DNA of 61,642 nt from a virus. The notes beneath the pieces were generated by a model that ran no database searches, had not been told where the DNA came from, and saw nothing but the letters and a program-made list of their open reading frames with translations. The stretch lies in IMG/VR virus record IMGVR_UViG_3300034072_001227, positions 1-61,642 of that record, one strand, 5' to 3'. This document shows positions 1 through 61,642 of this stretch, piece by piece. Made by a program: the position numbers and the translations under genes. Numbering within the stretch: the stretch's first letter is position 1; each line of letters opens with the position of its first letter.

Positions 1-127
1 CCCCATGGCGCGGCGCGCGTTGCGAGCGGCGGCCAGTTCCTTTTTGAACCATTTCACATATTTGGCCGCATAGGTTTTCAGGCGCTTGGCCGCGCCATCA
101 TAGGCCGCCTTGGCTTCGCGATAGGGC
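1..127. repeat. Terminal direct repeat, left copy
   Basis: These 127 bases are identical to positions 61516-61642. A gene interrupted at position 1 is completed in frame across the join. The repeat therefore marks a circular or circularly permuted molecule of 61,515 bp. Exactly 127 bp is a common assembler k-mer length, so the repeat is probably an assembly overlap and not a physical terminal repeat. Confidence 0.95.
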
Positions 128-447
128 ATCGCGAATTTGATATGATCGGGCGTCAATCCCATGGGGCCCGAACCTATGCCCGGGATCAGGCGGAAGGCGT
201 CGCTTGCCGTCTGCGCGCTGGCCTGCAGCGCTTCATAGTGCGCGGTGCAGATGGCGAAGCAATCGACCGCGACAACGTCAAGCCATGCGTGGCCATATGC
301 CGGGCTATTGCGCAAGGCGCGCAGATTGTGACCGTTGGGGAAATGGGTGTCAGTGCCCTTGCCCCATGCGATGCCAAGGGCATCCTTCCATGCCGGGCCA
401 TGGGCGGCAATGAAGGCGCTAAGCGTGGCGTTGGTTTCGGTGTCCAT
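1..447 (-). CDS. Hypothetical protein, split by the window edge
   Basis: The minus-strand frame opens with ATG at 447, preceded by a GAGG ribosome-binding site, and is open to base 1. Across the circular join it adds Ser-Leu and a TGA at 61507-61509, giving an intact 151-residue protein. The C-terminal third is rich in Lys, Arg and Ala with aromatic residues (KYVKWFKK) and is probably helical and basic. I do not recognise the family. It lies two bases upstream of the next gene of the right-arm operon (start 61505), so it is co-transcribed with it. A smaller open frame inside it on the same strand (186-410) is a shadow. Confidence 0.7.
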   Translation of the reverse strand, partial: MDTETNATLSAFIAAHGPAWKDALGIAWGKGTDTHFPNGHNLRALRNSPAYGHAWLDVVAVDCFAICTAHYEALQASAQTASDAFRLIPGIGSGPMGLTPDHIKFAMPYREAKAAYDGAAKRLKTYAAKYVKWFKKELAAARNARRAMG

Positions 448-448
448 T

Positions 449-709
449 TCAGCGGCCCTCGACTTCACAAGCCGTGCGGCGCATATCCCACATTGCATCT
501 AGGCAATCGGCCTTGCTCATGCCGCTATCAATGATGAAGTCATGCACGGAACCATCGGGATAGGTCACGTTATGCACAAGCTGATAGGTGTCACTATCCT
601 TGCGGACAGGCGCGCTATCGGCTTCGCTAATCTGCCATGCGACGGTCGCGCCAAGCGCGCCGACAATGGCAAGCAAGCCGATATCAAAGATACGGTTGAT
701 ATTGGCCAT
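449..709 (-). CDS. Small membrane protein, unknown
   Basis: Codes for 86 residues. Residues 8-26 form one hydrophobic segment (IGLLAIVGALGATVAW) behind a short N-terminus, followed by a soluble tail with two Cys, so it looks like a type II or N-terminally anchored inner-membrane protein. ATG at 709 follows GAGGG at a good distance and one base after the upstream gene's stop. It ends one base before the next gene's start. The family is not recognised. Confidence 0.65.
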   Translation of the reverse strand: MANINRIFDIGLLAIVGALGATVAWQISEADSAPVRKDSDTYQLVHNVTYPDGSVHDFIIDSGMSKADCLDAMWDMRRTACEVEGR

Positions 710-710
710 G

Positions 711-824
711 TTAGCAGCCCTCCAGCACGGCCGAAATAACGGCGGCGATAATGGGCAGGCCGATCAACAGGCCAATCATGGCGATGTCGTCAAATCGGGA
801 CCATTTGTGGCCATAGTTGCGCAT
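711..824 (-). CDS. 37-residue membrane miniprotein
   Basis: Codes for 37 residues. ATG at 824 lies 8 bases after GGAAGGAAAA, the conserved leader motif of this arm. Residues 16-34 form one hydrophobic helix (IGLLIGLPIIAAVISAVL) after a charged N-terminus. A longer in-frame start at 938 exists, but it would translate through the leader and hairpins, has no ribosome-binding site, and was not used. It is the first gene of the leftward transcript that runs through the circular join. Function unknown. Confidence 0.55.
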   Translation of the reverse strand: MRNYGHKWSRFDDIAMIGLLIGLPIIAAVISAVLEGC

Positions 825-938
825 TGGGCTTTTCCTTCCATCTGGCGACTGTTCCGCGTCGCCGTTTGCAGGCCCTATCTGCGCCAGTTTTTGTTGGGGC
901 GCAAGGGGCAGAAAGCATTTTTCTGCATATTTATTCAT

Positions 939-960
939 ATGCTGGGCTGAAACCCAGCAT
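939..960. other. Perfect 8-bp stem-loop in leader
   Basis: ATGCTGGG, loop CTGAAA, then CCCAGCAT. There is no U-run on the leftward side, so it looks like a leader or stabilising hairpin and not an intrinsic terminator. Confidence 0.6.
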
Positions 961-1031
961 TTCCGGGCATGGCATGCCGAAATTTGTTGCGGCCCTTCGC
1001 TCTAAGACAATGCCAAGGGCGCCTATATGGC

Positions 1032-1121
1032 CGCGCCAGGTCGACCAGCTCGCAATCTGACACTGCGCGCCAGGTCGACGCGCCTAGCGCCATGATCGGC
1101 GCTCTAAGCGCCTAGCGCGCC
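1032..1121. repeat. Cluster of direct repeats and palindromes
   Basis: Two copies of CGCGCCAGGTCGAC begin 34 bp apart (1032 and 1066). They are followed by CGCCTAGCGCC (1081), the palindrome GGCGCT-CTA-AGCGCC (1098-1112) and GCGCCTAGCGCGCC (1108-1121). The density suggests protein-binding sites, either an operator or iterons. Confidence 0.5.
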
Positions 1122-1448
1122 ATATGCAGCACGATGGCCAGCCTTGCCCCATCGCCATGCCTCTTGCCGTCTGGTCGCGCTCTATCGCGCTTGCATCGCC
1201 TTGCCTGCCATCTGGCCAGCCCGCAGCGCGTCGTCGGGATCGATCGCCGCGGCGCATCGTCGGCGGCCCTACCCCCCCCCGTCGCGGGTCCTTCCCTGAA
1301 TGTTGCTGAGTAGGAGCGGTGTTGGACCGCTAAAGGCGCGAGGCTCTAGAAAATTTCGACATCCCAAACACGAAACGGACCTGCGCGGATCGTTATTTTT
1401 GCTGTAATTGAAGGACACGGGGGATTCTTCGCGAGGAGCCGATAAACT

Positions 1449-1481
1449 AAAAAAAATCCCCCCGGCATGCAGGCCGAGGGG
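1449..1481 (-). terminator. Intrinsic terminator of the left-arm operon
   Basis: Read leftward it is a 9-bp stem (CCCCTCGGC pairing with GCCGGGGGG, one G-U) closed by a short loop, followed by A and eight T. It lies about 60 bp past the end of the gene at 1540-1962 and closes the leftward operon that starts near 13.4 kb. Confidence 0.85.
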
Positions 1482-1539
1482 AAGGTCAGGGTTGCCTTGC
1501 CGGCGGGGCGCGCCGGCCGCATGGAGATATCAGCTTAGG

Positions 1540-1962
1540 TCAGAGGAAGCGAGGATCCTTTGCCGATATGAACAGGTCAGCGGGAAGGATGATATGCGTC
1601 TTGTCAAAGCCACCCCCCAAGCTAGTTACTCCCTCAATCTTGGATCCAATTTTCCTGATGACAACCGGGATATATGCGGTGTCTCCGACCTCGAACTTCG
1701 TCGATTTCATATCTTCTGCGAGCGCGGTGAAGCGCTCGTTCACCTTATCCATGGCCCGAGCAAGCGGAGATGCCGGTTCCAGATCCGCCGTCGGCCGGAC
1801 ATCGCAATACTGGACCAGCGGGACGAAAGGCTCCGCGGTGATGAAATGGCGCTCGTTGGGCGTGCCGACCTCGGTGATGTCCACCAGCATCTTCACGCCA
1901 TGCTTGCGCGCGGCTACCGCGGCATGATCGATCGCATCGGTCAGATTGAGCTGCTTGCTCAT
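1540..1962 (-). CDS. Hypothetical protein, last gene of left operon
   Basis: Codes for 140 residues. AGGAG sits 7 bases before ATG at 1962. An ATG at 1968 is too close to that site, and longer frames upstream run through non-coding sequence. The protein is acidic and mixed helix/strand, with a conserved-looking middle (DITEVGTPNERHFITAEPF) and no signal peptide or membrane segment. It is the most distal gene before the terminator at 1449-1481. No family recognised. Confidence 0.65.
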   Translation of the reverse strand: MSKQLNLTDAIDHAAVAARKHGVKMLVDITEVGTPNERHFITAEPFVPLVQYCDVRPTADLEPASPLARAMDKVNERFTALAEDMKSTKFEVGDTAYIPVVIRKIGSKIEGVTSLGGGFDKTHIILPADLFISAKDPRFL

Positions 1963-2023
1963 ATTCATTCTCCTGCCGGCGCTTGGCCCTTGATCCCGCG
2001 GCCGGCGCGCGGGTGGGGATTGG

Positions 2024-2314
2024 TCACGATGCTGCTGAGGGATTAAGCCGGCATGCGGGGATGAAGCGGTGCCCCTCGATCGGAGCGACAAGCGCCATCC
2101 CTTCTGGCGTCACCTCGATCGCCCGTGCTCGATTGCGCAGAATGCGGATAGCCCCGCGCGACTCCAGGCCGCCGATAAGGCGCTGCAAACCACTCTCGCT
2201 TGCCAATCCCAGATGATCGCTCATCTCTTTGCGGCTGGGGCAGATGTCGCCTTGGCGCTGGAGCGTCGCCAAAAATGTAAGCAGGTCCTTCTGCCTCTGT
2301 GTCAGGCTAAACAT
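2024..2314 (-). CDS. LexA-type winged-helix DNA-binding protein without peptidase domain
   Basis: Codes for 96 residues. Residues 1-66 match the LexA N-terminal domain pattern: LTxRQKDLLTFL helix, PSRKEMSDHLGL recognition-helix region, then LESRGAIRIL and a wing (RARAIEV). The LexA self-cleavage domain with its Ser-Lys dyad is absent, so this cannot be a RecA-inactivated repressor in the usual way. It probably binds DNA to regulate phage or host SOS-type promoters (inference). The start overlaps the upstream stop by one base (TGATG). Confidence 0.75.
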   Translation of the reverse strand: MFSLTQRQKDLLTFLATLQRQGDICPSRKEMSDHLGLASESGLQRLIGGLESRGAIRILRNRARAIEVTPEGMALVAPIEGHRFIPACRLNPSAAS

Positions 2315-2628
2315 CAGATCAACCTCCCGATCGCAGCATCCTCATCGAACTCATCGCCCGGCTCGATGCCGATATCGCGAAGGCACTCCCCGCACGGCTT
2401 GCACCCTGGCACAACCTCATAGCAGGGCGGGTCTCCGACATCGGCGCATCGGTCCTGGCAGGCGCTCTTGAGCCTGGTGTCGTCGAAGGTGGGCATCGCC
2501 ATGGCGGTTCTCCGGTATGAGGCGGGGGTTTCGATAAAGGTCATCTGGTAGGCGCCGGGCCAGCCCTGCAGGCGCTCGGGCAGCGCATCGCCTTCCCGGC
2601 ATTCGCGGCAGGCGCAGCGGCGGGTCAC
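2314..2628 (-). CDS. Cys-rich small protein, unknown
   Basis: Codes for 104 residues with many Cys arranged in pairs: CACREC near the N-terminus, CQDRC and CYEVVPGCKPCGEC in the middle. This suggests one or two zinc knuckles. It overlaps its upstream neighbour by four bases (ATGA) and the LexA-like gene by one, so translation is probably coupled. Internal ATGs at about residues 29, 43 and 45 are possible alternative starts. Function unknown. Confidence 0.55.
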   Translation of the reverse strand: MTRRCACRECREGDALPERLQGWPGAYQMTFIETPASYRRTAMAMPTFDDTRLKSACQDRCADVGDPPCYEVVPGCKPCGECLRDIGIEPGDEFDEDAAIGRLI

Positions 2629-3119
2629 AGGAGACCGACGTTCATGCCAACGGCAGGCTGAGCCGCCGGGAATCGATCGGGGGCAAGCTGCATGGCAAGG
2701 AAGCCCCTCTTCGCGCTACGCCCAACGGGGCGGAAGCCAGCCAGGAAGAACGTCCATCCCGGGGTAGCCTTGTCCCTGACCAGATCCTCATTGATGAACG
2801 TCACCATGCCCATCGGCGGCGGGTCGCCGTAGAAGCTCCTGGTCGCGGCGACCGCCTGCCGAATGAGCTTATGGCTCCGGGGAAAGCCCTCGTTTCGGTA
2901 GATCGAGCACATCCACGCGCCGGCCCATTCGTGCTTGGTGAACTCAGCCTTCGGCCACGAAGTGCCCCAGACCGCACGCTGGTCGCGATCCTCGGCGTAG
3001 AGAACCATGCAGCTCCCGCTCGGCATGAACTGAGGGCTTCCGACCTTCTGCCGGCTGTAATGCCGATCCGCCAACTCCCGCGCGGGGCCATAATAGCGAT
3101 GGACCTGCCGCCAGATCAT
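2625..3119 (-). CDS. Conserved phage/bacterial protein, possible GNAT-like fold
   Basis: Codes for 164 residues. The pattern HYSRQKVGSPQF, SGSCMVLY, AVWGTSW, EWAGAWMCSIYRNEG, LIRQAVAATR, MGMVTFI and PGWTFFLAGF resembles a family common in actinobacteria and phages that I recall as acetyltransferase-like (the SYRNEG/LIRQAV part looks like the acetyl-CoA-binding turn and helix). The catalytic assignment is an inference. It overlaps both neighbours by four bases (ATGA). Confidence 0.55.
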   Translation of the reverse strand: MIWRQVHRYYGPARELADRHYSRQKVGSPQFMPSGSCMVLYAEDRDQRAVWGTSWPKAEFTKHEWAGAWMCSIYRNEGFPRSHKLIRQAVAATRSFYGDPPPMGMVTFINEDLVRDKATPGWTFFLAGFRPVGRSAKRGFLAMQLAPDRFPAAQPAVGMNVGLL

Positions 3120-4012
3120 CGCCGTTCCTCCGCCCTCTCAGACGCTTCCCGCGCTGACTTGGCCTTGTGGTGCGTCGGGCAGAGCAGCCAGAGGTTGTCC
3201 AGCCCGAACATGGCGCGCTGATCCTCGATGCTGTCGAACTCCCACCGGCGCCAGAGCGGCATGATGTGGTCGACCTCCAGCTTCTGGCTCCACGCGATGA
3301 GCCAGATCTTGTCGCTGCGGTAGCCTTGCGGCACCCACTTCCCGCCCCCTGGCCCGCATATAGCGCACCCCGGGCCGTCACGCTTCATGATCTCGGTCGC
3401 CTGTATGTCGCGGTCCATGTGGAGCACATAGGCGAAATAGCAATCGGTCGCGTCACCCTGCTCGAGGCGGTGCCAAGTGCGGCGATTGGAGCGGTTGCCG
3501 GCGTTCTTGCCCTTGTGGTCAAGGATCTCATCACCGCACCAGCGGCACCAGCCCGGGCCTGTGCGCGCATCAGGAAAGACCGGGAAGGGGAAATGGCGCG
3601 GATCAGCGTTCTTGCGCGCGAGGTCGAGCACCTGCCAGTTGCTGGAATTGACCGGCTCGAAGACGCAGATGTGCGGCCAGTCCGCCCAATCGACCCCCTC
3701 CGGTCGCTTCTTGCCGTTGCGATCGAGGCCTTCGGGCTCACACGCCTTGGAGCAGAAGATCCGCACAGCCGCGCCGGCCTCGAGCGCCGATCGGGGGCCG
3801 AACCAGCGCCACTCGTTATCGACGTCCTTCCAGGCGTTGGTCGACGACGGCCAGGCCGACACCGCGCCGCAGGTCTCGCAGGTATATTCGAGCGCTTCCT
3901 CCCAATGGACGGCCTTGGGCGCCTTCTTCTTCATCAGGCGATCGCGCTCTTCCTCGCCATGGGCCAGGACATAGGTGCGATTGCGGTAGTGAACCTTGAA
4001 CCACTGGCTCAC
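3116..4012 (-). CDS. HNH endonuclease
   Basis: Codes for 298 residues. The C-terminus is an HNH/treble-clef nuclease: CAIC, then LEVDHIMPLW, then FGLDNLWLLCPTHHKAKS, with D-H, N and H in the usual order and two CxxC-type knuckles. The N-terminal 200 residues are Trp- and Cys-rich (CETCG, WCRWCG) and may bind zinc and DNA. GTG at 4012 makes a GTGA overlap with the upstream stop; a longer frame to 4066 would run into the upstream gene. HNH genes in this position may serve packaging or restriction of host DNA, or may be homing elements. Nothing in the sequence decides which. Confidence 0.75.
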   Translation of the reverse strand: MSQWFKVHYRNRTYVLAHGEEERDRLMKKKAPKAVHWEEALEYTCETCGAVSAWPSSTNAWKDVDNEWRWFGPRSALEAGAAVRIFCSKACEPEGLDRNGKKRPEGVDWADWPHICVFEPVNSSNWQVLDLARKNADPRHFPFPVFPDARTGPGWCRWCGDEILDHKGKNAGNRSNRRTWHRLEQGDATDCYFAYVLHMDRDIQATEIMKRDGPGCAICGPGGGKWVPQGYRSDKIWLIAWSQKLEVDHIMPLWRRWEFDSIEDQRAMFGLDNLWLLCPTHHKAKSAREASERAEERR

Positions 4013-4254
4013 GCCCGCCTCACCAGCACTATGTCCCCGCCGCTCGGATACTTGTCCCACTTCCATTCCAGTTGCTCGCTCTTGTAGATGTGGCCTTCCC
4101 CGCGGCGGTGGCCATTGGGGGGAACGACGATTTCGCCTCTAGCGTCCCTTGGGGCGTTGGCGCGGAGGTAGATCTCCACGCCAACGTCGCCCTTCCAGGT
4201 GCGCTTTCCGCCGGTCCAGAGGCTCCACTCCGGCTTTTGCGCGCGTTCGGTCAT
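4009..4254 (-). CDS. Hypothetical protein
   Basis: Codes for 81 residues, Trp- and charge-rich (WSLWTGGKRTWKGD), with no membrane segment. It has four-base overlaps with both neighbours, so it is translationally coupled between the small membrane protein and the HNH gene. Not recognised. Confidence 0.6.
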   Translation of the reverse strand: MTERAQKPEWSLWTGGKRTWKGDVGVEIYLRANAPRDARGEIVVPPNGHRRGEGHIYKSEQLEWKWDKYPSGGDIVLVRRA

Positions 4255-4460
4255 TTCCGCAGCGGCGGGGGTGGCGGAACCTTCACATGGCTGCGCCGGA
4301 TCGCGGCCGCCGCCTGCTCAAGCGCTGCATCCTGCTTGCGCTTCGCCCTGACGGCCCGAACAGCGATCAGCGCGAGGGCGAAGGCCTGATAGCCAAGGTT
4401 GAGCGCCAGATAGGCAAGGATGACGCACAGCGCCCAAAAGGGAATGGTGACGGTCGCCAT
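4251..4460 (-). CDS. Small membrane protein beside the acyl carrier protein
   Basis: Codes for 69 residues from ATG at 4460; a TTG at 4466 overlapping the ACP stop is an alternative. Residues 5-33 are hydrophobic (VTIPFWALCVILAYLALNL and onward), followed by a basic helix and a proline run (PPPPP) near the C-terminus. It lies directly downstream of the ACP gene, so a link between ACP and membrane is conceivable but unproven. Confidence 0.6.
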   Translation of the reverse strand: MATVTIPFWALCVILAYLALNLGYQAFALALIAVRAVRAKRKQDAALEQAAAAIRRSHVKVPPPPPLRK

Positions 4461-4462
4461 GG

Positions 4463-4735
4463 TCAAAACGCGAGCCGGCCGATGATGTCGATCAAGTCGC
4501 CGACGGTGCGCGCCTTGGTGACGTCCTTGTCGGGGATCTCGATCGAATAGGTGTCCTCGATGCCCATGATGAGTTCGACATGATCCAAACTGTCGAGCGA
4601 GGGAACATCTTCCCGGATGTCGCTGGCCTCGGTCAGGGCCTCGACCTGCGCCCTGTCGGCGTGGATCTCAATCATGAGATCCTTGATGCGCTCGAGCGCC
4701 TTCTCACGCATCGGCGTGACGATTGGAGAGGTCAT
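4463..4735 (-). CDS. acpP-like: Acyl carrier protein-like protein
   Basis: Codes for 90 residues. The stretch SLDSLDHVELIMGIEDTY followed by EIPDKDVTKARTVGDLIDII reproduces the acyl carrier protein signature. Ser49 in the D-S-L-D motif is the expected 4'-phosphopantetheine site, and the length and acidic helices fit a single ACP domain. No acyltransferase, ketosynthase or phosphopantetheinyl transferase is visible in the genome, so it would depend on host Acp synthase and might divert host fatty acid or lipid A synthesis (inference). The ATGA overlap with the upstream gene shows it is an ordinary member of the operon. Confidence 0.85.
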   Translation of the reverse strand: MTSPIVTPMREKALERIKDLMIEIHADRAQVEALTEASDIREDVPSLDSLDHVELIMGIEDTYSIEIPDKDVTKARTVGDLIDIIGRLAF

Positions 4736-5022
4736 TTGCGGCGTTTCCTTCCTATTTTGCGCACGAAGCGCGGTTTGAAGCTCGGCTGGGACCGGAAAAC
4801 GGTCAAATTGCCGTCGTGGGAGGCCAAAACCATGTCCCGGGGCGGTCTGTGCCCTTCCAGCGCCCCTTGGGCCTCCTGTGCCTTCTCCGCCGCCTCAGCG
4901 GCAAGTTTCGCGCATTTGGGGCACTGCTGGCCCGGTTCCGGTGCCTTGAGACCATAATCGAAGTCGCAAATCGGGCACCGGAACCATGGTTTTGGGACGA
5001 TTTTACGCGGTTTCCGGGCCAT
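4732..5022 (-). CDS. Small zinc-ribbon protein
   Basis: Codes for 96 residues from ATG at 5022. The N-terminus is very basic (ARKPRKIVPKP). A CPIC...CPKC pair separated by about 17 residues makes a zinc ribbon, and an Ala/Glu-rich helix and a basic C-terminus (RKIGRKRRK) follow. It overlaps the end of the upstream gene by 20 bases in another frame. The longer frame to 5220 on the same strand is a shadow of that gene. A nucleic-acid-binding role is likely by composition only. Confidence 0.55.
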   Translation of the reverse strand: MARKPRKIVPKPWFRCPICDFDYGLKAPEPGQQCPKCAKLAAEAAEKAQEAQGALEGHRPPRDMVLASHDGNLTVFRSQPSFKPRFVRKIGRKRRK

Positions 5023-5458
5023 TTTCGGCCGTTTCCGCCTCGTTTTCAGCCGTTTCCGGCCCCCAGGAGACGAATTTCTGGAACCACGCGAGATCCTTGG
5101 GCACATCGCAGACCTTGCCGTCGGGCGTATAGCCGAACAGGTAGCTCTTGCCCGCCGTGCTCTCGGCATCGGTCTGGAAGCCGCGGAACTTCCACCAGGG
5201 CGCGTCCTGGGCCGGGTCATTGTGGCAGGCGACCGCGATAATCACGCCGCCGTTGATCTCGCTGGCGTTCTTCGGGCAGGGATGCACGGTCCCGTCGGCG
5301 TGGACATGGAGAAGGCCCTTCGCCGTCACCTTGCTCTGGGGCAAGCCCAGCAGCCGGGGCATCATCATCGTCGGCTTGCCGGCCGGCACCTTCGCCGCCT
5401 CCGCCCAGATGCGCTTTCGCGCCGGGTCGATGCCGATCACGTTACCAATCTTCGCCAT
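5003..5458 (-). CDS. Hypothetical protein with repetitive C-terminus
   Basis: Codes for 151 residues. AAGGA lies 8 bases before ATG at 5458. The N-terminal two thirds look globular (HVHADGTVHPCPKNASEINGGVII, WWKFRGFQTDAES), and the C-terminus is an ETAEN repeat arising from a short tandem DNA repeat. Not recognised. The repeat encodes acidic residues in this frame and basic ones in the overlapping zinc-ribbon gene. Confidence 0.6.
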   Translation of the reverse strand: MAKIGNVIGIDPARKRIWAEAAKVPAGKPTMMMPRLLGLPQSKVTAKGLLHVHADGTVHPCPKNASEINGGVIIAVACHNDPAQDAPWWKFRGFQTDAESTAGKSYLFGYTPDGKVCDVPKDLAWFQKFVSWGPETAENEAETAENGPETA

Positions 5459-5485
5459 TATTTCCGTCCTTTCGTGGAGTGAAGG

Positions 5486-6154
5486 TTAATTGCCGCCAGG
5501 TCGCGGCATAGGCGCCTCGCAATGGAAGCAGTTGTTCGGCCCGCTCTCCATGCTGGTGTCGACCTGGTGCTGGCCGTTGGGGCTGGACGGGCAGACCCGG
5601 GGCTTCGTGGGAACCGGCTTGATCGTCTCCAGCGCGCTCTCCACCGCCTCGATCACCTCGGAGCACATGATTTCCGGGTCATCGACCGCGACATGCCAGA
5701 CATTGGCCGGCGTCTGCTCGATCGCCAGCAGCAGGGTGTGCGCCTGCTCGAGCGCCCGCGCCGGCTTCTCCATGCCGTCGACGAACTCCACGCCTGCCCG
5801 GCCATTCCAGAGCTTGAGCAAGTCTTCCTCGCTCTCATCGTGGATATGCAGGCCGCAATTGGCGCAGAAGATCGAATAGCCCACCGTGTAGGCGCCAGCG
5901 GGACGCCCGCCCTCGACAGGGTAATGCTCCAGCGTTTCCTGCATGACCACGGGGTGGTTATCGAGCGGGCAGGGCTTGAGAACTACGTCCTTGACCTCGG
6001 GAGCCGTGACCAGGGCGAGAAGGGCGGCCTTTGCCGCGGTATATTCGGCGCCAGCGGATTTAACGCCGCCGGTGCCAGCGTCACTTTCAAAGCCCCAGTC
6101 TTGCGCGGCCCTATCGAAGCGCTCGATCGCTGACATAATCGCATCACTGGCCAT
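5486..6154 (-). CDS. Lar-like (restriction-alleviation family) domain protein
   Basis: Codes for 222 residues. Residues about 58-118 follow the Lar/zinc-knuckle layout: LKPCP, a beta segment, FCANCG, then an acidic helix ending in LWNGRA. In the family the first knuckle is usually CPxCG; here it reads CPLDNHP, so one Cys is lost and His may substitute. N-terminal helix and C-terminal extension (a second CFHCE motif) are extra. The name rests on layout only; many Lar-like proteins have no tested function. GAAGGGA precedes the ATG. Confidence 0.55.
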   Translation of the reverse strand: MASDAIMSAIERFDRAAQDWGFESDAGTGGVKSAGAEYTAAKAALLALVTAPEVKDVVLKPCPLDNHPVVMQETLEHYPVEGGRPAGAYTVGYSIFCANCGLHIHDESEEDLLKLWNGRAGVEFVDGMEKPARALEQAHTLLLAIEQTPANVWHVAVDDPEIMCSEVIEAVESALETIKPVPTKPRVCPSSPNGQHQVDTSMESGPNNCFHCEAPMPRPGGN

Positions 6155-7145
6155 TTTCTGATCCCTTCTCAGTCGTTAAGGATTGCTTGATGGGTGCGTC
6201 GATGGCTTGGCGAACGGCGGCGGCCTGCTCGACAATGGCGCATTCATCGCCGTGTTCGTCGGCCGTCTCGATCAAGTCCAACAGCTTGCGCATTTCGGCA
6301 TCAGCGGCAGGCGTGACGATCATGGGGGCACATGTGCAATCCGCGCGAGGCCGTTGCATCGCTTCGCAATCGTCGGCGTGATAGGTGCGCGCCTCCCCCT
6401 CGCCGTCGACCGCCTGCCCGCGAGATTGGGGCGGGTGGGCGAGGGCGGATTGCACTGCTCGCAGGCCGTCTGACTGGAAGAAGCGATCAATACGGGATTC
6501 GTAATTGCGCAGGCGGCGTTTCATTGACTCGGTTGTTTCGAGCGCTTCCGCCATGTCGCTGTCGCACTCGGCGCACGAACCATCCCCTTCGTCACAATCG
6601 CCCCACCGTTGACAGCGGGCCTTGCACGCCTTCATTCGCTCGGCGTGCTGGCTGTCTTCGGTCCCCTGCCACTGAACTGCATCGCCCTTTCCAAGATCGG
6701 CCAGGGCGGCTTTGAAAGATGCTTTGACCTCCCCCGCGTCGAACTCTTGGCCGAGACGCTGGAGGGTGGGGAGAGGGGCGGGAACGTCTGCCTCGGGCGT
6801 GACGACAAGACGGCCGACCGACGCCAGCACCAGTCGCAAGCAATCCGCCACCTCAAGATCAACGGCTGGCAGCTTATCGGCCGCTGGGCCAGCGAAGCAG
6901 TCGGCGGCCGGATAGAAAAATCGCTGCCACGCCAATTCCGCGCGATCCAACAGGGCGGTGGCCACCCCCTCCCCGGCCTGCGCTTTTTCGAGGGCGGCGA
7001 GGGCGGATGCGGCGCGGCGATAGTCTCCGATCAGCAGCCGGAACTTGGCCCATTCTTCGCCGTCTTCATTTGGGTCGATTTGCTCGCAACACGCTGCGAA
7101 CGGCCTCAGCGCGTCGATCGCCGCCTTCATCAGGTCATTGGTCAT
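6144..7145 (-). CDS. Hypothetical protein with Cys-rich centre
   Basis: Codes for 333 residues from ATG at 7145, preceded by GAAGGAACC; a TTG 15 bases upstream is less likely. The protein is helical and Ala/Glu-rich. A central Cys cluster (CKARCQRWGDC, CAECDSD) and CTC near the C-terminus suggest a metal site. It overlaps both neighbours by 11 bases. Not recognised. Confidence 0.6.
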   Translation of the reverse strand: MTNDLMKAAIDALRPFAACCEQIDPNEDGEEWAKFRLLIGDYRRAASALAALEKAQAGEGVATALLDRAELAWQRFFYPAADCFAGPAADKLPAVDLEVADCLRLVLASVGRLVVTPEADVPAPLPTLQRLGQEFDAGEVKASFKAALADLGKGDAVQWQGTEDSQHAERMKACKARCQRWGDCDEGDGSCAECDSDMAEALETTESMKRRLRNYESRIDRFFQSDGLRAVQSALAHPPQSRGQAVDGEGEARTYHADDCEAMQRPRADCTCAPMIVTPAADAEMRKLLDLIETADEHGDECAIVEQAAAVRQAIDAPIKQSLTTEKGSENGQ

Positions 7146-7374
7146 CGGGGGTTCCTTCAAGCAGGTGGGCGCGGACGGCGAGGCCTAGCCGCGTGAGGCG
7201 GTCGCGGTGGAGCGTGAGAAACTGCGCCACGCCTTCGGGCCATGGGTCGGATGTGACCTGCGCGGTGAAGAACGGATAGCCGCCATGGTTGGACATCATG
7301 TCCTCAGCTTCCATGATCGACCGTCTCTGCGCCTCCGTCAGCTTCTCAGCCACGCGGTGGGGGGTGGGGGTCAC
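7135..7374 (-). CDS. Hypothetical protein
   Basis: Codes for 79 residues from GTG at 7374, in a GTGA overlap with the upstream gene. A helical N-terminal half is followed by a segment with aromatic residues (GGYPFFTAQV) and a helical tail. No motifs recognised. Confidence 0.55.
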   Translation of the reverse strand: MTPTPHRVAEKLTEAQRRSIMEAEDMMSNHGGYPFFTAQVTSDPWPEGVAQFLTLHRDRLTRLGLAVRAHLLEGTPDDQ

Positions 7375-7790
7375 TGCTCGTGTCCAAGCGAGCGATTGTG
7401 CTGGTAACAGATGGCGCTCACGATCAGCTCGATCCCATAGACGTCCCCGACCGGGCCGAAGTCCGCGATGACGATCGTCTTGCCCTCGACGCGCACATAG
7501 ATGACCAGGCCAGCCATCAGATCCAGCTCGCCGTCATTGCGCGCGGGCCCGCCGATCGACATGCGGTTGGAGTGGAACCACTTTTCATCGCCATACTCGA
7601 GCAGCAGCTTGGCGGTGACGTCGAACGGGTCGGGATCGACCTGGGGGACGCCCTCGGTTCGACACTTAGGGCATGAGGTCTGGCTGCGCTTGCAATAGAA
7701 GATCACGCCTCCAGCTCCGCGCCAGCCGTGCGCCGGCCCGAAGCGGGTCTTGAAGACGCCGACGCATTCCTCGGGGAGAAACTGGCTCAT
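7371..7790 (-). CDS. Hypothetical protein
   Basis: Codes for 139 residues from ATG at 7790 in an ATGA overlap with the small membrane gene upstream. Contains C-x10-CPKC and a beta-rich C-terminal half (AGLVIYVRVEGKTIVIADFG). The longer frame to 7862 would cover the upstream miniprotein and was rejected. Family not recognised. Confidence 0.6.
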   Translation of the reverse strand: MSQFLPEECVGVFKTRFGPAHGWRGAGGVIFYCKRSQTSCPKCRTEGVPQVDPDPFDVTAKLLLEYGDEKWFHSNRMSIGGPARNDGELDLMAGLVIYVRVEGKTIVIADFGPVGDVYGIELIVSAICYQHNRSLGHEQ

Positions 7791-7939
7791 GACAGCCACC
7801 AGACCACAAAAAGGGTGCAGGCTGCGCACCAGAGCGCCAGATCCGGCCAGGTGGCGGTCCAAAGCGCCGCGCGGGGACGGCCTTCTTCCAGCAGGCGCGC
7901 GACCTTGGACGTCCGCGCATCTTGATATCGCCGGCTCAT
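7787..7939 (-). CDS. 50-residue membrane miniprotein
   Basis: ATG at 7939 to TGA at 7787-7789 gives 50 residues: a basic N-terminus (SRRYQDARTSK) and a C-terminal hydrophobic helix (LALWCAACTLFVVWWLS). ATGA overlaps on both sides fill the space between two clear genes exactly, which is the main evidence that it is real. Probably C-tail anchored in the inner membrane. Function unknown. Confidence 0.65.
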   Translation of the reverse strand: MSRRYQDARTSKVARLLEEGRPRAALWTATWPDLALWCAACTLFVVWWLS

Positions 7940-8463
7940 AACACCTCCACCCCGAACCGCGCCCGGTCCCTCATCACCATGCCGATCGGATACGCGATCT
8001 TGAGCGAGCCGATCACGGCCTTGTGCTCGCCCAAGGGAAGCTGGAAATCCTCGGTAGCCTTATGGCCGCCGACCAAGGCCGCCATGACGCTCCAGCCCGT
8101 CGGCATGGGCTCTGGATCGACGCCCAGCGACCGGAGGTGCGGGCAAACCTTCTGCGCATGCTTGGCACATGCCAGATGCACCGGCGCCTCCGTCGTCATG
8201 TAGGTGCGGGACTGCTCATCGATCCGGCCGAGGCGGAACCACCAGCGATCGTCTTCCGCCGTGCGCTCCCCGCAGACGGTGCAGCGCATTTCTGCGATCG
8301 ATCGGCGCTGGCGGACCATGTGCGGCTTGGCGAAGATCGGCTGGCCAACGCCAGGCGCGTGGCGCTGCCATATGGCCTGCTTGCCGCTCACCCACCGGCA
8401 GTTGCGGATCTCGTATTCAGCCTCTCCGGTCCAAGAGGCGTTCCAAGGGATGGTGATATCCAT
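7936..8463 (-). CDS. Zinc-binding hypothetical protein
   Basis: Codes for 175 residues. ATG at 8463 shares one base with the upstream stop. A CTVC knuckle near residue 60 and HLACAKHAQKVCPH about 40 residues later would make a treble-clef zinc site. The rest is mixed alpha/beta. It may be an inactive relative of HNH-type folds, but no catalytic D/H pattern was found. Confidence 0.6.
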   Translation of the reverse strand: MDITIPWNASWTGEAEYEIRNCRWVSGKQAIWQRHAPGVGQPIFAKPHMVRQRRSIAEMRCTVCGERTAEDDRWWFRLGRIDEQSRTYMTTEAPVHLACAKHAQKVCPHLRSLGVDPEPMPTGWSVMAALVGGHKATEDFQLPLGEHKAVIGSLKIAYPIGMVMRDRARFGVEVL

Positions 8464-8930
8464 CAGGCCTCCATTGCGCAGATCAGCGCTGCCCGGAGGT
8501 GAAGCCCGAGCGGGTTGTAGCGGAAATAATATCTGTTCCGACCAGCGCCAGCGGTCATCTTGCCGCTGGCAAACCAATGCTTCGTCGATTCCAGAAGGAT
8601 GATGGGCTCATAGCCATCATATTCCCCAGAATAGACATCATCTCCGACATCAACGAAATATTCGCAGCGCGCGATCGTGCGGTGCTCATCTTCCGTGCAT
8701 GGCTGCTCTGCCAAGGTATGGGCGCCGAAGCGGAGGAAGGTGATCTGCTCCTCGGTCAGGCGCCCCAGGCAGAAGCGAACCGTCTCGGCGTCGACGTCGG
8801 CGCAAGAGGTGCAATCATAGGTGTTCCCGCCCATCACGTTCTTCTTCGTGCCAAAGCACAGGAAGCAGGTGACGGCGAGATTGCGGGAAAGGGTGAGCAG
8901 CACCTTGGCCGGATTGTCGTTCTCAACCAT
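8463..8930 (-). CDS. Hypothetical protein with CxxC pair
   Basis: Codes for 155 residues from ATG at 8930, preceded by GAGGTG. Residues about 22-45 hold CFLC and CTSC separated by a Gly-rich loop, a probable zinc ribbon. The C-terminal half is acidic and aromatic. It overlaps the upstream gene by eight bases. Not recognised. Confidence 0.6.
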   Translation of the reverse strand: MVENDNPAKVLLTLSRNLAVTCFLCFGTKKNVMGGNTYDCTSCADVDAETVRFCLGRLTEEQITFLRFGAHTLAEQPCTEDEHRTIARCEYFVDVGDDVYSGEYDGYEPIILLESTKHWFASGKMTAGAGRNRYYFRYNPLGLHLRAALICAMEA

Positions 8931-9366
8931 GACGCACCTCCCCACGGGCAGCGTCGAGCATCGCCTTGCTCGGGATGATCCCGGCCGGGAAGCGAGACCG
9001 CTGCGGCTTGCGCTCAGCGGCGAGGCAGTTGCGCACATAGGCGGCGCGTTCCTCTTCCCGCGCGGCCCGGCGGCGGGCGATCTCTTCGTGCTCCTGCGAC
9101 CGCGTCATGGAGCGCGTGATAGCGAGGCTCTGGCGCCATTCGTGGAAGCACACATCGGTCGGCGCCGTCTCGAGGAACTTTCGCACGGTCGTGTCCTTGC
9201 GGGCGCGCAGGTCGCGGCTCCCGTCCAGGAACTCGGCGACGTAATTTGGCGATACCTGCTGGTCGTGGCCGAACAGGTCATAGATGGCGGTGGCGATGTT
9301 GGAATTGCTCCAGCCCGACTTCGCCTTGAAGGCGCGCAGCTGCTCGCGCAGTTCGTGGTTGCTCAC
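8923..9366 (-). CDS. Hypothetical protein, possible HTH
   Basis: Codes for 147 residues from GTG at 9366 in a GTGA overlap. Residues about 5-50 (LREQLRAFKAKSGWSNSNIA and VSPNYVAEFLDGSRDLR) have the rhythm of an XRE-type helix-turn-helix. The C-terminal part is a long, very basic helix (EEIARRRAAREEERAAYVR). DNA binding is plausible but not certain. Confidence 0.5.
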   Translation of the reverse strand: MSNHELREQLRAFKAKSGWSNSNIATAIYDLFGHDQQVSPNYVAEFLDGSRDLRARKDTTVRKFLETAPTDVCFHEWRQSLAITRSMTRSQEHEEIARRRAAREEERAAYVRNCLAAERKPQRSRFPAGIIPSKAMLDAARGEVRHG

Positions 9367-9596
9367 AGGTCAAACGCTCCCTGATTGGGGTTGTGGATAT
9401 GGGCTTCGCGGGCCTCGACCTCGCCGATGCCCTTCTCGCGGGCGACGCGGTATCCCTCGACGTCGCGGGGGCGGCCATGCCAGGCGTTGTTGATCTCGCG
9501 CTGAGTATCGCGGGAAACGAGACCCCAATGGCGACGGCACATCAATTTTGATGGATCGATGAAATGCTCGCATCCCTTGGCGGCGCACTGTCCCAT
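9363..9596 (-). CDS. Small zinc-knuckle protein
   Basis: Codes for 77 residues. An ideal AAGGAG lies 6 bases upstream of ATG at 9596. The N-terminus (GQCAAKGCEHF, MCRRHWG) carries Cys and His residues arranged as a small zinc finger. It is separated from the HU-like gene by a 94-bp spacer with a strong hairpin. Function unknown. Confidence 0.65.
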   Translation of the reverse strand: MGQCAAKGCEHFIDPSKLMCRRHWGLVSRDTQREINNAWHGRPRDVEGYRVAREKGIGEVEAREAHIHNPNQGAFDL

Positions 9597-9629
9597 GACG
9601 ATCTCCTTGGCCTTGATAGAGGGAAACGC

Positions 9630-9664
9630 CGGCCCGGCGTTGAAAGGGTTAGTCCGCCGGGCCG
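9630..9664 (-). terminator. Strong hairpin after the HU-like gene
   Basis: A perfect 10-bp inverted repeat (CGGCCCGGCG and its complement) around a 15-nt loop in the spacer between the HU-like gene and the next one. No U-run follows, so it may be a partial terminator or an mRNA 3'-end stabiliser. Confidence 0.5.
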
Positions 9665-9690
9665 ACGCTCCAAGAAAGCATGCCCTGGGG

Positions 9691-9942
9691 TTAGGCAGCG
9701 GCTTCCTTGAAGGTGATGACTTCGCGCGCGGCGATCTGCAGCGTCTCACCCGTGTGCGGGTTGCGGCCAGTGCGGGCGGCGCGCTGCTTGCGGGCGAAGC
9801 GGCCGAAGCCCGGGAGGGCGACGAACTTCTCTTCCGCGATCGCGGCACTCAGGGCCGTGATGACGTTGGTGAGCTGGCGCTCTGCCTCCGCCTTCGTCAT
9901 CCCCTGCGCGACCAGCTTTGCGATAACAGCCTTGTTCTTCAT
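9691..9942 (-). CDS. HU/IHF-family DNA-binding protein
   Basis: Codes for 83 residues. The family pattern is complete: N-terminal helices (NKAVIAKLVAQGMTKAEAERQL), FVALPGFGRFARKQRAARTGRNPHTGETLQI covering the GFG turn and the DNA-inserting arm, and a C-terminal helix. GRNPxTGE is the HU signature. ATG at 9942 sits one base after the RecT stop, with GGAG upstream. It likely bends or compacts DNA during replication or recombination, fitting its place directly after recT. Confidence 0.9.
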   Translation of the reverse strand: MKNKAVIAKLVAQGMTKAEAERQLTNVITALSAAIAEEKFVALPGFGRFARKQRAARTGRNPHTGETLQIAAREVITFKEAAA

Positions 9943-9943
9943 C

Positions 9944-11335
9944 TCAGTCTTCTCCGCCGGCATTGGCATCATTCCCCTGACCCGAGCCGGCTCCGGCGTC
10001 TGGGGCCGAGACCAGGTCCGCGATGCGGTCCGAGAAGGCCTCGTTGATTTCGTTCTGCAGATCTTCGTCTGCGGCATTGATGATCTCGCTCATGCGGCGC
10101 CGGTAGGCGTTGACGCCGTCGACCGCGTTGATGTCCATGAGGCTGTCCAGCACATCCTTGCGCCACACGCCCCATTCCTCCGGGCCTTCGGGCAGCGGAG
10201 CGGGCGCGGCCTTGGCGGCCTGCTTCTTCTGGTCCACCTGCTGCTGCCGGTTTTCCTGCGGTTCGCCGCCCTGCTGGCCTTGCTGACCGCGATCACCGCC
10301 ATTCTGGTCCACCTGGCGCTCGCGCTGGCCTTGTCGATTTTCCTGACCGTTCTGGCGGCCCTGATCGGCCTGATGGCGGTCAATCTGCTCGGCCTGGTCG
10401 AAGGTGCGCCGCATGGCGATGTCAGCCTCGCCGAAGCCGAGATCCATCTCCACGCCGGCCGCGGTGCCGCTCTTGTCCTCGAGCGCCTGATAGTCGCCAC
10501 GCTCGGGCCGCTTGCGGGCAGCGGGCAGCGCCGCGGCGTTCGCCGGGTTGTCGGGATAGAGTTCGATCTCTTCCGCGTCGGGGCGATAGGAGCCGCCCAG
10601 CAGCGTCTTGCGGTGACGGCGCAGGACGGACTTGCGCCACATCTCGGGCTCCATCTTGCCCTCCCAGACCTTGCCCTTCTGCGTCGCGAACTGCTTGAGC
10701 GCGATGATGTCGGCCTTTTCCATCACTTCGTAGGAGACGGTGCCGGTCTTCAAGCGAGCCATGGAGAAGACGCCCAGCATATCGCCGCGCTTGCCCATGG
10801 GGGCGCGCCGCCAAGTGATGGTGCGCACGCCGCCCTCGAGCCCTTCATCATAGAAGTCGCCATCATGGACGATGATCGTCTCGGGCGGATCTTGCACCGT
10901 GCCGATCGCGGCGATCTGCTTGCGCACGCCGGCCACCATGATGTTGTAGCGGGCTTCCCGGAGGTAATATTCCTTGCCGAAATTGTCCTTGTGCTTGTTG
11001 TTGGACGGGATCGCCGCGGCCTCGACGCCGTCCAGGTTCACGCCGTCATAGGCGGCCTTCATGCAGCACAGGACGATCGAGGCCGGCGTGCATTCGAGGA
11101 TATCGGGATTGTTGCGGAGAAGGATGAGCAACGTCGCCTGGACGTGCCGGAACTCGACGTCCTCGGGCAGAACCGCCTCGATCGCGCGCTGCTGGGCGGT
11201 TACGGATTTGACGATCTCCGCCACCCGTTCCTTCTGCCACTGCGCCTGGCTGATCTGCTGGTTCTGTGTCATCTCCTGCCGGGGAGGGCGGTTCTGCCCC
11301 TGGCGGCCGTTCCCGCCCTGTCGCTGCTGGTTCAT
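9944..11335 (-). CDS. recT: RecT-family single-strand annealing protein
   Basis: Codes for 463 residues. Residues about 60-270 carry RecT features: LLRNNPDILECTPASIVLCCMKAAYDGVNLDGVEAAAIP, RYNIMVAGVRKQIAA, and MWRKSVLRRHRKTL with basic DNA-contact residues. RecT proteins are usually 270-350 residues. This one has an N-terminal Gln/Gly tail, a long Gln/Gly/Asp-rich linker (about 325-385) and an acidic C-terminus. No RecE/YqaJ exonuclease partner is recognisable nearby. It probably anneals complementary single strands for recombination-dependent replication or repair. Confidence 0.85.
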   Translation of the reverse strand: MNQQRQGGNGRQGQNRPPRQEMTQNQQISQAQWQKERVAEIVKSVTAQQRAIEAVLPEDVEFRHVQATLLILLRNNPDILECTPASIVLCCMKAAYDGVNLDGVEAAAIPSNNKHKDNFGKEYYLREARYNIMVAGVRKQIAAIGTVQDPPETIIVHDGDFYDEGLEGGVRTITWRRAPMGKRGDMLGVFSMARLKTGTVSYEVMEKADIIALKQFATQKGKVWEGKMEPEMWRKSVLRRHRKTLLGGSYRPDAEEIELYPDNPANAAALPAARKRPERGDYQALEDKSGTAAGVEMDLGFGEADIAMRRTFDQAEQIDRHQADQGRQNGQENRQGQRERQVDQNGGDRGQQGQQGGEPQENRQQQVDQKKQAAKAAPAPLPEGPEEWGVWRKDVLDSLMDINAVDGVNAYRRRMSEIINAADEDLQNEINEAFSDRIADLVSAPDAGAGSGQGNDANAGGED

Positions 11336-11341
11336 GTGCGC

Positions 11342-12052
11342 TTAGCTCCTGATCGAGGTTGAGCCCTTTTGGGTGATCCGGCACCCGGGCATGGTTTTCT
11401 GTTTCGTGGCCTTGACGATGGCCAGCGCAACCTTGGCGATCGCTTCCTTCACCGGGTCGCTGTTGAGGATGCTCTCCGGCACCTGGAGAACGTCGACAAC
11501 CTCGATCGCGTCGCGCGTCACTTCCGACAGGCGATATCCATAGTCGCCGACGATCTGCTGCTTCCTTGCCGGCCGCGCACCCTCGGGCATGCCTGCCGGT
11601 GTCTCAGTCGGCGAGCTGGGCGCGGTATAGTCGACCGCGGCGCGCGGGGCGGAGGCATCATGCGCGGGCTGGCGGAAGGAGTCCTGCTCGGCCTGCTGCT
11701 CATCCATCAGTGCCTTGCGCTTGGCCGTATAGGCGTCGAGCTTCCCCTGCGGGATCTCGAGCGCTTCGATCACCGGCGCCCAGAAGTCGTTCGCGATGTT
11801 GATGGCCAGCGACCGGGCATCATGGTGCGGGTCGGACACGGTCTTGCGCGCCGCGTGGATCATGGCCTCGATGTCACGCGCCATGCCGATGAAGTCGACG
11901 ACGCGCTTGGCGTCCTCACGGTCGCGCACGACATAGGACGGCGCCTTGGCGATGAACTCATCGCGGCGGGCAGTGAATTGCGCCAGGGCCTCGCTCATCT
12001 GCTCGCGCACGGCGGCGATATAGTCGGGGCGGTTGTGGCCTAGCAGGTTCAT
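11342..12052 (-). CDS. Conserved phage protein upstream of recT
   Basis: Codes for 236 residues: helical N-terminal half with a pattern (ARDIEAMIHAARKTVSDPHHDA) common in phage operons beside RecT or Erf proteins, a low-complexity Pro/Ala linker (about 125-155), and a C-terminal domain (YGYRLSEVTRDAIEV, ending PGCRITQKGSTSIRS) typical of the same phage family. The biochemical role is not known to me. Six bases separate it from recT, and it overlaps the upstream gene by four, so a recombination or replication role is inferred. Confidence 0.7.
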   Translation of the reverse strand: MNLLGHNRPDYIAAVREQMSEALAQFTARRDEFIAKAPSYVVRDREDAKRVVDFIGMARDIEAMIHAARKTVSDPHHDARSLAINIANDFWAPVIEALEIPQGKLDAYTAKRKALMDEQQAEQDSFRQPAHDASAPRAAVDYTAPSSPTETPAGMPEGARPARKQQIVGDYGYRLSEVTRDAIEVVDVLQVPESILNSDPVKEAIAKVALAIVKATKQKTMPGCRITQKGSTSIRS

Positions 12053-12252
12053 GCGCTGACAACCTCGCGGAGAAGGAAAATGATGAGCGCAGCGGCAGCG
12101 TATATGCCGCTGATCGAGTGAGCCGTCTTGGCGGTATCGGGAAGGCCCTTCGCGGACAGCGAGAAGCCCTGGAGCGCCAGCGCTACGGCCGCGATGGCCA
12201 ACCCAATAATTGCGATGTTGGTGACTGCGGAAATGAGCAAAACAGGGTTCAT
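12049..12252 (-). CDS. Two-helix membrane protein
   Basis: Codes for 67 residues with two hydrophobic segments (residues about 4-26 and 46-62), so it forms a hairpin in the inner membrane with both ends on one side. Four-base overlaps on both sides. Unknown function; it is far from the lysis genes, so a holin role is not favoured. Confidence 0.6.
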   Translation of the reverse strand: MNPVLLISAVTNIAIIGLAIAAVALALQGFSLSAKGLPDTAKTAHSISGIYAAAALIIFLLREVVSA

Positions 12253-12653
12253 GGCAAACTCGCTGTCAGGGGGTTCACCCGGCCGCCAGTGCGGGCAAAC
12301 GGGTCGGACGGGTCATAGTCCTCGGCATATTGGGCGCGGTCGATTCGATAGGCATATTCCGCCTCTTCGATCCGATCGGCCGAGCACCGGGGCCAGAAGC
12401 GCACGATATCGTCGACCGGCTGGCCCGAGATGAGGGGCGGGTTTTCGGGATCTCCCAGCAGGATTCCGTTGATCTCGATCTGCCACCGAGGCGCCCGGTC
12501 GAGCAGCACGGTCGGATCAAGAGGATCTGCCGGCTGTCCGAACCAGATGCGGATCGGGACGTCGATGCGCAGCCCTGAGAGCTTGAGCAGGAAATATCCC
12601 TCCTGCAGCGCATCGACGCCTTCGCGTTCACGGATGAACGGATCGGGGATCAT
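12249..12653 (-). CDS. Conserved hypothetical protein
   Basis: Codes for 134 residues from ATG at 12653 in an ATGA overlap with the first gene of the operon. Its pattern (PIRIWFGQPADPLDPTVLLDRAPRW, INGILLG) recalls a small protein found near phage recombination genes. No catalytic motif identified. Confidence 0.65.
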   Translation of the reverse strand: MIPDPFIREREGVDALQEGYFLLKLSGLRIDVPIRIWFGQPADPLDPTVLLDRAPRWQIEINGILLGDPENPPLISGQPVDDIVRFWPRCSADRIEEAEYAYRIDRAQYAEDYDPSDPFARTGGRVNPLTASLP

Positions 12654-13402
12654 TCCGCGATTTTGTCGTCGTCGCTGCGCATGTAGGCGTTCCACCGCCC
12701 CTTGCGCCAGATGTGGGTGCCGCGCGTGCTGTCCTCGGGATCGCCGTAGAAGATATCGCCGGCGAAGGCGCCTCGGTGCGTCGGCATGCCACAGCCCGGG
12801 ACGGCATCGCCCTGGACGCCGATGGGAGCTTCGTTCTCGGCCAGATCAACCGCAGGAAGCGCTGCGCCTTCCTCGACATCCATGTCCGCCAAGGGCTTGA
12901 CGTCGCCATCGACAGCTTCCGGCTGGAGTTCGGCAGCGTCCTCAGGACCGGCTTCGGCGTCAGCGATATCGGCATCCTGCAGCCGCGCCTCGGCGGCATC
13001 CATATCCGCTTCGGACATAACGGGGGCAGCATGTTCGTCGAGAGCTTCGTCCGCAGCGGCAGCTTCCTCCAGCGCCGCCTCCACCCGCTCTTCCATGCGC
13101 TCTACCACCAGGTGGTAGTTGCCCGGCTCGATGCGGAACTCGGTATCGGCGGCGATCTGGCCGTCGGAGGTGCAATAGAGCACGACGGTCGGGATGCTGC
13201 GGGCGACGAAGGTGTCCTTGTCGAAGATCTGCTTGCCCGCCTGGAGCCATTCCATGACTTCGGTCGGGGATGCTGCCGTCACCTCGACGACGGGCGAGGG
13301 GTAGGCGCCAAGGGCGATGCGCCCGGCCTGCTCCCGCGTGGTCGCAGTGACCATGTAGTGATCGCCGCCCACCGCGATCTTGTAAGGGCGTTTCGCGCTC
13401 AT
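12650..13402 (-). CDS. First gene of left operon, hypothetical
   Basis: Codes for 250 residues. GGAAGGA lies 6-7 bases before ATG at 13402, the same leader core used in the right arm. The N-terminal 95 residues look globular, the middle is a strongly acidic Ala/Glu/Asp stretch (about 105-185), and the C-terminus is compact (FYGDPEDSTRGTHIWRKGRWNAYM). It is the first gene read from the divergent control region, hence an early product. Function unknown. Confidence 0.65.
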   Translation of the reverse strand: MSAKRPYKIAVGGDHYMVTATTREQAGRIALGAYPSPVVEVTAASPTEVMEWLQAGKQIFDKDTFVARSIPTVVLYCTSDGQIAADTEFRIEPGNYHLVVERMEERVEAALEEAAAADEALDEHAAPVMSEADMDAAEARLQDADIADAEAGPEDAAELQPEAVDGDVKPLADMDVEEGAALPAVDLAENEAPIGVQGDAVPGCGMPTHRGAFAGDIFYGDPEDSTRGTHIWRKGRWNAYMRSDDDKIAE

Positions 13403-13622
13403 ATGCGTCCTTCCGGTTGCTCAAAAATGGGAGCGGAGGCGCACTGGATCTATCCGGTGTGAAGGATGTCTTCGCCGTGGCCTTGGCTCGCAATCTGATT
13501 GCACGCATATTTGTTGGGGCGCAACAGGAAAATGCACATGCCGAGAAATTAGATTTCATTTTGTCCGTTGACCAAGCCATGCTGCCGCGCATAGGAAGGG
13601 GCATCAATTTCAAGGCAGGAAC
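13403..13622. promoter_or_regulatory. Divergent control region between left operon and rightward genes
   Basis: 220 bp between diverging genes. It contains the palindrome GCAAT-CTG-ATTGC (13490-13502), the 15-mer TTTGTTGGGGCGCAA that also occurs at about 888-904 in the other non-coding control region, and the 13-mer GCTCGCAATCTGA shared with about 1048-1060. A TTGACC at 13568-13573 could be a rightward -35, but no convincing -10 follows. The adjacent HTH protein (13623-13874) is the natural candidate to bind here. Confidence 0.6.
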
Positions 13623-13874
13623 ATGACCGAGACGAAGCCGCGAGGGAAAGAGATCATTGAGCTGCTGGGGGGCGTGGATCACGTTTCAAAGCTCACCGGC
13701 CGCACCAAGCGGCAGGTCTATTACTGGCGCGCCAACGGGATCATTCCCGAGGATGTGCGATCCATCCTGTTGCGCGACGCCGCATCTCGCGGCCTGCCTC
13801 ACCACCCTTTCGACTATGTCGCCCATCTGCTCCCCATCGTGGACCAGTCGGCGGCCAATAAATCCCGGGGCTGA
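13623..13874 (+). CDS. Cro/YdaS-like HTH regulator
   Basis: Codes for 83 residues. Residues 9-50 (IELLGGVDHVSKLTGRTKRQVYYWRANGIIPEDVR) fit the YdaS/Cro-type helix-turn-helix found at divergent phage control regions, with the recognition helix around RTKRQVYYWR. CAGGA precedes the ATG. First gene of the rightward arm; it probably represses or activates from the neighbouring palindromes (inference from position). Confidence 0.7.
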   Translation: MTETKPRGKEIIELLGGVDHVSKLTGRTKRQVYYWRANGIIPEDVRSILLRDAASRGLPHHPFDYVAHLLPIVDQSAANKSRG

Positions 13875-13921
13875 TCCCCGCGATCGCGGCTTCGGCCGTG
13901 TCACAAACCAAGGAGAATATC

Positions 13922-14419
13922 ATGGCTCGTAAAGCCGACGCATCGAGCGTTTCGGATGCCATCCGTCCAGCGGACTTCCGCGGGGCAGTGATGCTCATCC
14001 GCACGATCGACGCGAAAAAGGACAAGATCGCGTCCGTTAATGGCGAGATCGGCGACATCTGGGCGAAGGTCGAGGGCAAGAAGGTCAGCAAGGCCGCTGG
14101 CAAGATGTTCCTCACCCTCGACAAGAAGGAGCCCGACGATCGCGTCACCATCATGCGCGACCTCAACAAGCTGATCGACGCCGCCGGCTGGAGCGAGACC
14201 GCCGCGGATCTGGTCGACATGGCTGAGGACAACGTCGTGCAGATGCGCGCCGGCAAGGGCAAGGCTGCGGCTGCGGCCGAAGCGGATGGCGAGGAAGGTG
14301 ATGAGGCCGGCGGCGAAGAAGCCGGAGATCCCGAGCCGCCCAAGGGATCGGCCCTCGCCCGCTTCAAGGAAAGCCGCGCGAAGGTCGAAGACCACCTCTC
14401 GGGCAAGACGGCCCACTAA
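13922..14419 (+). CDS. Hypothetical protein, possibly GapR-like
   Basis: Codes for 165 residues from ATG at 13922 behind an ideal AAGGAG. Residues about 15-90 form charged helices (IRTIDAKKDKIASVNGEIGDIW) loosely recalling the coiled-coil layout of the GapR/DUF2312 family. The C-terminus is an Ala/Glu/Gly-rich acidic linker and a basic tail. The resemblance is weak and only a suggestion. The stop shares one base with the resolvase start (TAATG). Confidence 0.5.
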   Translation: MARKADASSVSDAIRPADFRGAVMLIRTIDAKKDKIASVNGEIGDIWAKVEGKKVSKAAGKMFLTLDKKEPDDRVTIMRDLNKLIDAAGWSETAADLVDMAEDNVVQMRAGKGKAAAAAEADGEEGDEAGGEEAGDPEPPKGSALARFKESRAKVEDHLSGKTAH

Positions 14420-14994
14420 TGGCTGAATATTGCGTCCTCGCGCTCGATCTGGCGACCACCACCGGGTGGGCGATCTGGAAGACGGGCATGAAAAGGCCGC
14501 ACGTTGGAGCGCTCCGCCTCCCTGCTAATCCGCAGGAGGTGGGGCGACCCATCGCAGCGCTCTTCACCCAGCTCATGGACCTCGACCAGACCTATGGCCC
14601 GATCACCGACCTGGTGTTTGAGGCCCAGCACATCGCAGCGAAGGTCAACGCGGACACCGTCTATCGCCTAATTGGGCTTGGCGCGCATTGCGAGTGGATC
14701 GCCCATGAGTGGTCGCAGCAGCCGCGCCGGCAGAAGGTGCGATGCTTCAAATGCCACATCCAGTCTTGGCGTAAGCACTTCATCGGCCAAGGGACTGGCC
14801 TGTCGACGCAGGCCTTCAAGGAGGCCGCCATCCGCAAGGCCGAGGAGCTTGGCGTCATCACCGAAGTCGCCGACGCCGCCGAGGCATTCGGCATCCTCGA
14901 CTATTACCTCGCCCAGATCGCCCAGGCGGATCGCAGCGTCGTGACCCCGTGGCGTGACAATGCGCTGTTCAAGGCCCCGGGGCTCGATCTGTGA
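14419..14994 (+). CDS. RuvC-like Holliday junction resolvase
   Basis: Codes for 191 residues with an RNase H-like fold: strand with Asp10 (VLALDLATTTGWA), Glu68 (DLVFEAQ), and DAAEAFGILDYY with Asp152 and Glu155 near the C-terminus. These match the four acidic positions of RuvC-type resolvases. It would resolve branched DNA before packaging or during recombination. A KCHIQSWRKHFIG segment is typical of phage members. Confidence 0.8.
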   Translation: MAEYCVLALDLATTTGWAIWKTGMKRPHVGALRLPANPQEVGRPIAALFTQLMDLDQTYGPITDLVFEAQHIAAKVNADTVYRLIGLGAHCEWIAHEWSQQPRRQKVRCFKCHIQSWRKHFIGQGTGLSTQAFKEAAIRKAEELGVITEVADAAEAFGILDYYLAQIAQADRSVVTPWRDNALFKAPGLDL

Positions 14995-15554
14995 GCGACA
15001 TGCTCGCCGGCCTCCCGCTGTTCCACTTCAAGGTGATCCACATCGATCCGGTGTGGTCCTATACGATGCGGACGCCGAAGGGTTACGAGAAGTCGCCGCA
15101 GAAGCACTATGACTGCCTGACGATCGAGCAGTTGAAGGACATCCCGATCGGCCAGCATGCGGCGCCAGACAGCGCCATGGTGATGTGGGGCGTATTCCCC
15201 ATGATGCCCCAGGCGATCGAGCTGCTGGCGCATTACGGTTATCGCTATGTCACCGGCGGCGCTTGGGCGAAGCAGTCGCCGACCGGGCGCAAGTGGGCGT
15301 TCGGATCTGGGTATGTGCTGCGCGGCGCGTCGGAGTTCTACATCGTCGGCAAGATGGGAAACCCGGTCGAGAAGTCGAAATCCGTCCGCAACCTGATCGT
15401 GGCGCCCCGGCGGGAGCACAGCCGCAAGCCCGAGCAGATCTATTCCGACATCGAAGCGCTCTGGGATGGGCCGTATCTCGATGTCTTCGGGCGGTGCCAG
15501 CGCCCCGGCTGGACCGTCGTCGGCAACGAAGCTCATAAATTCGAGGAAGCATGA
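14991..15554 (+). CDS. MT-A70-family adenine N6-methyltransferase
   Basis: Codes for 187 residues from GTG at 14991 in a GTGA overlap. The catalytic motif reads DPVW (residues 19-22) instead of the usual DPPW, followed by the family pattern GGAWAKQ, FGSGYVLRGASEFY and PRREHSRKPEQIYSDIEAL, and ending RPGWTVVGNE. It is expected to methylate adenine in phage DNA, protecting it from host restriction. The V in place of the second P is unusual and may affect activity. Confidence 0.85.
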   Translation: MSDMLAGLPLFHFKVIHIDPVWSYTMRTPKGYEKSPQKHYDCLTIEQLKDIPIGQHAAPDSAMVMWGVFPMMPQAIELLAHYGYRYVTGGAWAKQSPTGRKWAFGSGYVLRGASEFYIVGKMGNPVEKSKSVRNLIVAPRREHSRKPEQIYSDIEALWDGPYLDVFGRCQRPGWTVVGNEAHKFEEA

Positions 15555-17068
15555 ACAAGGCCAATTCCCAGACCCGCCTCTCCGTCGCGGAGATGCCGAA
15601 GAATGTTGAGGGCGAATATGCGCTGCTCGGCGCGATGATGATGGACAACCAGTGGATAGCGCGCGCGGTCGAGCGCCTGACGCCCGATGACTTCTTCGAG
15701 CCCTTCCACGGCCGCGTCTTCAAGGCGATGTCGAAGATGCATGAGAACGGCCGCATGGTGACGCCGATCACGCTCAAGCCCATCGTTGAGATGGACCCGG
15801 CGCTCGAGGGACTTGGCGGCCTCGGCTACATCGTGCGCGCGACCTCGGACAATGGCGCGCTGCTCATGGCGTCGGACATGATCGACCAGATCCAGATCCT
15901 CGCCAGCCGGCGCAAGTCCATGATCGCCATGGCGGACGGCATCGACGCCCTCGCCGACACCGCTGAGGATATCGAGGACACGCTCGAGATCGTCGACGGC
16001 ATCGAGGACCAGATCCGGCTGGCCACCGCGCGCGAGCACCGCGAGAAGGTGCGCCGGCTGTCGGATGCGACCGAGAGCGTGCGCAACCGCGCCAGGCAGG
16101 CGGAGAGCGGTGTGATGATCGGGGCGAAGTGCCGCACCATCCCACAGATCGACGAAATGCTCGGGCCTATTGAGCGCGCGACGCTGAATATTATCGGCGG
16201 CAGACCTGGCCAAGCAAAGACCAGCAGCGCCGTTTCCATGGCTCTGGGCTATGCTGCTAATGGATTTGCGACCGAGTTCTTCCACCTCGAGATGAAGGAC
16301 GAACAGCTCGACTTGCGCGTCATCTCTGACATCTCGGAGATGATCGGCCAGCCCATCACCTTCGAGGCGATCAAGAAGGGGCGGCTGGGCAGCGACGACT
16401 TCCGGGTGCTCGAGCGCATCGAGGAAATGCAGGACATGCTCCCGATCGAGTTCACCGCGCTCAAGACCCGCACCGACATTCGGAAGATCGAGAGCCTGAT
16501 CGTGCGGGCGAAGCGCAAGTGGGAGCGGCGCAAGAAGAAGCTCTGGTGCGTGTTCATCGACTACATGCAGCTGATCGGCGCCACCTCCAACGGCAAGCAG
16601 CTGGATGACGACTTGAAGCGGATCTCGACCGTCTGCGCTGCGCTCAACGAGATGAAGCAGAAGCACGACATCGCGATCTTCGCCCTGGCGCAGCTGTCGC
16701 GCGACGTCGACCGCCGACCTGACAAGCGCCCGCTCATGGCCGACCTCAAAGGCAGCGGCGATCTGGAGCAGGACGCCGACTCGATCACCTTCTGCTTCCG
16801 GCCCGAATATTACCTGGAGGGCGCTGAGCCGACGAAGAAGGACAGCACCGAGTGGGAGGAATGGAACGCGGAGTATCAGGCGTCGCGCGACAAGCTCGAC
16901 CTCATCTGTCGGAAGAACCGCCATGGCGCGCCGTCGACCGTAACCACCCGGTTTATCAAGGAACATTACGCCGTCCGCAGCCGCACGCGCCGCACCGAAC
17001 TGGATGAGCCGATCCTCCAGCGCGACATGTTCGACGGCGCTGAGATGGAGATGGTGGAGAATTTTTGA
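15551..17068 (+). CDS. dnaB-like: DnaB-like replicative helicase
   Basis: Codes for 505 residues. An N-terminal DnaB domain (VEGEYALLGAMMMD, DDFFEPFHGRVF) is followed by a RecA-like domain: Walker A GGRPGQAKT at about 216-224, Walker B VFIDYMQL at about 334-341, and LAQLSRDVDRRP...LKGSGDLEQDAD, the arginine-finger/DNA-loop region of DnaB. The start overlaps the methyltransferase by four bases. It would be the hexameric fork helicase. No phage DNA polymerase or primase is evident, so the host polymerase is probably used. Confidence 0.9.
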   Translation: MNKANSQTRLSVAEMPKNVEGEYALLGAMMMDNQWIARAVERLTPDDFFEPFHGRVFKAMSKMHENGRMVTPITLKPIVEMDPALEGLGGLGYIVRATSDNGALLMASDMIDQIQILASRRKSMIAMADGIDALADTAEDIEDTLEIVDGIEDQIRLATAREHREKVRRLSDATESVRNRARQAESGVMIGAKCRTIPQIDEMLGPIERATLNIIGGRPGQAKTSSAVSMALGYAANGFATEFFHLEMKDEQLDLRVISDISEMIGQPITFEAIKKGRLGSDDFRVLERIEEMQDMLPIEFTALKTRTDIRKIESLIVRAKRKWERRKKKLWCVFIDYMQLIGATSNGKQLDDDLKRISTVCAALNEMKQKHDIAIFALAQLSRDVDRRPDKRPLMADLKGSGDLEQDADSITFCFRPEYYLEGAEPTKKDSTEWEEWNAEYQASRDKLDLICRKNRHGAPSTVTTRFIKEHYAVRSRTRRTELDEPILQRDMFDGAEMEMVENF

Positions 17069-17706
17069 TGAGGGGGCTTGCCGAAGGGCGGGCCTCGGGA
17101 GCATAAAGTGAAAACCCCGGGGTTAGCCGCCCCGGGGTCTTCGACAAGACCGCGATGCTGCCGCGAGAAATGTCACTGCCTAAATAAGGCAATGCCGTTC
17201 CACTCGCAATCGCAAAAAGCGCTAGAAAGCGAGTGAACGATGAACTTCTCCCCCTGAAAATCACCCAATCGAGTTGGGTTTCCTGTCCGTCTGGCCCTCC
17301 GGCTCTCTCCGGTTCAAGAAGTGACAGAAGCCAAGCTGGCAATAGGGCTGCATGCACGTCCCGCCGGATCGCTTCACAACCAGATGGGCAACCTGGATAA
17401 CCGGCCCTGTATCTCAGGCGTTACCCCCGCGCCGCCGACCGCCGATGTGGGCATAGGCAGAACTGCGAAATTTTGAGTGCCGTTGCCCATTGTGGGCGAT
17501 GATGTGACCACGACAGGAGAAGTCTCGGCAACGAGGTGGATCGAACGGTGGAGACCAGGGCTGGCCCCCCTTCCTGATGGACATAGGGCATCGCAGGGAA
17601 TTGAGATTGAAGCATCAGGAGCCGCCGTCCGTGCAAGCCCCCAACAGCCAGGAGTCTGTTGGTAGCACCCTAGACGGGGGGCGGGTTGTATCTAAAGGAG
17701 ATCGAC
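17069..17706. other. Structured intergenic region after the helicase
   Basis: About 640 bases with no convincing gene. Inverted repeats: 9-bp stem (17114-17139), TGCCT/AGGCA (17177-17191), CACTCGC/GCGAGTG (17201-17235) enclosing a smaller CGC/GCG hairpin, ACCCAA/TTGGGT followed by TTTCC (17263-17283), GCCCA/TGGGC near 17486, and CCAACAG/CTGTTGG near 17643-17665. Candidates are a replication origin or a non-coding RNA. Weak open frames exist (17477-17665 plus strand, 17421-17636 minus strand), but none has a ribosome-binding site. Confidence 0.45.
17114..17139. terminator. Terminator-like hairpin after helicase
   Basis: ACCCCGGGG and CCCCGGGGT pair over nine bases around a 7-nt loop. The rightward tail is TCTTCG, a weak U-run. 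The leftward tail is TTTTCAC, so it may act in either direction. Confidence 0.65.
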
Positions 17707-18114
17707 TTGGAAAATCCTTCGCATCGCAAGGTCTCGCGACAAGAAGTTGAAGCCGGCAAAACGCCCCGCGGGGCATGGACAAAGAAACAGCTGGCCGAAT
17801 GGGGCGTGCCCTGGCCACCGCCAAAGGGCTGGCGCGAAGCATTGGAGAGGGGCCATCCCATCCCGGAACATCGGTTCAAGACGACGTTCTACTTCCTCGA
17901 CTATGCCAGCCCCGTGGAATCCCAGACCATCGCGGTAGAAGCGATGACTGAGCAGGACGCATTGCTCCTGCTGGCCAAGCGCCACTTCCGGGCTGTTGGC
18001 GAAGACGGGATGTGCGGCGACATCGTCCACATTTCCGAAACGAAGGATTATGTGGCCGAAGCTGAGGCTGAAAGGCTGAGGATTGAAGCCCATTTCGCGA
18101 ATGGCGCCGACTGA
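17707..18114 (+). CDS. Hypothetical protein, TTG start
   Basis: Codes for 135 residues. AAAGGAG lies 6 bases before TTG at 17707, which is favoured over a TTG at 17686 with no such site. It contains the pattern WTKKQLAEWGVPWPPPKGW (residues about 25-44), which I have seen in other phage hypothetical proteins, and an acidic helical C-terminus. It lies in the replication region and is coupled to the next gene by a one-base overlap. Function unknown. Confidence 0.6.
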   Translation: MENPSHRKVSRQEVEAGKTPRGAWTKKQLAEWGVPWPPPKGWREALERGHPIPEHRFKTTFYFLDYASPVESQTIAVEAMTEQDALLLLAKRHFRAVGEDGMCGDIVHISETKDYVAEAEAERLRIEAHFANGAD

Positions 18115-18737
18115 TGCCCAGCTACATCATCCGCAAGAAATCCACCGGCGAGGAAAAAGTCGTCGAAGCCCCGACGCGCGAAGCCGCTCTCGCCTCCATG
18201 ATCGAACATCTCTTCGAGGTTGCCGAGCAGACGGATCTCTTCGGCGCCAGCACGGCGATCGCCACCAGCCGGCCGCCGCTTGCCGAATATGTGCAAGGCC
18301 GGTGGAACGACATGGTGAAGCGCCACCCGCAGATCGCCGGCATCCGCAACCTCGACGCCAGCCGGCGCATGTCGATCACCACCAGGGCGAAGCCTGCGGT
18401 GACGCCGACCCGGGACGGCTATGCGGTCTGGGATGAGGTTCTGGCCGCGATCGAGGGCAGCATGTTCCTGACCGGCCGGTGCCCGCCGCGCGAAGGGAGC
18501 AGCAAGCCCTTCACCCTCACAATCGACTTCGTGTGCCGCCCGGCACAGTTTCTCAAGATCCTGGATGGAGGATATCCCAATGACCGCACTGGTGCCGAGC
18601 AGCCCGCATTCACGCATGATCCAGAAACCGGACGCCGATACTCTACAACAGAGCAAGCAGCTCGTAGCTTCGTCAATGATCGAAGGAATCGTAGCGGACA
18701 AGGAGATGTCCCGCGCGGAGGTCTTGCTCTACGTTGA
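18114..18737 (+). CDS. Replication-organizer-like protein
   Basis: Codes for 207 residues. Residues about 62-160 match the C-terminal domain of many phage replication initiators: RWNDM at the start, a helix, VLAAIEGSMFLTG, then FTLTIDFVCRPAQFLKILDGGYPND. In other phages this follows a DNA-binding winged helix; here the N-terminus is only about 60 residues. Probably helps to load the neighbouring DnaB-like helicase (inference). Its last 52 codons overlap the next gene in another frame, and this tail is not conserved-looking. Confidence 0.65.
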   Translation: MPSYIIRKKSTGEEKVVEAPTREAALASMIEHLFEVAEQTDLFGASTAIATSRPPLAEYVQGRWNDMVKRHPQIAGIRNLDASRRMSITTRAKPAVTPTRDGYAVWDEVLAAIEGSMFLTGRCPPREGSSKPFTLTIDFVCRPAQFLKILDGGYPNDRTGAEQPAFTHDPETGRRYSTTEQAARSFVNDRRNRSGQGDVPRGGLALR

Positions 18738-19104
18738 GAGCCGGCCGGGCCTCGCCGACGCCATCGCGATCGCGCACGCCGGGAATTACGAAGGCCTGCG
18801 CTCGGCCGAGGGCGCGGAAGAGGACGCAGCCCTTTCCGCCGCGATCTTCCACTACCTGCGCACCGGCGGCATGAACATGTCGAAGGAAGACCGCCAGGAC
18901 TATGCGGAGGCGGTGCGGAGCGAACTCATCACGATGCCTTACAACATGGTGATGGAGCAGCTGCGGCTGGCGCCGCGCAGCGTCCGGTTCCCGTCGGAGC
19001 TGCTGCCGTGGATCTTCTCCAGCATCGAAAAGCATTGGGAGGGTAGCAAGACCCGCTATAAGTCGCTCGCGGCCGTAGTGGACCTGCTCGAGGACAAGGA
19101 CTGA
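18580..19104 (+). CDS. Hypothetical protein before the terminase
   Basis: Codes for 174 residues. GGAGG lies 8 bases before ATG at 18580, deep inside the preceding gene. Helical, with ADKEMSRAEVLLYVESRPGLADAIAIAHAGNYEG resembling a conserved helical module. Its stop shares one base with the TerS-like start. The 158-base out-of-frame overlap with the replication gene is unusual. Possibly a transcription or packaging accessory; not recognised. Confidence 0.6.
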   Translation: MTALVPSSPHSRMIQKPDADTLQQSKQLVASSMIEGIVADKEMSRAEVLLYVESRPGLADAIAIAHAGNYEGLRSAEGAEEDAALSAAIFHYLRTGGMNMSKEDRQDYAEAVRSELITMPYNMVMEQLRLAPRSVRFPSELLPWIFSSIEKHWEGSKTRYKSLAAVVDLLEDKD

Positions 19105-19784
19105 TGGCGAACTTCCAGCCGAACGAAAAGCGCAGGGCGGACATCAAGGCCGCCCTCAAGCGCGCCAAGCCCAAGGATGAGTCGACTATGGCCGAACTGG
19201 CGATCGTCTGGGGCACCGAGAAGCAGCGGCTGGTGACGAACAAGAAGGAAATGCCGACCTGGCCCGACAGCGTGCGCAAGGTGGGGAATGAGCTCTTCTT
19301 CCCGACCAAGGCGGCGCTCGAGGCCATGCTCGCCTATGAGACGCGCTTCGACAGCGTGATGAAGGACAGGGCCGCCCGGCGCGCGCGGATGGTTGAGGGC
19401 ACGAAGCCCAAGGCGGATACGATGACGTCCGCCCTGCCGCTGCAGGATCTCATCCAGGCCAACCGCCTGTCGGCAGAGATCGAGCAGCGCGAGGACGCCC
19501 AGCGCGCCCGCATACCCTTCGCGGAGGTGCAGCGCATCGCCGGCACCATCTTCGGCCGTCTCTCGACCTTCATCGCCGACATCGGCTCGACGATCGACCC
19601 CAACGGGCAGCTGCCGAACGAAATGCGCACCCGATTGGACGAAAGGGGGCGGGAGGCGCTATTGGAGCTCCATGCAGATATCAAGGGACTGCTGAGCAAC
19701 GATGGCGACGGAAACGCAACTCCTGGAAATGGAAGACAGGCTGGCAAGCCTGGCCGACGGAAATCACTACGCAAAAGCCGGTGA
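19104..19784 (+). CDS. terS: Terminase small subunit (candidate)
   Basis: Codes for 226 residues. An N-terminal HTH-like segment (ESTMAELAIVWGTEKQRLVT then MPTWPDSVRKVGNELFF), a central helical part, and a long helix with IFGRLSTFIADIG are consistent with phage small terminase proteins that bind the packaging site. The position immediately upstream of, and overlapping, the large terminase is the main argument. The basic C-terminus lies in the overlap. Confidence 0.65.
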   Translation: MANFQPNEKRRADIKAALKRAKPKDESTMAELAIVWGTEKQRLVTNKKEMPTWPDSVRKVGNELFFPTKAALEAMLAYETRFDSVMKDRAARRARMVEGTKPKADTMTSALPLQDLIQANRLSAEIEQREDAQRARIPFAEVQRIAGTIFGRLSTFIADIGSTIDPNGQLPNEMRTRLDERGREALLELHADIKGLLSNDGDGNATPGNGRQAGKPGRRKSLRKSR

Positions 19785-21840
19785 CGCATTCCTGTCGCGA
19801 CTGGATAGCTTGCTCCCGGTCGCGGCAATCTCCACCAAGGACTTCGCCTATACGAAGCGGTGGATTCCCGGCCCGACCCGCCAGAAGATGCGGCTCAACC
19901 GGAACCTGACCCCCTATAACGACGGCATCATGGATGCCATGGATATGCCGGGCGTTCGCGTGGTGGCGGTGAAGGGAAGCGTCCGCGGCGGGAAGACGAT
20001 CGCGGCGGAAAACAAGGCCGTGAAGAACTGGACCTATGGGCCGCTGGTCAACATGCTCTGGTTAATGCAATCCAAGGATGACCTCAACGACTATGTCGAT
20101 GAGCGCGTCACATGGATGCTCGAGAACCACGACGAAGTCTCCGAAAAAATCGATTGGTCGGATAGCCGCAACGGGCGCAGCCGCATGGTGGTCGGCGGCG
20201 CCCTTGCGCTTTGGCGCGCCGCTACCCTGCAGGCCCTGCGCGGCAAGGCGGCGCCGTTCATCGTCTGCGACGAAGTCGACGCCTACAACAAGCGGGTGCG
20301 CAAGGCGCTCAAGACCCTGATCGAAGCGCGCCAGCTCGAGTTCGGCGCGAACACGCTTGCATACTTCTGCTCGCACCCTGACGCTGGCCCGACCGAGGGA
20401 ATCGACGACATCATCTCCATGGGGGTGAAGCATATGTGGTGGTGGAACTGCATGGACTGCGGCGGGTCTTCATCCCCGTCGGTCGGCGCCGACACCCGCA
20501 TGGAGTGGAACGTGTCGAAGCTGCTCGAGCAGCGGGGCGACATGGAGAAGGTGGCGCTGCTCGACATGATCGAGAAGGAAGCGCGCCTGATCTGCCCGCA
20601 CTGCGGTTCGATCATCGACAACAAGATGCGGCTCGAGATGTCGCCTGGCGGCGTCTGGCTCCAGCCGCACCAGAAGCTGCATGAGGGCGGCGAGGTGGAG
20701 GGCGACCAGCGCGTCCACCGCACCATGGGCTTCGAGATGCACGCCTTCATGACCCCCTTCGCCGACATCGGCCCGCTCGCCCGCGGCTGGTCTGAGGCGT
20801 GGATCAAGTTCGACGACACCAAGGATGACACCGACCTCAAGGAGCAGACCGTCAAGCGCCTGGGCGAGACATACCAGCCGGCCGCCGCCTCCAAGCGGAT
20901 CGACGATGAGAAGGTGGTCAAGGCGCGGCTCCAGTCGAGCTATGCGATGAAGACCGTCCCGGCCGGCGTGCTGTTCCTCACCGCGTTCGTCGACATCCAG
21001 GGCGACCGCTTCGAGGTTGTCGTGATCGGCTGGGATCTCCAAATGCGTTCGTGGCTGATCGATCGCTTCCCGATCAAGCAGTGGCCGGGCTTCGACACCA
21101 TCGACCCGTCCAACCGGATCTCCGACTATCGGATCATCGAGCATGCGGTCATCAACCAGCGCTACCTGATCGCCGGCACCGCGCAGATGGCCGAGCCCCT
21201 GTATCTCCCGATCGCGCGCACGATGGTCAACGCAGCGGGCGGCGGCTCTGGGTCGGATGGCGACACCCCGGGCGCCACCACCGCGGCGCGCAAATGGCTG
21301 GCCGAAGCGCTGTCGGAAGGCCGGTTCGATTCCTGGCAGGTCAACCTCTTCCACGGCAACGCGCACAAGAACGCCGAGCCATATGGGCGGGCGACGCCGC
21401 TCGAGTTCGATGAGAACGGCAAGCCCTATGCGATGCAGATCTACCAGCGTGCGCTCAACGTCCACAAGATCAAGTCCGTCATCGCGCTCCGCATGCAGGT
21501 CAAAGACCCCGCGGCGCCCGGCCGCATGTTCATCCCGATGGAGACCAAGCCGCGCTACGTGAAGGAAATGGTGGCGGAGAAGTTCATCAACGACGCCTGG
21601 ACGCGCACCGGCGCCAACGAAACATGGGACGGCTATGTGGCGTGCGAGGCCGCGCGCTTCTACCTCGACCCGAACCGCAAGGGCCTGTGGGATACGAAAG
21701 ACCCCACGACTGGCAAGTTCATGCGCCCGATCTGGGCAACCCCCGTCACGCGGGACGCCGTGATCGCCACCCCCGCTGCCATGGACGCAAAGAAGCAAAG
21801 CGATTATTACGAGCGCCTGGCCGCCCTCAACGGGGGGTAA
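19702..21840 (+). CDS. terL: Terminase large subunit, GpA family
   Basis: Codes for 712 residues, close to the usual length of lambda gpA. Walker A KGSVRGGKT (about 91-99), Walker B-like PFIVCDEVDAY (about 184-194), a four-Cys zinc site (CMDCGG ... CPHCG) and the nuclease strand TAFVDIQGDRFEVVVIGW support ATPase plus endonuclease function. It translocates phage DNA into proheads. It overlaps the TerS-like gene by 83 bases; ATG at 19702 is weakly supported by a ribosome-binding site and a start at 19729 is possible. Confidence 0.95.
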   Translation: MATETQLLEMEDRLASLADGNHYAKAGDAFLSRLDSLLPVAAISTKDFAYTKRWIPGPTRQKMRLNRNLTPYNDGIMDAMDMPGVRVVAVKGSVRGGKTIAAENKAVKNWTYGPLVNMLWLMQSKDDLNDYVDERVTWMLENHDEVSEKIDWSDSRNGRSRMVVGGALALWRAATLQALRGKAAPFIVCDEVDAYNKRVRKALKTLIEARQLEFGANTLAYFCSHPDAGPTEGIDDIISMGVKHMWWWNCMDCGGSSSPSVGADTRMEWNVSKLLEQRGDMEKVALLDMIEKEARLICPHCGSIIDNKMRLEMSPGGVWLQPHQKLHEGGEVEGDQRVHRTMGFEMHAFMTPFADIGPLARGWSEAWIKFDDTKDDTDLKEQTVKRLGETYQPAAASKRIDDEKVVKARLQSSYAMKTVPAGVLFLTAFVDIQGDRFEVVVIGWDLQMRSWLIDRFPIKQWPGFDTIDPSNRISDYRIIEHAVINQRYLIAGTAQMAEPLYLPIARTMVNAAGGGSGSDGDTPGATTAARKWLAEALSEGRFDSWQVNLFHGNAHKNAEPYGRATPLEFDENGKPYAMQIYQRALNVHKIKSVIALRMQVKDPAAPGRMFIPMETKPRYVKEMVAEKFINDAWTRTGANETWDGYVACEAARFYLDPNRKGLWDTKDPTTGKFMRPIWATPVTRDAVIATPAAMDAKKQSDYYERLAALNGG

Positions 21841-21861
21841 ATCACAAAGGGGTTCGGCACT

Positions 21862-22101
21862 GTGTATGAGGACATGACGGACGAGGCCCTGCTTGCCGAA
21901 ATTGCGGAATACCGGACGGCCTTGAAGAAGGCCGCGCTTGGTGGGGGCATCCAGCGCGTTGCCGGCGAGCAGCGCAATGTCACCATCTTCGGCGCCGACA
22001 TCGGCCTTCTGCGCGACACCCTGCGCGCCATGGTGGCCGAAGCAATCGACCGCGGCCTGCTCAAGGGCAATGGCGGCGCAATCCTGGTGGAGATTGGTTG
22101 A
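21862..22101 (+). CDS. gpW-like head-tail joining protein
   Basis: Codes for 79 residues from GTG at 21862, preceded by AAAGGGG. Two helices flank a short beta hairpin (QRVAGEQRNVTIFGAD), the layout of lambda gpW, and the gene lies between terminase and portal exactly as W does. The stop shares one base with the portal start. It would close the filled head and form part of the neck. Confidence 0.75.
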   Translation: MYEDMTDEALLAEIAEYRTALKKAALGGGIQRVAGEQRNVTIFGADIGLLRDTLRAMVAEAIDRGLLKGNGGAILVEIG

Positions 22102-23735
22102 TGTCTGAGCCTGTCGAGATCCTGCCGACTGGCGGTTCGTGGGGTATGGCGCCCTGGTTCTTCAAGAATATCGAGAGCTTCCCCGGGCAGCTTTGCACCA
22201 TCCCGAGCCGCGTGTCGGCCAAGGTCGAGACCGCGATCGCGCGGGTGGAAGCAATTAAGGGCGCGCGGCATATCGAGCGCACCTCCGAGCACATCGCCGG
22301 CGGCCTCGATCGCAAGGCGCACATGGTCGCCGGCTCGAAGCTGGTCTGCCGGCCCAAGATCAACTTCCCGCTGCTCGGCTTCACGAAAGAGCAGGCGCGC
22401 GAGATCAACAGCCAGTTCGCGATGTTCTTCAACGATTGGGCCTATGACCTGCGGCTGCTGCAGGACGGCGAAGGGCACTACGACTTCGGCGGCATGATGT
22501 GGATGGCCTATCGGAACCTCGCGGGACCGGACGGCGAGACGGCGGGCGTCATCCACTACGACCAGAAGCGCGCGAACAAGTATGGCACCAAGTGGGCGAC
22601 CTATGTGAGCGTGATCGATCCCGACCGGATCGAAAACCCCGACATGGACGCGGTCAACCGCGATAACCTGTTCAATGGCCGCCTGCTCGACAAGGACGGG
22701 CGCTGGATCGGTATCTACGTCCGCAAGCGTCACTCGAGCGAGGGGACGTCCGACCTGGGCGATATCAACCCGCATGTGTTCGTGCCGCGCGAGACCTCGA
22801 CCGGGCGCCCGATGGCATGGCACTGGTTCACCAAGCGCCGCGGGGCCGCCCAGCGCGGCATGACGACGCTGGTCACGGCGCTGCGCCACTCCACCATGCT
22901 GGACAAGTTCGACGACGCCCAGCTTGGCGCGGCCGTGCTCAACGCCATGTTTGCGATCTTCGCCAAGACGAACGCGGGCAGCAAGGCCTTCGCGCAGAAC
23001 GTCGCGCCGGCCGTCGACACCGGCACCGGCATGCTGCAGGCCGACATGGCGCGCCTCGCCTTCTACGAGAAGACCAAGCTGCGCTTCGGCGAGAACCGCA
23101 TCCCGGTGTTGCCCAAGGATGACGAAGTCGAGATGACCGCCGTCAACCGCGCGGCCGAAGATCCGACGGCGTTCGTGAGCCAGTTCCTGCGCAAGTTCGC
23201 CATGGCGCTGGGCATTTCCTTCGAGCAGATCAGCAACGATTTCAGCCAGGTCAACTATTCGTCAGCGCGCGCGGCGCTGCTCGAAGTCTGGCGCGGGATC
23301 AAGGTCGAGCGCGACTTCTTCTCGCGCCACGTTGCCACGCCGATCTATGCCGCGGTGATCGAAGAGGCGATCGCCAAGGGGTGGGTGAAGCTGCCAGCCG
23401 GCGCGCCCGACTTCACCCTGTTCCGCTCCGCCTATTGCTCGGTGGACTGGATCGGCCCGGGCATGGGCTGGATCGACCCGCTCAAGGAAGCGAACGCGCA
23501 CATCGCCATGGTCAACGCCAAGCTGCGCAGCCGCCGCCGCGTCATGGCCGAGGGCGATGGCGAGCTGTGGGATGAGACCTTCGAGGATATCGCCGAAGAG
23601 GACGAATATGCCGAAGAGCTCGGCATCGACACCACGCCGGTTAATCAGGGCGGCGCGCCGGGAGCGCAGTCAGGCAGTTCGGCCGAGGAAGATCCCGACG
23701 ATGCAGATGCGCGCAGCCGCGCCCAACAGGAGTAA
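22101..23735 (+). CDS. Portal protein, lambda gpB family
   Basis: Codes for 544 residues. Diagnostic stretches are FGGMMWMAYRNL, the long linker ending FEQISNDFSQVNYSSARAALLE, and GMGWIDPLKEANA, which are hallmarks of lambda-type portals. The C-terminus is acidic. A TTG three bases upstream is an alternative start. Forms the dodecameric portal through which DNA is packaged. Confidence 0.93.
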   Translation: MSEPVEILPTGGSWGMAPWFFKNIESFPGQLCTIPSRVSAKVETAIARVEAIKGARHIERTSEHIAGGLDRKAHMVAGSKLVCRPKINFPLLGFTKEQAREINSQFAMFFNDWAYDLRLLQDGEGHYDFGGMMWMAYRNLAGPDGETAGVIHYDQKRANKYGTKWATYVSVIDPDRIENPDMDAVNRDNLFNGRLLDKDGRWIGIYVRKRHSSEGTSDLGDINPHVFVPRETSTGRPMAWHWFTKRRGAAQRGMTTLVTALRHSTMLDKFDDAQLGAAVLNAMFAIFAKTNAGSKAFAQNVAPAVDTGTGMLQADMARLAFYEKTKLRFGENRIPVLPKDDEVEMTAVNRAAEDPTAFVSQFLRKFAMALGISFEQISNDFSQVNYSSARAALLEVWRGIKVERDFFSRHVATPIYAAVIEEAIAKGWVKLPAGAPDFTLFRSAYCSVDWIGPGMGWIDPLKEANAHIAMVNAKLRSRRRVMAEGDGELWDETFEDIAEEDEYAEELGIDTTPVNQGGAPGAQSGSSAEEDPDDADARSRAQQE

Positions 23736-23738
23736 ACC

Positions 23739-24689
23739 ATGGGACAGTTCCTCCCCTTCGTGATGCAGAACCTGCTCAACACGCCGCTCGCGATGACGCC
23801 GTCGCATGGGGATATGGTCGCGGCCGCGCTGTCTGGCCGGATCAATATCCAGGCGCTCGAGGACTCTTTCGGGCAATACCGCGATCGTTCGTCCATGATC
23901 GCATTGGCCGCCCAAGGTCGCGCCGATGCCGACCGAGAGCGTGAGCGTAAGGCCGTGCTTGGGCAGGATGATATCGAGTGGAACCATTGGGGCGAGAAGT
24001 CCTTCGTCCAAGTCGGTTCGATCGCGATCATCAAGGTCTGGGGTTCGCTCACGCGCACATGGGGCGTCGGCCCCTACAGCGGCGCGACGGGCTATGACGG
24101 CATCCTGCGCCAGCTGATTGACGCGAATGAGGACAAGACCATCAAGGCCATCTGGCTCGACATCGCCAGCGGCGGCGGGGCGATCAACGGCCTGTTCGAC
24201 CTGTGCGAAGTCATGTGGGGGATGAACGCCACCAACGGCGGGGGCAAGCCCATCTTTGCCATGGCGGCGGATCATGCCTACAGCGCAGCCTTCGCGATCG
24301 CGACCTGCGCGGATCGGATATTCTGCTCGCGCACCGGCGGCGTCGGCTCGGTCGGCTGCATCATGATGCACGCCGATGTCAGCCACGCCATGGAGGAAGC
24401 GGGGATCAAGGTGACGATCATCCGCTCGGCCGATAAGAAGGCGCGGGGCTCGGAATTTGAAGTGCTCGACGCCGACACGAAGGCCCACTGGCAGTCCCAG
24501 ATCGATGAGTGCGCGGATGTCTTCGTCGACCTTGTCGCGCGCAACTTAGGGCTTGCAAAAAAAACAGTTCTGGAAACCGAGGCCTTGGACTATATGGGCA
24601 ATCACGCCAAGGCCATCGGTTTCGTCGATGAGGTGGTGTCTGAGCCGACGGCCTGGCATCAACTCGAAACCCTCATTGAGGGGATATGA
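23739..24689 (+). CDS. Prohead protease, S49 (SppA/gpC) family
   Basis: Codes for 316 residues with the S49 peptidase core: IAIIKVWGSLTR, WLDIASGGGAINGLFDL, catalytic Ser182 in DHAYSAAFAIA, and Lys233/234 (SADKKARGS) as the probable partner of a Ser-Lys dyad. It matches lambda gpC but lacks a fused scaffold domain, which is encoded by the next gene. Cleaves scaffold or portal during head maturation. Confidence 0.9.
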   Translation: MGQFLPFVMQNLLNTPLAMTPSHGDMVAAALSGRINIQALEDSFGQYRDRSSMIALAAQGRADADRERERKAVLGQDDIEWNHWGEKSFVQVGSIAIIKVWGSLTRTWGVGPYSGATGYDGILRQLIDANEDKTIKAIWLDIASGGGAINGLFDLCEVMWGMNATNGGGKPIFAMAADHAYSAAFAIATCADRIFCSRTGGVGSVGCIMMHADVSHAMEEAGIKVTIIRSADKKARGSEFEVLDADTKAHWQSQIDECADVFVDLVARNLGLAKKTVLETEALDYMGNHAKAIGFVDEVVSEPTAWHQLETLIEGI

Positions 24690-24700
24690 AGGGACCGATC

Positions 24701-25339
24701 ATGACGCAGCGTAGCTTTGCACATCTCGTAAACATCTTGAAGGGTTCGGCTGCTGCAGCTGCTCCCGAGGCCTCGCAGGCCGCCCCGCTCCCCGTCGTGA
24801 CCCCCGCGCCCGCTCCGGCTGGCGACGCTGGTGCCGACGCTCAGCCGCAGGGCGACTTCGTGACCGTGGCCGACGCTGTCGCCGCCGCCACCGAAGCCAA
24901 GGCCGAAGGTCACAAGGCAGGCTTCGCCGCCGCCAACGCGCGCATGGGCGCCGTTCTGGGCAGCGACGCCGGCAAGGCCAATCCCGCCATGGCCGCCTTC
25001 ATGCTGACCAACACCGAGGCTTCGGCCGAAACCATCATCGGCCAGCTTGCCACCATGCCTGCCGGCGCTGCTGCTCCGGCACCCGCTGCTCCGGCCGCTC
25101 CGGCTGGCGATAGCCCTGCCGATCGCATCCAGGCCACCACGCCCGTCGTCGACCTGGGCGGCGCCGCTGCGGCGAACAACGGCGACGACGGCAAGACCGG
25201 CTCCGAAGGCAAGCCCGCTGACATCTGGGGCAGCTACCTCGGCATGGATGCCAACGGCACCGTCGCCCAGGGCGGCATCGTCGGCCACACCTACGGCGCC
25301 GCACCCAAGGGCATGGAAGGCATCGCACACGGCTGCTGA
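24701..25339 (+). CDS. Capsid scaffold/assembly protein
   Basis: Codes for 212 residues from ATG at 24701 (AAGGGA 6 bases upstream); ATG at 24686, in an ATGA overlap, would add five residues. Ala/Pro-rich linkers flank a helical domain (ARMGAVLGSDAGKANPAMAAFMLTNTEASAETIIGQL) of the kind found at the scaffold end of S49 capsid proteases. In lambda the Nu3 scaffold lies within the C gene; here it is separate. Expected to guide capsid assembly and then be degraded. Confidence 0.75.
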   Translation: MTQRSFAHLVNILKGSAAAAAPEASQAAPLPVVTPAPAPAGDAGADAQPQGDFVTVADAVAAATEAKAEGHKAGFAAANARMGAVLGSDAGKANPAMAAFMLTNTEASAETIIGQLATMPAGAAAPAPAAPAAPAGDSPADRIQATTPVVDLGGAAAANNGDDGKTGSEGKPADIWGSYLGMDANGTVAQGGIVGHTYGAAPKGMEGIAHGC

Positions 25340-25377
25340 TCGCAGCCGTTTTCGCGTTTCAACGGGAGTAGAAGATC

Positions 25378-25761
25378 ATGCCGGTTCTCAAGACTGTAAA
25401 CCCCGAGGGCATGGGCGCTGGTCGCCACATCATCAGCCAGCGCCTGCCCAACCAGAACGCCGAACAGGTTGTTCTGGCCGCAACCGCAACCGGGCTGGAC
25501 GCCGGCACCGTGCTCGGCAAGGTCACGGTCGGCGGCAAGTATGTCATCCTGGCGCCCGGCGCGTCGGATGGTAGCCAGAACGTGGCCGGCGTTCTGTTCA
25601 ATCCGGCGGAAATCAGCACCGGCGACCAGCGCGGCGTGGCTGACGTTCGTGGCCCGCTGGTCATGAACGCCAACCTGCTGGTCTGGCCGGCTGGCATCAC
25701 TGGTCCGCAGAAGACGGCCGCCCTCACGGCGCTGTCGAATCTGGGCATCCAGGCGCGTTAA
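25378..25761 (+). CDS. Head decoration protein, lambda gpD family
   Basis: Codes for 127 residues, beta-rich, with VLGKVTVGGKYVILAPGASDGSQNVAGVLF typical of the gpD family. Placed just before the major capsid protein, as in lambda. GGGAG precedes the ATG. Would trimerise at three-fold axes and stabilise the expanded capsid. Confidence 0.9.
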   Translation: MPVLKTVNPEGMGAGRHIISQRLPNQNAEQVVLAATATGLDAGTVLGKVTVGGKYVILAPGASDGSQNVAGVLFNPAEISTGDQRGVADVRGPLVMNANLLVWPAGITGPQKTAALTALSNLGIQAR

Positions 25762-25817
25762 TCGAGGCAATCTGAGCGGGGGCGACGGTTCGCCGACCGG
25801 ATCAAGGGAGTTTGAAA

Positions 25818-26879
25818 ATGGAACTGTCGCTGGATATCTTCAAGAACGACGCCTTCTCGGTGTCGAACTTGTATCGCGTCGTCGACAACGCAACCTACGT
25901 GCCGACCCTGCTCGGCTCCATGGGTATCTTCGAGCCGGTCGCGCTCGATACGGACAAGGTCATCCTCTACGAGGAAGACAGCACCGTCCACCTGATCCCC
26001 TCCACCGAGCGCGGCGCGCCCGACATCACGCAGACCCGTGACCAGGGCCGCATGTTCGCGCTCAAGACCCCGCGCCTGTCGAAGATCGACTCGGTGCGCG
26101 GTTCGGAGCTGCTGGGCATCGCCAACATGGCGCTGCCCGAGTCCATCCGCCTGCGCAACGCGGCTGAGCTGACCGCCAAGCGGACCTCCAAGCTCAAGGG
26201 CGACCTTGAGATGACCAAGGAGTTCCACCGCCTGGGCGCCGTGCAGGGCATCACCTATGACGCGGACGGCGTTCGGGAGATCTACAACCCGTTCACCACC
26301 TTCGGCATCGCGGCTCCGACGGTCGTGGATATCGACTTCGCTACCATCACGGACAATGAGTTCATGATGTATATCCAGTCGACCTTCTACACGCCGATGC
26401 GCGTTGCGTTGAAGGAACGCTGGACCCCGAGCACGCGCATCGTCGCCCTGGTTGGCGATCTGTTCTGGCAGAAGCTCCTGACCCACCCGGCCATCTGGGA
26501 CATCTGGAAGCTGCGCGAGCAGGGCCGGGCGATCGCCGACGGCGCCAGCCGCATGATGGCGACCAACCAGTGGGAGCAGATCACGTTCGGCGGCGTGACC
26601 TTCGTCAACTATCGCGGCACCGACGACGGCACCACCATCGCCGTTGGTTCGGACGAAGCGAAGTTCTTCCCGGTCGGCGCCCGCGACGTCTTCAAGGTCT
26701 GGTATGCGCCGGGCGAGACGCTGGTGCAGGTCCAGGAAAAGGGACGTCCTCAGTATCTGATGATCCAGCCCGACACCCGCACCGAGATCGCGGACCATGT
26801 GGACATCTACGTCCGCTCGTATGCGCTCTATGCGTGCATCTTCCCCAAGGCCCTGATGGCTGCTCGGATCGCGCCTTAA
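25818..26879 (+). CDS. Major capsid protein, lambda gpE family
   Basis: Codes for 353 residues from ATG at 25818, behind GGGAG; a TTG six bases upstream is less likely. The HK97-fold lambda gpE pattern is clear: LSLDIFKNDAFS near the N-terminus, RGAPDITQTRDQGRMFALKTPRL, VALVGDLFWQKLLTHP, and a C-terminus rich in beta strands (QYLMIQPDTRTEIADHV). Confidence 0.95.
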   Translation: MELSLDIFKNDAFSVSNLYRVVDNATYVPTLLGSMGIFEPVALDTDKVILYEEDSTVHLIPSTERGAPDITQTRDQGRMFALKTPRLSKIDSVRGSELLGIANMALPESIRLRNAAELTAKRTSKLKGDLEMTKEFHRLGAVQGITYDADGVREIYNPFTTFGIAAPTVVDIDFATITDNEFMMYIQSTFYTPMRVALKERWTPSTRIVALVGDLFWQKLLTHPAIWDIWKLREQGRAIADGASRMMATNQWEQITFGGVTFVNYRGTDDGTTIAVGSDEAKFFPVGARDVFKVWYAPGETLVQVQEKGRPQYLMIQPDTRTEIADHVDIYVRSYALYACIFPKALMAARIAP

Positions 26880-26925
26880 CGGCGCGGTCTGACCGCAGGC
26901 GAAGACCCCCAAGGAGAATTATATC

Positions 26926-27513
26926 ATGGGCAAGATCCGAGTTCCCGCCGCCAAGGCCGGCGTTTCCAACCGCAGCGATGGCAGCATCGTCGTCTTCAAC
27001 CCCAAGGGCTCGACCGAGGATGCCCGCGCGCCGATCATCGACGTCGCGGACCTCGCGCGCTTCCAGAAGCTGGGCTTGGTCTCCGCCGACTTCGAGGCGA
27101 CCGCCGATGATGCCGTTGCGGCGATCGTCCCCGGTTCCGCGTCGTCGCTCTGGGAAGAGATCATGGCCAAGCAGAACGCCCAGGCCGCCGAAGCCGTGGC
27201 CGACGCTCCGGCCAGCGACGCGCCCGTCACCAGCTTTGCCACCACGGCCTATGCTGGTGGGCCGCCGCAGGGTCTGGAAGCCGCCGATCCCGACGCCGCG
27301 CCTGGCGTCGAAGGTGCCGGTGCCGGCGGTTCGATCCTCGACCTGTCGATTCCCAAGCTGACCGCCGAAATCGCCACGTCGACGGACGTCGCGGTGCTGG
27401 AGGATCTGCTGGCTGCTGAGAAGGCCAAGGAAAATCCCCGCGCGGGCGCCGTCGCCGCGATCGAGGAACGTATCGAAGCCATCAAGGCCGCTGACAACTC
27501 CAACCAGAGCTGA
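26926..27513 (+). CDS. Hypothetical head protein, FI-like position
   Basis: Codes for 195 residues behind an ideal AAGGAG. The N-terminal part looks globular, a Pro/Gly/Ala-rich linker follows (about 90-140), and the C-terminus is a helical domain (IPKLTAEIATSTDVAVLEDLLAAEKAKENPRAGAVAAIEERI) of a type seen at the end of phage head or neck proteins. Its position matches lambda FI, a packaging accessory; homology is not claimed. Confidence 0.6.
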   Translation: MGKIRVPAAKAGVSNRSDGSIVVFNPKGSTEDARAPIIDVADLARFQKLGLVSADFEATADDAVAAIVPGSASSLWEEIMAKQNAQAAEAVADAPASDAPVTSFATTAYAGGPPQGLEAADPDAAPGVEGAGAGGSILDLSIPKLTAEIATSTDVAVLEDLLAAEKAKENPRAGAVAAIEERIEAIKAADNSNQS

Positions 27514-27551
27514 CTGGCGACCTGCCTTCCCTTGGGGGGCGTCATGACGGG

Positions 27552-27587
27552 AAGGGGTCGCGCGGGTTTCCGAGCGGCCCCTTTCGC
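27552..27587 (+). terminator. Hairpin between head and joining genes
   Basis: AAGGGGTCGC pairs with GCGGCCCCTT over ten bases (one G-U) around a 12-nt loop, followed by TCGC. The U-run is short, so partial termination that lowers downstream expression relative to the capsid gene is plausible. Confidence 0.6.
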
Positions 27588-27603
27588 ATAGGAGGAAGAA
27601 CCA

Positions 27604-27945
27604 GTGCCGAGCATCTTTGAGCAGAATGAGGATCTTCTCCACGACACGGTCGACGAATATCTCGGCGACACCATCGCGCTGTCCACCGACGGCGGCGTGA
27701 CCTTCACCGACATCCTCGGCTTCATCCTGATGAACGGCCAGGCGGTGACGGGCTTTAGCGAGTTGGATGCGATCAACTTCCGCCCGCGCTTCAAGGTCCG
27801 CAAGACCAACCTGCTCGACCCGAAGGTGAACTGGCGCCTGCGCTGCCCGAAATTGCTTGGCGCCGGCAACTGGCGCATGTCGGGCGAGACGATCGATGAG
27901 CAGGGGCGCTATTGGGTGCTCGACATCCAGAAGGCGAGCAACTGA
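27604..27945 (+). CDS. Head-tail joining protein, gpFII-like
   Basis: Codes for 113 residues from GTG at 27604 with GGAGG upstream. Small and beta-rich (YLGDTIALSTDGGVTFTDILGFI, YWVLDIQK), in the position of lambda FII. FII-type proteins cap the portal/W neck and provide the surface to which the tail binds. Confidence 0.65.
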   Translation: MPSIFEQNEDLLHDTVDEYLGDTIALSTDGGVTFTDILGFILMNGQAVTGFSELDAINFRPRFKVRKTNLLDPKVNWRLRCPKLLGAGNWRMSGETIDEQGRYWVLDIQKASN

Positions 27946-27948
27946 GCC

Positions 27949-28485
27949 ATGGCGAAATATCCTGACAGCCCGGTCGAGATCCTGCTCAAGCGGATCGTCG
28001 CCCTGCTCTCCGCCGCCGATTGGGCTGACCTCGCCGACGTCCCGGGCGTCACCGTCCGCCACGCGCGCAACCGCGCCCCTATGGCCAGCGAACGCCCTTG
28101 CGTGTCTGTCGGGTTCGTCGACGATGACGACTTCGGCGGTAGCGGCCGCGCGGCGCACAACGCCTGGGAGGTGGTCCGCGAGCTCAAGGTCGACCTGCAA
28201 TTCGACGCCGATCTGGATTCCGAGGACAGCGCGTTGGACGTCACCGGCTGGGGCAAGCTGCTCCGCATGGCGGCGGTTGCGTTCGACACCCTGCGCATCA
28301 TGGACGACACCGGAGCCGACATGGGGCTGTCGGATCATTGCGATGACGTCTTCCGTTCTGAGACGGGCCCGAACGAGGATAGCGACAGTGACAAGGGTCG
28401 CTTGGTGCAGGGCCTATCTGTGATATACCGCGTTTCGGCAACGTCGCCGAACCGGCTGTTGGCTACAGGAGTAACATACCCATGA
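27949..28485 (+). CDS. Tail terminator/completion protein (candidate)
   Basis: Codes for 178 residues. Begins with SPVEILLKRIVALLS and contains RPCVSVGFVDDDDF and ELKVDLQFDADLDS, resembling the alpha/beta layout of tail terminator proteins such as lambda gpU. Position between FII-like and tail tube genes supports this; sequence alone is not decisive. Confidence 0.5.
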   Translation: MAKYPDSPVEILLKRIVALLSAADWADLADVPGVTVRHARNRAPMASERPCVSVGFVDDDDFGGSGRAAHNAWEVVRELKVDLQFDADLDSEDSALDVTGWGKLLRMAAVAFDTLRIMDDTGADMGLSDHCDDVFRSETGPNEDSDSDKGRLVQGLSVIYRVSATSPNRLLATGVTYP

Positions 28486-28850
28486 GTGACAAGGTCGACC
28501 ACAGCCCGGTCGTATTGGGCGGCGGCAGCTACGACATGAACGAGCTGCAGAAGGTGACGGACAAGGCGGCGAAGGCCGGCAGCGTCGAAGCGCGGCAGAA
28601 GATCCTCGACGATGAACTGTCGAAGGCCGTGACCGACGAACGCACCGAGTTCGATTCCGCGGGCATGCCGGGCTACGTCAAGCAGCAGGTCAAGCGCGAG
28701 ATCGCGCCCGAGGTCTTCGTGACCGAGAACGTGACCGTCTTCTCGCCCAAGGAGGCGGCGAAGGTCGAAAAGGAAGCCGCAGCCGACGCTGCTGGTGGTA
28801 ACAAGGCGGCGGGGGGCAGTGTGCCGGCCGCGTCGGAAGGGAGCAAGTAA
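28482..28850 (+). CDS. Hypothetical tail-module protein
   Basis: Codes for 122 residues, four-base overlap with the preceding gene. Highly charged and helical (NELQKVTDKAAKAGSVEARQ) with a Lys/Ala/Glu-rich C-terminus, probably partly disordered. Lies directly before the tail tube gene. No family recognised. Confidence 0.6.
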   Translation: MSDKVDHSPVVLGGGSYDMNELQKVTDKAAKAGSVEARQKILDDELSKAVTDERTEFDSAGMPGYVKQQVKREIAPEVFVTENVTVFSPKEAAKVEKEAAADAAGGNKAAGGSVPAASEGSK

Positions 28851-28853
28851 ACC

Positions 28854-30065
28854 ATGTCGTGGAACCACAAGACCCGCGTCGTCGCCATGGCGATCGCGAT
28901 CCAGCCGGTGGCGGGTGTCTTCACCGCGCCGGCCGAGGCGGATCTCGTTGCGGTTTCGGTGCCGAACAATTCGTTTGAGCCGATCACCGCTGATGACCCG
29001 ACCGCGACCGGCGCCATCTGGACCGCGCCCCAGATCAACCTGGGCCGCACCGGCACGGCTGGCGCGAGCTTCGTCATGCGTGGCCCGGGTGGCGCTGCGC
29101 CGCCGGCTGCGAACGGCTGGCCCGAAGGTCGCATCCTGCAGGCCGCCGGCTGGACCGAGCTCATCAACGCGACCGAGCGCACTGGCGTAACCGTCGCGGG
29201 TTCGACCACCTCGGCGATCGCGCTGGCAACGACCGAGAGCGCCGTCGACGACTTCCTGATCGGCGTCCCGCTCCAGATGTCGCAGCTCGGCACCGGCTTC
29301 CGCAAGACGGTCCTGATCTCGGACTATGTCGGTTCGAGCAAGATGGCGACGATTCCCCAGACGCTGGGCGCGGCGCCGGCGGCTGGTGCGAACTACACCA
29401 TCCCGCCATATCTGCTCTATCGCCTCGGCACCCTCACGGGCACGCCGCCGCCGATGCTCTCGATCTCGATCTGGCGCGACAAGAAGCGCTACGACTATAA
29501 GGATTGGCGCCCGACCTCGCTCACCATCAACATGCCGGTGACGAACGACGCCAACACCGAAATGCCCTCGATCGAGTTCACCGGCCGCGCTACGCCGGAG
29601 GCCGAGGTCGACGTCGCCACCACACCGGTTCTGCCCGACGCCAAGCTGCAGCTGCCGGTCGCTCCGGTTCGCGGCGGCAAGTTCTACGTCGATCGCACGA
29701 TGCTCGGCCACCAGTCGCTGAGCTTCGGCGAGACGCTGGAAGTCGCGGCTCCGTCGAACCAGAACCAGGACGCGGGCCAGGACGCGTATGAGCTGATGAG
29801 CGGGTCGCGCACGGTCGATCTGGACTTCAACCAGATGTCCGTGACCGACTTCGACATCAAGGCGCGTGCGGACAACCAGACCGTCATGCCGTTCCTGTCG
29901 ACCTGGGGATTGGGCGCGGGCAACCGCTGGGGCTTCCTGCTGCCGGCGGCGAAGCTCACGAACTACAGCCCGGGCGATCGCAACGGGTTCGTCAACCTCA
30001 CGGGCAACGCGGAAGTGATGGCGGTCGATAAGTCGGCGTGCTTGTGCTTGTGGTGGGGAACCTGA
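28854..30065 (+). CDS. Major tail tube protein
   Basis: Codes for 403 residues, almost all beta (NFTAP-type strands, YDYKDWRPTSLTINMP, LDFNQMSVTDFDIKARADNQ). It matches long tail tube proteins of siphoviruses by composition, size and place before the tail chaperones. N-terminal WNHKTRVVAMAIAIQPVAG is typical. It polymerises into the tail tube around the tape measure. A strong terminator follows. Confidence 0.8.
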   Translation: MSWNHKTRVVAMAIAIQPVAGVFTAPAEADLVAVSVPNNSFEPITADDPTATGAIWTAPQINLGRTGTAGASFVMRGPGGAAPPAANGWPEGRILQAAGWTELINATERTGVTVAGSTTSAIALATTESAVDDFLIGVPLQMSQLGTGFRKTVLISDYVGSSKMATIPQTLGAAPAAGANYTIPPYLLYRLGTLTGTPPPMLSISIWRDKKRYDYKDWRPTSLTINMPVTNDANTEMPSIEFTGRATPEAEVDVATTPVLPDAKLQLPVAPVRGGKFYVDRTMLGHQSLSFGETLEVAAPSNQNQDAGQDAYELMSGSRTVDLDFNQMSVTDFDIKARADNQTVMPFLSTWGLGAGNRWGFLLPAAKLTNYSPGDRNGFVNLTGNAEVMAVDKSACLCLWWGT

Positions 30066-30100
30066 TATAGGGTTCCTGTCACGGGGACATGACGCAGGGA

Positions 30101-30137
30101 GGGCCTTGGTAGGGGATTGCCAAGGCCCTTTTCTTTT
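30101..30137 (+). terminator. Intrinsic terminator after the tail tube gene
   Basis: A perfect 9-bp stem (GGGCCTTGG and CCAAGGCCC) with a 10-nt loop, followed by TTTTCTTTT. It would cut expression between the highly needed tail tube and the downstream chaperone and tape measure genes. Confidence 0.92.
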
Positions 30138-30248
30138 GCCCGGCGCTGGCGCATAGAGACCGCAGAGGCGGCGGCACAAAGCTCTCATTCACTTGTGGGT
30201 GGTCAGCGGTAGTGATGGAAACCGCCGCCTCGAATCGAAAGGCCTGAC

Positions 30249-30395
30249 ATGATGCTCCGCCTTCTCCCCCTGCTTCTGCTGACCGGCTGCTCGACCGTCC
30301 CGAGCTATATCAGCTGCGACAATGCCGAGATGGCGCGCACGGCCGCCAAGGCTGCGCTCCGGGCATTGGACAACGCCTGCCCGATCATCTACTGA
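30249..30395 (+). CDS. 48-residue lipoprotein
   Basis: ATG at 30249 (second ATG 30252) with AAAGG seven bases upstream. The protein is a signal sequence (LRLLPLLLLTGC) with lipobox LTGC at residues 11-14, then about 34 residues containing two more Cys. It should be an outer- or inner-membrane lipoprotein. Size recalls Rz1-like spanins, but it is far from the lysis genes and is not proline-rich. Superinfection immunity by a small lipoprotein is another possibility; neither is shown. The frame stays open for 70 codons after the TGA. Confidence 0.65.
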   Translation: MMLRLLPLLLLTGCSTVPSYISCDNAEMARTAAKAALRALDNACPIIY

Positions 30396-30699
30396 GGTCT
30401 CGGCTACAGCGTTGCGACCGAGGGCCTGAAACAATATCTCGCAACCGGACTGACAGACGTAACAGGCGACCCGGCGACAGCGCGCACGGTAATCCAATCG
30501 CCCCTAGCCTGGTCACATTCTCCCCCTTGCAGGCCGCCGCTGCATCGAATAGGCATCTCTCACGGCTTGAAGCCGCCGGGGAGGTCGGGCGACGGGAAAA
30601 CGCTTTGAGGCCTCCCCAATAGCTTGAGGCGAGATTGCATCAGCATCTTCCTTCGGGAAGCCGGGTCAAAGTCCTGGGATCGCCCCCAAGCCCAATGTC
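30396..30699. other. Spacer before the tRNA genes
   Basis: About 300 bases. The lipoprotein reading frame continues open past its TGA to about 30606, then nothing coding is seen. No promoter was identified with confidence, although one is expected here after the terminator at 30101-30137. Confidence 0.4.
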
Positions 30700-30777
30700 G
30701 GGGATGTCGTCCAAACGGTATAAGGACGCCAGTTTCCAAAACTGGAAATCTAGGTTCGAGTCCTAGCAGCTCCGCCA
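30700..30777 (+). tRNA. tRNA-Trp (CCA anticodon)
   Basis: Cloverleaf: acceptor GGGGATG/CAGCTCC with one A-G mismatch and one G-U, D stem GTCC/GGAC, anticodon stem CCAGT/ACTGG with loop TTCCAAA giving anticodon CCA, T stem CTAGG/CCTAG with TTCGAGT loop, and encoded 3' CCA. It reads UGG codons. Confidence 0.85.
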
Positions 30778-30781
30778 CCAT

Positions 30782-30855
30782 TCACCCTTCGTCTAATGGC
30801 AGGACATCCGGTTTTGGACCGGGCAATGCTGGTTCGACCCCAGCAGGGTGATCCA
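30782..30855 (+). tRNA. tRNA-Gln (TTG anticodon)
   Basis: Acceptor TCACCCT/AGGGTGA is perfect. D arm GTCT...GGAC, anticodon stem TCCGG/CCGGG with loop TTTTGGA giving anticodon TTG, T stem GCTGG/CCAGC, encoded CCA. Only four bases separate it from tRNA-Trp, so the pair is processed from one transcript. Confidence 0.92.
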
Positions 30856-30922
30856 GTTTCCTCTCCCCCCTCCATCTGTTATTGCCGTCCCGCGCCATCC
30901 AGGCGCTACCAAGGGAACGAGC

Positions 30923-31834
30923 ATGAACGACGAACAATATATTCCGCTGTCTGCGCGCGAGCCGCTGCAGCATGTGGTGGAGGAGCCGGCTGGCGGGAAG
31001 CAGCCGCTGGTCATCACCCTCAAGCGCCCCTCGCCGTCCGATCGGCAGCTTCTGATCTCCCGCATGTTCGCGGCTGGCCTGCGACAGCCGACGGGCAAGC
31101 AGATCCGCGCGGCCGAGCTCAACGCGCTCATCAAGATCCTGGGCGACGACGCTGGCGAGGAAGCGGCCAGCAAGCTCGAGATGTTTTATGACGCTGCGGA
31201 TCTGTGGGGCCGGCAGCTGGTCGAGTGGCGCGAGCGCGAAGCCCAGCGCATTATCGATGAGAAGAACGGCGCTGAGCCGATCGCTCCCGAGGCCCCGCCG
31301 GCAAAACCCTACACTGAGCGCGAGAAGAACGCGGCCGAGCTGCTGATGTATCAGGCGCGCAGTGACGAACTGGTGATCCGCCTGCTGGCCGACGCGGCTG
31401 CATACAATGCCGGCAACATGTTCTGGCTGGTCCGCACGCACATGGTCCCCGATGGCCTTGCTGGCGGCCCCGAGGCGCTGGTCATGTCCTTCGACAAGGA
31501 GGGCGTGCTGACCAAGGAAGCGCTGGACGATCTGATCGGCTACATCGGCGAGCCTGCTTTCCTCGAATTGGCCGGCGTGATCGATGGGCAATATTCGCTC
31601 AAGGCGAGTGAGGAAAAAAACTCCGCATCGCCGCTCGAGACCTCGCGACCGAAGGACGAGCCTTCGGAAGCTACGAGCGGCGTATTGGAGAAACACGCTG
31701 GCATTTCGACGGAATCGATTATCGAACCAACCCCCGAATCCGCATCCGACCAGATCACCGAGAAGTCGTCCTCCACGCCTTCCGCACCAACGGACTTGAC
31801 GGGGACCACTACCCAGACGGTCGGACCCGCATGA
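30923..31834 (+). CDS. Tail assembly chaperone, short (G-type) product
   Basis: Codes for 303 residues from ATG at 30923, preceded by AAGGGA; a longer frame to 30848 crosses tRNA-Gln and was rejected. The helical N-terminal 230 residues resemble G-type chaperones (VITLKRPSPSDRQLLISRM, LNALIKILGDDAGEEAASKLE). After the slippery site at 31615 the zero frame continues as a Ser/Thr/Pro-rich tail. It binds the tape measure during tail assembly by analogy with lambda G. Confidence 0.7.
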   Translation: MNDEQYIPLSAREPLQHVVEEPAGGKQPLVITLKRPSPSDRQLLISRMFAAGLRQPTGKQIRAAELNALIKILGDDAGEEAASKLEMFYDAADLWGRQLVEWREREAQRIIDEKNGAEPIAPEAPPAKPYTEREKNAAELLMYQARSDELVIRLLADAAAYNAGNMFWLVRTHMVPDGLAGGPEALVMSFDKEGVLTKEALDDLIGYIGEPAFLELAGVIDGQYSLKASEEKNSASPLETSRPKDEPSEATSGVLEKHAGISTESIIEPTPESASDQITEKSSSTPSAPTDLTGTTTQTVGPA

Positions 31835-31905
31835 TGCAGCCTGTCCTGCTCAGCCGCGCGATCGATGTCGTGCGCAAGTATATCCGCGAGCAGGGCAACG
31901 ACTGA
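30923..31905 (+). CDS. Tail assembly chaperone, -1 frameshift (G-T) product
   Basis: Ribosomes slipping back one base on A-AAA-AAC (31615-31621) enter a frame that is open for 94 codons (from 31621) and stops with TGA at 31903-31905, exactly overlapping the next ATG. The product would have about 327 residues. The added domain (RWHFDGIDYRTNPRIRIRP, LDGDHYPDG) looks like a real protein and not a random frame. Lambda and most siphoviruses make G and G-T in this way just upstream of the tape measure. Confidence 0.8.
31615..31680 (+). promoter_or_regulatory. Programmed -1 frameshift site
   Basis: Slippery heptamer A-AAA-AAC in frame (31615-31621), 9-nt spacer, then an outer stem CCGCTCG (31631-31637) / CGAGCGG (31674-31680) and an inner stem CCGAAGG (31649-31655) / CCTTCGG (31661-31667) with loop ACGAG. 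Heptamer, spacer length and stimulatory structure are all canonical. Confidence 0.85.
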
Positions 31906-32591
31906 TGCGCCTGGCTATCCGCCAGACGCGCACGCCCGGCCGGTATATTGATGCCGGCCGGCGCTATGCCAAAGACCTCGAGCAGGCCGCCTTCTATGCG
32001 ACCGATGAGGCATCCAAACTCGCCCAGAGGGGCGTCCAGAGCAAGATGCGCGCCGTGGGCCTTGGGCGGCTGGCCAATGCCGTCGGGCAGACGTCGGCGC
32101 TCAAGAAGAACCAGCGCGGCCGCAATCCCTATGGCGTGCTCTATGCGCGCGGCGGGGACGAGAGCCTGGCCGGTGGCGCGCTCGACGCCTACACGCGCGG
32201 CGTCACCATCCGAGCGACCAACCGCAAGTGGCTGGCCTTCCAGACGAACGCTATCCCGCGCCGGGTGAACCGCAAGCGCATGACGCCCGCCCTGTATGAA
32301 AGCGCGGGATTCGCCTCCCGCTATGGCAAGCTGGTCTTCCGCCCGATCAAGCCCGACCTCGCCCTGTTGGTGATCCGCAATACGAGCGTCACCGGCAAGG
32401 GGAAGGTCCGCGAGCGCGGCAAGCGCATGGGCCGGGGATCGATCGCGCAGAAGGAAGTCGTCGCCTTCGTGCTGGTGCGCGAGACGCGCCGGGCGCAGCG
32501 GTTCGACAAGATGGACGTCATCGCTCCTTATGCGCGCATGGTGCCGCAGCTGATGAGCGATTTCCTGATCCGGCGCCGCACCGTCCACTGA
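31905..32591 (+). CDS. Conserved phage tail protein, DUF6441-like
   Basis: Codes for 228 residues, very basic. The order of elements (helical N-terminus, VGLGRLANAVGQTSALK, PYGVLYARGG, WLAFQTNAIPRRVNRKRMTP) recalls the DUF6441 family of alphaproteobacterial phages. It lies between the chaperones and the tape measure, so a tail assembly or tail-completion role is likely. One-base overlap with the G-T stop. Confidence 0.55.
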   Translation: MRLAIRQTRTPGRYIDAGRRYAKDLEQAAFYATDEASKLAQRGVQSKMRAVGLGRLANAVGQTSALKKNQRGRNPYGVLYARGGDESLAGGALDAYTRGVTIRATNRKWLAFQTNAIPRRVNRKRMTPALYESAGFASRYGKLVFRPIKPDLALLVIRNTSVTGKGKVRERGKRMGRGSIAQKEVVAFVLVRETRRAQRFDKMDVIAPYARMVPQLMSDFLIRRRTVH

Positions 32592-32622
32592 TGCTGTCCC
32601 GCGCCCCTGTTATGGGGTAAGC

Positions 32623-32648
32623 ATTCCCCCGATCGAAACGAGGGGAAT
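32623..32648 (+). promoter_or_regulatory. Hairpin covering the tape measure ribosome-binding site
   Basis: ATTCCCC (32623-32629) pairs with GGGGAAT (32642-32648), which contains the AGGGGA ribosome-binding site of the tape measure ATG at 32654. The stem could limit translation initiation. Confidence 0.5.
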
Positions 32649-32653
32649 ATCCC

Positions 32654-35600
32654 ATGGCCGGCAACCGCCAGACCTTCACCACCTATATCAATGCGCTGAT
32701 GGATCAGGGGGTGGATCGCAACTTCGCCCAGCTCGACCAGCTGGCCGACCGGACCTTTTCCTCGATCCAGACCAGCGCGAACAAGGCGCTCTCCGGCGTC
32801 GACGCGCGGATCTCGCAATTCCGCAACAGCTTCCAGGATGTCAGCCGGGTTATCGAGGGTCTGTCGAGCGGCCTCACGCGCACCGGTTCGATCGATCTTG
32901 GCCTGGGCGACCTTCGGCAGGCGGCGGCGGATGCGCGCCTGTATGAGGAAGGGCTGCGCACCATGCTGCGCACGGTCAGCCTCAGCGCCCGTGAGACGCA
33001 GGACAGTTCGGTCGCGACCCGCAACTACATCGGCGCCCTCGAAGCGTCCCTGACGGCCGCGCAGGCGGTCACGCGCGAGACCGAGGACCAGGTCGCGGTG
33101 ATGACCCGCTACCAGACCGCGCTCGACAAGACCGCCAGCAGCTCCAGCCGCCTCGCGCAGGCGGAGCGTGATCGCTATGCGGAGCAGGCCGCCGCGGCCC
33201 GGCTGGATAGCGTCAACGCCACCCGGCAGGATGCGATCAACAGCCGGTTCGCGCCTGGCCTCACGCGCGGTGCGGCAACGGATGCCGGCGCCGGCTTCTC
33301 CGCCCTCGATCAGCAAATCCGCGAGCAGGAGGCGCTGGTGCGCTCGCTCACGGCTGGCGTCGCGCAGCTAGAGCGCCAGTTTGCGCAGGAGGCCGCGACG
33401 GCGGCTGCGGACCAGCAGCGCGTCACGCTCGCGATCGCGGCGCAAGAGGCTGAGTATCAGCGGCTGGCATCGGCCGAGGCTGGCGCAGCGCGCGGCGGCG
33501 AACTGCTCGCCGGCGTCTACCGCGGCACAGCTGCGGAGATGGGCCGGGTCGCTTTGTCGGCGCGGGATTCGGCGAGCGCCTTCGAGCAGGCGGAGCGCGA
33601 GCAGGATGAGCTCAACGCCTCGATCGCGCGCCTTCGCGCCAATGCCGATCCGGTTGTAGCCGTCATCCAGCGCTACACCGCCGCGCTCGAGGAACTGGAC
33701 CGCGTGCAGGACCGGCTGGACCCGGGCGAATACACCCGCCTGCAGGGCCAACTCACCGCGCAGATGAACAATCAGGTCGAGAAGGTTGAAGCGGCCCAGC
33801 GTGCCGTTGCCGGCTATGGCAACACGCTGCGCGGGCAGCGCACGGCCTATATTCAGGCCGGGCAGCAGTTCCAGGATATCGCGATCAGCTTCGCAGGCGG
33901 CCAGCGCGCCAGCACGATCCTCGCCCAGCAGCTGCCGCAGCTTGCCTATGCGTTCGTCGACGTCGGCGGCAAGGTCGGCAAGGTCGCGACCACGCTGGCG
34001 GGCCCCTATGGTCTGGCGCTGGTCGGCGCATCCTTCCTTGTCGGCGGCCTGATCGACCGCCTCATGGGCGCGAGCGACGCGAATGAGAAGGCGCGTTCCT
34101 CGACGATCGACTTCACCAACACGCTCGAGACCTCGCGGGCGTTCGTCAACGACTATGCGGCCTCCATCAATGCGCTCGAGGGTGCGACGCGCAGCCTCAT
34201 CAACACGCAAGCTATCCTGATCGACAGCCTGCAGGCGACGTCCCAGCAGGCGGTCTCGACCCTGTCAGCGCAGGTCTCGACGCTCGACGCGCAGATCGGG
34301 CGCCTCGAGCGCGACCCGACCCGCAACCTTCCCGGCTTCTTCAACACCGGCACCGCAGAGCTTGCGAAGCTCAAGGCGGAGCGCGCAACCGTCGTCGCGC
34401 AGCTTGAGAAGGCGCAGGCCAGCTTCTCCCAGGCAGAGACCGCGCTGGAGGCCCGCCGCGCCACCGAGAACGCGGATAGCGACCTCAAGGCGAAGAACGA
34501 CCTGATCCGCGAGCGCGCGCGCCTTGACCGCCAGCGCCAGCAGACGCTCCAGCAGGGCACGGTGCCGCTCGCCGACTTCACGCCGATCGGCCAGAAGGAA
34601 TATGAGGCAGCGGTCGAAGCGAACGAGCGCAAGCAGAAGGCGCTGGCCGATGCCATCAAGGATCGGAACAAGGCGGAGCGCAAGGCGGCGTCTGATGCAT
34701 CAGCTGCGGCGCGCCAGGCGGCGGCGGAAGCTGAGGCGGCGGCCAAGCGCCGTGCCGGCGAGAAGAAGGATGAGGAAATCCTCGCCCTCCTGCGCCGGCG
34801 CGGGCAGATCTCGCCGGCCGAGTATGAGCGCGAGCGCGCGGCGATCGAGGATCGCTATCAGGCCGAGATCCTGTCGATCGACGCCACCACGACGGCGCAC
34901 AGCAAGTCGACGCAGATCCAGATCGCGAACCTCACGCGGATCCAGAACGCGGCCGAGCAGAACCAGCAGAAGATCCGCGGGATCGTGACGCAGTTCCTCG
35001 ATGCCGAGCCCGCCGCGCGCCGCGCGGCCAAGGCGATCGATCAGGTCTGGGATATGGTCGACCAGCCCAAGGGCCTTGGTGGCGAACTGTTCACCGAGCA
35101 GGACGCCCGGGCGCTCGAAAATCTCATCACCGAAAGTCTGCAGCGCCCGTATCGCGACTTCCTCGCCGATGCGCAGCGCGGCGCCGAAATCGCGCAGCTG
35201 CAGGCGGCCGGCTATGACGATGTCGCGGCTGCGCTGCAGTCCGCGCTCCAGCTGCAGCAGCAGGGTGCGGTGATCGGCGCCGAGCAGTTCGATGATATCC
35301 TTGCCGCCCAGCGCGCGCAGACGGCGCTCAATGACCGGCTGGAGGTGACGCGCGATATCAATCAGCAGATCCTCGGCATTGCGAAGAGCACGCGGGAAGA
35401 GACGAACCAGCTGCTTGTCGGCATCATGAGCGGCAAGCCCCAGCAGGCGCTCAAGCAGTTCGGCCAGAACATCCTCAACAACGTCTTCCAGATCCAGGCG
35501 AAGCAGGTCACGGCCAAGCTCTTCGAGGGCGCGGACGCGGAGCTGCGCGGGTTGCTGGATGATAGCGACGGCGTGACGCGCGCGATCGATATCCTCGAGA

Positions 35601-37327
35601 AGAACGTCAAGGACAATGCCAACGCCGTCGACACGCTCGACACGGTGCTCGGCAACGCTTCGACGTCGGTGAAGAAGTTCGGCGATATCGTCGACCAGGT
35701 TTCTGCGCAGATCAGCGGCGGCGGGGCGGCCGGCTCGGTCGGCGGGACTGGCGGCCTTCTCTCGCTCGACACCGCGATCGAGGGCTTGGGCAAGGCGACC
35801 AAGGACTTCAATGCGCAGAACGACCCCAATGGCCCCGGGATCATCGTCAACGGGCGCCGGCAGGCCGACCTGATCGGCGAGGCGATCGTCAAGAAGCAGG
35901 AACTGTCGTCCAGCACTGCATACGGCAAGGTCTTCGGGAAGCTCGGCGGGAAGCTCGACGAAAGCCTCGGCACCAACTTCTTCGGCGGGCTCGGCAAGTC
36001 GTTCGGCACTGGCGGCCTGTCGGGCGCGAGCATCGGCAGCTTGTTCGGCGGCAAGGGCGCAGGCATTGGAGCGCTGCTCGGCACTGGCGGGACGGAACTG
36101 TTCGGCGCTGGCTTCGCGTCGTCGCTGTCCTCCGCTGTGCCGTATCTGGGGGCGGCCGCTGCTGCCAACAGCATGATCGGCGATATCTTCGGCTTCGAGG
36201 GTGGACCGCTTGGCGTCCTGACCGGGCCGATCAAGTCGTTCCTCAACCCCAGCCGCTCGGCCGGCGCGACGCTCACTGGTCTCAACCAGGTCCAGTATGG
36301 CGGCAAGGACTTCACCAAGCAGGGCTCGGTCGCAGTCGGCCTGGCGGCCTCCGTCTTCTCCGGCCTGGAGGATATCGCTGACCAGCTCGGGGCAACGATC
36401 GGTTCGTTCAACACGACCATCGGCATCCGCGACGGCGACTATCGCGTCAACACCTCGGGCACCTCGCTCAAGACCAAGAACGGGGCGATCGAGTTCGATG
36501 ACGATATGGAGGGTGCGATCGCCTATGCGATCAGCGACGCCATCAGCGACGGCGCGCTGCAGGGCATCAGCATGGCCTCCCAGACCATCCTCAAGAATGG
36601 CTCGGCCGATATCTCCAAGGCGATCACCAAGGCGCTGGCGATCGAGGATATCCCCAAGCGGCTCAAGGCGCTGAAAGACCCGGTTGGTGCGGCGATCGAC
36701 GATCTCAACGATGAGTTTGAGGATCTGATCTCCTACCTCAAGGAGGGCGGGGCGACGGCCGAGCAGTTCGCGCAGGCGCAGGAGCTCTATGATCTCGAGC
36801 GCGCGCAGGCGATCGAGGATGCGTCGAACGGCGCGATCGATGCGCTGCAGGACTTCCTCGACTCCATGACAAACACCAGCGAAAGCCCGCTGTCGAAGCG
36901 GACGGTCTATGGCAATGCGCAGGAGGACTTCGCCGCGCTGCAAGCGCGCGTGGCGGCTGGCGAGAGCGTGGATCAGGATGAGCTGCTGGCGGCGGCGCAG
37001 AACTTCCAGGACGCCAGCCGGGCGCTCTATGGCAGCAGCAGCAGCTTCTTCAACGACTTCGATGCGATCTTCGACACCATCACCCAGGCGAAGGACGCGC
37101 TCGAGGAATCCGCTGGCTCATACGGCGGGCTGGCCGGCTCTCCGTTTGAAACCGACACGGCCGTCAAGGACACGATCGCATCGATCGGCCAGTCCCAGCT
37201 GGCGGCGACGAACAGCCAGACGCAGGCCTTGTCGAAGAAGCTCGACGATGTTGTGGCGGCCGTCCAGTCGATAGCCCTCCAGACAAACAATGTCGGGAGT
37301 GCTACCTCCCTGTTGCAGAACTTCTAA
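32654..37327 (+). CDS. Tail tape measure protein
   Basis: Codes for 1557 residues. Long helical and coiled-coil stretches rich in Ala, Gln, Glu and Arg, a hydrophobic Gly/Ala segment around residues 455-475 (GPYGLALVGASFLVGGLI), and a Gly-rich part near 1100-1170 (SFGTGGLSGASIGSLFGGKGAG). At about 1.5 Angstrom per residue the tail would be roughly 230 nm. Defines tail length and is ejected through the tube. No peptidoglycan hydrolase domain was recognised in it. Confidence 0.92.
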   Translation: MAGNRQTFTTYINALMDQGVDRNFAQLDQLADRTFSSIQTSANKALSGVDARISQFRNSFQDVSRVIEGLSSGLTRTGSIDLGLGDLRQAAADARLYEEGLRTMLRTVSLSARETQDSSVATRNYIGALEASLTAAQAVTRETEDQVAVMTRYQTALDKTASSSSRLAQAERDRYAEQAAAARLDSVNATRQDAINSRFAPGLTRGAATDAGAGFSALDQQIREQEALVRSLTAGVAQLERQFAQEAATAAADQQRVTLAIAAQEAEYQRLASAEAGAARGGELLAGVYRGTAAEMGRVALSARDSASAFEQAEREQDELNASIARLRANADPVVAVIQRYTAALEELDRVQDRLDPGEYTRLQGQLTAQMNNQVEKVEAAQRAVAGYGNTLRGQRTAYIQAGQQFQDIAISFAGGQRASTILAQQLPQLAYAFVDVGGKVGKVATTLAGPYGLALVGASFLVGGLIDRLMGASDANEKARSSTIDFTNTLETSRAFVNDYAASINALEGATRSLINTQAILIDSLQATSQQAVSTLSAQVSTLDAQIGRLERDPTRNLPGFFNTGTAELAKLKAERATVVAQLEKAQASFSQAETALEARRATENADSDLKAKNDLIRERARLDRQRQQTLQQGTVPLADFTPIGQKEYEAAVEANERKQKALADAIKDRNKAERKAASDASAAARQAAAEAEAAAKRRAGEKKDEEILALLRRRGQISPAEYERERAAIEDRYQAEILSIDATTTAHSKSTQIQIANLTRIQNAAEQNQQKIRGIVTQFLDAEPAARRAAKAIDQVWDMVDQPKGLGGELFTEQDARALENLITESLQRPYRDFLADAQRGAEIAQLQAAGYDDVAAALQSALQLQQQGAVIGAEQFDDILAAQRAQTALNDRLEVTRDINQQILGIAKSTREETNQLLVGIMSGKPQQALKQFGQNILNNVFQIQAKQVTAKLFEGADAELRGLLDDSDGVTRAIDILEKNVKDNANAVDTLDTVLGNASTSVKKFGDIVDQVSAQISGGGAAGSVGGTGGLLSLDTAIEGLGKATKDFNAQNDPNGPGIIVNGRRQADLIGEAIVKKQELSSSTAYGKVFGKLGGKLDESLGTNFFGGLGKSFGTGGLSGASIGSLFGGKGAGIGALLGTGGTELFGAGFASSLSSAVPYLGAAAAANSMIGDIFGFEGGPLGVLTGPIKSFLNPSRSAGATLTGLNQVQYGGKDFTKQGSVAVGLAASVFSGLEDIADQLGATIGSFNTTIGIRDGDYRVNTSGTSLKTKNGAIEFDDDMEGAIAYAISDAISDGALQGISMASQTILKNGSADISKAITKALAIEDIPKRLKALKDPVGAAIDDLNDEFEDLISYLKEGGATAEQFAQAQELYDLERAQAIEDASNGAIDALQDFLDSMTNTSESPLSKRTVYGNAQEDFAALQARVAAGESVDQDELLAAAQNFQDASRALYGSSSSFFNDFDAIFDTITQAKDALEESAGSYGGLAGSPFETDTAVKDTIASIGQSQLAATNSQTQALSKKLDDVVAAVQSIALQTNNVGSATSLLQNF

Positions 37328-37349
37328 CGCCTAAAGATCGGGACGACGT

Positions 37350-40300
37350 ATGATCCTTCCTCTGTTCAGTTCCGCGCTGATTGTCATTGACGCCTGGAGC
37401 AAGGGCTCCGGGTCACGCGCGCCGATCTATCTGGCCGACGGGCCATCGCCCAACACCTATGGCATCGCAGGGTATTCGTGGGAGCCTGCGGTCAGCGACC
37501 GGCCGGCGATCTCCATGGATATCGGCACGCCGCAGGTCGACGGGAAGATCCGCGCAGGCCGTGCGACGTTCTCGATCATCAAGGCCAACGTCCGGTCTGT
37601 CGACATCAATGCGCTCTACCTGCGCTCTGCACCGGTTCGGATCTACGCTTCCATGGCGGAAGATCTGGACCTGACCAAGCCGGAGTTCGATGGCCGCATT
37701 ACCAGCGTTCGGGAAAGTGAAGACGGCTTCACGCTGTTCATATCGGCGGAGGTGTGGACATCGGACCTCGAGAAGCCGCTGCTGAATAGCGACTTCTCCG
37801 GCCTTGGCGGGATCAATGGCGATATCTCGCTGCGCGGCACCCTGCGCCCGGCCGGCTTCGGCGCCAAGGAGAACATCCCGCCCGTCTGGTTCGACCTCAC
37901 CGACAACATTGGCCAGATCGACGGATACGGCAACACGCTGGCCATCACGCGGCTCATGGAGGGAGCGTCGGACATGGGCCCGAGGGTCGACGACTATCCC
38001 ACATATGCGGCGCTCAAGGCGGCGATCGTCGCCAAGGTGATCGGGCCGGGCCAGTGGGGGACGTGCGTTGCGCAGGGATTGGTCGGCCTCGGGTCCCCCC
38101 CGGCTGGCGTCATCACTGCCAATGCGACGTTCGGCTCCAACCGCATCGGCCAGATCTGCCGCCGCATCATCACGACCCATGCCGGCGTCGACGTCTCGCG
38201 CGTGGATGTCGCGGCGTTCGACGCGGTCGATGTCGCCCTCCCTTATGCTGTCAGCTACTGGACATCGTCGCAGCGCACGGTGCTCGACCTCTTCGAGAAG
38301 CTGGCCCTGTCGGCAATATCGACACCCTTGGTCACGCTCCAGAACCGGATTTCGATCTCGCGGGCTGTGACCGGCGCTCCGGTTGGGACGCTCGACTGCT
38401 CAGGCGCGCAGGAGCCGCGCGTCACGACTTCGCAGACCGCCGAACTGTCCGCGCCATATACCGCTATCAAGGCGCGATCTGCGCGCCCGGCGGCGGTCCT
38501 GTCGATCGATCAGGTTTTCTTCATCGACGATCTGATCGAGGTCGGCGTCTTCGAGGTCGACGCGACGTATTATGCGGGCAACATCGTCACGATGGCGAAT
38601 GGCTCGCGCTGGCTGTTCATCAGCGAGACGCCAAAGGCAGGCTCGGTCCCGTCCGACAGCAACACCGACTGGCAGCGCCTGGCCGACGCGATCACGGCCG
38701 GCAACATCACCTATGAAGACGGCACGCCGGTTGAAGCGTTGAAGCCTGCCGAGCCGGGTGCGACCGATGGCATGAACGACGAAGAGCGGGACGAATTCGA
38801 CCAGCTCGCCGCCGACACTGCCACCGCCCAGACCAATATCGCCGCTGCCCAGGCGCAGATCGCGGCGATCCAGTCGAGCGTCGCGGCCGACTTCTCCGCG
38901 GTCAATGCCGAGGTCGATGCGCTGCAAGGCGCAATGACCACCGCCCAGGGCAATATCGCATCGATCCAGTCCGCGCAGTCCGACCTGTCCCAGTCTGTGG
39001 CCGCTCTGGCAGCGGACATGAGCGCCGCCGAAGGGTCGATCAGCAACCTGCAAACGTCGGTGAATGCGAGCCTGTCGGCGCTCAACAGCGACGTGGATGC
39101 CCTGGAGACGCAGGCTGCCGGCATCGCCGCGAGCGTGACCGGCCTCAATACGCAGGTCGGGTCGATCAATACCAATGTCTCGGCCCTGACCACGCGGATC
39201 GCGGACGCTGAAGGCGATATCGACAGCCTGCAATCGACCGTGGCGAGCCAGGGCGCGGCGATCACCGCCAACGCGACCGCGATCACGAACGCGCAAGGAT
39301 CGCTGGCCGAATATAGCCTGCGCCTGTCCAGCAACCGCCGGAACCTGCTGCCCAATGGCGGGCCGGAGGCGCTGCTGCGCGGGTGGACCGGCTCGGCGAC
39401 CTGGACGGTCAACACCAACAACAGCGAGGGTGCCTATTTCCTCTGCACGCCCACCGCCAGCGGCACGTTCGTTCTGACCAGCGATGCGATCCCGATGGAG
39501 GCCAGCGTTGCCCTGACGCTGGGCTATGAGACCCGCAACACGGGCGCGACCTCCTATTGCGATATCCAGTGCTATGACGCGTCCGGCGCAAACCTGATGG
39601 ACGGCGGGCAGAACGCCGCCGCTTCGGGCACGGTGTGGGGCGACCGAGCAGGCCGCGCCTTCACCCTCACCACGCCCGCCAACACGGCGTCGGTGCGCGT
39701 GCGCCTGGTCTGTGTCGCAACCTCCGCTTCCGATCGCGCGCGCATCCGCCAGGTCAAGCTGGAGAAGGGCACGACCTGGTCGGCCTATTCCAATGACGCA
39801 TCGGTCGCGCAGGCCTTCACCGCGATCAGCTCGGCCGAGGCCAATGTCGCCAGCCTGCAAACGACCGTCGCAACCCAGGGCGCGTCGATTTCCAGTAATG
39901 CCACCGCCATCACCGCGCTGACCGGTCGCACTGCGACGCTGGAGACGACGGTGTCGAGCCAGGGCGCGACCATCGGCACGCTTCAGTCGGCCGTATCCAC
40001 CGCCAATGGCAATATCGCCAGCCTCACGACGCGGGTTAATGTCAGCCAGACGAACCTGCTGCCCAATGGCGGCCTCGAAAATGGCTTTTCTGGCGCCATC
40101 ACTAGCGGGTCTTTCAGCTGGAGCAATGCACCGGAATGGGGTCCGATCGCGACCACGTCTACCAACGGAACCCAGATATTCGAATTTGCCGACATCACCG
40201 CTGTGCAGGTTGGCGCGACCTATTGGATTTCCTGCGACCCGCTCGCGCTGGGCGCGTCATCCATCTACTGCGATCTTCTGTTCCTCGACGCCAGCGGCAA

Positions 40301-43300
40301 TGTGCTGCTCGATGGTGGCCAGAACAGTCAGGCAGGGCCTTTCAATTTTAGCGCCAATGACACGCGTCGATCGTTGATCGCGGTGCCGGCCGTGGCGCCC
40401 AGCGGTACCACCAAAATCCGCCCCCGCGTCGTGGCCAATGTCGTCAGCAATCAGGTCGCAGGCTTCCGCCGCGTAAAGGTGGAAACCGGCAATAGCTGGA
40501 CGCCGTTCTCCAGCGAAGCCAGCCTGTTCTCCAACTGGTCGGCGACCAACACCGCGACCGCCAGCGTCGCCAGCCTGACCACGACCGTCAGCACCCAGGG
40601 CGCGTCGATCAGCTCGGCCCAGACCGCCATCACTACGCTGCAAGGTTCGGTATCGAGCTTGCAGACGACGGTCAGCACGCAAGGCGCCTCAATCACCACG
40701 CTGCAAAGCACGACCTCGACCCATACAGGCCAGATCGCGCAGCACACGACCGACATCGCCACCGCCAACAGCAACATCAGCGCGAATGCCCAGGCCATCA
40801 CCACGGCCAATGGCAATATCGCGAGCCTGACGACGCGCGTGTCCTCGGCTGAGAGCAGCATTTCCAGCCAGGCGACGGCCATCACCGGCCTGACCGGGCG
40901 CACCGCCACGCTGGAAACGACGGTCAGCAGCCAGGGCGCGTCGATCACCTCGCTCCAGACCACGACCTCGACCACCAGCGCGAACCTCGCCACCCTGACC
41001 ACGCGGGTCAATGCAGCGTCCACGAACCTGCTCAAATATGGCGGCTTCGAAAGCGGCGCGACCGGCTGGGTCGTTGTCGGCGCCGCCAGCTGGGGCGCGG
41101 TCAACGGCTTTTGGGGTCCGTTCGTCAACACGGCCGGGCTTTCGAACGGCAATGCCGGCTTGCAGAGCGAGCAGTTTGACGCCTCGCCGGGTCAGGCCTG
41201 GACGGCTTCTGTCGACGCCGAGTTCCTGGCGACAGCCGGCCAGATGTATTTGCAGATGGCGTTCCTGGTCAGCGGCAGCTGGACCACGGTCGGCACGGTC
41301 TACAAGACACGTGGGGCGGGCTTCACCAGCACCTCCGACGGTCGCCTGCGCACCACCCAGACTGCGCCTGCCAATACGACCAAGGTCCGCATTCAGATGG
41401 GCGTCGTCAATGTGGCCGGCGTCACCAACTGCGGCTTCCGCCAGGCCAAGCTGGAAGTCGGGTCGGTCATGTCGCCCTACAGCAACGAGGCGAGCGTCTA
41501 TCAGACGATCCAGACGCTCACGACCGCAACGGGCAGCCTTGCAACGCTGTCAACCACCGTATCGACCCAGGGCAGCAGCATCACTAGCCTGCAATCCTCC
41601 TACACGTCGCTGAGCGGGTCGCTTGCCAGCCTGACGACGCGGGTCGGCACGGCGGAAAGCTCCATCACTTCGCTTCAGTCGGCGTCGACCACCCAGGCCG
41701 GGCAGATCAGCACGTTGCAATCGACGGTCGCGACCCAGGGTTCGTCGATCAGCTCGAACGCCACCGCAATAACTACGCTGCAGGGCAATGTCGCCAACCT
41801 GACCACGCGAGTGAATGCGGCCCAGACCAACCTGCTGGTCAATGGCGGGCTGGAGAATGGCTTTGCCGGCGCCATCAGCGACGGCGGCTTTACCTATGGC
41901 AACTGGGGCACCTGGGGACCGAACGCCTCCACATCGACCAATGGCCAGCATGTCTTCCAGTTCGGCGACATCACGCAGGTCCAGGTTGGCGCGACCTACT
42001 GGATTTCCTGCGATCCGCTTGCCTTGGGCGGGTCGGACATCTGTTGTGATCTGCTGTTCCTCGACGCGAGCGGCAATGTGCTGCTCGATGGGCCGCAAAA
42101 TACCCAAGCCGGCCCGTTCAACTATTCGACCGATGATACCCGCCGGGGCCTGATCGCCGTGTCTGCTGTCGCGCCCAGCGGCACGATGCGGATCCGCGCG
42201 CGGATCATCGGCAATGTTGTCTCGGGCGCCACCATCGGCTTCCGCCGGGTGAAAGTGGAGATGGGGACAAGCTGGACCGGCTTCTCGTCCGAAGCCTCGA
42301 TCGTCCAGAGCTTCACCGCTTATTCCGGTCTCGACAGCAGCCTTGCGACGCTATCTAGCACGGTGTCCACCCAGGGCGGCAGCATCACGTCGCTACAATC
42401 GAGCTTCACCAGCCTCAATGGCACGGTATCGAGCCTGTCCTCGACCGTCTCCACGCAAGGGACATCAATCAGCACGCTGCAAACGGCATCGTCCACCCAA
42501 TCCGGCCAGATCGCTACGCTTCAGACCCAGATCGTGCTGGGCGGCAACCTGTTGCAGAATACAGATTTCGCGGTCGATACATCGGGATGGTTCTTCAACC
42601 AGAGCGGCAGCAGCCACACCGGCGCCCGCGATCTTTTGGGCGACGCTTATCGCCTGCCCAATGAACACACGCTTGGCATTCGCCAGGGCGACACCAACAG
42701 CACGGCCTATGCCTTCTGGCAGTCGACCGCCGTCGCGGTGGAGCCGGGCAAATATTACGAAGCCAGCTGCCTGGGGGCCAACGTCAATGCCAACCTGACG
42801 ATCTATCTGCGCTTTCAGGACGCCAACGGCGGCACGGTCCAGGACTTCACCGCCGCCAAGACGAGTGACAGCCAGGGCGCGACATTGTCCGCCTTCCTGC
42901 CGCTGTTCCGGCGTGGTCTGGCGCCGGCCGGCGCCACCAAGGTCGTGGTCATCCTGCTCAAGAACAGCACCAAGGCGGGCAGCGAAAGCTATGGCTGGTT
43001 CACCCGGCCGCAGCTCGCCCAGGTGCCCGGCCTGACGGGTGGCCCGGTGGCCTATTCGCCGGGCAGCGCCAGCACGACGATCAGCACGCAGGCGACTGCG
43101 CTCAGCAATGCGACCAGCAGCCTTGCGAGCCTGACCACAACGGTCAACACCCAGGGCGCGACAATCTCCAGCCAGGCCACCGCGATCAGCACACTGGAGG
43201 GGCAGCAGTCGAGTCTGTCGTCGACGGTATCGGCGCAGGGCGCGGCGATCAGCTCTCTGCAGACCACGACCTCGACGCTGCAAGGCAATGTTGCCAGCCT

Positions 43301-44153
43301 GACGACGCGGGTCGCCGCGTCCAGCCCCAATCTCCTGCCCAATGGCGGGCTTGAGAATGGCTTCGCCAGCGGCGTGGGGTCGGCCGGCGGTTACAGTTTT
43401 GCCATCAGCGCTGATTGGGGGCCGATCGCTAGCACGACTGCAACCGGCACGCAGGTGTTTCAGTTCGCGCCGGTCGCAGCCAATGCCGGTCGGGTTTATA
43501 CGCTGGCCTGTGATTCCGTCTGCACCGGCTCGGGCAGCGCGGTTTATTGCGACATGCTGTTCCGCAACGCTGCCGGCGATATCCTGCTTGATAGCGCGCA
43601 GAACATACTTGCAACCGTCTCCGACTTCGACACCACCACCGGCCGGCGCGGGCAGATTGCCGTCACGGCTACCGCCCCAACGGGCACGACCAACATCGTT
43701 TGCCGCTTTGTAGGCGTGCCGCAAAATGGAGGCACGGTCGGCTTCCGGCAGATGAAGCTGGAGCGGGGCAGCACCTGGTCGCCCTACAGCGCCGAAGCAA
43801 GCATCACGCAGAGTTTCTCGACGCTCTCGACCCTGGGAACGCAATATGCCTCGCTCTCCAGCACCGTGGCGACCCAGGGCGTAAGCATCAGCACCCAGGC
43901 GACCGCGATCACGACAATCCAAGGCAATGTGGCGACGGTTCTCGGCCGCTGGGGCGTTGAAATTGACGTGAACGGCTACGTCAGCGGAGTGGCGATGAAC
44001 AATAACGGCCAGCGCTCTGACTTCGCGGTGCGTGCGGACAAGTTCTCGATCATCCCACCATCCAGCACAGGTGAACGCTTCGAATACAGCGGCAACAATA
44101 TCAGGATCTACCATCCCAACGGCAACATAGCCATTCGTCTGGGGGTAGCCTGA
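37350..44153 (+). CDS. Tail-tip hub and central fibre protein with repeated modules
   Basis: Codes for 2267 residues. About 1-440: a beta-rich hub-like part (PAISMDIGTPQVDGKIRAGRATF, TSDLEKPLLNSDFSGLGG). From about 475: heptad coiled coil with repeating TVSTQGASI/LQTT units. Six modules beginning NLLxNGG(L/P)EN start near residues 665, 898, 1223, 1491, 1730 and 1991; each is about 150 residues, ends near KLExGxxWxPYS, and looks like a jelly-roll carbohydrate-binding domain. The C-terminus (EIDVNGYVSGVAMNNNGQRSDFAVRADKFSI) matches the end of J-type central fibres (DUF1983). Likely the receptor-binding protein. Confidence 0.85.
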   Translation: MILPLFSSALIVIDAWSKGSGSRAPIYLADGPSPNTYGIAGYSWEPAVSDRPAISMDIGTPQVDGKIRAGRATFSIIKANVRSVDINALYLRSAPVRIYASMAEDLDLTKPEFDGRITSVRESEDGFTLFISAEVWTSDLEKPLLNSDFSGLGGINGDISLRGTLRPAGFGAKENIPPVWFDLTDNIGQIDGYGNTLAITRLMEGASDMGPRVDDYPTYAALKAAIVAKVIGPGQWGTCVAQGLVGLGSPPAGVITANATFGSNRIGQICRRIITTHAGVDVSRVDVAAFDAVDVALPYAVSYWTSSQRTVLDLFEKLALSAISTPLVTLQNRISISRAVTGAPVGTLDCSGAQEPRVTTSQTAELSAPYTAIKARSARPAAVLSIDQVFFIDDLIEVGVFEVDATYYAGNIVTMANGSRWLFISETPKAGSVPSDSNTDWQRLADAITAGNITYEDGTPVEALKPAEPGATDGMNDEERDEFDQLAADTATAQTNIAAAQAQIAAIQSSVAADFSAVNAEVDALQGAMTTAQGNIASIQSAQSDLSQSVAALAADMSAAEGSISNLQTSVNASLSALNSDVDALETQAAGIAASVTGLNTQVGSINTNVSALTTRIADAEGDIDSLQSTVASQGAAITANATAITNAQGSLAEYSLRLSSNRRNLLPNGGPEALLRGWTGSATWTVNTNNSEGAYFLCTPTASGTFVLTSDAIPMEASVALTLGYETRNTGATSYCDIQCYDASGANLMDGGQNAAASGTVWGDRAGRAFTLTTPANTASVRVRLVCVATSASDRARIRQVKLEKGTTWSAYSNDASVAQAFTAISSAEANVASLQTTVATQGASISSNATAITALTGRTATLETTVSSQGATIGTLQSAVSTANGNIASLTTRVNVSQTNLLPNGGLENGFSGAITSGSFSWSNAPEWGPIATTSTNGTQIFEFADITAVQVGATYWISCDPLALGASSIYCDLLFLDASGNVLLDGGQNSQAGPFNFSANDTRRSLIAVPAVAPSGTTKIRPRVVANVVSNQVAGFRRVKVETGNSWTPFSSEASLFSNWSATNTATASVASLTTTVSTQGASISSAQTAITTLQGSVSSLQTTVSTQGASITTLQSTTSTHTGQIAQHTTDIATANSNISANAQAITTANGNIASLTTRVSSAESSISSQATAITGLTGRTATLETTVSSQGASITSLQTTTSTTSANLATLTTRVNAASTNLLKYGGFESGATGWVVVGAASWGAVNGFWGPFVNTAGLSNGNAGLQSEQFDASPGQAWTASVDAEFLATAGQMYLQMAFLVSGSWTTVGTVYKTRGAGFTSTSDGRLRTTQTAPANTTKVRIQMGVVNVAGVTNCGFRQAKLEVGSVMSPYSNEASVYQTIQTLTTATGSLATLSTTVSTQGSSITSLQSSYTSLSGSLASLTTRVGTAESSITSLQSASTTQAGQISTLQSTVATQGSSISSNATAITTLQGNVANLTTRVNAAQTNLLVNGGLENGFAGAISDGGFTYGNWGTWGPNASTSTNGQHVFQFGDITQVQVGATYWISCDPLALGGSDICCDLLFLDASGNVLLDGPQNTQAGPFNYSTDDTRRGLIAVSAVAPSGTMRIRARIIGNVVSGATIGFRRVKVEMGTSWTGFSSEASIVQSFTAYSGLDSSLATLSSTVSTQGGSITSLQSSFTSLNGTVSSLSSTVSTQGTSISTLQTASSTQSGQIATLQTQIVLGGNLLQNTDFAVDTSGWFFNQSGSSHTGARDLLGDAYRLPNEHTLGIRQGDTNSTAYAFWQSTAVAVEPGKYYEASCLGANVNANLTIYLRFQDANGGTVQDFTAAKTSDSQGATLSAFLPLFRRGLAPAGATKVVVILLKNSTKAGSESYGWFTRPQLAQVPGLTGGPVAYSPGSASTTISTQATALSNATSSLASLTTTVNTQGATISSQATAISTLEGQQSSLSSTVSAQGAAISSLQTTTSTLQGNVASLTTRVAASSPNLLPNGGLENGFASGVGSAGGYSFAISADWGPIASTTATGTQVFQFAPVAANAGRVYTLACDSVCTGSGSAVYCDMLFRNAAGDILLDSAQNILATVSDFDTTTGRRGQIAVTATAPTGTTNIVCRFVGVPQNGGTVGFRQMKLERGSTWSPYSAEASITQSFSTLSTLGTQYASLSSTVATQGVSISTQATAITTIQGNVATVLGRWGVEIDVNGYVSGVAMNNNGQRSDFAVRADKFSIIPPSSTGERFEYSGNNIRIYHPNGNIAIRLGVA
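39341..43800 (+). repeat. Six diverged fibre modules with coiled-coil linkers
   Basis: Module starts lie near 39341, 40045, 41020, 41822, 42540 and 43322. Modules two and four are close copies even at DNA level, sharing GTTGGCGCGACCTA and GGCAATGTGCTGCTCGATGG (the latter near 40296 and 42071). Linkers carry many variants of ACCCAGGGCGCGTCGATC. This is intragenic duplication that could drive host-range change by recombination. Confidence 0.75.
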
Positions 44154-44461
44154 TGGCCGCTGTCTTCGAAGTCTGGGACCCGAATGGGCGGCTGAAGGTA
44201 AGCCGCAGCACGCGCTTCCATATGATCCTTGGAACCACCGCGATCGGCGGCGCAGGCTTTGCCAAGACCGGGTCTATCGCGGTGCCGCAATTCGCCCTTG
44301 GCGATCCGTTCATCTTCACCCGCTTCGCCGGAATGCCGGATATCGATGGCTATATGCCTTCTGTCTGGATCGACGGCCAGTCCATTTACTGGTCCTACCG
44401 GGCGGATGGGTCTGCTGTCTTTGAGCGACCCTATGTCTTCATCACTTACGGGCTGATCTAA
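44153..44461 (+). CDS. Tip-associated hypothetical protein
   Basis: Codes for 102 residues, beta-rich and aromatic (FEVWDPNGRLKVSR, MPSVWIDGQSIYWSYRADGS). Overlaps the fibre stop by one base, so it is coupled to it. Probably a small tail-fibre accessory or fibre tip protein. No enzyme motif. Confidence 0.65.
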   Translation: MAAVFEVWDPNGRLKVSRSTRFHMILGTTAIGGAGFAKTGSIAVPQFALGDPFIFTRFAGMPDIDGYMPSVWIDGQSIYWSYRADGSAVFERPYVFITYGLI

Positions 44462-45192
44462 TGGGCTATCTGACAATGTACCGCGAGGATGGGAAGCTGA
44501 ATTTCGACAGCGATTTCCCGACCTATTATCTTCACTCGAAAGGCACGGCCACCACCAAGGCAAGCATTGGCGGCCCGACCCTGCCCAGCTCGATCGAAAT
44601 CCCTATCCGAAGCCAATATGACCTGATGTATATCGCGGTGCGCGCGTCGTTTGCTGTCGGCAAGATCGGGCAGCGGCAGGTGGGGGACGTCTGGCAGGAA
44701 GTTTACGGCTGTGAGGGCGCCGTGGGCCAGCCAGTGGATTGGTGGGCGTTCGCGCCCGCCGACGAACTGGTCCCGTCCCCCGTTGGCCTGACGACATGGA
44801 ATCCGCTGACGCAAAAGGTCACCTACTCCAGCGACTTCGACAGCCTGCGCGTGGTGCCAAACCCAGGCGGATCGACCTATCCGGCCGGACGCACTTATGC
44901 CTCCATTCAAAGCGGCTTCGTCGGATACAAGCATTACTCGGACCAGTATCGGCGCAACGGCGTCCCTGTCGTCGACCCCGACGCATTCGACGATGATGCT
45001 CAATGGTCTGTGCTGGTCGACAGCAAGATCGAGGGCGCTTTCTGGTCCGGCACCACATTCGGCACCGCCGATATCTCATGGAACGATGTCTATGAGAGCC
45101 TAAACTATGGCCGCACGCCGATCCTGCCGCCCGGCAAGGAATGGGACGTAACCGCTGACGGCTTTCTGATCGTCGACGTGACCGACCTCTAG
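44461..45192 (+). CDS. Tail fibre/tip protein
   Basis: Codes for 243 residues. Begins GYLTMYREDGKLNFDSDFPTY, beta-rich with many aromatic residues (PVDWWAFAPADELVP). It follows the fibre and its small partner with touching reading frames, so it is most likely part of the tip complex. Not recognised as an enzyme. Confidence 0.65.
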   Translation: MGYLTMYREDGKLNFDSDFPTYYLHSKGTATTKASIGGPTLPSSIEIPIRSQYDLMYIAVRASFAVGKIGQRQVGDVWQEVYGCEGAVGQPVDWWAFAPADELVPSPVGLTTWNPLTQKVTYSSDFDSLRVVPNPGGSTYPAGRTYASIQSGFVGYKHYSDQYRRNGVPVVDPDAFDDDAQWSVLVDSKIEGAFWSGTTFGTADISWNDVYESLNYGRTPILPPGKEWDVTADGFLIVDVTDL

Positions 45193-45234
45193 CGCTATCA
45201 TTCTCGACGTAACCAACTTCTAAGGAGAACGACT

Positions 45235-45654
45235 TTGTTGAAACTGAACCTTGCCGCCGGTGGCCGCCTCGAACTGCCGGCCTATGGCCTGTTCGCGGTT
45301 ATGAAGCCCAGCGATGGCAAAAACCCTGCAGCTGTCGTGTACGACATGGGCGCCGGCCTCCAGATCGACCAGCTGTCCGACCAATATGGTTTTGTCCGCA
45401 AGCTCGCCCTGGATGGCGCCGCCTTCGAAAACCCGATCGAGGTCGAGATCGTGGAGAAGGTCACCGGGGAAGATGGCGTCACCGACGCCGTCCGGGGCAA
45501 GGTCACTATGTCGCGCAACTCGATCATCGGCCGCCGCGACATCGCCGCCGGCGCGGATGGTGAGCGCGCGCAGATCTTCGTCCAGTTCGGCGCGGGACGC
45601 ATGACGCTGCTGGTCAGCGAAAGCCTTGATGAAATGGACGGCGTCGAGAGCTAG
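45235..45654 (+). CDS. Hypothetical tail-module protein, TTG start
   Basis: Codes for 139 residues. AAGGAG lies 7 bases before TTG at 45235; the next codon is also TTG. Beta-rich (GGRLELPAYGLFAVM, FENPIEVEIVEKVTGEDG, RMTLLVSESLDEMD). Unknown; likely a structural accessory. Confidence 0.6.
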   Translation: MLKLNLAAGGRLELPAYGLFAVMKPSDGKNPAAVVYDMGAGLQIDQLSDQYGFVRKLALDGAAFENPIEVEIVEKVTGEDGVTDAVRGKVTMSRNSIIGRRDIAAGADGERAQIFVQFGAGRMTLLVSESLDEMDGVES

Positions 45655-45709
45655 GCGCCCGCAAAGTCAGCGACGCCGGCCTGATCCTATTGGCTCGAAG
45701 GAGAAGCAT

Positions 45710-45916
45710 ATGATTATCGTAGTTGCCTTGATCATCCTCGCCCTGCTGATGTTCGGCATCGATGGGTTGCATCGACGCATCAGAAATCTTGAAATCGCTA
45801 GCAGCACGAAATCCGGCCAGATCGCCACGCTGCAATCGGCGGTTTCGACCCAGTCCTGTTCGATTGGTTCGAATGCGGCGGACATCGCCGATCTGAAAAC
45901 CCGCCTAGCTTCCTGA
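45710..45916 (+). CDS. Membrane-anchored miniprotein with fibre-type coiled-coil repeat
   Basis: Codes for 68 residues from ATG at 45710 with AAGGAG upstream. Residues 2-18 are one hydrophobic helix (IIVVALIILALLMFGID), then a basic turn, then a coiled coil (GQIATLQSAVSTQSCSIGSN) that repeats the linker motif of the 2267-residue fibre. The frame upstream of 45710 has no start with a good site. A membrane protein that can pair with the fibre coiled coil could act in assembly or superinfection exclusion (inference). Confidence 0.65.
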   Translation: MIIVVALIILALLMFGIDGLHRRIRNLEIASSTKSGQIATLQSAVSTQSCSIGSNAADIADLKTRLAS

Positions 45917-45927
45917 GGAGAATGACC

Positions 45928-46230
45928 ATGAGCACTGCAAACCCGACCCCGGCCGAGCTGCTGGCCCAACGCGACGAAATCGATCGCCAGATCGCCATCG
46001 CCAACCTCGACGGCCTCAAGGCCATCCAGGCCGCGCTGAAGTCCGGCAAGGTCGCCACCCTCGCCACCGATCTGGAAGCGCTGCTGTCCCAGCTGGCGCC
46101 GTCCAGCGAGATGGGATCGCCGCACAGCCAGGCCAACAATGTCATTACGTCCGTCCGCAACGTCAGCAACTTCTTCGACAGTGAAGTGGCGCGCGTGCAG
46201 GCGATTGTCGACGCCGCCTCTCAGGAATGA
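45928..46230 (+). CDS. Hypothetical helical protein
   Basis: Codes for 100 residues from ATG at 45928; GAGGAG is 7 bases upstream, while an ATG at 45922 is too close. Helical throughout (AELLAQRDEIDRQIAIANLDGLKAIQ). Followed by an 8-bp hairpin. Unknown. Confidence 0.6.
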   Translation: MSTANPTPAELLAQRDEIDRQIAIANLDGLKAIQAALKSGKVATLATDLEALLSQLAPSSEMGSPHSQANNVITSVRNVSNFFDSEVARVQAIVDAASQE

Positions 46231-46240
46231 CCAATCGGCT

Positions 46241-46272
46241 GGCGCGCGGTGTCTGAGCAGGCTACGCGCGCC
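46241..46272 (+). terminator. GC-rich hairpin, possible terminator
   Basis: GGCGCGCG and CGCGCGCC pair perfectly around a 16-nt loop between two tail genes. No U-run, so function as a terminator is uncertain. Confidence 0.4.
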
Positions 46273-46324
46273 ACGCTGGTTCGGTCCCAGATAATCCGCT
46301 ATAGGGCGCACAGGAGGCCCCTAT

Positions 46325-46702
46325 ATGCCCGCTCTTCCAGCTGATATCGCGAAATACACGACCAACGGCGTCGTGGTCACAGCCAAGGACGACACGATCC
46401 TTGACCGCTTCCCGGATGCAATCGACGCTTCGACCGAAGAGATCGAAATGTTCTATGACTCCGCTGACGATGCGCGGACCGTCACCAACGCGCTATTCGC
46501 CATCCGATCGAAGATCGCCCCCGCTCACATCGCTGTCGAAGTTCTCGAGGGGCTGAGCCTTGGCAACAGCATCCCGATCGCGCCGACAGCCCCGAGCTTC
46601 ACGGTCCTGGATGAGGACAAGCGGATCAACGAGAATATGCGGGTGATCTCCTACGGCTATCAGATGGGCTCCGGCCGTCACAGCATCGAGCTCCACGCAT
46701 GA
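46325..46702 (+). CDS. Hypothetical tail-tip protein
   Basis: Codes for 125 residues with AGGAGG upstream. Mixed alpha/beta (VVVTAKDDTILDRFPDAIDASTEEIEMFYDSADDA); no motif recognised. Overlaps the next gene by four bases, so the two are probably made together. Confidence 0.6.
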   Translation: MPALPADIAKYTTNGVVVTAKDDTILDRFPDAIDASTEEIEMFYDSADDARTVTNALFAIRSKIAPAHIAVEVLEGLSLGNSIPIAPTAPSFTVLDEDKRINENMRVISYGYQMGSGRHSIELHA

Positions 46703-47781
46703 GCGTCGGCATCTCTGTAACCAGCGTCACCGCGACAAGCGCGAACATCACGCTGAGCGGCAAGGCCGGGACCAGGACAGAGCTGCAACTCTCGACGCGC
46801 CCCGACTTCTCGCGCTCGGCCTCGCCGCGGTTCGATTCCGCCGCCGGCACGACAATGACCCTGTCGGGGTTGAACGCGGGCACCACCTATTATGCCCGAG
46901 GGCGCAACTGGACGTCCGCCACCGTCAATGACGGCTGGGGGGCGGTGACGCCGATCCGCACCTCGGCTGGCGCCGCTTGGGCGGATGATACGGGCAACAT
47001 CATTGTCGATAAGGCGATCCTCGCCCGCCCGCTGCCTTTCCTTGCCGTGACGGCCAATGGTGCTGTCGCCGGCCACCCTGCTGTCAATGTCGGCGTTCCC
47101 AGCCCGGTCGCATGGTGGAACCTCAACACCGGCGGTTCTCATGCCATCACTATCCAGATAGGCGGAGATCCGATCGACACGATCGCGCTGCTCAACACCA
47201 ATCTGCCGGAATCGTCTTCGATCACCGTCAAGGCGGGTAGCACGGCGGCGATCGCGGAAGGCTCCAGCCCGGCGTTCACCTTCACGGCGGCGGCTGGTCG
47301 CGCTTCCCCGAACCTGCCCAGCCGCCCGGGATATCACAGCCTCATCCGCCTGGCGGCGCCGCAAGCCTATCAGTTCTGGCGCATAGTCATCACCGCGACA
47401 GTCCCGGGCAACGTCTTTGCCTGCGACCATATCGTTCTGGGGCTCAACCAGGCGACCCGTGCGCATGCTGTCGACCGCAAGGAAACGCCCGTGGATCTCG
47501 GCCAGTATAAGCGGCTTCGCTCCGGCGTCCTCGATCGCCAGCCCGGCCTCATCATGCGCCGGCAGGAGTTTGAGCTTGCCATGCTCACTCAGGATGAGTT
47601 CCAGAAGAACTATTCCGAGCTATGGAGGGAGCAGTCGTCGATGATGCTCGCGGTCCCCAATGGCAAGGCTGGCCCCTATATCCACGACCGGATCGCCTAT
47701 GGGGACTTCGCTGGCGGCGGAACTTCCCAGCCATATTCAAATCGCTACGTGCGTCCCTTCACGATAGACAGCCTGATCTGA
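46699..47781 (+). CDS. Tail protein with fibronectin type III domain
   Basis: Codes for 360 residues. Residues 3-90 form an FnIII domain (SVTATSANITLSGKAGTRTELQLS, GTTMTLSGLNAGTTYYARGRNW), followed by a beta-rich domain with YQFWRIVITATVPGNVFACDHIVLGL. It resembles distal tail or tip accessory proteins that decorate or adhere to surfaces. Last structural gene before the lysis cluster. Confidence 0.7.
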   Translation: MSVGISVTSVTATSANITLSGKAGTRTELQLSTRPDFSRSASPRFDSAAGTTMTLSGLNAGTTYYARGRNWTSATVNDGWGAVTPIRTSAGAAWADDTGNIIVDKAILARPLPFLAVTANGAVAGHPAVNVGVPSPVAWWNLNTGGSHAITIQIGGDPIDTIALLNTNLPESSSITVKAGSTAAIAEGSSPAFTFTAAAGRASPNLPSRPGYHSLIRLAAPQAYQFWRIVITATVPGNVFACDHIVLGLNQATRAHAVDRKETPVDLGQYKRLRSGVLDRQPGLIMRRQEFELAMLTQDEFQKNYSELWREQSSMMLAVPNGKAGPYIHDRIAYGDFAGGGTSQPYSNRYVRPFTIDSLI

Positions 47782-47938
47782 CGGAAAACTGCGGTTTCCG
47801 ATAAATCGGTGCGAGCAAGCGTCGAGAAGGGCAAACTCCAATACGAACAGCTTAACGGCTGGCTTTGGTGCTGATATGGATCAGCCTCCAGCGGGAATTA
47901 TGCAATTTGCATAAAATGCAAAGATGGAGACGATCAGC
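47782..47938 (+). promoter_or_regulatory. Control region before the lysis cluster
   Basis: Contains a 6-bp hairpin CGGAAA/TTTCCG right after the tail gene stop (47782-47800) and an AT-rich perfect palindrome TTATGCAA-T-TTGCATAA (47898-47914). A promoter for late lysis functions would fit here, with the palindrome as an operator. No clear -35/-10 pair was fixed. Confidence 0.5.
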
Positions 47939-48160
47939 ATGACGCCAAAGGAAACTGCGCTCGAGATCGCCGGCAAGCTGCGCGAGGCCGAAGCCGCTTC
48001 GCTCAGCCCGGAACTTGAGGAATTGCACAAGTCGCTCTGGGCTGGGATCTGGCGCCACGCGGACATCCTGGGCCTGACCGAAGATGATCTCAATGAGATC
48101 GGTAACGCTGGTCGCGGCATGGCAGCGCGCGACGGCGAGCCCAAGGACCGGCCGGAATAA
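47939..48160 (+). CDS. Hypothetical protein, start of lysis cluster
   Basis: Codes for 73 residues from ATG at 47939 with GGAG nine bases upstream; ATG at 47924 would add five residues. Soluble and helical (ETALEIAGKLREAEAASLSPELEELH). Directly downstream of the palindrome at 47898. Unknown. Confidence 0.55.
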   Translation: MTPKETALEIAGKLREAEAASLSPELEELHKSLWAGIWRHADILGLTEDDLNEIGNAGRGMAARDGEPKDRPE

Positions 48161-48165
48161 TCGCG

Positions 48166-48639
48166 GTGCGGCCGGAGACGATCTTCTTCATCGGAATAGC
48201 AGCCCTTTGCCTGGGGCTGTCCAACGGTGCATCGGATGACGATCGCCCGGCCGCCCGCCTTTGCGCCGGCGCGCTGCTGTTCAACACGCTGGCGAGCAAC
48301 GCGGCTTGGTATCAGGGCATCATCTCCGGCGGCGGGGATGCGGCGGCCGTGTCGATGATCGTCATCATCTTCGCCCTCTTCCGTTACCAGCGCTCATGGA
48401 CGCTCCCTGTCGCCATCCTCGCCGTCACCTCGCTGCTGGTTCGCGGCATCTTCGACTCCATCGCGCCCGGCGCCCGCTGGTATCAAATATTCAGCGTCAA
48501 TGTGCTGTTCGTGCTACAGGTTTTCATCGTAGCGCTGGCTGCGATTTCCGGGGGAAGACGAGGTGAGCTTGATGTGGGGGATATTGGGGCTAGGCGCGAT
48601 AGTTGTGTTCATGGCGATGATCGCCGATCGGAAGATTAA
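48166..48639 (+). CDS. Multi-pass membrane protein
   Basis: Codes for 157 residues from GTG at 48166. Four hydrophobic segments (about 6-20, 34-52, 60-74 and 80-95, with another near 108-128). Adjacent to holin candidates and endolysin, so a role in lysis or membrane remodelling is possible. The C-terminal 26 codons overlap a miniprotein in another frame. Confidence 0.6.
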   Translation: MRPETIFFIGIAALCLGLSNGASDDDRPAARLCAGALLFNTLASNAAWYQGIISGGGDAAAVSMIVIIFALFRYQRSWTLPVAILAVTSLLVRGIFDSIAPGARWYQIFSVNVLFVLQVFIVALAAISGGRRGELDVGDIGARRDSCVHGDDRRSED

Positions 48640-48655
48640 CCGCCGGGGAGACTGA
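48563..48655 (+). CDS. 30-residue membrane miniprotein (candidate)
   Basis: GTG at 48563 preceded by GGGGGAAGACGAG; the protein is MSLMWGILGLGAIVV... with one hydrophobic helix and a basic tail (ADRKINRRGD). The stop is three bases before the next gene's ATG. Half overlaps the previous gene out of frame. It resembles tiny lysis-regulating or antiholin-like peptides in shape only. Confidence 0.4.
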   Translation: MSLMWGILGLGAIVVFMAMIADRKINRRGD

Positions 48656-48658
48656 GAG

Positions 48659-49165
48659 ATGGCAACGCAAGATCCCGGCTTCATGGACGTCGCAGCAGTG
48701 GCCGGCGCATGGTTGCTCCTGATGTGGGGCGTCCGCTTCTCGGTCTCAGCCGGATCAACCCTTGTCCCTCTCGCCCAGGCTGGCGGCCGCATCGTCCGCC
48801 ACTCCATGGCTGGCCGCGACGCGACGCGCGAATGGACCCGGGCTTTCGATGAGGTCTTCCTCACCCTCAACATGTCGCTCATCAAGCCATGGGCCGTCGT
48901 CATGCTGCTGGGCGGCATGGTGCTGATGGGGATGGGCTATGGCTTCAACGCGACCGGCGACGTCGCCCTGCTGGTCTCGCCGGCACATTCCGCCCGCCTG
49001 ATTCCGCTCGATCGCGTGCTCGATCTGATGTCCGCCGTCTTCGGCGCCCTCGGCATGGCGGGCGGCCTGGCGGCCATCTCGCCCAAGCCCACGACTAGCA
49101 TGCTCATATCGCTGGGTTTCACTCTAGCCGGTATCGGTATAGGGGTTATCTCGTTCTACTTCTGA
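48659..49165 (+). CDS. Multi-pass membrane protein, unknown
   Basis: Codes for 168 residues. Hydrophobic segments at about 9-26, 78-98 and 118-165 (two helices), with an amphipathic basic part between. GGGGAGACTGAGAG precedes the ATG. Unrecognised; part of the run of membrane proteins before the endolysin. Confidence 0.6.
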   Translation: MATQDPGFMDVAAVAGAWLLLMWGVRFSVSAGSTLVPLAQAGGRIVRHSMAGRDATREWTRAFDEVFLTLNMSLIKPWAVVMLLGGMVLMGMGYGFNATGDVALLVSPAHSARLIPLDRVLDLMSAVFGALGMAGGLAAISPKPTTSMLISLGFTLAGIGIGVISFYF

Positions 49166-49181
49166 ACGGGATCGCGCCATC

Positions 49182-49505
49182 ATGTGGGAAAAGATTGTTG
49201 CCGCATGGCCATATGGAGCGCTTGCCATCCTCGCCGTTCTATCGGGCCAGATCGCCCGGCTGGGGCACCGGGCTGAGAAGGGTCTCCCCCTCACCCGTGC
49301 CCGCCTCTTCATAGAACTTTCGATGCTTCCCGCGCTCGGCTCGATCGTCGGCGCGGTGGCAGCGGATCACGACCTTCCCATCTGGCAGATCCTGTCGCTT
49401 GGCGTGGCGGCTGGCTGGGGCGGCTTCGCGACGATCCGCTTCGTCCATGCCATCGTGGTCGACCTGCTGCGCTACATGGTTGAGAAGCGCGCCGGGCCGC
49501 GCTGA
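49182..49505 (+). CDS. Holin candidate
   Basis: Codes for 107 residues with three hydrophobic segments (about 7-23, 43-62, 68-90) and charged ends (RYMVEKRAGPR). ELSMLPALGSIVGAVAADHDLPIWQILSLGVAAGWGG recalls LydA-type holins. Size, charge distribution and distance to the endolysin fit a holin that opens the inner membrane. Confidence 0.6.
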   Translation: MWEKIVAAWPYGALAILAVLSGQIARLGHRAEKGLPLTRARLFIELSMLPALGSIVGAVAADHDLPIWQILSLGVAAGWGGFATIRFVHAIVVDLLRYMVEKRAGPR

Positions 49506-49561
49506 TAGCGCCTGCTGCCTCGCTGTGATAAATGGTTCGCCTCTATAACAGGGAGGCAATC

Positions 49562-49903
49562 ATGCCCGATCTCGATATCGAAAAGCCCGACACGCCGATC
49601 ATCGTCCCCACCACGCCGGTAGCTGCGCAGGCTTCCACCCTCACCCGCGACCTTCTCATCCTGGTCGCGGCCCTGCCCGGCCTGCTGGCTGTCCTGGGCA
49701 CGCGCGACCTGCTCAAGGTCATCGCCTACATCCAGAGCGTCGAGTTCGCGCCTGCGCTGGGCGTCATCGTCCTCACGCTGGTTGCCATCTGGCGCCAGAT
49801 CATCGCGCGTCGTGAGACGGCCAAGCTCCAGATCATGAACCAGTGGACGCCCTCGGCCATCTCCATGACGAAGAGCGAAGCCGCGCAGGAGAAGCTGCCA
49901 TGA
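49562..49903 (+). CDS. Second holin-like membrane protein
   Basis: Codes for 113 residues from ATG at 49562, preceded by GGGAGG. Two hydrophobic segments (LLILVAALPGLLAVLG and FAPALGVIVLTLVAIW), acidic N-terminus, basic middle and soluble C-terminus. Four-base overlap with the endolysin, so it is probably the pinholin, antiholin or main holin partner. Confidence 0.6.
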   Translation: MPDLDIEKPDTPIIVPTTPVAAQASTLTRDLLILVAALPGLLAVLGTRDLLKVIAYIQSVEFAPALGVIVLTLVAIWRQIIARRETAKLQIMNQWTPSAISMTKSEAAQEKLP

Positions 49904-50619
49904 GCGACATGAGCCACAAGGATCTCCAACTCGCCGTCCAGCGCCTGGGCTTCGACCCTGGGGCGATCGATGGAATCTGGGGCGGCAAGAGCCGCGCGGC
50001 GACCATCGCGTGCCTCAAGGCCGGGCCGGATCTCGCCCTGACTGCCAGTGACGTCGCGCAGGCCGCCGCCATACTGGACGTCGAGCCTTACAAGATCTGG
50101 GCCGTCTATGAGGTGGAGGCGACCGGCAACCCGTTCACCAATGGCATGCCGACGATCCTCTTCGAGCCGCACCGCTTCTCCAAGGCGACCGGGCACCGCT
50201 ACGACGCCAGCCATCCCAAGATCTCATCCAAGGTCTGGAACAAGAAGCTCTATCCCGCGAGCCAGCAGGGGCGTTGGGATCAGGTTATGGATGCGGTCGC
50301 GCTCGACGTTGACGCCGGCTTTGCCTCGGCCTCCTACGGCGGCTTCCAGATCCTGGGCGAAAATTTCGCTGTCTGCGGCGCGCCTTCGCCTTGGGCCTTT
50401 GCCTGGCGGCAGTCACAGACCGTCGGCGACCAGATGGATGCGTTCGTCCTGTTCGTGAAGGGCAATGGCCTCGCGGCCAAGCTGCGCGCCTGCCAGCCCG
50501 GCGATCCCGATAGCTGCATCCCGTTCGTCTCGCGCTACAACGGCTCGGCCTTCCGGTCGAACAACTATCATGTCCGGTTCGCCACCGGCCTGACGGCGAT
50601 GAAGAAGAGATACGGGTAA
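49900..50619 (+). CDS. Endolysin: peptidoglycan-binding domain plus N-acetylmuramidase
   Basis: Codes for 239 residues. Residues about 6-45 (LQLAVQRLGFDPGAIDGIWGGKS) are a peptidoglycan-binding type 1 domain, and residues about 60-239 are an N-acetylmuramidase domain with YEVEATGNPF (Glu73 the likely catalytic acid), ILFEPHRF, and FASASYGGFQILGENF. No signal peptide, so it needs a holin. AGGAG precedes ATG at 49900. Confidence 0.92.
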   Translation: MSDMSHKDLQLAVQRLGFDPGAIDGIWGGKSRAATIACLKAGPDLALTASDVAQAAAILDVEPYKIWAVYEVEATGNPFTNGMPTILFEPHRFSKATGHRYDASHPKISSKVWNKKLYPASQQGRWDQVMDAVALDVDAGFASASYGGFQILGENFAVCGAPSPWAFAWRQSQTVGDQMDAFVLFVKGNGLAAKLRACQPGDPDSCIPFVSRYNGSAFRSNNYHVRFATGLTAMKKRYG

Positions 50620-50621
50620 AG

Positions 50622-50656
50622 AAAAACCCCCAGAGAGACGGAGCCTCCGGGGGTTT
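50622..50656. terminator. Bidirectional terminator between converging operons
   Basis: AAAAACCCCC ... GGGGGTTT with additional inner pairing (GAG/CTC). The leftward reading ends in TTTTTCTTT, the rightward one in TTTCC. It separates the endolysin from the oppositely oriented gene ending at 50715. Confidence 0.88.
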
Positions 50657-50714
50657 CCTGTCGGGCCAAGGCCAATCAGCTCGACACATCCTGCAAAGGA
50701 ATAACGATCCTATG

Positions 50715-51071
50715 TCATGGATCAGTTTGCGCGGCAAGGTGGCGCTTGCGCCGGTTCGGAGCCAGGCGCTCCCACTCGCGAACAAAGCCGTGCCGCGCCA
50801 CCTCGAGCCAGATCAGTTCGCACCCCGTCGGCATGCGGTTGCCCTTGCGCTGATTGCAGATGCCATGCGCTGCGACCATGTTGTTCATGCTGTGCTGCCC
50901 GCCCGCATGTAGCGGCACGACATGATCGCGGGTTGTGGCGAGGCGAGGGTCTGGCAGATCGCCAGCTGGCACGCGCCATAGCCCCAGGCCGCATATCCCG
51001 CACCGCCACCCTTGGCCTCGAGCAAGGGCTGATGTCATCTGTCGCTGCCGGCCACGCTCACGCCAATCCAT
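50715..51071 (-). CDS. HNH endonuclease, small
   Basis: Codes for 118 residues from ATG at 51071 (GGAAG upstream); the longer frame to 51347 overlaps the neighbouring gene and was rejected. CGIC, then DPRLATTRDHVVPLHAGGQHSMNNMVAAHGICNQRKG contains D-H, N and C/N-x-R-K of an HNH nuclease. Last gene of the right arm. It may be a homing or packaging-associated nuclease. Confidence 0.75.
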   Translation of the reverse strand: MDWRERGRQRQMTSALARGQGWRCGICGLGLWRVPAGDLPDPRLATTRDHVVPLHAGGQHSMNNMVAAHGICNQRKGNRMPTGCELIWLEVARHGFVREWERLAPNRRKRHLAAQTDP

Positions 51072-51429
51072 CGGCTTCCATTTCGGCCTCAACGCTTCCC
51101 CTCCCCGAGGCTGCGGCCCTGCCAGCCCAGATCGTCCCGGTGCTCGAAGACGGTCCAGCCCATCCACATGCGATCGAGGACGGGGGCGCCTCCCCCGGGG
51201 CAAGCATGACATGCGTCCATGCCAGTTCGTAAGGCTCGATCGGATCACACCAATCCCGCGACAGGGGGTAGCGCACCCGGCTGTTGACGGCGAACCTGCA
51301 GCCCACAACCATTGCCGCTGCCTGGAGGCGCAGGAGCCATGCTTCATGCCGCTCGAGCGCGATGCGGCTGGCCTCTGCCTCGATCCCCCGCGCCATGGCC
51401 TCTGGCACGATGAGGTCGAGCCCCCTCAC
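51058..51429 (-). CDS. Hypothetical protein
   Basis: Codes for 123 residues from GTG at 51429 in a GTGA overlap. Helical N-terminus, then an Arg/Trp-rich middle (VRYPLSRDWCDPIEPYELAWTHVM). The end overlaps the HNH start by 14 bases. Not recognised. Confidence 0.55.
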   Translation of the reverse strand: MRGLDLIVPEAMARGIEAEASRIALERHEAWLLRLQAAAMVVGCRFAVNSRVRYPLSRDWCDPIEPYELAWTHVMLAPGEAPPSSIACGWAGPSSSTGTIWAGRAAASGRGSVEAEMEADGLA

Positions 51430-51602
51430 TTCTTCCCCTCATTGATCGGCATGGAGGGCAGGGGCTTGCCATAGACCGGCTCCCCGGCGGCCTGCCGGCG
51501 CTGGATCTCCTTGAGCCGCGCCTTCATGGCCTCGCAGCGCTTGCCGCCATTGTTGTAGCCGTTGCCCGGCCGGGGCGTTCCCGGGATGCCGCGCGCGCCC
51601 AT
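51426..51602 (-). CDS. Small basic protein
   Basis: Codes for 58 residues from ATG at 51602; GGAGG is 8 bases upstream. Gly/Arg-rich N-terminus and a basic helix (KRCEAMKARLKEIQRRQAAGE). Lies two bases after the ligase stop. Unknown; the basic charge suggests nucleic-acid contact. Confidence 0.55.
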   Translation of the reverse strand: MGARGIPGTPRPGNGYNNGGKRCEAMKARLKEIQRRQAAGEPVYGKPLPSMPINEGKK

Positions 51603-51604
51603 CT

Positions 51605-52522
51605 TCACCACCTCCGATCATGGCGCAGGCGCACCAGAGCCGGCGACCCGCCGTTCTTCGCCCCGACGCGCTGCTGCTCAAGGATCTCGACGATCGGCGC
51701 CTTCCCGGCCGCAAGAGCCGCCTCGAGCTCCTGCCACTCGCTTCGGCCAACGCCCATCACGACCTTCATGGTCCGCCCCGCGCTGGTCTTGACCATCATG
51801 CCGGCCGGCGAAGAGTTCTTGATGAGCAGGTCAATCACATGGACATCGAGCGTGTTGGCGCACTTCATCTTGAACCAGCCACCGCCGCGACGGCGCTCAT
51901 AGAAGCCGTGGGGGTCTTTGATGACCATGCCCTCAGCGCCCATCGCGCCATATTGCTGGAAGGTGCGCACCAGATCGCGGCCCTTGACCTCGCGGCTGGT
52001 GATGAACCCGACCCAAGGGCAAGCGACCTTCTTCACCAGCTGCTCGAGCGTGTGCCGGCGCTCACGGCGCGCAAGCTCGCACCGGCGGCCGCTCTGCCAG
52101 ATGTTGAGCGGGACCATGTCGTGGAGGAAGAGCGAGCCGATGCCCTTGCGCGACTTGAAGGCGCTGATCGTCGCGTCGAATCCTGCCGGCTCGACATATT
52201 CGCCATGGAAGAATAGCGGCATGCCCGCCAGGCGCTCCATCTCCGCCAGAGCGGGGATGCAATGAGTGGCGCAGTCGAGCGGCGTGCCCTCGAGCGTCAC
52301 CATGCGGCCGTCGATGTAGAGGCCGCAGATGCCGTCGATCTTCATCTCGACGTCCCAGACGCGGCTCTGGTCGAGCGGGGCACTATCGAGCGCCGCCGGC
52401 TTTTGCGCCAGTTCATGGGCCATGTCGGCGCCGCGGATGAGGTGCGGGGTCTGGATGATGTGCTCCATCTTCCACGGCTGTTCCGGTCGGCCTTCCGGCT
52501 GGTGAACGGTTCCCTCAGTCAT
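51605..52522 (-). CDS. ATP-dependent DNA ligase
   Basis: Codes for 305 residues. Motif I is EMKIDG with the nucleotidylated Lys61, motif III FFHGEYV, motif IV EGMVIKD and motif V WFKMKC, in the right order and spacing for the nucleotidyltransferase domain. The C-terminal part resembles an OB domain. ATG at 52522 follows GGAAAGGAAG; sequence upstream in the same frame belongs to other genes. Seals nicks during phage replication or repair. Confidence 0.92.
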   Translation of the reverse strand: MTEGTVHQPEGRPEQPWKMEHIIQTPHLIRGADMAHELAQKPAALDSAPLDQSRVWDVEMKIDGICGLYIDGRMVTLEGTPLDCATHCIPALAEMERLAGMPLFFHGEYVEPAGFDATISAFKSRKGIGSLFLHDMVPLNIWQSGRRCELARRERRHTLEQLVKKVACPWVGFITSREVKGRDLVRTFQQYGAMGAEGMVIKDPHGFYERRRGGGWFKMKCANTLDVHVIDLLIKNSSPAGMMVKTSAGRTMKVVMGVGRSEWQELEAALAAGKAPIVEILEQQRVGAKNGGSPALVRLRHDRRW

Positions 52523-52760
52523 GGTCTTCTTCCTTTCCATATGTGGGTTGATCCGACTTCTCGATGACGATGATCGCTCCTTTGTCCAGGCGGCCCGCCA
52601 TGGAATAAACCGCCAGAGCCACCGTATCATGCAATGCCTCCATGCCCTCGAAGCGGCGCCCGGTCGCCCCGAGGGAGTAGCGCTGGAACGGCTCCCCTGC
52701 GGCTGGCCAGATGTGGAGGCGCGGGCGGCTGTCGGCTCCGGTGATGAGCTCATTTGCCAA
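52515..52760 (-). CDS. Hypothetical protein, TTG start
   Basis: Codes for 81 residues. GGAGG lies 6 bases before TTG at 52760, which overlaps the upstream gene by 11 bases. Mixed alpha/beta (LHIWPAAGEPFQRYSLG). Function unknown. Confidence 0.55.
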   Translation of the reverse strand: MANELITGADSRPRLHIWPAAGEPFQRYSLGATGRRFEGMEALHDTVALAVYSMAGRLDKGAIIVIEKSDQPTYGKEEDHD

Positions 52761-53010
52761 GGCTCGCCTCCAGCGCCTCGATGCGCTCCAGCTGCAGCGT
52801 CATCACCTCGACCAGCCCGATGCAGATATTCCCGAGCTGGGCGAAGTTCCCCCGGATGAGGTCCAGGTTCTCCTGCTTGAACGGGAGAGGGTGGGAGCAT
52901 TCCGACGCGAGGCGGTGGATGTTGTCGCCGATGCCAAGGAGATACTGGCGCTCGGTCGAAACCGGATCCGCTTTGGGCGCAGCCGGCCTTGGCGTGCTCC
53001 CCCTATGCAT
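52750..53010 (-). CDS. Hypothetical helical protein
   Basis: Codes for 86 residues from ATG at 53010 with GGAG seven bases upstream. After a Pro-rich N-terminus it is helical (ENLDLIRGNFAQLGNICIGLVEVMTLQLERIEALEASL), probably a coiled coil. Overlaps the upstream gene by eight bases. Confidence 0.55.
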   Translation of the reverse strand: MHRGSTPRPAAPKADPVSTERQYLLGIGDNIHRLASECSHPLPFKQENLDLIRGNFAQLGNICIGLVEVMTLQLERIEALEASLGK

Positions 53011-53506
53011 CAACCGTCTCCCCCGAGCCGATCGACACCTCGACATGCTCGACCAGCATGCGGATGGCGTTGCTCTCAGCGTCGGAAAGCACGGTGCCGT
53101 CCTTCGCCTCGATCATGCGGCCGGCAACCTCGATCGCCCAGCGGAGATCATCGGTCGCCTGCCCCTCGCCGTTGACGATCCCCATCATGACCTTGGCGCT
53201 GTTGGCCAGGAGCCAGTTGCGCGCGTCCTGCTTCACATCGTCGCCGATCGGAGAGGGGCGGATGAGGCGCATGCTGTCCTCAAGGGTGGTGCGCAGGGAC
53301 GACTGCTCCCGGTCGGTCTCGCCCGGCAGGCTGGAGTGGCCGGTCAGGAGCGTGAGCCAGCGGCGGCCGCGCGCGCTGGGCGGCGGGGCGTATAGGTAGA
53401 AAACCCGCATGGAGGTCCAGCGCGGCTTCTGCGGCTGGCCCTCGGGCGCCTGGGTGCTGCGCTCGGCAATGAGGGTGGCGTATTTGGGGTGTGCGAGGGT
53501 GGTCAT
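53003..53506 (-). CDS. Hypothetical protein
   Basis: Codes for 167 residues from ATG at 53506 in an ATGA overlap. Disordered, basic N-terminal third, then helical with DDLRWAIEVAGRMIEAKDGTVLSDAES. No known motif. Confidence 0.55.
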   Translation of the reverse strand: MTTLAHPKYATLIAERSTQAPEGQPQKPRWTSMRVFYLYAPPPSARGRRWLTLLTGHSSLPGETDREQSSLRTTLEDSMRLIRPSPIGDDVKQDARNWLLANSAKVMMGIVNGEGQATDDLRWAIEVAGRMIEAKDGTVLSDAESNAIRMLVEHVEVSIGSGETVDA

Positions 53507-53847
53507 TCGTCGTCCTTCGGCTGGTCGATGATGGTTTGCGAGGCGGGAACCTTGGCATGGGGCAGGGAGCGGATGCGATCGCGATCCATGATCTCCCGGC
53601 CAGCCGCATAGTCGCGAGCGACCTTGCTGTCCTCGATCGTCACGCCCGGCGCGTCGCGCAGCCACTTCGTGCGGTAGATGCGCACGCCGGGCACGCTGTC
53701 GTCCTCATCCAGCGTGAGATCCACGTAGCGGTTGCGCTGCAGCCAATCGAGCGGGATGCGGATCTCGCCGCCAGCGGCCGCGACAAGGATCTTGGCCATG
53801 CGGGTGACGTCGCGCTCCGTCATGGAGGTGTATTTGCGCTCGGTCAT
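53503..53847 (-). CDS. Hypothetical protein
   Basis: Codes for 114 residues. ATG at 53847 shares one base with the upstream stop; GTG at 53850 is an alternative. Central beta part (GGEIRIPLDWLQRNRYVDLTLDED) and an Arg/Asp-rich helix. Not recognised. Confidence 0.55.
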   Translation of the reverse strand: MTERKYTSMTERDVTRMAKILVAAAGGEIRIPLDWLQRNRYVDLTLDEDDSVPGVRIYRTKWLRDAPGVTIEDSKVARDYAAGREIMDRDRIRSLPHAKVPASQTIIDQPKDDE

Positions 53848-54305
53848 CACGCGCGCCCCGAGGGATAGACCAGCGTGGACAGGGTTTCCCCGCGCCGCTC
53901 AGCCGCCTCATGAGCCTTCCTCATGGTCTCCCGGCTCTGCTCAGCCAGCGTCGACCCGATCCTGGCGCAATATGCGAGGTCGAACATGACATCGAAGAAG
54001 TCCTCAGCCATCTTCGCGGCATAGTCGGAGGAAGCGAAGACGCGGCCGCCGTAGGACAGGCGCAGTCCACTTTCGGCATCCGAAATGCAGAAGCCGTCGC
54101 CATAGCCGTCTTCCACGATCATGCGATGGACCGCGAGACCTTTACCATCGAAGATGGCGTCGACTTCCCGCGGGCCAGTGGTGGACGGGACGGTGAGCGT
54201 GTCGCGGAACCAGCCCGCGCGATCGTGCAGAATGTTGTCCATCTCGCCGAAGGTGATACATGAAGGGAGCGCCACCACGCCGAAAGTCGTGATTTTGTCG
54301 GTCAT
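53847..54305 (-). CDS. Hypothetical protein
   Basis: Codes for 152 residues, ATGA overlap with the upstream gene. Contains EVDAIFDGKGLAVHRMIVEDGYGDGFCI and a helical C-terminus (EQSRETMRKAHEAAERRGETLS). Mixed alpha/beta. Function unknown. Confidence 0.55.
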   Translation of the reverse strand: MTDKITTFGVVALPSCITFGEMDNILHDRAGWFRDTLTVPSTTGPREVDAIFDGKGLAVHRMIVEDGYGDGFCISDAESGLRLSYGGRVFASSDYAAKMAEDFFDVMFDLAYCARIGSTLAEQSRETMRKAHEAAERRGETLSTLVYPSGRA

Positions 54306-54757
54306 TTCCTGTCTCCGTTGATGTCCCCATCGGGATAGAGCTTGGCGATTTCCTTCTGCGCCCGAACAAAGACACTCTCGCGCATGGAGTAGAGAAGGCC
54401 GTCACCCATGGCGCGGACGATGCAATCGCCAGGCGGCGGCCGGAGGCGGTCGAAGCGCTCCTGATGGCGGAACCACATATTGCCCAGCGCGAGCTCGATC
54501 ATGAGATCAACGCAGCGCTCATCCCGGTCGCTGCCGGGAACCTTGGAGACGCGAACATCGACGTTCTCATTCCAGGTCAGGGCAACATCCTCCAGAAGCT
54601 CCAGCGCCAGCCCGGTCGCGCCGGTGCGCAGCGCTTCAATCGCGTGCTGCAGGCGCTGCTTGGCCCGGCTATTGAGGGCGATGCGGCGGTTCTCAGCCTT
54701 GAGGCGCTCTTCGCGCAACCGCGCTTCCCATTCGGCTTTGCTCCAGCGCTCTGTCAT
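54302..54757 (-). CDS. Hypothetical helical protein
   Basis: Codes for 151 residues. Basic helical N-terminal half (EWEARLREERLKAENRRIALNS) and a mixed C-terminal half. Four-base overlaps on both sides. Not recognised. Confidence 0.55.
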   Translation of the reverse strand: MTERWSKAEWEARLREERLKAENRRIALNSRAKQRLQHAIEALRTGATGLALELLEDVALTWNENVDVRVSKVPGSDRDERCVDLMIELALGNMWFRHQERFDRLRPPPGDCIVRAMGDGLLYSMRESVFVRAQKEIAKLYPDGDINGDRK

Positions 54758-54981
54758 GCCGCCTTACCTTCGATCAGTATCTCGGCCGGCGCAGCTTCCG
54801 CGACGCCCGCCCAGAGGATTTCCACGAACTGCGCCGCGCCGTCGCCGCTGGAGACGCGGAGCGCGCTCTCCGCACAGGTGATCGCCATCGACATGTTGCG
54901 CGCGTTGGTCGTGTAGGACCATTCGGCGATCTCGCCCCGCACCTCAGCCATGGCGCGAACAGTGATCCCGGCTTTAAGCAT
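54754..54981 (-). CDS. Small hypothetical protein
   Basis: Codes for 75 residues from ATG at 54981 with GGAG eight bases upstream. Helical (WSYTTNARNMSMAITCAESALRV); no membrane segment. Overlaps both neighbours by a few bases. Confidence 0.5.
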   Translation of the reverse strand: MLKAGITVRAMAEVRGEIAEWSYTTNARNMSMAITCAESALRVSSGDGAAQFVEILWAGVAEAAPAEILIEGKAA

Positions 54982-55294
54982 CGTGCGTCTCCGAGGGGAT
55001 GAACGAGCCCAGAGCACCGATGTCGAACAGCCAGGCGTTGCGATAGCTCCAGGTCATGACGCGCTCACCGCCCGGCGCGCGCTCATCGAACCAGATAGCG
55101 GTCTGGCCGAAGAAGAGCGCGCTGGGCGGGTCGGTGTCGCGCACGACGCGGTAGATGCGGCCGTGCATGTCGCGCTTCCACCCGTTGGCCTTGCACATCG
55201 CCACCAGAGGCAGGCCAAGGAGCGCCTTCCAGAGCGGCGGGAAAGCGCTGCCCGTGACATAGGCGGAGCGGCGGATGCGGTCTTTGAGGGTCAT
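54974..55294 (-). CDS. Hypothetical protein behind a conserved leader
   Basis: Codes for 106 residues from ATG at 55294, directly after the leader ATGGAAGGAATATAC. Mixed alpha/beta with aromatic residues (PPLWKALLGLPLVAMCKANGWKRD, TAIWFDER). Unknown function. Confidence 0.6.
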   Translation of the reverse strand: MTLKDRIRRSAYVTGSAFPPLWKALLGLPLVAMCKANGWKRDMHGRIYRVVRDTDPPSALFFGQTAIWFDERAPGGERVMTWSYRNAWLFDIGALGSFIPSETHDA

Positions 55295-55359
55295 GTATAT
55301 TCCTTCCATCTGCTTGAAGCGTCCCCGGGCTCTGTGCCCCGCCCGGGAGGGGATTGGTA
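55295..55359 (-). promoter_or_regulatory. Leader cassette upstream of 55294
   Basis: Read leftward: a 7-bp hairpin (CCCGGGC/GCCCGGG), then AGATGGAAGGA and the start codon. Same architecture as the cassettes at 57948, 58294, 59877 and 60723. Confidence 0.55.
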
Positions 55360-55803
55360 TCAAGCCTTCTTGCGCCCCAGGCCGGAGGCGACGGCGAGCG
55401 CCTTGCGCTGCTCGGAATAAGCGGCCGCCGTCATGGGGTAGTCGTGCGGAAGACCGAAGCGCTCGCGGTAGCTGTCCGGCGTGTGGCCATTCAGCCCCAG
55501 GTGGCGCTTGAGCATCTTGTAGGGCTTGCCATCGAGGAAGCTGATGAGCGCATCGGGGCGGATTGACTTGCGGATCTCGCTCGCGGTCGGCTTGGGCGGG
55601 CTGGGGATGGACGGCGCCTCCTTGGCGTCCATGCCAGCGACATAGCGAAGGGCATCGCCGATCGAGCGGATCAGCGCGCCGATGCCTTCGGGCGAAGCGG
55701 CATGCGAGGTATGCGAGGTATGCGAGAGGTGTGCCGACGCAATCTGCGCGGTCAATTCAGCGATATCGAGCGAGCTGATCTCGCGGGGGAAAGTCTGGGA
55801 CAT
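55360..55803 (-). CDS. MucR/Ros-like regulator
   Basis: Codes for 147 residues. Residues about 75-147 follow the MucR/Ros layout: IRKSIRPDALISFLDGKPYKMLKRHL, then TPDSYRERFGLPHDYPMTAAAYSEQRKALAVASGLG. The zinc-ligand Cys of Ros (CLxCG) is missing; ISFLDG stands in its place, as in some zinc-lacking MucR relatives. The N-terminus has a 9-bp DNA repeat coding for Ser-His-Thr. It probably binds AT-rich promoters in phage or host. AAAGG precedes the ATG. Confidence 0.85.
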   Translation of the reverse strand: MSQTFPREISSLDIAELTAQIASAHLSHTSHTSHAASPEGIGALIRSIGDALRYVAGMDAKEAPSIPSPPKPTASEIRKSIRPDALISFLDGKPYKMLKRHLGLNGHTPDSYRERFGLPHDYPMTAAAYSEQRKALAVASGLGRKKA

Positions 55804-55876
55804 GAAATTGGCCTTTCGTGTTCGGGCATGATCGCCCAGCCTCGCGGCGGCTGGTGGGCCGCCGTCCGGTGGGGGA
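55804..55876 (-). promoter_or_regulatory. Spacer upstream of the MucR-like gene
   Basis: Two hairpins in leftward orientation: GGCGGC/GCCGCC with a 6-nt loop, and GGGC/GCCC with loop GATCAT. The ribosome-binding site is AAAGG, not AGATGGAAGGA, so this regulator has its own type of leader. Confidence 0.45.
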
Positions 55877-56230
55877 TCAGGCGGACGGGTCTAGCGCCAC
55901 GCGGCGGCACCAGTCGCAGCCGCAATTGGGATCGTCATGATCGAGCGGCACGGCTGGAGCGGGCGCTGTCGGCGTAACCTTGGAGGCGTTGCCCACTACC
56001 AGCCCGACGATATCAGCCAGCAGCCCGGCGGCATCGTCCGCCTCATCCGCAAAGGTGAACGGAATGACCATCTCCGCGTAGCGCACGGTGTGCCCACTCA
56101 GCAGCTTGTGCCGGATGGTGCAGGAGACATGGAACCCGGCCGGGAGGATCTCGATCTTGGTGCCGCGACCGGCCTGGCGCTCGGCATTGAGCAGCGCGCC
56201 GATGGCCTTGAGGGTGGATGCGTCGATCAT
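55877..56230 (-). CDS. Hypothetical protein with C-terminal CxCxxC
   Basis: Codes for 117 residues from ATG at 56230 in an ATGA overlap. Beta-rich centre (KIEILPAGFHVSCTIRHKLLSGHTVRYAEMV) and a C-terminal CGCDWCRR that may bind metal. Unknown. Confidence 0.55.
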   Translation of the reverse strand: MIDASTLKAIGALLNAERQAGRGTKIEILPAGFHVSCTIRHKLLSGHTVRYAEMVIPFTFADEADDAAGLLADIVGLVVGNASKVTPTAPAPAVPLDHDDPNCGCDWCRRVALDPSA

Positions 56231-56847
56231 GCGCCCGCGCTCCCGTCCTGGTGGGTGATGATCCACGACAGGGCGAGGTGCCCCGCGTGCGCCCGACAGA
56301 TGGGCTTGCCGTCCACAAGGAAGTCGGAGCGCTTGCCGCACAGGTTGGTCGGGAGGCCCCTGCGCTCGCGTTCGTGAAGGGCATAGCGGCTGTGCGGCGT
56401 CGCCCGATCCTTGGCAACCCGGATCGGCTGGACGCAGGGCGCGCGGTTGCTCCCGATCTCGCGCACGGGCTTGATGGTGGGAATGGTCATGGGTCTGGCC
56501 TCCATATCGGCAAGGATGGTGCGAGCGCGGGCAATCAGCCCATCAACCGCCGTGTCGTTGTCGAGATCGCGGCCATCGGCTTCCGCCTGCGTCGTCATGC
56601 GGCTGATCTGCTCGACAAAGGCCAGCAGGGTTTCGGCCGCGTCCTTCGCGCAGTCGGCGCGGGTATATTCGCGCACGCTGGCCGCGTCGCCCAAGTCATT
56701 AAGGGTGGTGTCTTCGTCGAAATCGACGCCCCACGCCTCGCAAAGGCGCTCGACCGCGAAGGCCTCCGCATCCTCCAGCGTGAGGGCGTCAACCGATTCC
56801 GCGAATAGTCCGCCATCGCAGGAGCCTTCGATAAGATAGCGTTTCAT
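56227..56847 (-). CDS. Hypothetical protein
   Basis: Codes for 206 residues from ATG at 56847, after ATGGAAGGACGACAC. The N-terminal half (YLIEGSCDGGLFAESVDALTLEDAEAFAVERL) is acidic alpha/beta; the C-terminal half contains CGKRSDFLVDGKPICRAH, a possible zinc site. Not recognised. Confidence 0.6.
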   Translation of the reverse strand: MKRYLIEGSCDGGLFAESVDALTLEDAEAFAVERLCEAWGVDFDEDTTLNDLGDAASVREYTRADCAKDAAETLLAFVEQISRMTTQAEADGRDLDNDTAVDGLIARARTILADMEARPMTIPTIKPVREIGSNRAPCVQPIRVAKDRATPHSRYALHERERRGLPTNLCGKRSDFLVDGKPICRAHAGHLALSWIITHQDGSAGA

Positions 56848-56879
56848 GTGTCGTCCTTCCATTTCTCTAAAGGGTGGTG

Positions 56880-57947
56880 TCAGGCCTGGGCCTTGATCGG
56901 CCAGCGCGCGTCGCCCCGGGCGGGCTTGCAAAAGCCGTCGTCAACCGCAGCGCCACCATAGGGGCGCATCTGGTCGAGCATATCGAGCAACGGCCGCATC
57001 TGGCTGACCGTGCGTTCTGCCGCGTCGGCGCGGTCACGCTGCGCCATGGCCTCCTGATCGGCTTCGCGCGCGCCGGCCAGCGCCAGCACCTTATCGCGGC
57101 GCTCGCGGTGGAGGGCGCGCACGGCGCGACGGCGGCCAGCATGCGCCCGCGATAGGGCATCCTCCAGCCGGTCAATCCGCGCCTGCATGGCCGCAATCGC
57201 TTCGCTATCGGCTGGAGCATCGGCCGCGATCGCCTCCACGACATCGGCCGCCGCAACGGCTGGCGCTTCGCCGACAAGGTCAAGGAATGACGCAGGGGCG
57301 ATTTCCGGCCCGCTCAGCGCCTTCACGACATCCGCGCCACATTGTGCCGCTTCCGGCTGGATCGACGCCACACGGGCGGGATTTGCGGCCAGAACGGCGC
57401 AAAGGTCGCGCACCATCGTTTCCAGTGCGCCGATGCGCGCAAGGGCTTCGCTATTCATGGGGGCAGATTCCTCCGAACGGGGGGCGGTCAATGGGGCCAC
57501 TGCAGGGCCGGAATTTGTTGCGGCCGTATCGGGCGGAGAACATTTTGCCGCCTTGTGGCAGGCCTTGCGCTTGGCCTTGGGCGCGGTTTCCACCGGGCCG
57601 CATGCCTGCCGCACCTTTGCCGCGTTCCACTGGAGCGCGCCGTTAGGCTTCGCGTTCATGCGGATGGAGCGCGCCACGTTCCCGGCGTCGTCCATTTCCT
57701 CGATATCGATGATATCCGCCCGCGCCATGTAACCGGGCATCGCAAGAATGACTTTCGCGTCCTTCCCTACGCCTGCCACGATGCCGCGCGGCTCATAAGA
57801 GACACCGGACGGGATAGCGAAGCCGCGCGACGCGGCCAGCCATTGCAAATAGGCCTTTGTCGCGTCGCCCTGGTCCTTCGCCGTAAATGGCTCCGGCTTA
57901 TTCAGGTCCGCCACGCTTGGCCGATACCATGCGCTATTCTGCAACAT
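56880..57947 (-). CDS. Two-domain hypothetical protein with coiled coil
   Basis: Codes for 355 residues from ATG at 57947 after ATGGAAGGAAGAGAC. Residues 1-115 look globular (WYRPSVADLNKPEPFTAKDQGDATKAY), then a Lys/Ala/Pro-rich linker, and from about 255 a long Ala/Arg/Glu coiled coil (MQARIDRLEDALSRAHAGRRRAVRAL). An internal ATG near residue 168 could give a shorter product. No family recognised. Confidence 0.6.
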   Translation of the reverse strand: MLQNSAWYRPSVADLNKPEPFTAKDQGDATKAYLQWLAASRGFAIPSGVSYEPRGIVAGVGKDAKVILAMPGYMARADIIDIEEMDDAGNVARSIRMNAKPNGALQWNAAKVRQACGPVETAPKAKRKACHKAAKCSPPDTAATNSGPAVAPLTAPRSEESAPMNSEALARIGALETMVRDLCAVLAANPARVASIQPEAAQCGADVVKALSGPEIAPASFLDLVGEAPAVAAADVVEAIAADAPADSEAIAAMQARIDRLEDALSRAHAGRRRAVRALHRERRDKVLALAGAREADQEAMAQRDRADAAERTVSQMRPLLDMLDQMRPYGGAAVDDGFCKPARGDARWPIKAQA

Positions 57948-58041
57948 GTCTCTTCCTTCCATCAGGGCTTGAGCGCCCGCCTAGCGCCCGGGATCGCCCG
58001 GCCGCTAAGGGGACGGCGCGGCATGGGGCCGCGCTCGCCTG
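57948..58041 (-). promoter_or_regulatory. Leader cassette upstream of 57947
   Basis: Leftward: 7-bp hairpin GCGCGGC/GCCGCGC just after the preceding gene, CCCCTTAGCGGC, a second stem CCGGG/CCCGG, the box GGCGCTAGGCG, then TGATGGAAGGA and the start codon. Confidence 0.6.
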
Positions 58042-58293
58042 TCAGTATTCCCGCGCCTCCACGCCCAAGCGGGCCGCGCGCGCCATCGCTTCCGCTTCCG
58101 CTGCTTCGCGCGTCGGAAAATCCTGTTCGTCGCTCAGGTCAAACGGCGCGTTTTCTTCGCCGTCGTGGCGCGTATAGACGCACCAGCCATGCGCGGCGGC
58201 GGGATCGTCGCAATAAGTCTGGTCGCCTTCATCGTCATAGGCCCACGGGTGGAAATAGACGGCGGACGGCTGGAGGGTGGCATTATTGGTCAT
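58042..58293 (-). CDS. Hypothetical protein
   Basis: Codes for 83 residues from ATG at 58293, following ATGGAAGGACCACCC. Aromatic and acidic N-terminal half (YFHPWAYDDEGDQTYCDDP) and a helical C-terminus with Glu/Ala/Arg. Unknown. Confidence 0.6.
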   Translation of the reverse strand: MTNNATLQPSAVYFHPWAYDDEGDQTYCDDPAAAHGWCVYTRHDGEENAPFDLSDEQDFPTREAAEAEAMARAARLGVEAREY

Positions 58294-58382
58294 GGGTGGT
58301 CCTTCCATCTGGCACTATCGCCGTCGTGCGCCTGCGCTAGGGCAGGGGCAGGAAGGCGCGCGGGACTGGCCCGCGTCGCCGG
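58294..58382 (-). promoter_or_regulatory. Leader cassette upstream of 58293
   Basis: Leftward: hairpin CGCGGG/CCCGCG with loop CCAGT, then CCCCTGCCCTAGCGC, a weak GCAC/GTGC stem, and CAGATGGAAGGA before the start. Confidence 0.55.
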
Positions 58383-58583
58383 TTATTCCTCCAGATTGTC
58401 CGCCTCCACCCGGATGCCCCGATATTCGGCATCATGCCGCGCATAGGAAGGCAGGCAGGACGGCCTGACATACCAACATGCATTCGCGCTATGCCAATCG
58501 ACTGGAGCGCCCGCCGGGACGTCCACAGTCAGGTTCAAGGCGCCCGGGCCGAAGTCATGGGTAAAGGCGGATTTAACGCGCAT
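58383..58583 (-). CDS. Hypothetical protein
   Basis: Codes for 66 residues from ATG at 58583, with GGGAGG nine bases upstream; a frame extending to 58715 overlaps the neighbour and was rejected. Beta-rich (ALNLTVDVPAGAPVDWHSANACWYV). Unknown. Confidence 0.55.
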   Translation of the reverse strand: MRVKSAFTHDFGPGALNLTVDVPAGAPVDWHSANACWYVRPSCLPSYARHDAEYRGIRVEADNLEE

Positions 58584-58956
58584 TGCGGCAACCTCCCGGC
58601 AATTCCTGATATGCCCCATAAGCGCCCTCGCCTTTCCCGCCCGGGATGGCTGGCCAGCCGTAGGATATGGGCGAAGGGCGAGCGGACCAATCGGACACGC
58701 GCCAGATGGAGCCATCGGGGGCGATGATATCCCGGCCGCCTCCGGCCTTGCTGGCCGCCTGATAGGTCAATTCCCGCGCTTTCACCTGATCGGCGTTTTC
58801 CACCTGCAGGACGCCGCCGACATCATAGCAGCGCTTGCCCATATCGCCGGGCAGTATGCGGCCGATAGCGCCGACGATGCGCCCGGCCTCTTCGCGGTCA
58901 TAGCTATCAAGTGGGGCCGTGTAACGGCTGGCGATAGTGAAGAGATATTTACGCAT
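58573..58956 (-). CDS. Hypothetical protein
   Basis: Codes for 127 residues. Begins RKYLFTIASRYTAPLDSYDREEAGRIV, then YDVGGVLQVENADQVKAREL and a Gly-rich C-terminus. Overlaps both neighbours by about ten bases. Not recognised. Confidence 0.55.
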   Translation of the reverse strand: MRKYLFTIASRYTAPLDSYDREEAGRIVGAIGRILPGDMGKRCYDVGGVLQVENADQVKARELTYQAASKAGGGRDIIAPDGSIWRVSDWSARPSPISYGWPAIPGGKGEGAYGAYQELPGGCRNAR

Positions 58957-59140
58957 TGGCCGCGCCCTCCAGTCGAACGCGCCGGGTCAGGACGCGATAG
59001 TCTCCGCCCTCATTCTCGCGATACTCGCGCAGGCGTGCGCGGATATCGGCGCGCGTGTCTTCCGTGGTCAGGCATTCCCAGCCCTGCCCATAGTTGCCTT
59101 GCAATTCGTATTCGTCGCGGGTTTTGCGCTGATAGGCCAT
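58949..59140 (-). CDS. Small conserved phage protein
   Basis: Codes for 63 residues. The pattern KTRDEYELQGNYGQGWE followed by LREYRENEGGDYRV is one I recall from many unrelated phages and plasmids, without known function. Basic and compact. Confidence 0.65.
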   Translation of the reverse strand: MAYQRKTRDEYELQGNYGQGWECLTTEDTRADIRARLREYRENEGGDYRVLTRRVRLEGAANA

Positions 59141-59143
59141 GGC

Positions 59144-59728
59144 TTAATAATCCTGCGCGGCAAGCTGGAGGGCGGACAGGGCTTCTTGCCCGATCCCGGC
59201 GCGTAATTGCAGGGCGTCGGCCATACATTGCTTGTAAATGGCTTCATCCTTGCGGCTATCGGAATTAAAGCCCAATTCATCGGCCCAATCCTCAAATCGG
59301 GCGTAATTCAGGACATCCGCGTCAATGGCCAGCGAATAGACGACATCCGCCGCCGATGGGGCAGGGATGGCCTTGCCGTTCTGGAACATTGCCAGCCCGC
59401 CCGGCGCGAAAACGGTAATTCTGCCGGTTTCGGTTTCGCGCTCAATCGCCGATGCGCGCAACATGCTATAGGCCGATCCGGCTTGCTTGACGCTGGCCTT
59501 ATAGGCTGGCGCAAGGCCGAATCCCTGCGTGTAGTCGGTGGTGATGATATCCCGATAGCGGTCATCACCTTCACCGTTCTTGTAGCGCTGGACCAGCGTT
59601 ATCCGCCAATTGAGCGAGCGATGATTTTCCGCCGCATTGCGCGACTTGGAGAACGGCACAAATTCAGCCCGGATGGACAGACCAAGGCGTTCAATCGCCT
59701 GCTCTAGGGTTTCCGTTGCCTCGCCCAT
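59144..59728 (-). CDS. Hypothetical protein
   Basis: Codes for 194 residues from ATG at 59728, just after the stop of the 48-residue gene. N-terminal helix, a beta segment with basic residues (NWRITLVQRYKNGEGDDRY), and a helical C-terminal domain (YSLAIDADVLNYARFEDWADELGF). Longer start rejected because it overlaps the upstream gene. Confidence 0.6.
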   Translation of the reverse strand: MGEATETLEQAIERLGLSIRAEFVPFSKSRNAAENHRSLNWRITLVQRYKNGEGDDRYRDIITTDYTQGFGLAPAYKASVKQAGSAYSMLRASAIERETETGRITVFAPGGLAMFQNGKAIPAPSAADVVYSLAIDADVLNYARFEDWADELGFNSDSRKDEAIYKQCMADALQLRAGIGQEALSALQLAAQDY

Positions 59729-59729
59729 C

Positions 59730-59876
59730 TCAGCGGCCCTCCGGTGCGTGGAACCCGTCCAGCGAAGCCGGGAACGCGATGGCAAGGAACAGGCGCGCCG
59801 ACTTGTCGCGGCGCTGCGCCTTGCGGGTCATGCGGCGCGCCTTAGCGCCCGGCAAACGGCTATGATCGATGTGCAT
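59730..59876 (-). CDS. 48-residue basic protein
   Basis: ATG at 59876 after the leader AGATGGAAGGAAACCGCA; stop at 59730-59732. Very basic first half (LPGAKARRMTRKAQRRDKSAR) and a hydrophobic patch (LFLAIAFPASL). The perfect leader and the gap-free fit to the next start indicate a real gene. Possibly nucleic-acid-binding or membrane-active. Confidence 0.65.
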   Translation of the reverse strand: MHIDHSRLPGAKARRMTRKAQRRDKSARLFLAIAFPASLDGFHAPEGR

Positions 59877-59957
59877 TGCGGTTTCCTTCCATCTGGCCTG
59901 CCTCATCAGTAGGGGGCGGCCGCTTCCCCTAGACGCGCCATGGCGGCGCGTTTCGGC
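59877..59957 (-). promoter_or_regulatory. Leader cassette upstream of 59876
   Basis: Leftward: hairpin ACGCGCC/GGCGCGT with 5-nt loop, the sequence GTCTAGGGG, GCGGCCGCCCCCTA, then CAGATGGAAGGA and the start codon. Confidence 0.6.
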
Positions 59958-60722
59958 TTAGATATTGTCGGCGGCGAATTGCTCAATCGGGATGCTTTTG
60001 CCATCGGCCCAATAGTGGAAATTATCCGCGATGGCCGCGCGCAGGGATAGCGCCTCTTGCATAGCGCGCAGATGCTCCTTTACCGCCTTATGCAGCGCCG
60101 CGCAGATAGTCGGCGCGGCCATCGTGCCAGCGCGCCGGGCTGCGCCGATATCCTTAATCAGGGCGCGCGCGCTGGCCTTTTCTTCGCTGGCGGTGTCTTC
60201 TGCATCATGCCAGCCATTGGCCAGATTCCACGCTTGCTGATATTCGTATTCCGTCTCTAGGGATTTATATATCCACCGCGCAAAGTCGCGCATGGCGTCG
60301 ATTATCTCCCCTTCTGCCTCCGATGGGACATAGCGCCCTTGAACCCATGCGCCGCCAGCAACCTCTTTTCCGTCGGCGCGGTCGATATCCACGCGCATCG
60401 TCATTTCATGGCAATAGTGGCCGATGCTGCGCGAAATGGACGCCTCTAGTTGATAGAAATTGCGGGATTGGACGCGCTGCAGCCTATCCGCGATGGCGTG
60501 CAATTCGGTCGCTTTCGGCCATTCCTTGCGGATAGCGGCGGCCGCGCCCTTGGCATAGGCGTAACTTCCCGTGAATGACGCGCCATCGCCTTGAGACCAG
60601 AAGCCGGAAAAGCTGATATCGTCGATATCAATGCCGATAGTGCGCGCCGCGTCCTTCGCGTTGCCATAGACGCCTGCATGCCAGCCATAGTGCGGCGTGT
60701 AGTGTTCATGATTGAATGCCAT
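59958..60722 (-). CDS. Conserved phage protein (FSGFWSQGDGASF family)
   Basis: Codes for 254 residues from ATG at 60722 after AGATGGAAGGATAAGGCA. The N-terminal part (DIDDISFSGFWSQGDGASFTGSYAY, QSRNFYQLEASISR, HYCHEMTMRVDI) is a pattern known in many phage proteins of unknown function, sometimes described as antitoxin-like. The C-terminal part is helical. Probably early and host-directed (inference from position). Confidence 0.65.
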   Translation of the reverse strand: MAFNHEHYTPHYGWHAGVYGNAKDAARTIGIDIDDISFSGFWSQGDGASFTGSYAYAKGAAAAIRKEWPKATELHAIADRLQRVQSRNFYQLEASISRSIGHYCHEMTMRVDIDRADGKEVAGGAWVQGRYVPSEAEGEIIDAMRDFARWIYKSLETEYEYQQAWNLANGWHDAEDTASEEKASARALIKDIGAARRAGTMAAPTICAALHKAVKEHLRAMQEALSLRAAIADNFHYWADGKSIPIEQFAADNI

Positions 60723-60816
60723 TGCCTTATCCTTCCATCTGGGCAGATATCGCCCGCTAGGCGACTGGAGATGCCTCCAGCGGCCAAGGGGGCGGCGGGG
60801 CAAGCCCGCGCGCCAG
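60723..60816 (-). promoter_or_regulatory. Leader cassette upstream of 60722
   Basis: Leftward: GCGGG/CCCGC stem with 5-nt loop, CCCCCTTGGCCGC, a perfect CTGGAG/CTCCAG hairpin, the box CGCCTAGCG, a GGGC/GCCC stem, then AGATGGAAGGATAAGGCA and the ATG. Confidence 0.6.
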
Positions 60817-61002
60817 TTATATGCCGTAGGCCCGCATTTCGTCCCTATGGGCGCAAATCAGCATGCCGGTTATCAGGACCATAAAGCCCGCGACCGTTGC
60901 CCAATATTCGGGCGTGTCGTGAATGGCCGCGCCGAAAGCGTCGCCGATCATGAAAGCCAGCACGCTAAGGGCGATGGCGCGGATTAGGTCTAGGGGTAGC
61001 AT
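60817..61002 (-). CDS. Two-helix membrane protein
   Basis: Codes for 61 residues from ATG at 61002, sharing one base with the upstream stop (TAATG). Hydrophobic segments at about 5-23 and 33-48 form a membrane hairpin. Unknown. Confidence 0.6.
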   Translation of the reverse strand: MLPLDLIRAIALSVLAFMIGDAFGAAIHDTPEYWATVAGFMVLITGMLICAHRDEMRAYGI

Positions 61003-61274
61003 TAGCGCGCCTCCACGTTGCGATTGCGGTAAACGACATAGCCGCCGGTAACGGTCATGATCGGGGGGAACGTGGCGGCAATCGCGCATTTCTTGCGCTC
61101 GATATATTCGCGCATGGCCTGCCCGGCATCTGCCCGGCAACGCACACCCATAGCGTGCCCGGCAATGTTGATCCCGACGATTAGCGCCATATCGTGCAAA
61201 TCGACGCGCTGGCGAAAATAGCGCTGGTCGCGCTTTGCGCAGACCGTCCGAAAGTCATCATGTAGCTTGCTCAT
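61002..61274 (-). CDS. Hypothetical protein
   Basis: Codes for 90 residues. Basic N-terminus, then DMALIVGINIAGHAMGVRC and a hydrophobic/beta C-terminus (IAATFPPIMTVTGGYVVYRNR). Might attach to membrane weakly. Not recognised. Confidence 0.6.
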   Translation of the reverse strand: MSKLHDDFRTVCAKRDQRYFRQRVDLHDMALIVGINIAGHAMGVRCRADAGQAMREYIERKKCAIAATFPPIMTVTGGYVVYRNRNVEAR

Positions 61275-61277
61275 GGC

Positions 61278-61505
61278 TTAGGCCGCCTTTGCGCTAGTGT
61301 TATTATCGAGCCAATCGGCGGCCATTTCGGCACGTTCCGCGTTGCGGATAATCCGCGCAGCGCGCTTGCGTTCATCGGCCGCATGGGCGCGCAGCGACTT
61401 TTGCGCGGAACGGCCGGGCGACAAGAGAAAGTCAATCTGGCCAATGTTATCCTTTACGCATGCATAGGCATGCGCGCCGATCATAAAGCGGACATTGATA
61501 ATCAT
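61278..61505 (-). CDS. Hypothetical protein
   Basis: Codes for 75 residues. Starts IINVRFMIGAHAYACVKDN and continues with a very basic helix (GRSAQKSLRAHAADERKRAARIIRNAERAEM). Two bases after the stop of the gene that crosses the circular join. Unknown. Confidence 0.6.
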   Translation of the reverse strand: MIINVRFMIGAHAYACVKDNIGQIDFLLSPGRSAQKSLRAHAADERKRAARIIRNAERAEMAADWLDNNTSAKAA

Positions 61506-61506
61506 G

Positions 61507-61642
61507 TCACAGACTCCCCATGGCGCGGCGCGCGTTGCGAGCGGCGGCCAGTTCCTTTTTGAACCATTTCACATATTTGGCCGCATAGGTTTTCAGGCGC
61601 TTGGCCGCGCCATCATAGGCCGCCTTGGCTTCGCGATAGGGC
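61507..61642 (-). CDS. 3' end of the gene that crosses the window edge
   Basis: Last 45 codons of the 151-residue hypothetical protein whose 5' part is at 1-447. The extra codons beyond base 1 are AGT, CTG and TGA (61507-61515). Present twice only because the window repeats 127 bases. Confidence 0.8.
   Translation of the reverse strand, partial: PYREAKAAYDGAAKRLKTYAAKYVKWFKKELAAARNARRAMGSL
61516..61642. repeat. Terminal direct repeat, right copy
   Basis: Identical to bases 1-127. It lies inside the 3' part of the gene that begins at 447 on the minus strand, so the two ends of the window are the same locus seen twice. Confidence 0.95.

Follow-up and report, generated by a model that had tools for sequence, protein, structure and literature searches.

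A probable programmed −1 frameshift and a long dual-coding stretch at a candidate lambda-like tail chaperone locus of an uncultivated phage lineage

The use of a −1 frameshift to make two forms of a tail-assembly helper protein is a well-known phage mechanism. In phage lambda, G binds the tape measure protein and T binds the major tail protein (PMC5009743). The locus described here lies on a 61,642-base viral contig (the window, meaning the whole stretch of DNA that was analyzed). It resembles lambda G/G-T in its location among tail genes ahead of the tape measure gene, in the −1 slip on an X_XXY_YYZ heptamer (G_GGA_AAG in lambda, mainly GGGAAAC here), in a T that is entered from G, and in a T stop that overlaps the start of the next gene. 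Unlike in lambda, one extra gene separates T from the tape measure gene, and the two systems have no detectable sequence kinship. Phage P2 E/E+E′ (T_TTT_TTG) also yields an extended product by −1 frameshifting, directly before the tape measure gene, but P2 has a contractile tail, a different heptamer and no sequence match to our locus. HK97 gp13/gp14 and mycobacteriophage D29 gp24/gp25 resemble the locus in general gene order and in having a frameshifted product annotated. Over these four systems we compared how long the zero frame stays open past the slip. It ends after 15 nt in lambda and 18 nt in P2 (5–6 codons), compared with 210 nt in the window and 102–252 nt (34–84 codons) in its family. 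The HK97 overlap (at most 49 nt) is also shorter than the one described here; in D29 we found no in-phase X_XXY_YYZ and could not locate the slip site, and the overlap stays open for no more than 220 nt. The mechanism is textbook; the novelty lies in the protein families and in how far the dual coding extends.

The features of the locus are collected in Table 1. The start of G is most likely ATG 30923, which is preceded by AAGGGAACGAGC. The protein consists of 233 aa through the slip codon followed by a hydrophilic tail of 70 codons that includes ...EEKNSASPLETSRPK. Across the heptamer the zero frame reads GAA AAA AAC (E K N), which agrees with the first-pass annotation of A-AAA-AAC in the zero frame of this gene. 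AAAAAAC is not rare by itself (2 occurrences in the window, 1.3 expected); the evidence for a slip lies in phase, position and conservation. The −1 frame is closed just 5′ of the slip by TGA 31609–31611 and is open from 31612. Its 94 codons beyond the slip and its overlap with the next ATG had been described correctly: the stop (TGA 31903–31905) overlaps ATG 31905 as TGATG. The resulting G-T fusion would have 327 residues, compared with 303 for G.

Table 1. Features of the candidate tail chaperone locus in the window
Feature	Position	Strand	Basis
Putative major tail protein, 403 aa	28854..30065	+	Conservation and gene position; databases gave no significant match
G, candidate zero-frame tail assembly chaperone, 303 aa	30923..31834	+	Open reading frame; up to the slip 20–30% identical to the window in 15 relatives; AlphaFold2
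Slippery heptamer A_AAA_AAC	31615–31621	+	In phase with the zero frame; homologous in-phase heptamer in 17/17 distinct relatives
Predicted stem-loop after the slip	31621..31690	+	MFE fold, z −3.4; without covariation support in relatives
Dual-coding stretch, 70 codons, G tail and T domain	31622..31831	+	T-frame synonymous bias in 18/18
T domain, −1 frame, 94 codons past the slip	31622..31902	+	Open frame; 39–49% identical to the window in 17 relatives
Next gene, 228 aa, PHROG 6367	31905..32591	+	ATG overlaps T stop; conserved downstream neighbour
Tape measure protein, 1557 aa	32654..37327	+	phrog_24 tail length tape measure, E 6e-6

A scan of the −1 frame for ATG, GTG and TTG, from the stop at 31609–31611 onward, returned no start before ATG 31831. 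A gene caller would therefore miss T, as had been anticipated, and T can be reached only by a frameshift or from an unorthodox start. One might suppose that T initiates by itself as a separate gene, translated independently of G, since overlapping separate genes are frequent in phages and an ATG ATG does occur in the T frame at 31831. However, initiation at this position would leave 24 codons and drop the most conserved part of T, from KLRxAAR to the PDG motif, and the conservation of T sets in exactly at the slip rather than at 31831. Together with the lack of an upstream start, these observations make a separate T gene extremely unlikely.

Phage records and viral contigs were queried with G, with G-T and with the tape measure protein, and no homologue of G or T came up; G-T had no match among 50,697 phage records, and a direct scan of viral contigs with G found nothing. 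Relatives were reached by way of a capsid scan (the window capsid is a Phage_cap_E protein), followed by alignment-based scans for which the upstream tail protein and T served as queries. After removal of duplicates of L004, L028 and L038, this protocol afforded 17 distinct viral or MAG loci besides the window. One of them (L049) lies in a Sphingomonadaceae MAG, which suggests that Sphingomonadaceae are the host group. Aurantimonas AmM-1 and Synechococcus Yong-M2-251, which have related capsids, gave no G or T match in the stretches examined.

With this set we could establish that a slippery heptamer is present at the homologous base, and in phase, in all 18 sequences. In each of them an in-phase X_XXY_YYZ ending in C marks the exact onset of T homology, and the motif KLRxAAR follows directly after the slip in every relative, save for an I/L swap. 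G up to the slip is less conserved than T, a pattern that makes sense only if T is translated. Relatives without the heptamer or with stops in the −1 frame were sought, and all 17 have both intact; the earlier frameshift reading is supported by this conservation in every relative examined. Two T domains, those of L004 (10149–10460) and L024 (6961–7275), contain an 8-residue insertion, VRGG(N/D)HPL, after WxFD, and both of their frames are longer.

The heptamer is GGGAAAC in 12 of the 18 sequences and AAAAAAC in the other six (the window and five relatives). These two forms are three base changes apart and encode G or K at the residue concerned, yet both are slippery, with no intermediate among the 18 sequences. 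They switched at least three times on the T tree, which is poorly resolved and weakly supported. The Lys codon within the heptamer is AAA in 18/18 sequences, compared with an AAA:AAG ratio of 12:165 in the genes of the window and of 19:109 when the sequences of the family are pooled around the slip, so that AAA accounts for only 7–15% of the Lys codons nearby. In L021, which has an AAAAAAC slip and in which AAA is otherwise rare, a gene for tRNA-Lys(TTT), which decodes AAA, lies at 8486–8574, immediately past the gene that follows T.

The same comparison bears on two further explanations. A-runs are known substrates for slippage by RNA polymerase, which could act on the A7 tract of the window (31614–31620) and on AAAAAAC in the five relatives to make mRNAs of altered length that reach the T frame. 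Against this idea, the 12 GGGAAAC sequences have no homopolymer run longer than four at this site, and the strict X_XXY_YYZ phase is a requirement of ribosomal slippage. We consider transcriptional slippage very unlikely. A homopolymer of seven A is also prone to errors, and a sequencing or assembly indel could have split one gene into two frames. In 17 distinct contigs, most of which read GGGAAAC, the two frames stand in an identical relation at the identical base, which excludes this artefact for the family, and the zero-frame tail past the slip bears its own selection signal (see below). For the window, the probability of such an artefact is very small. We therefore regard a programmed −1 ribosomal frameshift on A_AAA_AAC, yielding G and G-T as lambda-like tail chaperones, as very probable, given that the relatives share the heptamer and a gene position like that of lambda G/GT; the slippage, its efficiency and the chaperone roles are what we infer from this pattern.

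At the locus, the putative major tail protein gene comes first, followed by G/T, a single further gene and the tape measure gene. The putative major tail protein is 49–62% identical over its full length in most relatives and 46% in one. In the AlphaFold2 model of G, residues 1–233 have a mean pLDDT of 90 and form short strands first and long helices after them; the T domain was modeled with moderate confidence (pLDDT 78). Searches of Pfam and PHROG matched neither G nor T to any family. Foldseek with the confident G model gave no significant match in the viral library and none in the PDB, and a fold search with the T model was equally without a significant match. The best 50 entries of the viral list for G include several proteins annotated as tail or tape measure chaperones, none of them significant (best E 0.12). 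Consequently, the chaperone label rests on context: the earlier assignment as a G-T tail chaperone is backed by gene order and architecture but not by any family or fold match, and we treat G and G-T as candidates.

The surroundings of the locus contain several other elements. Two tRNA genes, tRNA-Trp(CCA) (30700–30777) and tRNA-Gln(TTG) (30782–30855), are found in the interval from the putative major tail protein gene to G; tRNA genes upstream of G also occur in L043 (Met and Trp, again between the tail protein gene and G) and L044 (Met), and most relatives have none. A 48-codon open reading frame (30249–30395) with a lipoprotein-like start, MMLRLLPLLLLTGCSTVPS, sits in the space from the tail protein gene to the tRNA genes of the window and may encode a small lipoprotein, for example an Rz1-like spanin. 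Downstream of the tape measure gene, positions 37350–44153 encode a 2267-aa tail protein with long repeated coiled-coil-like segments that matches several structural phage families.

We then examined the RNA downstream of the slip. The two-tier stem starting nine bases past the heptamer, reported in the first-pass annotation, is present where it had been placed: an outer stem pairs CCGCTCG (31631–31637) with CGAGCGG (31674–31680), and an inner stem pairs CCGAAGG (31649–31655) with CCTTCGG (31661–31667). The minimum free energy fold adds two outer pairs and a third, outermost helix that starts at the last base of the heptamer, giving helices 31621–31625/31686–31690, 31629–31637/31674–31682 and 31649–31655/31661–31667. 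This fold has an energy of −39.1 kcal/mol (z −3.4), and 1 of 200 shuffles was equally good. Compared with synonymous recodings that keep the T protein, it is only moderately exceptional (z −1.97; 12 of 300 were as stable). Far greater stability than that of shuffles was seen in the window, L003, L027, L031 and L044 but not in most other relatives. Across the family, the 84 nt past the slip fold with a mean z of −1.23 against synonymous recodings (P 2e-4 if the sequences are taken as independent), while the next 84 nt, used as a control, are not significantly different from recodings (mean z −0.39). Pairs of the first and second helices form in 70–76% of alignment cells, a value to be read with the caveat that many of these columns code for conserved T residues; the inner helix forms in 41%. 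Covariation across relatives was not clearly above that of shuffles, and RNAalifold returned no consensus structure. The covariation test therefore rejects the hairpin as a conserved RNA element, and the inner stem is specific to the window. The description of this nested stem as particularly clean is accurate for the strength of the fold in the window but does not extend to the family. The results are best read as a preference for local structure past the slip, the form of which is free to vary among relatives. In the window, the downstream RNA structure probably aids the slip.

The length of the zero frame past the slip raised the question as to whether the G tail is itself selected. Openness of this frame is no proof, and was rejected as such, because between roughly 23% and 96% of recodings are equally open. 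L045 (4998–5109) has a tail of only 34 codons past the slip, compared with 60–84 elsewhere, and its T is intact. We turned instead to the four-fold degenerate T codons in the overlap, the third bases of which are second positions of G codons. At these sites A accounts for 26% and G for 13%, compared with 8% A and 40% G in the rest of T and with 4% A and 40% G in the window genes. Relative to the gene before the slip, A is up and G is down in 18 of 18 sequences. The bias persists in codons that can never form a zero-frame stop (A 32% vs 5%, in 18/18; G 16% vs 38%, in 16/18), by which we can rule out stop avoidance as its cause. In the window, A reaches 41% in the overlap; the maximum over 70-codon stretches of seven other genes is 19%. 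The encoded tail is hydrophilic and rich in Ser, Thr, Pro, Asp and Glu, and this richness clearly exceeds that of T-constrained recodings in eight of nine sequences tested, the exception being L003.

This synonymous bias in the T frame indicates that the zero-frame tail is translated too and that its composition is selected; most likely, then, the zero-frame product is made and the composition of its tail is under selection. As to what the tail does, we lean slightly toward a reading in which the frameshift picks between two functional C-termini encoded by the same ~70 codons. G would carry a probably disordered tail rich in Ser, Thr, Pro and acidic residues, and G-T a folded T domain; both frames would be under selection, and the G tail would be a working part of the chaperone rather than simple read-on. 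A role of this tail in solubility or spacing of the abundant form would be a guess.

The programmed frameshift could operate as follows. A fraction of the ribosomes that start at 30923 would slip back by one base on A_AAA_AAC and end in the −1 frame, so that one start would give two products in a ratio set by slippage. The non-shifted protein would end in its Ser/Thr/Pro-rich hydrophilic tail, and the same bases would encode most of the T domain. By analogy with lambda, abundant G may coat the tape measure protein, and scarce G-T may recruit the major tail protein via T.

With this finding, a lineage of uncultivated phages gains a conserved T family that is encoded by frameshift and missing from the Pfam and PHROG libraries searched. 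The family also provides a new training case for annotation tools, including the interchangeable use of GGGAAAC and AAAAAAC, and the long stretch read in two frames offers a natural test of how one segment of DNA serves two proteins.
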